Source: a virus. From it: a stretch of 20,332 nt of DNA. This document shows, one piece after another, positions 1 to 20,332 of the stretch; the first letter of the stretch is position 1, and each line of letters begins with the position of its first letter. Where the stretch lies: positions 1 through 20,332 of IMG/VR virus record IMGVR_UViG_3300034280_000041. One strand, written 5' to 3'. The position numbers and the translations under genes were made by a program. The notes beneath the pieces were generated by a model. That model was not told the origin of the DNA and searched no databases. It saw only the letters and a list, made by a program, of their open reading frames with translations.

Positions 1-2
1 AT

Positions 3-272
3 ATCGGCATGGTCATCGACCTTCTGGAGCAGTCTCTGCCTGCACTGGGCGCAGACTCGGAAGAAGGCAAGACCATCATGGACGCCATCTCCAAGCTCAA
101 CAAGATGCTCGGTGGCCGCAAGGCGTCTACCAACGAGTTGCAGCAGGCTGAAATCATGCAACTCATGCGATCTCTCCCCCAGGCCGGTGGCGCAACGCCT
201 GAAGGGCGTGCTATGGCACAAGCGCCGATCCCTGGTGCTCCCATGATGGGCGCACTGCAACCCCCAATGTAA
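3..272 (+). CDS. C-terminal part of an unidentified phage head-module protein (5' end outside window)
   Basis: The reading frame is open to the left edge of the window. A Met codon at position 9 would give 87 residues, but the eight bases before it hold no ribosome binding site, so the true start is probably further left. What is visible is a helical stretch (residues of the type LLEQSLPAL and IMDAISKLNKML), then an LMRSLP segment and a tail rich in Gly, Pro, Met and Ala. It lies two genes before a scaffolding-like gene and three before the capsid gene, the place where the portal gene or a small portal-associated gene usually sits. It could be the end of a portal protein or a separate small protein. 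I recognise no domain and assign no function. Its stop codon forms part of the next gene's ribosome site. Confidence 0.6.
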   Translation: MGMVIDLLEQSLPALGADSEEGKTIMDAISKLNKMLGGRKASTNELQQAEIMQLMRSLPQAGGATPEGRAMAQAPIPGAPMMGALQPPM

Positions 273-282
273 GGAGTTCTAA

Positions 283-465
283 ATGGACTTGTTCAAGCCC
301 CGTGGAGCAGCCGCTCCCCGCCGTCCGACTGACAACAATCAGCAGAACGGCCAAATGGTCAACACCCCTCGCTTCTCTCAGTTTGGTGGCCTCGACAGCG
401 CCAGCAAGTACAAGAAGAACGCGATGGCTGTTCAGAAGCCCGGTGACGGCAAAAAAGTTATCTGA
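283..465 (+). CDS. Small basic hypothetical protein of the head module
   Basis: This 60-residue protein begins MDLFKPRGAAAPRR and ends in a lysine-rich stretch (KYKKNAMAVQKPGDGKKVI). It has many Arg, Lys, Pro, Gln and Asn residues and no membrane segment. The start is well supported: TAAGGAG at 270-276 lies six bases upstream of the ATG. An overlapping frame (302-484) of the same length lacks such a site and is taken as a shadow. It sits between the unidentified first gene and the scaffolding-like gene, so a minor head or assembly role is a reasonable guess, but nothing in the sequence shows a function. A palindrome overlaps its 3' end. Confidence 0.6.
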   Translation: MDLFKPRGAAAPRRPTDNNQQNGQMVNTPRFSQFGGLDSASKYKKNAMAVQKPGDGKKVI

Positions 466-476
466 TAACCAGATAA
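457..476. repeat. Overlapping inverted repeats between the small basic gene and the scaffold gene
   Basis: The bases GTTATC-T-GATAAC at 457-469 are a perfect palindrome with six-base arms. Overlapping it, TTATCTG (458-464) can pair with CAGATAA (470-476) around a five-base loop. The upstream stop codon lies inside. The stems are AT-rich and weak, and no U-tract follows, so this does not look like a rho-independent terminator. It could be an operator-like site, an RNA processing site, or chance. Confidence 0.3.
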
Positions 477-488
477 GAGGGTAAAGCT

Positions 489-1019
489 ATGTCACTCGAA
501 AACCTTGACCAATCCGCTCGTGATGAGCTGGCCCTTCTGGCCAAGCAACTCGCTGAGAATCCCGCGACTCGCAAAGACTTCTTGCGAATGACTAAGAAGG
601 TTCAACCTGACCTTCCTATTCCTGAGCTTGAGCTTGAGCAGACCGTCCAACAGGCGGTGTCGCAGAATGACCAGCGTGTTCAACAGCTGGAGGCAAAGCT
701 GCGCGAGAAAGAAGCAATGGAAACCCTGCAGAAGCGCCGTGATGGTCTTCTGAAAAAGGGACTCATTTCTAACGAGGATGAAGTCAAGGATGTGGAGAAA
801 CTCATGCTGGAGCGCGGTATTACCAACCACGAGACGGCAGCCGAGTATCACAAGTGGATGAAGCAGGCTGCAACGCCGACCTCTTCTGGCTACAACCCCT
901 CAGCCGTCAAGAACTTTGACCTGAACCGTTACTGGAAGAACCCGGCAGGCGCAGCCCGTGAAGAAGCTGTGAGAGCCTTGAATGATTTGCGTAAACCTAC
1001 GCGACCCATCGGGCTGTAA
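489..1019 (+). CDS. Putative capsid scaffolding protein
   Basis: The protein has 176 residues and is highly charged. Residues about 50-85 (QTVQQAVSQNDQRVQQLEAK and on) form a likely coiled coil, followed by a second helical region containing EVKDVEKLMLERGI, and a basic C-terminal end (LNDLRKPTRPIGL). A short, helical, charged protein directly before the major capsid gene is the classic position and character of a scaffolding protein, which guides shell assembly and then leaves the head. In P22-like scaffolds a basic C-terminal helical segment binds the coat; the end here could do the same, which is inference. The ATG is preceded by GAGGG at 477-481, seven bases away. No protease is encoded nearby, so removal would be by exit rather than cleavage unless a protease lies elsewhere. 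Confidence 0.6.
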   Translation: MSLENLDQSARDELALLAKQLAENPATRKDFLRMTKKVQPDLPIPELELEQTVQQAVSQNDQRVQQLEAKLREKEAMETLQKRRDGLLKKGLISNEDEVKDVEKLMLERGITNHETAAEYHKWMKQAATPTSSGYNPSAVKNFDLNRYWKNPAGAAREEAVRALNDLRKPTRPIGL

Positions 1020-1037
1020 AGAGGGTAATTTCTAACT

Positions 1038-1045
1038 TAAGGAGG
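1038..1045 (+). promoter_or_regulatory. Strong ribosome binding site of the major capsid gene
   Basis: TAAGGAGG is a full match to the 3' end of bacterial 16S rRNA and is the longest such match I noticed before any gene here. It lies four bases from the ATG at 1050, in a 30-base gap that is also the largest intergenic space in the window. This fits the need for very high capsid protein output. Confidence 0.65.
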
Positions 1046-1049
1046 CCAT

Positions 1050-2051
1050 ATGGCTATTGGTGGTGGCATCCTCCCGGCATCAGGCTCAACTCAACTTACC
1101 GAGTTGACCTATGTCACACGGAGGGCCTTTATTCCCAAGATGGTTGTACAGCTGTACAACTCGACTCCGCTTATGGCGGCACTGATTGCCAACAGTCAGC
1201 AAGCCTCCGGCGGTGTCTCTTCCGTGGTCGTGCCCGTGCAGGGCGCTCAGTTCGTAAACGCTCAGTGGTCTGACTACAGCGGCTCGTTCGCTCAGCCGTC
1301 CGTCCAGCAAGGCGCTTACAACGCTGAGTTCAACCTCAAGCTGATGATCTCTCCCGTGCCTTTCCTGGGCATGGAAGGTGCCGTTCAGCAAGACGCAGCC
1401 GTTATCCCTCTGATCGAAGCTCGCATGAACGATGCGACCAACGTGATGATGGACGCAATGGCCACCTCGCTGTACAACAACACGACCAACACGCAGCAGT
1501 TCACTGGTCTGCCGCTGGCCGTGGCCGATTCTGGCACGTACGGCAACATTGACCGCTCCACCTATACCTGGTGGAAGAGCAAGCAGTACGCTGCAGGCTC
1601 GGTCAACCCGACCCGTCAAAACATCCTGCAGTACATCTCCGGCACCGTGAAGAACGGCGCTGAGATGCCCAGCTTCGGTGTTTGCGGCTTCGGTACCTGG
1701 ACGCTGTTGGCCCAAGACTTCGTGGGTCAAGAGCAGTACGTCATCACCCCCGGCTCTGGATTCGACGGCGACCCCAACGGGCCGCAGGCTGCATTCCGCG
1801 CCCTGATGGTGGCTGGCGTGCCGATCTATCCCGATCCGTACTGCCCGGAAGGCACGGTGTACTTCCTGAACACCAACTACCTGTCGCTCTACATCCATGA
1901 GCAAGGTTCGTTCGTGTTCACGGGCTTTGAGAGCACCCTGCCGAACTGGCAGATTGGCTACGTCGGTGCGGTTCTGATGATTGCCGAATTGGTGAACGTC
2001 AAACCCAAGGCGATGTCCAAAGTGACGGGCTATAACTACCTCACACTGTAA
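1050..2051 (+). CDS. Major capsid protein (HK97-fold type, putative)
   Basis: This 333-residue protein follows the scaffold gene and has the strongest ribosome site in the region. The pattern is that of a phage coat protein: an N-terminal segment containing LTYVTRRAFIPKMVVQLYNS and TPLMAALI, a beta-rich middle with VVVPVQGAQFVNAQWSDYSG, a helix with ARMNDATNVMMDAMATSLYN, an NILQYISGTVKNGAEMPSFGVCGFGTW region, and a C-terminal domain with MVAGVPIYPDPYCPEGTVYFLNT and a final IAELVNVKPKAMSKVTGY strand. Such coats assemble the icosahedral head on a scaffold. The fold assignment is an inference from layout and sequence style. Its stop overlaps the ribosome site of the next gene. A structural comparison with P22-like and HK97-like coats would settle the subgroup. 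Confidence 0.8.
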   Translation: MAIGGGILPASGSTQLTELTYVTRRAFIPKMVVQLYNSTPLMAALIANSQQASGGVSSVVVPVQGAQFVNAQWSDYSGSFAQPSVQQGAYNAEFNLKLMISPVPFLGMEGAVQQDAAVIPLIEARMNDATNVMMDAMATSLYNNTTNTQQFTGLPLAVADSGTYGNIDRSTYTWWKSKQYAAGSVNPTRQNILQYISGTVKNGAEMPSFGVCGFGTWTLLAQDFVGQEQYVITPGSGFDGDPNGPQAAFRALMVAGVPIYPDPYCPEGTVYFLNTNYLSLYIHEQGSFVFTGFESTLPNWQIGYVGAVLMIAELVNVKPKAMSKVTGYNYLTL

Positions 2052-2064
2052 GGAGTAACTCGTC

Positions 2065-2385
2065 ATGGCACTCGGACTTAACAAAATCCTCGTCGCAGGC
2101 GCTCTGACCAACTCGGCAGGCGCTTACTGGCAGACCACCACCGTCACCGCCACCACGGCTGGTGCGGCTGTGCCTGCTGGTACCTACCTGATGTTTCCCA
2201 CGGCTAACGTGACGGTCACCGCTAACAACGGCTCGACCATCACCACGCTGATGGCTAACAACACGGGTGGCGTGCTCATCTCTGACGGCATCAACGTGTT
2301 CGTCAACGCTGCTTCCACCAACACCACCGTGACCTTCGTCACTGTGGACGGCGGTGAAGCTGTGTCCGGCACTTACAACACGTAA
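2065..2385 (+). CDS. Small Thr/Asn/Ala-rich structural protein, candidate head decoration
   Basis: The 106-residue protein begins MALGLNKILVAGALTNSAGA and is otherwise made of short predicted beta strands rich in Thr, Val, Ala and Asn (for example TANVTVTANNGSTITTLM and TNTTVTFVTVDGG). The first 20 residues are mildly hydrophobic but show no convincing signal peptide cleavage site. The start is supported by TAAGGAG at 2049-2055, which includes the capsid gene's stop. Its position directly after the coat gene and its small beta-rich nature suggest a capsid-decorating or minor head protein. I do not recognise a family, so this role is inferred from position only. Confidence 0.6.
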   Translation: MALGLNKILVAGALTNSAGAYWQTTTVTATTAGAAVPAGTYLMFPTANVTVTANNGSTITTLMANNTGGVLISDGINVFVNAASTNTTVTFVTVDGGEAVSGTYNT

Positions 2386-2394
2386 GGAGCCGAT

Positions 2395-2805
2395 ATGAAC
2401 GCGAATCATGTAGGCGCTCTCTATCCTGACCGATTCGGTAACTTTGGCATTGGCAAAACCGCCACCGTGAACATTGGTTCCACGGGCAATGCCGTGGCTA
2501 CCATCTTCATGAGTGGGGGCAGTAGCTACATCGTTCGCCGTATCGTTGTTGCAAACGCCAACAAGAGCATCGCTACTGGCAACGTCAGTGTTCTCACCAG
2601 CAATGATGGGAACACGAGCAATGCCATTGGTTCTGCCACCCTGTTGGCAAACATCACCAGCACCTCGACCTTCCAGGATATGACGCTTGCAGCTGGCGCG
2701 GCTACCACCGTGTACAGCTCTGGCGCTCTGTTCGTGAAGGTCAACACTGCGGTGACTGGTGGCACTTGCGACATCACGGTCTTCGGTGACGTTGTGACGC
2801 TATGA
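2395..2805 (+). CDS. Small beta-rich structural protein, candidate minor head protein
   Basis: This protein of 136 residues has a short polar N-terminus (MNANHVGALYPDRFGNFGIG) followed by an apparent beta sandwich: strands such as SYIVRRIVVANANK, GNVSVLTSNDG, SSGALFVKVNTAV and CDITVFGDVVTL. Ser, Thr, Asn and Gly are abundant. TAAGGAG at 2383-2389 precedes the start by five bases, and its TAA is the upstream stop. The 3' end overlaps the next start by four bases (ATGA), which suggests coupled translation. It is the second of three small genes between coat and adaptor. A role as a head decoration or closure protein is possible, but no family was recognised. Confidence 0.6.
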   Translation: MNANHVGALYPDRFGNFGIGKTATVNIGSTGNAVATIFMSGGSSYIVRRIVVANANKSIATGNVSVLTSNDGNTSNAIGSATLLANITSTSTFQDMTLAAGAATTVYSSGALFVKVNTAVTGGTCDITVFGDVVTL

Positions 2806-3143
2806 GTGATGTGCTCTACATAACCAACGGCACGGAGCAGAACTTCTCTACGGAGTTCTGCAACGTAGCCTACGAGTTCAAGGCGGGACAAACCACGGCT
2901 ATGCCGGTGGCTGCGGCCCGTCATGTCTTTGGTTATGAAGACACTAACAAGATGCCGTACCTGATCCGCTTGGGTTGGGTACGGCTCAACACCGAATACG
3001 AACAAGGATTGGAGCGTCTCGGTAAGATCACCATTTCTACCGAACCTCCCAGCAAAGGCCGCTCGTTACCCTCGGCGGCTGGTGTCGTTCCCCTGCTCGT
3101 TGAAAAACGGGCAGCGGGGAAAACCAGCGCCAGGGTCGCTTGA
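2802..3143 (+). CDS. Hypothetical phage protein between capsid and adaptor genes
   Basis: The protein has 113 residues. Its first 70 form a recognisable kind of small domain: YITNGTEQNFSTEF, then VAYEFKAGQTTAMPVAAARHVFGYEDTN, then PYLIRLGWVRL. Proteins with this arrangement are, as far as I recall, common just after the coat gene in podovirus-like phages, always without known function. The C-terminal 45 residues are basic and low in complexity (STEPPSKGRSLP, EKRAAGKTSARVA) and probably flexible. The start overlaps the previous stop by four bases and has no strong ribosome site, so it is probably translated by coupling. A role in capsid completion or head-tail joining is inferred only from position. 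Confidence 0.6.
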   Translation: MSDVLYITNGTEQNFSTEFCNVAYEFKAGQTTAMPVAAARHVFGYEDTNKMPYLIRLGWVRLNTEYEQGLERLGKITISTEPPSKGRSLPSAAGVVPLLVEKRAAGKTSARVA

Positions 3144-3155
3144 TATGGACGCTAC

Positions 3156-3998
3156 ATGGCAACACTATCTTCCTATCTGTTGGAAGTGCAACGCCTCTTG
3201 CACGATGCAAATAGCGTCTTTTGGAGCGAGTCGGAACTAACCGACTACATCAACGAGGCTAGGGAAGAGGTAGTACGCGACACCGGCTGTCTGCGTACTC
3301 TCCAGATTTCCTATACGCCTCTGGCCCCTGACGGCACAGCCGCCACCATCTGGACGGAAGGCGCAACTGTCACGACTGGCAGTTACATCTTCTCCAACAT
3401 CTTCATCTACGAGGTTGTGACCGGCGGTGTGCTCGGCACATCTGCCCCTCCCTACCCCAGTGGGGCCAACGTCTTCCCACCCAGCACCAACTTCACGGAT
3501 GGCACAGCCACGCTAAAGTATGTGGCCAATGCTGAAATCATCCCCTACTCGGCTTTGCCGCAAGGAGATGAGACGCTGGATGTACTCAACGTCACGCTTT
3601 ACTGGGGAAATTCACGCATTCCGCTGCGCTATCTGGCATGGTCTGACTTCAACGCGCAAGTTCGTTATTGGCAAAACTATGTTGGCAGGCCCGTGTGCTT
3701 TTCCACCTACGGCCAGAAAGCCATCTATATCTCGCCTGTACCCGACCAGTCGTACACGATTGAGGTGGATACCGTTCGACTTCCTCTGCCCTTGAGCCTG
3801 TCTACGCCCAACGCTGTAGATGAGATCAAGGCTCCGTACACCAATCCTGTCCAGTTCTACGCCGCCTACAAGGCAAAGTACAAGGAGCAGAGCTACGGAG
3901 AAGCGGAAATCTTCAAACAACAGTACCTCAAGGATGTGCAGGGAGTGCTCAACTCTGTGTACACCCGGCGCATCCCCAATCCATACTCGCAGATTTAA
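3156..3998 (+). CDS. Head-tail adaptor (connector) protein
   Basis: The 280-residue protein opens with a helical pattern typical of phage adaptor proteins: YLLEVQRLLHDANSVFWSES followed by ELTDYINEAREEVVRDTGCL. The short helix, the W-(S/T)-x-x-E-L-x-x-x-I-N-x-A pattern and the early TG recur in P22 gp4-like and related adaptors, which form a ring below the portal and bind the tail hub. A beta-rich middle (residues about 45-215) and a helical C-terminal part (about 220-270, with QFYAAYKAKYKEQSYGEAEI) follow. The role fits its place immediately before the hub gene. The ribosome site is weak; an alternative ATG at 3145 is in another frame and is not used. The last residues include RRIPNPYSQI. 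Confidence 0.7.
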   Translation: MATLSSYLLEVQRLLHDANSVFWSESELTDYINEAREEVVRDTGCLRTLQISYTPLAPDGTAATIWTEGATVTTGSYIFSNIFIYEVVTGGVLGTSAPPYPSGANVFPPSTNFTDGTATLKYVANAEIIPYSALPQGDETLDVLNVTLYWGNSRIPLRYLAWSDFNAQVRYWQNYVGRPVCFSTYGQKAIYISPVPDQSYTIEVDTVRLPLPLSLSTPNAVDEIKAPYTNPVQFYAAYKAKYKEQSYGEAEIFKQQYLKDVQGVLNSVYTRRIPNPYSQI

Positions 3999-4001
3999 GT
4001 C

Positions 4002-6254
4002 ATGGCAGCGGCTGAGCAGAAGAAGTCCTACGCTGTCATCAAGAACTTCCTTGGTATCAACACCAAGGCTAACCGCACTGCGATTGACGAAAAAGAGTTC
4101 TCGTGGATTGAGAACGCCATGCCCATCGGGTTTGGCAACATCAAGATCGTCCCGGCCCAGAAGCACACGGTTGACAGCACCAGCAACAACGTGGTGTTTG
4201 GCAACACGGTCACGCACATCACTTCTGCCAACATTGACCTCAATGACTACATTCTGGTCTTCAGCGCAAACGGTGCATCTCAATTCTTTGACCTGACGAG
4301 CGACACTAAGGGAAACGTAGCGACTTCTGGCACGTTCTCGGGCGGTGACATCAACACTGCTCAGTACAAGAATGAGCGCGTCATCATTGCCGACCCTGAG
4401 CGCGGTCTGTACAACTGGAATGGCACTAGTCTCGTTAGCGGCAACTCTGTTGGCTTTATAGGCATCACAAACCCAGGCGCAGGCTACACGCAGGCACCCG
4501 TAGTCACGATCTCTGCACCCAACGAAGCCAACGGCGTACAGGCTCTGGCAGAGGCCACGATCACCACCGCAGCCGGTGGCGTGCGTGCCATCACGGTAGA
4601 CACGCCTGGTAGCGGCTACAGCTCTGTCCCATTGGTTACGATCTCTGCGCCTGATGTCCCAGGCAGCATCACGGCCAGAGCAACGGCTGCGCTTGCCAGC
4701 GGCAACGTGGTGTCCGTGACGATTACAGAGACGGGCAGCGGCTACATCAAGACGCCTAGTGTGACGATTACAGGCGGTGGCGGCACGAGCGCCAACGCAG
4801 TCGCAACGATCAGCACCGGCCAAGTCACGAGCATTTTCCTAACAGAAGCAGGCTCTGGTTACACCTCACCTCCTACGGTCACCATCGAAGCTGCTCCGTC
4901 AGGCGGGGCCAATGCCACGGCAATCTCGCAGCTGACCACGTTCAAGAAGGGTACTGTTTCCGTCATCGTCACCAACGGAGGCAGCGGCTACAGCAACGCA
5001 GCCAACGTGGTGGTGACCATCGGCAACGCTACCGGCTACACCACACAGGCCAACGCCACTGCCATCATCAGCGGCAACACGGTCAACCAAATCATCATGA
5101 CCAATCCGGGGGCAGGCTACACCGCCACCTCCAACGTGGTGGTCACGATTACAGGCGGTGGTGGCAGTAACGCAGCAGCCAAGGCTATCGTCAATACTGA
5201 CGATGTGCAGGATGTGGCGACTTTCGGTGGCCGTGTATGGGTGGCATCAGGGAGAACCCTGTACTACTCGGCTGCAGACAGTGCAACTGATTTCACTTCT
5301 GTCTCCGCAGGTTCGCTCACGCTAAGCGACTCCACCCTGCGCGGAAACATCAAGGCTATCGTTTCTGCCAACAACTTTTTGTACATCTTTGGCGAAACAA
5401 GCATCAACATTATTTCTGACCTGCGGGTGACTCCAGAAGGCACCACGCTGTTCACAAACACCAACGTCAGTGCCAGTATTGGCACAGGTCGTACAGACGC
5501 CATCTTCCCGTACTTCCGCAGCTTGCTGTTCATGAACGACTACGGGATGTACGCCCTAGTCGGCTCTACCACCAGCAAGCTATCAGACTCGCTAGACGGC
5601 ATCTTTCCGAACATCGACTTCTCCATGCCGATTACGGGTGGGCAAGTCCTGGTCAATAACATCCTGTGCGCGGCGTTTAACTTCACATACAACGATCCAA
5701 CCACGACCACACCGACACCAAGGCAAGTTCAGGCCGTCTTTTTTGACAAAAAGTGGTTTATTACGAGCCAGGGCAGCATCGACTTTGTGGCATCTGTGCC
5801 AGTAGAGGGCACGATTCGCCTCTATGGCGTGGACAATGTGGACTTGTACGAGCTGTACGGGAACAGTACGGGAGCCATCAACAGCACCATCAGGACTGCC
5901 CTGATGCCGTTGGGCGACCCTATCCGCACAAAACAGGCTCTGAAGTTTGGCATTGAAGCCACGCTGGTGCAGAGCGCAACACTGAATGTCACGGTTGACA
6001 GTGAAACTGGCTCTAGTCCTGTGTACACGCTGCAGAACGGCAACGTGACATGGATCAACAACCAGAATCAGGTTATTCCTTGGATCAACAACTCTAGCCA
6101 AACAATCAACTGGCTACTGTCTTCCGGGTATTTCCTTTACAAGTCAGATGCCCAACAATACGGGAAGTATTTGGGCCTGACTCTGACCAGCAACGCTGCT
6201 GCGTTCACTGTCAACACCTTCGAAATGGAACATGAACTTAGAGTGAGGTTCTGA
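4002..6254 (+). CDS. Tail hub / DNA-stabilising tail protein (P22 gp10-like) with repeat insertion
   Basis: This 750-residue protein follows the adaptor by three bases. Residues 1-150 start with KSYAVIKNFLGINTKANRTA and FSWIENAMPIGFGNIKIVP, a pattern I associate with beta-propeller-like tail hub proteins of short-tailed phages (P22 gp10 and similar packaged-DNA stabilisation proteins). Hub features resume after residue 402: VATFGGRVWVASGRTLYYSA, IKAIVSANNFLYIFGETSIN and a DAIFPYFRSLLFMNDYGMYAL segment. The C-terminal part (about 600-750) is beta-rich and ends EMEHELRVRF. Residues 152-402 are an insertion of six repeats, listed separately. The hub closes the portal channel after packaging and carries fibres. 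No good ribosome site precedes the ATG, so translation is probably coupled to the adaptor gene. The hub call is moderate; the repeat insertion is directly visible. Confidence 0.65.
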   Translation: MAAAEQKKSYAVIKNFLGINTKANRTAIDEKEFSWIENAMPIGFGNIKIVPAQKHTVDSTSNNVVFGNTVTHITSANIDLNDYILVFSANGASQFFDLTSDTKGNVATSGTFSGGDINTAQYKNERVIIADPERGLYNWNGTSLVSGNSVGFIGITNPGAGYTQAPVVTISAPNEANGVQALAEATITTAAGGVRAITVDTPGSGYSSVPLVTISAPDVPGSITARATAALASGNVVSVTITETGSGYIKTPSVTITGGGGTSANAVATISTGQVTSIFLTEAGSGYTSPPTVTIEAAPSGGANATAISQLTTFKKGTVSVIVTNGGSGYSNAANVVVTIGNATGYTTQANATAIISGNTVNQIIMTNPGAGYTATSNVVVTITGGGGSNAAAKAIVNTDDVQDVATFGGRVWVASGRTLYYSAADSATDFTSVSAGSLTLSDSTLRGNIKAIVSANNFLYIFGETSINIISDLRVTPEGTTLFTNTNVSASIGTGRTDAIFPYFRSLLFMNDYGMYALVGSTTSKLSDSLDGIFPNIDFSMPITGGQVLVNNILCAAFNFTYNDPTTTTPTPRQVQAVFFDKKWFITSQGSIDFVASVPVEGTIRLYGVDNVDLYELYGNSTGAINSTIRTALMPLGDPIRTKQALKFGIEATLVQSATLNVTVDSETGSSPVYTLQNGNVTWINNQNQVIPWINNSSQTINWLLSSGYFLYKSDAQQYGKYLGLTLTSNAAAFTVNTFEMEHELRVRF
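4455..5207 (+). repeat. Six tandem ~40-residue GxGY beta repeats within the tail hub gene
   Basis: Residues 152-402 of the hub protein contain six units. Each has the form hydrophobic strand, (N/T/E/G)-(P/T/A/G)-G-(A/S)-G-Y, then a PxVTI-like strand, then an Ala-rich stretch ending in a turn and a short strand. Key segments are GAGYTQAPVVTI, GSGYSSVPLVTI, GSGYIKTPSVTI, GSGYTSPPTVTI, GSGYSNAANVVVTI and GAGYTATSNVVVTI. Units 3 and 6 also share an almost identical stretch encoding VTITGGGG. Units differ in many other positions, so the array is not recent. Confidence 0.85.
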
Positions 6255-6255
6255 T

Positions 6256-7005
6256 ATGGCCGTCCCAAACACATTTGCTGGCGCTACTGCAGCGATTCCG
6301 CTTGCTCAGCTAGACCAAAACTTTGCCACCACGATCACGCTGGGCAACACCGCCATTCAGTTGGGCAATACGGTCAGTACGCTCAACAACATGACGTTGG
6401 CAAACGTCACCATCAATAGCGTCTCTACTCCGATCACAGCTGACCAAGGCGGTACTGGCCTTGTCAGCATCACCGCAAACGGGGTGATGGTCGGCAACGG
6501 CACAGGTTCCATCACGACAGTCAGTCCCGGAACCAACGGCAACGTGTTGACGAGCAACGGCACCGTTTGGGTTAGCCAAGCGCCTGCAGCAGCTACCGGC
6601 AACGTTACTCTTGGCAACACAACCATCAGTCTTGGTGGCACTGCAAGCAACGTCGGCAACCTGACGCTTATCAACACGACGGTGACCAACTATACGGAAA
6701 CACCGTTTACTGCTAACTCCAGTACCGCCATCACGATTGCGTTGACCAACGGCACGTTTCAGATCATTACGCTTACCGGCAATGCCACGATCACGATGCC
6801 TACTGCCACCAGCGGAAAGTCTTTCATCTTGCTGTTGAAGCAAGACGGGACTGGCAGCAGGACAGTAACATGGTCAACGGTCAGATGGCCTGGCAATACT
6901 GCGCCAACCATTACCAGTACCGCTAGCAGGCAGGACATCTATTCCTTCTTTGCAGACGGAACTAACTGGTACGGCACCACCGTTGGTCAGAACTACACGG
7001 TGTGA
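6256..7005 (+). CDS. Tail fibre or virion appendage protein
   Basis: The 249-residue protein begins MAVPNTFAGATAAIPLAQLD, an N-terminus I associate with virion-attached fibre proteins of many uncultured phages. Next come two copies of a 25-residue repeat (see repeat entries) flanking a middle with ADQGGTGLVSITANGVMVG and GNGNVLTSNGTVW-like segments, a motif type common in trimeric tail fibres. Residues about 149-249 look like a small beta-sandwich end domain: SSTAITIALTNGTFQIITLTG, SGKSFILLLKQDGTGSRTVT, RWPGNTAPTITSTA and a final DGTNWYGTTVGQNY. The start lies one base after the hub stop, with GAGG at 6245-6248. It is the first gene of the fibre module, so it may link the hub to the larger fibre proteins. 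Receptor binding is not shown. Confidence 0.6.
   Translation: MAVPNTFAGATAAIPLAQLDQNFATTITLGNTAIQLGNTVSTLNNMTLANVTINSVSTPITADQGGTGLVSITANGVMVGNGTGSITTVSPGTNGNVLTSNGTVWVSQAPAAATGNVTLGNTTISLGGTASNVGNLTLINTTVTNYTETPFTANSSTAITIALTNGTFQIITLTGNATITMPTATSGKSFILLLKQDGTGSRTVTWSTVRWPGNTAPTITSTASRQDIYSFFADGTNWYGTTVGQNYTV
6340..6414 (+). repeat. First copy of a 25-residue fibre repeat
   Basis: It begins LGNTAIQLGNT and ends TLANVTI. The second copy lies at 6610-6684 in the same frame; by eye 14 of 25 residues are identical (LGNT, I, L, G, T, S, N, TL, N, T). Confidence 0.7.
6610..6684 (+). repeat. Second copy of the 25-residue fibre repeat
   Basis: It begins LGNTTISLGGT and ends TLINTTV. It matches the copy at 6340-6414 in length without gaps. 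Both copies are exactly 75 bases and are separated by the GGTG-containing middle segment. Confidence 0.7.
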
Positions 7006-7013
7006 GGTAAGCA

Positions 7014-8954
7014 ATGTTTAGTGCTGCAGGAAAAACAGCCGCTGTAGCCACAGCAGCCAACTACATCGAGGACGTGTTCTCGACGTGGCTCTACACCGGG
7101 CAAGGAACTGCTTCATCACAGACCATTACTAATGGGATTGATCTGTCCACGAAGGGCGGAATGGTTTGGTTGAAGAACCGGGATGTCGCTTACAACAACA
7201 ACATTTTTGATACAAACCGGGGCGCTACAAAGAGAGTTTTTACAAATACCACAGGCGCAGAACTGACCACCGCAGGGAGCCTTACGTCGTTCAATTCTGA
7301 TGGTTTTACGATCGGTACTGTTGATTCCGGTTTTAGTGGCAGCGGAGAAAAAATCGCCTCCTGGACATTCCGCAAGCAGCCGAAGTTCTTTGATGTGGTG
7401 ACGTATACGGGGAATGGAACTGCGGGTAGAACCATTTCACACAATCTTGGTTCTGTGCCGGGCTGCATTATTATCAAAAAAACCTCCGATACAGAAAACT
7501 GGGGCGTGTATCACAGATCGCTTGGAAATACTCAATCTCTTGCCTTAAATCTTACTAATGCAGCAGGAGCAGGTTTTTGGAATAGCACTACTCCGACAAG
7601 CACAGTATTTACGGTTGGCAATCAGGGACAGGTAAATGATAACGGACAAACCTACGTCGCCTACCTCTTCGCCCACGACGCAGGAGGCTTTGGCCTGACG
7701 GGTACGGACAATGTGATTTCGTGTGGGTCGTTTACGGTAGACGGGTCAGGCAATTCGTCTATCAACCTTGGGTATGAGCCGCAGTGGCTGCTGATGAAGC
7801 AGACCAACACCACTGGCAGTTGGTTGATGCAAGACACGATGCGAGGCCAAACTGCTGACAACGGCTACGCAAGACTGCTTGCGGACACTTCCGGCGCGGA
7901 GACTTCAACCACGACCGGCTTCATTCGCATCAACGCCACAGGGTTCTCAACGAACGGCGCAACCGGCTTAGTTGGTGACCACATCTACATCGCCATCCGT
8001 CGCGGCCCGATGAAAACCCCGACGACGGGGACGAGTGTATTTAATCCTGTTACTTATACGGGTCTAAGTGCAGCACAAACAATATCTTGCGGTAATTTGC
8101 CTGACTTCCTTCTCGTGCGTCGAAACATAGCGTGTGATAACAATGTTTACACGAGGCTTACGGGTAGGAATAGACAATTATATACAAATTTAACTTTGCG
8201 AGAAATTGATCAAACTACCAACTATGGAGTTACAGCATTCCTAAATACCTCTTGGAGTTTCGGGTTAAATGCTAACAACGAAAACCTAAACGGCGAAGCA
8301 TCAATTGGACTGTCATTTAGCCGCGCCCCCGGCTTCTTTGATGTGGTTTGCTATACGGGGAATGGGGCGCAGACGGCGAGAAACCACAATCTCGGTGTCG
8401 TGCCGGAACTGATGCTGCTGAAGCGTAGAAGTACGGGTGGCGGCGATTGGGATGTGTCAACGTCATTTGGTGCGTCAACCTACAGCAGAAGCGCGTTGCC
8501 ATATACGAATGCGTTTACAACTTTAAGTTACGGCACAGGAGTTACATACGGAGCAGCGCCAACTGCAACTACATTCACAACATCTCAAGACGCCGGATAT
8601 AACGAATCTGGGGCAACATTTGTTGCCTACCTGTTTGCCTCCTGCCCCGGTGTTAGCAAAGTCGGCACATACACCGGCAGCGGTACGACCAAGCAGATCG
8701 ACTGCGGCTTCACTGGTGGCGCTCGGTTTGTGCTCATCAAGCGTACGGATGACACGGGTGACTGGTACTTCTGGGACAGCGCACGAGGTATTGTTAGCGG
8801 TAACGATCCCTACCTTCTCTTAAACAGCGACGCTTCTCAAGTAACCAACACCGACTATGTGGACACATACAGCGCCGGGTTTGAGATCAGCAGCACCGCG
8901 CCTGCGGCCATTAATGCCAACGGGGGAACCTTCGTGTTCCTTGCGGTGGCGTAG
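7014..8954 (+). CDS. Large tail fibre / receptor-binding-like protein made of six ~100-residue repeats
   Basis: This protein has 646 residues and opens with a short Ala-rich segment (AAGKTAAVATAANYIEDVFS), probably a virion attachment region. The rest divides into six units of about 100 residues. Each carries YTGxG or a variant, an Ile-containing strand, Gly then Pro or Gly, a strand like LLxK(R/K), usually a Trp and (D/H)xxRG, then near the end a GF strand and a final strand such as TYVAYLF or KIASWTF. FFDVVTYTGNG at residue 125 recurs as FFDVVCYTGNG at 441. This is the build of phage tail proteins with beta-sandwich (lectin-like) repeats; I recall similar proteins in phages of aquatic bacteria. 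Base composition alternates sharply along the gene. Binding to surface sugars is inference. A tail assembly chaperone-like gene follows immediately, as is usual for receptor-binding fibres. Confidence 0.65.
   Translation: MFSAAGKTAAVATAANYIEDVFSTWLYTGQGTASSQTITNGIDLSTKGGMVWLKNRDVAYNNNIFDTNRGATKRVFTNTTGAELTTAGSLTSFNSDGFTIGTVDSGFSGSGEKIASWTFRKQPKFFDVVTYTGNGTAGRTISHNLGSVPGCIIIKKTSDTENWGVYHRSLGNTQSLALNLTNAAGAGFWNSTTPTSTVFTVGNQGQVNDNGQTYVAYLFAHDAGGFGLTGTDNVISCGSFTVDGSGNSSINLGYEPQWLLMKQTNTTGSWLMQDTMRGQTADNGYARLLADTSGAETSTTTGFIRINATGFSTNGATGLVGDHIYIAIRRGPMKTPTTGTSVFNPVTYTGLSAAQTISCGNLPDFLLVRRNIACDNNVYTRLTGRNRQLYTNLTLREIDQTTNYGVTAFLNTSWSFGLNANNENLNGEASIGLSFSRAPGFFDVVCYTGNGAQTARNHNLGVVPELMLLKRRSTGGGDWDVSTSFGASTYSRSALPYTNAFTTLSYGTGVTYGAAPTATTFTTSQDAGYNESGATFVAYLFASCPGVSKVGTYTGSGTTKQIDCGFTGGARFVLIKRTDDTGDWYFWDSARGIVSGNDPYLLLNSDASQVTNTDYVDTYSAGFEISSTAPAAINANGGTFVFLAVA
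7086..8951 (+). repeat. Six tandem ~100-residue beta-domain repeats in the tail fibre gene
   Basis: Units start near residues 26 (LYTGQG), 128 (VTYTGNG), 234 (ISCGSFTVDGSG), 342 (VTYTGLS), 444 (VCYTGNG) and 550 (GTYTGSG), a spacing of 99-108 residues. Matching positions include MVWLKN, CIIIKK, WLLMKQ, FLLVRR, LMLLKR and FVLIKR for one strand, and KIASWTF, TYVAYLF, HIYIAI, SIGLSF, TFVAYLF and TFVFLAV for the last strand. Between these anchors the units differ greatly in sequence. Confidence 0.8.
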
Positions 8955-8969
8955 ACATAAGGAGCAATC

Positions 8970-9473
8970 ATGCTTATTCGGATGAGAAATGACGGAACAC
9001 TGGTGACTCACGGTGAGTTCCGTGCCATGTTCCCTAACACCAGTTTTCCTCCGCAGCTCACAGAGGGCATCATCAATGATTTTGGTGGTGATGTCGTGTT
9101 TGAGGGGCCGCAGGCAACTGGAGGCACTGTCTACCAGTACAGCGTCTACTCTGGTGTTGAGCAAGCTGCAGACGGAAAGTGGTACACCAAGTATTCGCTA
9201 GGGCCGACGTTCTTCGACACCACGGACGAGAACGGTGTGGTGACGACTGCTGCTCAACACGAAGCAGAGTACAAGGCTCGCAAGGATGCAGAACACGCCA
9301 AGTCTGTGCGTGAGCAACGCAGTCAAAAGCTCAAAGAAAGCGATTGGACGCAACTGTCTGATGCTCCTGTAGATAAGGCCGTTTGGGCAACCTATCGTCA
9401 GGCATTGCGCGACATCACGACTCAGGCTGGTTTTCCCTGGAACGTGACATGGCCTGACGCGCCGGGAGCATAA
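8970..9473 (+). CDS. Phage tail (fibre) assembly chaperone-like protein
   Basis: The protein has 167 residues. The N-terminal 70 begin MLIRMRNDGTLVTHGEFRAM and hold a FRAMFPNTSFP segment. The C-terminal 60 residues carry the signature I associate with the phage tail assembly chaperone family (Phage_tail_APC in Pfam): an RSQKLKESDWTQLSDAP helix and turn, then KAVWATYRQALRDIT, then GFPWNVTWPDAP. Between them is a charged helix (EAEYKARKDAEHAKSVREQR). Proteins of this kind follow fibre genes and help fibres fold or attach. Here it directly follows the six-repeat fibre gene, which supports that partner. ATAAGGAG at 8957-8964 is a strong ribosome site, five bases before the ATG. The sequence shows no signal peptide, so it probably acts in the cytoplasm during assembly. 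Confidence 0.75.
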   Translation: MLIRMRNDGTLVTHGEFRAMFPNTSFPPQLTEGIINDFGGDVVFEGPQATGGTVYQYSVYSGVEQAADGKWYTKYSLGPTFFDTTDENGVVTTAAQHEAEYKARKDAEHAKSVREQRSQKLKESDWTQLSDAPVDKAVWATYRQALRDITTQAGFPWNVTWPDAPGA

Positions 9474-9475
9474 GC

Positions 9476-9808
9476 ATGGGCATTCAAGCATTTACCAAAA
9501 CAGGCAACACAGTCACTTTTGTTGCTGGCACTGCTGCGCCTACGGCTGTGCAGGCTGTATCCACCACTCTCGGTGGTAATCAGTACCGCATCATCAACAG
9601 CAGCAGCAACGCAACGGTGTTTCTGGGCTACGGAGTGACAGCAACGGAGGCCAACGCTACAGCGGTGGTGGTCACCAGCTCACAAGCCTCGTTCCCACTA
9701 TTGCCTGGTACTGACGAAATCTTGTCGTTTGTGCCCAATGCCTACTTCACAGGAATTACGGCGTCCGGCAACGCGACTATTTACATTACTCCAGGCGACG
9801 GACTCTGA
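9476..9808 (+). CDS. Small beta-rich virion-type protein
   Basis: This 110-residue protein begins MGIQAFTKTGNTVTFVAGTA and is composed of beta strands rich in Thr, Ala and Asn: NQYRIINSSSNATVFLGYGV, then a Val/Thr stretch, then SFPLLPGTDEILSFVPNAYF and TIYITPGDGL. The PLLPGT-EIL-F-PNAYFTGI-TIYITPGDG pattern is one I recall from many uncultured tailed phages, without known role. The ATG follows the chaperone stop by two bases, with GGAG at 9465-9468. Lying between the chaperone and another fibre gene, it may be a fibre cap, a joint or a decoration protein; nothing in the sequence decides this. Confidence 0.55.
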   Translation: MGIQAFTKTGNTVTFVAGTAAPTAVQAVSTTLGGNQYRIINSSSNATVFLGYGVTATEANATAVVVTSSQASFPLLPGTDEILSFVPNAYFTGITASGNATIYITPGDGL

Positions 9809-9816
9809 GGTAGATC

Positions 9817-10506
9817 ATGCTCAAGACAGTACAGACAGGCACTGGTGGCGGCGGTGGCAGCGGTACTGTCACGCAGGTCGACACAGGTACGGGCCTCACT
9901 GGAGGCCCAATTACCACCACGGGTACCGTTGCGCTTGCCAACACCGCAGTCACCGCTGGCAGCTACGGCGCTGCTGACAAGGTTGGCCAGTTCACGGTAG
10001 ACCAACAAGGACGACTGACAAATGCGGCGAATGTGGCCATCAACATTGCCGTTGCCAATGTGGCTGGTGCTGTCGCTAACACGGTCAATGTGTTGGCTGG
10101 TACTGGTCTGTCTGGTGGTGGCGCTCTAACGGGCAACGTCACCATTAACCTTGCCAACACAGCTGTTGTCGCAGGTTCTTATGGCGACTCTGGCAACGTC
10201 TCGCAGATCACGGTTGACGCACAAGGCCGCATTACTTCTGCAGCTAACGTAGCTATTGCGCTAGCAAACACCACGGTGGTGGCCGGTTCCTATGGCAGCT
10301 CTAGCAATGTTGCGTCCTTCACCGTAGACGCGCAAGGAAGGCTTACAGCCGCATCCAACGTGACTATCGTGGCGTCAAGTGTGAACCTGACAAACACATC
10401 TGCCAACGCTACCTTTGCTACCGACAGTCTGCCGCTTGTGCCGGAAGGCTACGTGACGGTGCTCATCAACGGTGCGTTCAAGAAGATTCCGTACTACGGC
10501 GTATGA
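9817..10506 (+). CDS. Tail fibre protein with three 36-residue repeats
   Basis: The 229-residue protein has a glycine-rich linker at residues 8-16, a GTGLTGGPITTTGTVALANT segment that recurs later as GTGLSGGGALTGNVTINLAN, and three copies of a 36-residue unit of the form LANTxVxAGSYGxxxxVxxF/ITVDxQGR(L/I)Txxx(N)VxI. Repeats with TVDAQGRLT are typical of trimeric phage tail fibres. The last 25 residues (LPLVPEGYVTVLINGAFKKI, then PYYGV) form a small end motif. GAGG at 9807-9810, overlapping the upstream TGA, serves as the ribosome site. The 3' end overlaps the next gene by four bases. It is a second fibre-like gene in the module, separate from the six-repeat protein, so the virion may carry more than one kind of appendage, or this may be a connecting rod. 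Confidence 0.6.
   Translation: MLKTVQTGTGGGGGSGTVTQVDTGTGLTGGPITTTGTVALANTAVTAGSYGAADKVGQFTVDQQGRLTNAANVAINIAVANVAGAVANTVNVLAGTGLSGGGALTGNVTINLANTAVVAGSYGDSGNVSQITVDAQGRITSAANVAIALANTTVVAGSYGSSSNVASFTVDAQGRLTAASNVTIVASSVNLTNTSANATFATDSLPLVPEGYVTVLINGAFKKIPYYGV
9934..10041 (+). repeat. Fibre repeat, copy 1 (36 residues)
   Basis: The unit begins LANTAVTAGSYG and contains FTVDQQGRLT, ending NVAI. It is exactly 108 bases long, like the other two copies at 10150-10257 and 10261-10368. Confidence 0.8.
10150..10257 (+). repeat. Fibre repeat, copy 2 (36 residues)
   Basis: The unit begins LANTAVVAGSYG and contains ITVDAQGRIT, ending NVAI. A 108-base spacer of different sequence separates it from copy 1; one codon separates it from copy 3. 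Confidence 0.8.
10261..10368 (+). repeat. Fibre repeat, copy 3 (36 residues)
   Basis: The unit begins LANTTVVAGSYG and contains FTVDAQGRLT, ending NVTI. It lies one codon after copy 2, and synonymous codons differ between the copies. Confidence 0.8.
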
Positions 10507-10841
10507 ACTTCGATGATCTGTCCACCGTGAAGTTTGGAGATGTAGACGGCTTGGGCCGGATGCTGTTTGAAAACGGTTTGCAACACCGTTTGTTCTACAA
10601 CATTCTGGGCGACCAAGGCATCGGCATTCCTGACTATCCCATCATGGAGGCAGACCCTGGGAACTTGGATGACTGGCTCTTCGTGCACAACCAGATGCAC
10701 CAGGCGCTGGCATCCATTCTCAACCTGGACAATCCTTTCCAGTTGCTGGACGCAGACTGGAACGTGGAAGAGGACTTCTACGACTGGTTGAGCGTGCACG
10801 AGACTATTCACCGGCAGATTGCTGCAAGGCTAGGGGTGTGA
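10503..10841 (+). CDS. Small acidic protein with a duplicated DWLxVHxxxH motif
   Basis: This 112-residue protein is rich in Asp, Glu, Trp and His. Its second half is an internal duplication: (I/L)(M/L)(E/D)AD, then DWL(F/S)VHxx(M/I)Hxx(L/I)A, once at 10641-10721 and again at 10743-10832. The two His pairs are HNQMH and HETIH. The N-terminal 40 residues (GLGRMLFENGLQHRLFYNIL) may hold a degenerate third unit with its own LQHRL. It starts inside the stop of the fibre gene (ATGA overlap) and ends one base before the giant protein gene, so it is translated with them. The function is unknown. A small virion or assembly protein with metal-binding or helical-hairpin character is possible but unproven. 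Confidence 0.6.
   Translation: MNFDDLSTVKFGDVDGLGRMLFENGLQHRLFYNILGDQGIGIPDYPIMEADPGNLDDWLFVHNQMHQALASILNLDNPFQLLDADWNVEEDFYDWLSVHETIHRQIAARLGV
10641..10832 (+). repeat. Internal tandem duplication DWLxVHxxxH
   Basis: Copy 1 is at 10641-10721 and copy 2 at 10743-10832. The first His of each pair is 111 bases from its counterpart (10686 and 10797). Copy 2 has one extra residue or more before DWL. The pattern suggests two helical hairpins with equivalent His pairs. Confidence 0.7.
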
Positions 10842-10842
10842 G

Positions 10843-13800
10843 ATGGCGACGGAAGAACAGACATCCGATCAAGGCGTCTACTACGACGGCGACTTAGGCT
10901 ATTTCACGAGCGCAAATGCAGAGCGCAAGATTGCTCAATTGCGTGCCAAGTACCCTGACTGGGAAATCACGCCCATCTTCACGGAAGTCATTGACCGTGA
11001 AGGCCAGGTTAGCTATGCAGAGCCAATCAAATCTTTTCAAATCAGAAAAGGCATTGAGGGTGGTCTGCTTGACATTCGCTTGCTTGACCCAGAAGGTAAC
11101 GAGACTTACCGCGAGGTAGAACGGCAACAAAGTTTCTTGCAAAGCCCAGTCGTGGGCATCCTTGCTTCTGCTGTTGTTCCCGGACTTGGCGAATTCTTTG
11201 CTGCTCAACTGGCTGCAGCTGGTGCGATTACAGGTGCTGCATCTACAGCAGTGGGTAATGCGCTTGCCAAGATTGCTGTGGATGTTGCTACCGGCAAAGA
11301 CTTGGGGGATGCGGTACGAGATGTGGCGCTATCTACAGCCATCTCTACAGCCATTCCCAACATTGGGCCGTCTATCTCTGAGTTGGTAGACGATCCCAAC
11401 ATTGCAAGAATCCTGACAAACGCAGGCAATGCCGCAGTCTCGGCAGCAGTACAGGGCAAGAGTGGCAGTGAGATTCTGACTTCTGCAGTGGCTGCTGGCG
11501 CTGGTACGGCTGCATCTTTTGAAGGTGGAGCTACTGCAGGCCGTGCAGTCCAGAGTCTGATTGCCAGCGGTGGTGATCCGATGGCAGCTTTGACCGCTGT
11601 AGGTGGCGAGCTTGCAGCGCGTGGTGGCCAAGCGGTTGCACAAAACATTGCCAACGAAGGTATCAGCAGACTTCCAAGCACTCCTGATACCGGCACACGA
11701 GTAGCTACTGGGCCTGCTTTCCCAGAAACCAGAACTACGGTCACGACCACGGGTGGTGAAGAAGGTGGTGGTGGTACTGGCGGTGGAACAGCAGGCGGTC
11801 AAGGTGGGGAAGCTGCTGTTGATCCCAACAGTCAAGAAGTGTTAATTGCTCAGCAGTTCTTGCCTAGAGGCGTGCGAGTCTTCACTTTCAACCAGCTAGA
11901 AGCTGTGCGGGTGTTGTCGCAAGCCAATCCTGCGCTTTTGGCTGGTTTGAGCCAAGAAATTCTTAACGAAGCAGCTGGCTTCATTCAGAACAATCTAGAA
12001 GCAGAGCTTGCGCAGCGAGCTGCCAACACATCGCCTGGGTTTGGCTTTGGAGGCTTTACTCCTCGCGCAGCTAATGTTTTTACCGTTGAGAATCTGCCTG
12101 AAAACTTAGGGAACGTCTTTGAATCCGGTGGTGCCGTTTACTTCCAAGAAGGCGGCAAAACCTACCGTGTTGCATCTCAAGATGAGCTAGCAGGCAATCT
12201 TGGCGAGATAACAATTCATTTCGACGACAAAGGGCGTGGCATTTACGCCAAGGAAGTGTTTGGCGTTACCGGCAGGTTCATGACGGACGCTGAAAAGCAA
12301 GCAGGACTTCAGCAACAGTTTGTCACGGAAGCATCTGAGCAGATCGACCCAGAGACTGGTCAGCCCATGCTTCTGACGCCAGGAACTGGTGGAAACATTG
12401 GCGCAAACAATGTCTTCAGGGCAGGCGCTGCTGCCGGTGCCAAGGGTGTAGGTGAGCAGCTTGGCTATATAGCTACCGTCACTGGCAACCAGAATCTTGC
12501 CAATGTTGCTGCCAGTCTTCAAAGTTATGGCCGTGGCGCGACTAGCGAAGCTGTACGACTGGGCCAAAACCAAATCATTCAAGACATCAACAATGCCAGC
12601 GGTTTGTTAGGCAAGGGTGTTGCAACACTTACGTCTGCTGCTCGCAATCCGGCAGCAGTCATTGATTGGGCAATTGGCGAAGGGGTGCAAGAGATTGCTC
12701 CTCTTTTGGCCGGTGTTGGCATAGGCCGACTTGTTACTGCTGCGACAAAAGCACGTCTTGGTCAGCAGATTGCAGACAAGTACGGTGTGGCAAGTGCGGT
12801 TACAACCAACGCTACGTTAGATGCTGGTGAGTCTGCGGTTGCTACTTACCAAAATGTGCAGCAGGCGCTTATCAACAGAGGCTTTAGCGAAGAGCGTGCG
12901 TCTGCTATCGCGTTGCCTGCGGCACTTGCTTCTGGTTTCATCACGCTAGTCACCACAGCGGTTGGTGAATCTGAACTGGTTGCTGCTGCTACCCGTGGCA
13001 TTCCAGGCCGCACAACACGATCTATAGCCACAGAAACACCTTCAGAGTTTGCGGAAGGTTTTGGACAAGGCGTGGTGGAAGCTGTTGCCATCACCAATCG
13101 TTTGCCATCTCTGGATGATGCGTTGACTCAAGGCTATCTTGAGGCATTGATTGGTGGTTCTACGACTGGTGGCATTACTGCAGGGCAGTCCGTCATTGCT
13201 GGGCAAGGTGCAGAAACAACAGCTGGGACTGCAGCGGGTACAGGTGCAGCGGCAACAACAGGAACTGGTGCGGCGGCAACCACCGCAACTGGTACGGGCG
13301 CAGCCGCGACGACTGGTGCTGCAGCCACGCAGAACGCTGGTGTTGTGATTGCAGTTAGCGGAAACAATGCACTGGTCATCGACAACAACGGTGTGGTTTC
13401 GGTGGTTGGCAATGCTGCCAACACCAATGCTGGTAATGTGGTCACGCTAGATGCCAGTGGTGCAAATATCACTGGCAACACGGGTCAAACCAACACCAAT
13501 CTGACCAACAGTGGGTTGACCAACAACACGCTGACCGTCTCGCAAAACACAGCGAACTCCATCAACGGAGCGGTCAACAACCTTGCGGGCACTGGACTTG
13601 TCACTAACAGCGATGTGGCAAGCGGTGCTGCCGCTACCGCTGTGGTGCAGTTGGCTGCTAGCACCGGCACCAACATCAATACTGTCGCAAATGTCACTAG
13701 CAATGTGGCAAACACGGTCAATACCGCTGCAGCAACAACGGGTGGAACTGCAACTCAAGGCGTTGTGTTGGCCACAAATAACACCAATAACACGGCGTTG

Positions 13801-14634
13801 GTTGCAAATACAAATGGCAATACGCAAATCGTCAACACCAATGGCGCTGTCAATGTTGGCGCTACCGTTAACCTCAACACCAATACGGTGACGGGAACGA
13901 CCACCGCAACTGCGGTTACCGGCACGCCTGCATCTACCGCGACAACCACGACTGGTACTGCCGCAACCACTGGCACGACTGCTACTACTGGCACCGCAGC
14001 GACAACAGGAACTGCTACCACTACTGGCACGGCACCTACGACGGGTACTACACCTACCACTACGACTACGGCTGCCACAACGCCTACAACCACGGCAACG
14101 ACTACTACAACGCCCACAACGACGACAACTCCGACGACGACAACTACGCCGGAGACGACTCCGACCACAACTCCAGAGACGACTCCGACTACAACGCCGA
14201 CGACTACTCCTACAACCACACCGACCACAACTCCTACTACCACTCCGACAACGACGCCCACTACGACGCCTGTTGCAACGCCGGACAGAGAGCAGGATTT
14301 GATTTCTCAGTTGCTGCGGTTGATTGAGTTGGACAACTTGCGTGGTGTGCCTGAACTGCAAATAGAAGAAGAAACCGGGCCTACTACTGAGGCTCCACCA
14401 GAAGGTGGTGGAAAAGGTGAGCAGGCAGGCCGTGTAACTCGTCTAGGCATTTCTCCAAGCTCGACATTGACGGTTGGCCGTGGTCAGGGCATTCGTGGAA
14501 TAACTCAGACCGGGTTACAAGAGTCGTTGACATCATTCAGGCCAGCGGGTGAAATTCGCGCTGGGACGGGCAAGCCTCGCCGTAATGTGTGGAATGAGGC
14601 TTCTTTGCGGCTAAAAGACGCATTAGGACTGTGA
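10843..14634 (+). CDS. Giant virion protein, candidate internal/ejection protein with Thr-rich low-complexity tract
   Basis: The 1263-residue product is the largest in the window. Residues 1-95 are charged and globular (YYDGDLGYFTSANAERKIAQ). Residues 101-150 are Ala/Gly-rich and hydrophobic (SPVVGILASAVVPGLGEFFA), and further hydrophobic stretches occur near residues 605-625 and 685-710 (IALPAALASGFITLVTTAVG). Between them lie a Gly-rich hinge near 305-325 and mixed helical regions. Residues 787-1146 are low complexity. The last 115 residues are more ordered, with a REQDLISQLLRLIELDNL helix and a basic end (GKPRRNVWNEASLRLKDAL). Large proteins with membrane-active segments, next to other Ala/Gln-rich proteins, fit the internal virion or ejection proteins of short-tailed phages. 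No lysozyme or transglycosylase motif was seen. An alternative is an exposed stalk protein, since Pro-Thr tracts can form extended spacers. The ATG lies one base after the preceding stop. Confidence 0.55.
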   Translation: MATEEQTSDQGVYYDGDLGYFTSANAERKIAQLRAKYPDWEITPIFTEVIDREGQVSYAEPIKSFQIRKGIEGGLLDIRLLDPEGNETYREVERQQSFLQSPVVGILASAVVPGLGEFFAAQLAAAGAITGAASTAVGNALAKIAVDVATGKDLGDAVRDVALSTAISTAIPNIGPSISELVDDPNIARILTNAGNAAVSAAVQGKSGSEILTSAVAAGAGTAASFEGGATAGRAVQSLIASGGDPMAALTAVGGELAARGGQAVAQNIANEGISRLPSTPDTGTRVATGPAFPETRTTVTTTGGEEGGGGTGGGTAGGQGGEAAVDPNSQEVLIAQQFLPRGVRVFTFNQLEAVRVLSQANPALLAGLSQEILNEAAGFIQNNLEAELAQRAANTSPGFGFGGFTPRAANVFTVENLPENLGNVFESGGAVYFQEGGKTYRVASQDELAGNLGEITIHFDDKGRGIYAKEVFGVTGRFMTDAEKQAGLQQQFVTEASEQIDPETGQPMLLTPGTGGNIGANNVFRAGAAAGAKGVGEQLGYIATVTGNQNLANVAASLQSYGRGATSEAVRLGQNQIIQDINNASGLLGKGVATLTSAARNPAAVIDWAIGEGVQEIAPLLAGVGIGRLVTAATKARLGQQIADKYGVASAVTTNATLDAGESAVATYQNVQQALINRGFSEERASAIALPAALASGFITLVTTAVGESELVAAATRGIPGRTTRSIATETPSEFAEGFGQGVVEAVAITNRLPSLDDALTQGYLEALIGGSTTGGITAGQSVIAGQGAETTAGTAAGTGAAATTGTGAAATTATGTGAAATTGAAATQNAGVVIAVSGNNALVIDNNGVVSVVGNAANTNAGNVVTLDASGANITGNTGQTNTNLTNSGLTNNTLTVSQNTANSINGAVNNLAGTGLVTNSDVASGAAATAVVQLAASTGTNINTVANVTSNVANTVNTAAATTGGTATQGVVLATNNTNNTALVANTNGNTQIVNTNGAVNVGATVNLNTNTVTGTTTATAVTGTPASTATTTTGTAATTGTTATTGTAATTGTATTTGTAPTTGTTPTTTTTAATTPTTTATTTTTPTTTTTPTTTTTPETTPTTTPETTPTTTPTTTPTTTPTTTPTTTPTTTPTTTPVATPDREQDLISQLLRLIELDNLRGVPELQIEEETGPTTEAPPEGGGKGEQAGRVTRLGISPSSTLTVGRGQGIRGITQTGLQESLTSFRPAGEIRAGTGKPRRNVWNEASLRLKDALGL
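13201..14280 (+). repeat. Low-complexity Ala/Thr/Asn then Pro-Thr tract inside the giant virion gene
   Basis: Residues 787-1146 pass through three zones. The first (13201-13335) is Ala/Thr/Gly with TGAAATTG-type units. The second (about 13336-13905) is rich in Asn, Thr and Val, with NTN and ANTVNT motifs. The third (about 13906-14280) is mainly Thr, Ala, Gly and then Pro. The tract keeps an open frame for about 1080 bases, and codons for Thr vary. Confidence 0.85.
14161..14280 (+). repeat. Ten tetrapeptide units of PTTT type
   Basis: Reading from 14161 the units are PTTT, PETT, seven more PTTT and a final PVAT, each 12 bases. They follow two looser six-residue PTTTTT units and one PETT unit. 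Thr is encoded by acg, act, aca and acc in mixed order, so units match in protein but not exactly in DNA. Confidence 0.85.
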
Positions 14635-14635
14635 A

Positions 14636-15571
14636 ATGGCATCGTTTATCAAAAACATGACCCAGGTTGGTGGCGGTTCCCGCCAGATTGCCCGTCTCCT
14701 GCAGGCAAAGGCTCCCCCCAACCATATGCTGGCCTACATCACGCCTGAAGAAGCGGCTGTCCTGAAAAGCCGTGGAGGCTCAGGACGGCCTGACCCTGAG
14801 ACTGGAATTCCAAGTTTTCAGGTAGAAGAGCCTCCTGTTGAGCAAACGCCTATGGCTGAGCCTGCGCCTGAAGTCACCCCAGAAGCAATTGACCTATTTG
14901 GCGGCTATGAATTCCAGCCAACGTATGGGTTTGAACCACAGCCATTTACTCCTGCTCAAACCTTTCCAGTGCCAGAAATGCCTAGCCAAATGGCTGCAGT
15001 TGGTGGGATGCCTGCAGAGGCTCGTGAGTTGGCTGCTCAACCTACGGCCAGACCTGCTGCCGCGCCTGCGCCTGCAGCTGGAGGTGGTGACTTTCTTCAA
15101 CGCCTAGCACTGGCTGGTGTGACTGGCTTGTTTGGTGCTCGTCAGGCCCGTGCTGCACGGCGTGATGCCGGTGCGGCTGCAGAGGAGCAGCGTGCGCTGG
15201 GTCGTCCGTATCAAGAGCAAGGCCGTCAGTTGCAAGCTGCAGCACAGCGTGGAGAGCTTAGCCCGGTGGCACAGCAGTCTCTACAGGCTCTGCGTGCTCG
15301 TCTGGCGCAGGGTGCCCAGTCTCGTGGTGGTGTGGGCGCAGCTCAGGCGATGCAGCAGATGGAAGCGTTCCGTCAACAGCTGCTGCAACAACAGTTTGAC
15401 TTTGGTCTGAAGATGTCTCAGATTGGCGATCAGTACGCTATGGGCGCTATCAGGACTGGACTGCAGGCTGACCAGTATGTGAATAACTTGACCAACCAGT
15501 TCTTCACCAACATTGCTCGCACCCTGTACGCACAGCAACCTGCACAACAACCTCGTCCCCCTGGAGGCTAG
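14636..15571 (+). CDS. Internal virion protein, Ala/Gln-rich
   Basis: The 311-residue protein has a conserved-looking N-terminus (residues 1-62) with MASFIKNMTQVGGGSRQIAR and LAYITPEEAAVLKSRGGSGR, then DPETGIPSF; I recall a similar segment at the start of phage virion proteins. Residues 65-150 are Pro, Glu and Ala-rich and probably disordered. Residues 152-300 are a helical, Ala/Gln/Arg-rich body with LALAGVTGLFGARQARAARR, a QGAQSRGGVGAAQAMQQMEA segment and LQADQYVNNLTNQFFTN near the end. That body resembles the T7 gp14 or P22 gp7 kind of ejection protein in composition and layout, though not in a way that proves homology. The start follows the giant protein's stop by one base. It probably leaves the head with the DNA or lines the channel. 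Confidence 0.55.
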   Translation: MASFIKNMTQVGGGSRQIARLLQAKAPPNHMLAYITPEEAAVLKSRGGSGRPDPETGIPSFQVEEPPVEQTPMAEPAPEVTPEAIDLFGGYEFQPTYGFEPQPFTPAQTFPVPEMPSQMAAVGGMPAEARELAAQPTARPAAAPAPAAGGGDFLQRLALAGVTGLFGARQARAARRDAGAAAEEQRALGRPYQEQGRQLQAAAQRGELSPVAQQSLQALRARLAQGAQSRGGVGAAQAMQQMEAFRQQLLQQQFDFGLKMSQIGDQYAMGAIRTGLQADQYVNNLTNQFFTNIARTLYAQQPAQQPRPPGG

Positions 15572-15573
15572 TA

Positions 15574-17055
15574 ATGGCTGAACCGCAGAATCAAGCAATC
15601 CGAGACTTGACCTCGATGACTCCTCCGATGGAGAGGAGACGGCCTGCCATGCCAAAAACTGAGGCATTTTTGTCTCAGCCACGGCGAGAAATCCCTGGCT
15701 ATGTGACTGAGCAAGAAGTCATGCCCGTCATGAGCGAGTTGCGTCAGCAGGAAGAGTTGGCGCAAACCCGTGCTGGTGAGGCCGAGGTTGCCATTGAAGA
15801 GGCAAAGAGGAGAGAGAAAGGCCGCGAAGCAGGCATGAAGGCCGAGCTTGTACGGACTCAGGCAGAAGAACTTGCCGCTCTTCCAGAGGCAGAACAGTTG
15901 CGAGTCAAGCGCCAAGAGTTGGCAAGTGCCGCTTTTGTGCCAACCCGTGACAACTTTAATGACATTGCCACCTTGTTCTCACTGGTTGGCGTGCTTGGAA
16001 TTGCTATGGGTGGTGGTGGCCGTGGTGCTGGATTGACAGCCATGAATGCCATGAACGGCATGGTGGAAGGCTATCGCCGTGGCCGTGCAGACCTTTACAA
16101 GCAGCAACTTGGTGAGTTTGACCGCAGCATCAAGACGATGCAGCAGCAGATTGCCACGCTTGAGAAGCAGTATTCTGAAGCCCTGAAGCTCAAGGCGCTT
16201 GACCGTGAGGCTGGTGAGCTTGAGATTCAGCAGTTGCTAGCAGCTTCTGACTCACCTGTACTCAAGGCAATGCGTGATCGTCAGGGCGATGTTGCGGCCT
16301 TGAACTACATCAAGAATGTAGGTAAGGATGTGCAGACTGCGATGACGATTCGCAACAACCTGCAATCTGCAGCCGATCAACGCAAAGCTAGGGCTGATGA
16401 AGCACAGCTTAACCGTCAGTTCCGTGCAGAACAGGATGAGATTCGGCGCGAGTTTACGGCTAGTCAGAACGAACTCAATCGCGCAGCTCGCCGAGAAGCA
16501 ACGTTGCAGCAGTCAGAAAAGCTGTCGCCGAAAGAAAAGGCAGAAGTTCGTGGTGTTGGGCGGCTGCAAGAAGAGATACAACTTTTGCGTGAGACGTTCC
16601 AGCCTCGGTTTGCAAATTACAAACTTGATGTTGTTGGAGATGTTGCAGCAAAAGTTCAGTCTCGACTTGAAAACGATCCTGCAATGGCTGAGTGGTGGCG
16701 TCGATATGAAAATGTTGCACTTCCAGAGCGTCACGAAATGTTTGGCGCAACATTGACTGGCGGTGAAAAAGAGTCTTGGCGCAAGGCGAGCATTGGCACA
16801 GGAAGTTCTACTGCTGAAATCTTGAGCTGGATGGGTGACAAAGATCGCATCTTGAATCGCAAGCTGACAGATTACGAAACCAGGCTAATTACTCCTGTTG
16901 TTCGTACTGGAGCAGGTTCTCCTGGAGGAGCACAAAGCGGAGCTGGCGTTGATGTGGCCGGTGAGCGCCAGCGTGCCAATGATGCGATTGCTCGTGGTGC
17001 CAACCGTGAAGCAGTAGCTGCTAGGTTTAAGCAGAAAACTGGTGAGGAGCTGTAA
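15574..17055 (+). CDS. Coiled-coil internal virion protein
   Basis: This 493-residue protein is mostly helical and highly charged. Residues 50-120 form a coiled coil (ELRQQEELAQTRAGEAEVAI). A hydrophobic Gly-rich stretch lies near residues 128-155 (IATLFSLVGVLGIAMGGGGR) and is followed by a long helix with LYKQQLGEFDRSIKTMQQQI. A second coiled coil spans about 260-330. The C-terminus carries ANDAIARGANREAVAARFKQ followed by KTGEEL, a motif type I recall near the ends or borders of large phage internal proteins. GGAGG at 15563-15567 is a good ribosome site. The gene abuts the next one with no intervening base. A mixture of coiled coil and one possible membrane hairpin fits a DNA-ejection protein; no enzyme motif was seen. 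Confidence 0.55.
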   Translation: MAEPQNQAIRDLTSMTPPMERRRPAMPKTEAFLSQPRREIPGYVTEQEVMPVMSELRQQEELAQTRAGEAEVAIEEAKRREKGREAGMKAELVRTQAEELAALPEAEQLRVKRQELASAAFVPTRDNFNDIATLFSLVGVLGIAMGGGGRGAGLTAMNAMNGMVEGYRRGRADLYKQQLGEFDRSIKTMQQQIATLEKQYSEALKLKALDREAGELEIQQLLAASDSPVLKAMRDRQGDVAALNYIKNVGKDVQTAMTIRNNLQSAADQRKARADEAQLNRQFRAEQDEIRREFTASQNELNRAARREATLQQSEKLSPKEKAEVRGVGRLQEEIQLLRETFQPRFANYKLDVVGDVAAKVQSRLENDPAMAEWWRRYENVALPERHEMFGATLTGGEKESWRKASIGTGSSTAEILSWMGDKDRILNRKLTDYETRLITPVVRTGAGSPGGAQSGAGVDVAGERQRANDAIARGANREAVAARFKQKTGEEL

Positions 17056-19797
17056 ATGGCTGACGGCTACGACGATCTCATCCCGAAGTCATCTGCAGCT
17101 AAAGATGACTATTCCGACCTGATTCCTGAACCTATCAAGTCCCCGGAAGAACAGCCCACACAGCCAGGGTTTGACTTTTTGGGCGGCGCTAAGGAGGTTG
17201 GTAAGGCAACAGGACTGGGTGCTGTTGCTGGTGCTTTTGCTCCTGAGATCGTCAGTGGCCTGGGTGTTGGCATGGCGGCATTCCCACCTACCCAGCCATT
17301 TGCTCCGTTTGTTATTGGCGCAGGCCGCGCCATGCGTGGTTCGCGTATTGGTGGTGCCTTAGCCGGTGGGTTTGGTGGTGCAGTCGGTGAGACTGCTGGT
17401 CAAGCTGTAGAGGCTACAGGCGGTGGCAAAGCAACGGCTGAGCTTGCTCGCTTTGCTGGCGGCATGACTACCCCTGAACTTGCTCGTCAAATTTCCCGTC
17501 CACTTACAAAAGTTGGTGGATATGGACTTTCTATTCTTGTTAATAAGGTTGCTCCAGGTCTTGGTACAGGTGCACGCACGCTAGCACAGCTGCTAAAGGA
17601 TGAAGGTTTTGCTACTGCTAACCTTTCTCAGCAGCAGCGCGAGTTCATCGCAGCCAAGCTAGAGCAGATTCGTGGTGGTGCGCCATCCTTCCAGCCGCTG
17701 CAGGACATCTATGGTGTGTTGCGGCAGAACGCACAGCGTATCCAGCAGGATGCTGACCGTGCTGCAGTGCAGCTAGAGCAGCAGGGTGAGCTGTTGATGC
17801 GTGATGCACAGGCTCGTGGTGGCCAGATCACGGCTGACTACACCCAGCGAGTCAACAACCTACAGAGCCAGTTTGAATCGTCAGCGCAGCGCCTGCGTGA
17901 TTCTGCTGCCGATCAGGCTGCGACTATCCGTGAGCAGGCTCGTCTGCGCTCGGAGTCCATCATTCAGCGTGCACAGGCACAAGGCCCACAGATGCAACAG
18001 GCTGCACAGCTAGAGGCTGACGCTATCGTGCAGGAGGGTCGGCGTCAGGCTGACGAGCTGACATCACAAGCCAACGCACGGATTGGCCGACTCAGCGCCC
18101 TAAACGAGCGTGTACGCGCCACCATTCCTCGACAGCAGGCAGCAGCGGCTGGTGAGGTGTCCCGTATCGGTACGGCAGTTACACCCACAGAGCTTGGCTC
18201 GCAGCTGCGGAACAGGTTTGTGCAGCAGTTTGAGAGCCTCAAGCAAGTGCGTGACCAGAACGTCAAGCGCCTGAAGGATGAGGCGTTTGGTGCTGCACTG
18301 CAAAAAGAACAAGCAGGGCAGCGTTTCCAGGGCACCAATGCATACGGTGAAGCAGTTAAGGGCATTAGCCGTGAGATTCAGAACCCTGAAACCAAGCTGC
18401 TCAATGTCCCAGAAGGAGAGATTCGCTCGTCGCTGGTGAAGGTGTTAGATCAGTTGCAGTCGGGGCAGATGAGCTTCCAGGGTTTGGAAACCCTGCGCCG
18501 CTCCCTGCGTGACCGTGCTTTTGGCCTACCGGCAGAAGGCTATGACGCTATCGGTCAGCAGCAGGCTGGTCGTCTTGCCGACTATGTGGAAGGCATCCAG
18601 CGCGAATTCTCGCCGGGATTTGAGCGTTATTTGACCCAGTACAAGCAAGACTCCATCCCGCTCAACGACTTCAAGAACAGGCTTGGGAAGGCGGTTGTTG
18701 GCAAGGAAGACTTTGACTTCTCGCAGTTCAAAACCGACCCTGCATCTCTAGGCAAGCAAGTCTTTTCCACCGCAACAACGGTGCAGCAGCTGGTCAAGAC
18801 TGTGGGGCAGGCTGACGCAGAAGCGTTAGCACGCACTTACGTTGCAGACCTTGTGCGTGGTGGCACTGCCAAGGATGTGACAAAGGCTATCGAAGCTAGC
18901 CGGGATTGGATTGGTACCTTCCCAGGACTTGCTCAGCAGCTCAACGACGCCGCTCAGCGGGTTGGCGTGGCTGAGCGTGTAGCTGCCAAGCGTGGCACCT
19001 TGTCCTCTACCCTGCGTACAGAGATGGGCACGATTCCTGGCCGTGCTCAAACGCTGGCTGGTCGTGCTGAATCTGACGCTGCCAAGGCCGCAGCTGCTCG
19101 CATGAAGAAGGCTGAGGCTGAGGTTGGCAAGGTTACTGGCGCTGCTGAGAAGGAAGCAGGCCGAGTCATGACTGAGGCTGAGCGTGCTGCTGCTGGTCGT
19201 GTGGCTGAGACAGAAGCCCAGCTCGGAGCGTCTGCTAAGACTGTGGAGCGCCAGCGTGGTGCACTAGAGAAGCAGGCCGCGACAGAAGCTGGCGCAGTTA
19301 CCGGCGCAGCAGAGGCGCAAGCTAAGGCTTTGGGCACTCAGGCTCAGCAGCTGCGTACAGAAGCACAGCAGAAGGCCAACCTGATACTGGCGGGAACTAC
19401 GGATGAGAAGCGAGTCATGGACTTCCTGTTGGGAGCCAAGGCTGCGGAGTGGGATGCCATCTCGCCCATCATCCTTGCCGCTCCCGGTGGGCGCGAGAAG
19501 TTGGCTCAGGCTGTGGCGCAGACCATCACTCGCCGTGCAGAAAGCAGCATGAGAGGCGCTATTGCCGATATGCAGCTCATGACCGAGAACCTGGTGCGAA
19601 ACAATTTGATGGATCGTCGGCAGGCAGACAGAATTACGCAGCAATTGCAGGATGTATTTGTTGCGCCTACTGACGATTTGACTAAGAACACGATGGCTCA
19701 GCGGTTGATTCGCAACGCCATTATTGGTTACGCCATTCCCGGTGTCGGCAGGGGAGTCACTGCCGGTGTTGAAGCGATGACTGGAGAGCAGCAATGA
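17056..19797 (+). CDS. Large coiled-coil internal virion / DNA-ejection-type protein
   Basis: The 913-residue protein begins with two DLIP motifs (YDDLIP at residues 5-10, YSDLIP at 19-24), a feature I recall at the N-terminus of many large phage virion proteins. Residues 43-135 are Gly/Ala-rich and hydrophobic (GAVAGAFAPEIVSGLGVGMA; GGALAGGFGGAVGETAGQAV), resembling membrane-inserting segments. Residues about 190-360 form a long Gln/Ala/Arg coiled coil, 400-640 a mixed helical region, and 690-790 a second Ala/Glu/Lys coiled coil. The C-terminal 100 residues include DFLLGAKAAEWDAISPIILA and a final hydrophobic IIGYAIPGVGRGVTAGVEAM. I found no recognisable lysozyme or transglycosylase motif. 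GAGGAG at 17044-17049 serves the start. The likely role is in the ejection channel across the cell envelope, inferred from size, composition and place. Confidence 0.55.
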   Translation: MADGYDDLIPKSSAAKDDYSDLIPEPIKSPEEQPTQPGFDFLGGAKEVGKATGLGAVAGAFAPEIVSGLGVGMAAFPPTQPFAPFVIGAGRAMRGSRIGGALAGGFGGAVGETAGQAVEATGGGKATAELARFAGGMTTPELARQISRPLTKVGGYGLSILVNKVAPGLGTGARTLAQLLKDEGFATANLSQQQREFIAAKLEQIRGGAPSFQPLQDIYGVLRQNAQRIQQDADRAAVQLEQQGELLMRDAQARGGQITADYTQRVNNLQSQFESSAQRLRDSAADQAATIREQARLRSESIIQRAQAQGPQMQQAAQLEADAIVQEGRRQADELTSQANARIGRLSALNERVRATIPRQQAAAAGEVSRIGTAVTPTELGSQLRNRFVQQFESLKQVRDQNVKRLKDEAFGAALQKEQAGQRFQGTNAYGEAVKGISREIQNPETKLLNVPEGEIRSSLVKVLDQLQSGQMSFQGLETLRRSLRDRAFGLPAEGYDAIGQQQAGRLADYVEGIQREFSPGFERYLTQYKQDSIPLNDFKNRLGKAVVGKEDFDFSQFKTDPASLGKQVFSTATTVQQLVKTVGQADAEALARTYVADLVRGGTAKDVTKAIEASRDWIGTFPGLAQQLNDAAQRVGVAERVAAKRGTLSSTLRTEMGTIPGRAQTLAGRAESDAAKAAAARMKKAEAEVGKVTGAAEKEAGRVMTEAERAAAGRVAETEAQLGASAKTVERQRGALEKQAATEAGAVTGAAEAQAKALGTQAQQLRTEAQQKANLILAGTTDEKRVMDFLLGAKAAEWDAISPIILAAPGGREKLAQAVAQTITRRAESSMRGAIADMQLMTENLVRNNLMDRRQADRITQQLQDVFVAPTDDLTKNTMAQRLIRNAIIGYAIPGVGRGVTAGVEAMTGEQQ

Positions 19798-19967
19798 AAG
19801 ACTATGCAGCAGGTTCTATGGCTGAAAAGCGTGCAGCTGACAAAGAGGCTATGCGCGGTGGTCAGAACGAAGTAGAGGGAAGCCGTCAGGCTCAGGAAGC
19901 CCAGCGCATGATGGAGCGCATGGACAAGAAGGCCCAGGGCCGTCCCGCTCGCAAGATGCGGAGGTAA
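19794..19967 (+). CDS. Small highly charged hypothetical protein
   Basis: The 57-residue product begins MKDYAAGSMAEKRAADKEAM and ends GRPARKMRR. It is a single predicted charged helix rich in Lys, Arg, Glu, Gln and Met, with a basic tail. The ATG overlaps the previous stop (ATGA), and GGAG at 19783-19786 lies seven bases upstream. Its own TAA is part of the next gene's GGAGGTAA ribosome site. This tight setting argues for a real gene despite its size. No family was recognised. Confidence 0.55.
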   Translation: MKDYAAGSMAEKRAADKEAMRGGQNEVEGSRQAQEAQRMMERMDKKAQGRPARKMRR

Positions 19968-19969
19968 TC

Positions 19970-20143
19970 ATGCCGCTGAAGAAAGGTTCTAGCCAAAAGA
20001 CCATCTCCACCAATATCGGCGAGATGGTTCGCAAGTTCAAGGACACCGGCAAGATCGGCACCAGCAAGCCCAGCAGCACCCGCAAGGCTGTCAAGCAAGC
20101 TGCTGCCATTGCCTACGGCTCTGCTAGGAAGAGCAAGCGGTGA
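19970..20143 (+). CDS. Small Lys-rich hypothetical phage protein
   Basis: The 57-residue protein begins MPLKKGSSQKTISTNIGEMV, then FKDTGKIGTSKP, and ends with QAAAIAYGSARKSKR. The pattern of a basic start, a short helix and a final AxAIAYxxA helix with basic tail is common in small phage proteins of unknown role; I recall a DUF6496-like group with this look, but not firmly. GGAGGT at 19960-19965 precedes the ATG. It may bind DNA or another acidic partner, which is guesswork from charge. The stop overlaps the GTG of the next gene. Confidence 0.6.
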   Translation: MPLKKGSSQKTISTNIGEMVRKFKDTGKIGTSKPSSTRKAVKQAAAIAYGSARKSKR

Positions 20144-20332
20144 GTAGGAAGAAAGACCGTGGCATCAACCCGGAACTGGAGAAGCACATCAACCAGCTTC
20201 TCCTAGCCGTGATGTCAGACCCGACTGCTTCCATCACCGAAAAGATGAAGGTGGTTGACCGTGCTCTGAAACTGGAAGCCCTCAAGCAGAAGGCTGACAT
20301 GGACGAGTGGGGCAGCGGCTTTGCAAGTGGTG
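20140..20332 (+). CDS. Candidate small terminase-type protein (3' end outside window)
   Basis: The frame starts with GTG at 20140, overlapping the previous stop by four bases, with AGGAAG at 20126-20131 upstream, and is still open at the right edge. The visible 64 residues begin with MSRKKDRGINPELEKHINQL, continue LLAVMSDPTASITEKMKVVD, then RALKLEALKQKADMDEWGSG and FASG. The helical NPELExx-L-x-xVM-DP-AS-x-KMKVVDRALKLEALK pattern matches small proteins that I recall directly upstream of the large terminase gene in podovirus-like phages. A DNA-packaging role is therefore plausible but not shown. Whether the large terminase gene follows would decide it. Confidence 0.5.
   Translation, partial: MSRKKDRGINPELEKHINQLLLAVMSDPTASITEKMKVVDRALKLEALKQKADMDEWGSGFASG

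Follow-up and report, generated by a model that had tools for sequence, protein, structure and literature searches.

A protein of two DUF7483 triplets as candidate receptor-binding adhesin of a podovirus tail fibre

The six-unit gene and its neighbours

The window analysed here is a virus record of 20,332 bases (IMGVR_UViG_3300034280_000041), which was read on the level of sequence and predicted structure. It encodes a podovirus-type major capsid protein (NF033394, E = 1.6e-44) and an SU10-type adaptor. The gene under study, for which we propose a function as distal tail-fibre adhesin, is an ORF with an ATG start on the plus strand (7014–8954) that encodes 646 amino acids; the stretch from 7086 to 8951 described in a first-pass annotation corresponds to residues 25–646 of this larger ORF. 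In a Pfam search with an E-value limit of 0.1, DUF7483 (PF24299) was the sole family retrieved and no lectin family was found. The match extends over most of the Pfam model in two stretches, with E = 8.7e-91 and a total score of 304.9 bits, compared to a gathering cut-off of 27 bits, and the separate halves of the protein score 178.9 and 140.2 bits. The PHROG matches 19943 and 24898 are filed under virion structural or tail fiber proteins. Ahead of the first repeat unit lies an N-terminal tail of about 19 residues (7014–7070, plus strand) with low pLDDT in its first residues, which runs into the motif YIEDVF. Among 71 relatives, E19 is invariant and I18 and F22 are nearly so, and in CRP-603 gp52 a comparable N-terminal motif, NVEDVF, is located ahead of a LamG-like region. 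A role of this tail as attachment peptide is possible.

The flanking genes support the first-pass description of the product as a tail protein. Directly upstream, a beta-rich fibre protein of 249 amino acids is encoded on the same strand (6256–7005; PHROG 9017, tail fiber, E = 3e-9), and downstream follows a Tfa-like tail-fibre assembly chaperone of 167 amino acids (8970–9473, plus strand) with a C-terminal PF16778 domain (E = 1.7e-20) and matches to the tail fiber assembly PHROGs 4912 and 8746. This arrangement is widespread among relatives: in 76 of 80 close relatives, and likewise in each of four six-unit isolates examined, the chaperone gene directly follows the six-unit gene. Within the sensitivity of tblastn, none of 63 distant loci, which mostly encode three-unit proteins, has it beside the DUF7483 gene. 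The C-terminal domain of the 249-residue fibre protein recurs in the fibre genes that lie ahead of the six-unit genes of the Roseobacter phages CRP-1, CRP-4, CRP-9 and CRP-13, and half of the 64 separate occurrences of this connector domain (32) immediately precede a DUF7483 gene. A gene fusion joining the upstream fibre to the adhesin was considered for CRP-603 and rejected, since no match to the connector fibres was found in the first 260 residues of its protein.

Further virion-like proteins are encoded on either side. In a large tube-like protein (4002–6254), several GSGYT..P.VTI repeats have matches to numerous families of phage baseplate, fibre and head-closure proteins (PHROG 5342, 460 and others), and 3' of the chaperone gene a repetitive virion-like protein (9817–10506) contains repeats of the type NTAVTAGSYG..NVxxFTVDAQGRLTxAxNV. 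A protein of 1263 amino acids (10843–14634) with a long Thr/Ala/Pro-rich low-complexity stretch had no match in PHROGs or NCBIfam and is possibly an internal or ejection protein.

The initial description of six divergent repeats along the protein is confirmed by profile comparison. Unit boundaries were cut on an alignment of 71 sequences and gave units of 100–112 residues, all encoded on the plus strand: unit 1 (residues 20–123, 7071–7382), unit 2 (residues 124–226, 7383–7691), unit 3 (residues 227–338, 7692–8027), unit 4 (residues 339–439, 8028–8330), unit 5 (residues 440–546, 8331–8651) and unit 6 (residues 547–646, 8652–8951), which forms the C-terminus. With hhalign, all 15 pairs of unit profiles were significant (E = 5.6e-8 to 8.1e-42, probability 94.7–100%), compared to a probability of at most 2.1% for controls with reversed columns. 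Even in plain BLASTP the two halves of the protein align with 32% identity (E = 4e-35). A unit HMM, which is supporting evidence only as it was trained on these same units, detects exactly six of them, each with E ≤ 4e-17. The anchor motifs recur as described: YTG is found in five units at residues 27, 131, 348, 447 and 553, with a degenerate SFT at 239 in the remaining one, and a closing strand was located in all six units (SWTFR 116, VAYLF 215, IAIRR 326, GLSFS 432, VAYLF 537, FLAVA 642). The AlphaFold2 model of the whole protein (pLDDT 86.7, pTM 0.84) contains six similar beta domains in which a similar strand order recurs, and unit 2 modelled alone reached a pLDDT of 92.2 and a pTM of 0.86. 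Neither a fold that fails to repeat nor a lack of significant profile self-alignment, which would both have spoken against a repeat protein, was found.

Organisation in triplets and the fold of the units

The six units are not a chain of equal repeats, as units group by their position within a triplet and are counted in threes; they represent two copies of the three-unit module DUF7483, with units 1–3 forming triplet A and units 4–6 forming triplet B. The first-pass picture of a chain of six thus holds with respect to six similar beta domains at a spacing of about 100–112 residues, but not with respect to their equivalence. The strongest pairs of unit profiles are 1–4, 2–5 and 3–6. When 311 units taken from three-, six- and nine-unit proteins were compared, the nearest unit in another protein shared the triplet position in 299 cases. 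In a tree, near-complete splits were obtained for position 2 (102 of 104 units) and position 3 (101 of 103), with a support of 0.92 for position 3 and of only 0.036 for position 2, which makes the nearest-neighbour count the firmer evidence. Among 130 relatives dereplicated at 90% identity, 126 have three (n = 43), six (n = 80) or nine (n = 3) units, indicating that the triplet is the building block; the four exceptions comprise two proteins in which unit 4 apparently escaped detection, a fragment of 123 amino acids, and L153 with two units. The motif FFDVV, which had been noted as obvious in only two copies, is present in units 2 and 5 and in no other unit because it marks the units at position 2. 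Judged from these sequence relationships, the three-unit module probably arose first and was later duplicated as a whole.

Structure comparison points in the same direction. A triplet-sized stretch superposes on another predicted viral protein over 315 columns with an rmsd of 2.4 Å, suggesting that the triplet acts as a rigid body, at least in the prediction. A chain of six lectin domains that act independently and bind sugar at a separate site each, as initially envisaged, would be in line with the autonomy of the beta units, since a region of 105 columns also aligns to a free-standing viral protein of 110 amino acids (TM 0.79, rmsd 1.9). However, the strict multiples of three and the grouping by position speak for the triplet rather than the single unit as the functional object, three-unit modules superpose as rigid bodies, and a lectin fold is absent from the PDB matches listed, so that we regard six separate lectins as very unlikely. 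In three relatives (L101 ORF at 311, L134 ORF at 2757 and L138 ORF at 1900), about 130–250 extra residues appear to be inserted between the first and second units of a triplet, which seems to tolerate insertions at this joint.

The description of the units as lectin-like sandwiches found no support, since no lectin family was matched in Pfam and no solved lectin at a TM of about 0.5 or better was among the PDB matches listed. The many binding faces envisaged for such a chain are likewise hypothetical. PDB sequence searches with the 646-residue protein gave no match. In Foldseek searches against the PDB, no match with TM ≥ 0.5 was among those listed for the whole protein (best TM 0.11–0.14), and the best listed matches of a single unit had TMq values of 0.39–0.40 at E ≥ 0.13, the best of them with E = 0.13 and TMq 0.39; the matches were sorted by E-value, and higher TM values are possible further down. 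We did not assign the units to a lectin or jelly-roll fold on the basis of the matches to plant lectin 4mq0, capsid proteins and the R2 pyocin fibre 6cl6, which had TM values of 0.05–0.40 at low probability. Since none of the listed PDB structures is similar to the unit, they offer no template from which to deduce a sugar site.

The same searches bear on a possible enzymatic function. Distal beta-rich fibre proteins of podoviruses are often depolymerases, and adjoining fibre genes in some relatives are annotated as hyaluronidase or endo-N-acetylneuraminidase, so one or more units might cleave surface polysaccharide in the manner of a tailspike. We consider this extremely unlikely for the six-unit protein, because no enzyme family was matched, a depolymerase fold is absent from the top structural matches, and no conserved acidic cluster common to the six units was seen, the invariant residues being mostly glycine, aromatic or structural.

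Uneven conservation and replacement among relatives

Unit-specific divergence, which had been suspected in the first-pass annotation, is strong and resides mostly in unit 4; that the last unit is the most conserved had not been anticipated. Mean entropies of units 1 to 6 were 1.57, 1.24, 1.55, 2.32, 1.68 and 0.58 bits across the 71 relatives, which are the best matches to the window protein, so that the absolute values may be biased, although the order of the units is also seen within pairs: of 2346 pairs, 2177 had their lowest conservation in unit 4 and 2180 their highest in unit 6. Identity at fourfold-degenerate sites averaged 0.35–0.47 and every unit was about equally saturated, indicating that selection at the protein level keeps unit 6 conserved. 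For the same reason, gene conversion or recent DNA exchange was rejected as explanation for its conservation. In a small set of twelve distant six-unit proteins the gradient is weaker but points the same way (0.26 for unit 4 and 0.45 for unit 6), whereas three-unit relatives lack such a gradient (0.36, 0.35 and 0.40). Taken overall, loops did not hold a significantly larger part of the variation than strands (P = 0.11). The pattern runs opposite to that of typical variable regions in targets of diversity-generating retroelements, in that the C-terminal unit is the most conserved. No direct repeats longer than 32 nt were found between positions 6000 and 11000 of the 20 kb record, which is probably only part of the genome. 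Variation of unit 4 could also reflect relaxed constraint instead of selection for new binding.

Presence or absence of the gene behind conserved flanks was seen solely in two pairs of isolates, CRP-4/CRP-5 and CRP-1/CRP-2. CRP-4 and CRP-5 infect different strains (PMC6918029, Table 1). In these sister cobaviruses, the flanking genes and TerL (78% identity) are conserved and a stretch of about 46 amino acids encoded by the CRP-4 fibre gene is 67% identical to the beginning of CRP-5 gp54, while CRP-5 has no counterpart of the DUF7483 and chaperone genes of CRP-4. CRP-1 and CRP-2, which share a host, exhibit the same difference behind conserved flanks. From gene order and sequence, the pattern in CRP-4 and CRP-5 is best read as exchange of a distal fibre module behind a fixed anchor, in relatives of the window phage and not in the window phage itself. 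We do not claim free movement among unrelated phages, as the flanks of close relatives form one upstream and eight downstream similarity groups under single linkage.

These observations also bear on the question whether the DUF7483 units might merely form a rigid fibre shaft or decoration while another protein binds the receptor. PHROG 19943 files one relative under virion structural / head and packaging, other domains such as LamG and SPRY in some relatives could take over binding, and the strict unit order is scaffold-like. Such a spacer function appears rather unlikely, considering that the gene is located in a fibre operon just 5' of a Tfa-like chaperone, that adhesin and chaperone are replaced together between sister phages behind a conserved anchor, and that divergence is strongly unit-specific.

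No unit-level host signal emerged among isolates of known host, a point against the adhesin reading. When four phages of strain FZCC0023 were compared with CRP-603 and others, no unit had extra similarity by host; identities in unit 4 were 0.30–0.47 among the four FZCC0023 phages and 0.31–0.38 against CRP-603, which has another host. The DUF7483 gene is present in four of five published FZCC0023 phages and in none of four phages of other RCA strains (one-sided Fisher test calculated by hand, P = 0.04, for phages that are not independent). CRP-2 infects FZCC0023 (PMC6918029, Table 1) and is devoid of a DUF7483 gene, which counts against the adhesin reading. Two further FZCC0023 records match the chaperone and are absent among the DUF7483 matches listed. 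Given these records and the non-independence of the phages, gene presence was not relied on as a host marker.

Additional gene arrangements were observed at other loci. At L006, L041, L055, L056, L062 and L070, the DUF7483 gene is adjoined by another one, either complete or partial, and two different adhesins thus appear to be encoded side by side in some phages. A contig binned as Euryarchaeota NP73 (L166:21-7199) contains four consecutive DUF7483 ORFs (6, 3, 3 and 6 units), three of which end in the connector domain of the window's upstream fibre gene, which suggests a multi-segment fibre. At L164, L165, L167 and L170, binned as Candidatus Gracilibacteria PL25b_bin.48, the DUF7483 genes are broken only by 2–10 in-frame TGA codons per gene, and six units are obtained in each when TGA is read as glycine; these loci look like phages or prophages that use genetic code 25.

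A proposed distal adhesin and its relatives

Taken as a whole, the six-unit protein probably forms the distal tip of a podovirus tail fibre and acts there as receptor-binding adhesin, a reading to which we assign a probability of about 0.7. The polypeptide is made up of two head-to-tail copies of a three-domain module, and its beta domains of about 100 residues each share a common fold. In the proposed mechanism, the 249-residue fibre protein encoded before it may join the adhesin to the virion, and the following chaperone would fold or register the adhesin, presumably by docking on or near the almost invariant last unit. Contact with the host might be made mainly by the fast-evolving unit 4 together with the variable loops of units 1 and 3. 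The ligand would be located at the cell surface and is probably a glycan. A carbohydrate ligand is suggested by the co-occurrence of DUF7483 with Laminin_G_3 and SPRY domains within single polypeptides and by the richness of marine phage islands in carbohydrate-binding and fibre proteins (PMC3909814). A comparable pairing is known from the myocyanophage Pam3, in which the fibre gp24 is paired with the two-domain chaperone gp25 that has a conserved C-terminal part (PMC9608196). In Pam3, the N-terminal beta-sandwich of the chaperone binds the distal part of the fibre and the conserved C-terminal part drives trimerisation (PMC9608196). The distal domains of the Pam3 fibre, however, are TNF-like and glycine-rich, and PDB sequence and fold searches revealed no similarity to DUF7483.

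The multiples of three raise the idea of a built-in pseudo-threefold head. Under this more tentative proposal, which we consider possible but doubtful, DUF7483 would be a receptor-binding module in which three homologous domains with an unsolved beta fold form a pseudo-threefold head, proteins with six or nine units would stack two or three such heads, and a frozen C-terminal unit linked to the chaperone would free unit 4 to set the host range.

The window protein is a member of a family that is known but functionally blank. Pfam describes DUF7483 as a domain of unknown function of 330 amino acids, of which the window protein contains two tandem matches, and models the whole triplet as one domain, whereas the three-unit interior and the counts of three, six and nine emerge from the present analysis. 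A counterpart in layout, A0A6J5QL19 from an uncultured Caudovirales phage (663 amino acids, DUF7483), has the same six units (TM 0.91/0.89, 49% identity) in a structure that is likewise predicted, and no function is assigned to it. The six-unit proteins of CRP-1, CRP-4, CRP-9 and CRP-13, with a fibre gene before and a chaperone gene after them, are 38–44% identical to the window protein and annotated as hypothetical, and the hosts of these phages are known from cultivation. Pelagibacter phage HTVC011P gp37 and a virion protein of cyanophage SS120-1 contain a single triplet; no such chaperone was found nearby, and three-unit relatives as a group are without the conservation gradient. In the literature searched, we found no paper naming DUF7483, and as far as this search extends, the organisation in threes and the pattern of frozen and fast-evolving units have not been described.

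Phages that infect SAR11, Prochlorococcus, Synechococcus, Roseobacter and Vibrio encode DUF7483 proteins, most of which are labelled hypothetical; several of these hosts are among the most abundant in the sea. Should the PDB indeed lack the fold of the unit, a single crystal or cryo-EM structure would add a new fold. The comparison of CRP-4 with CRP-5 offers a cultivated model for the putative DUF7483 adhesin. With its triplet build, its frozen and fast units and its linkage to a chaperone, an anonymous family becomes a testable candidate for a receptor-binding protein.
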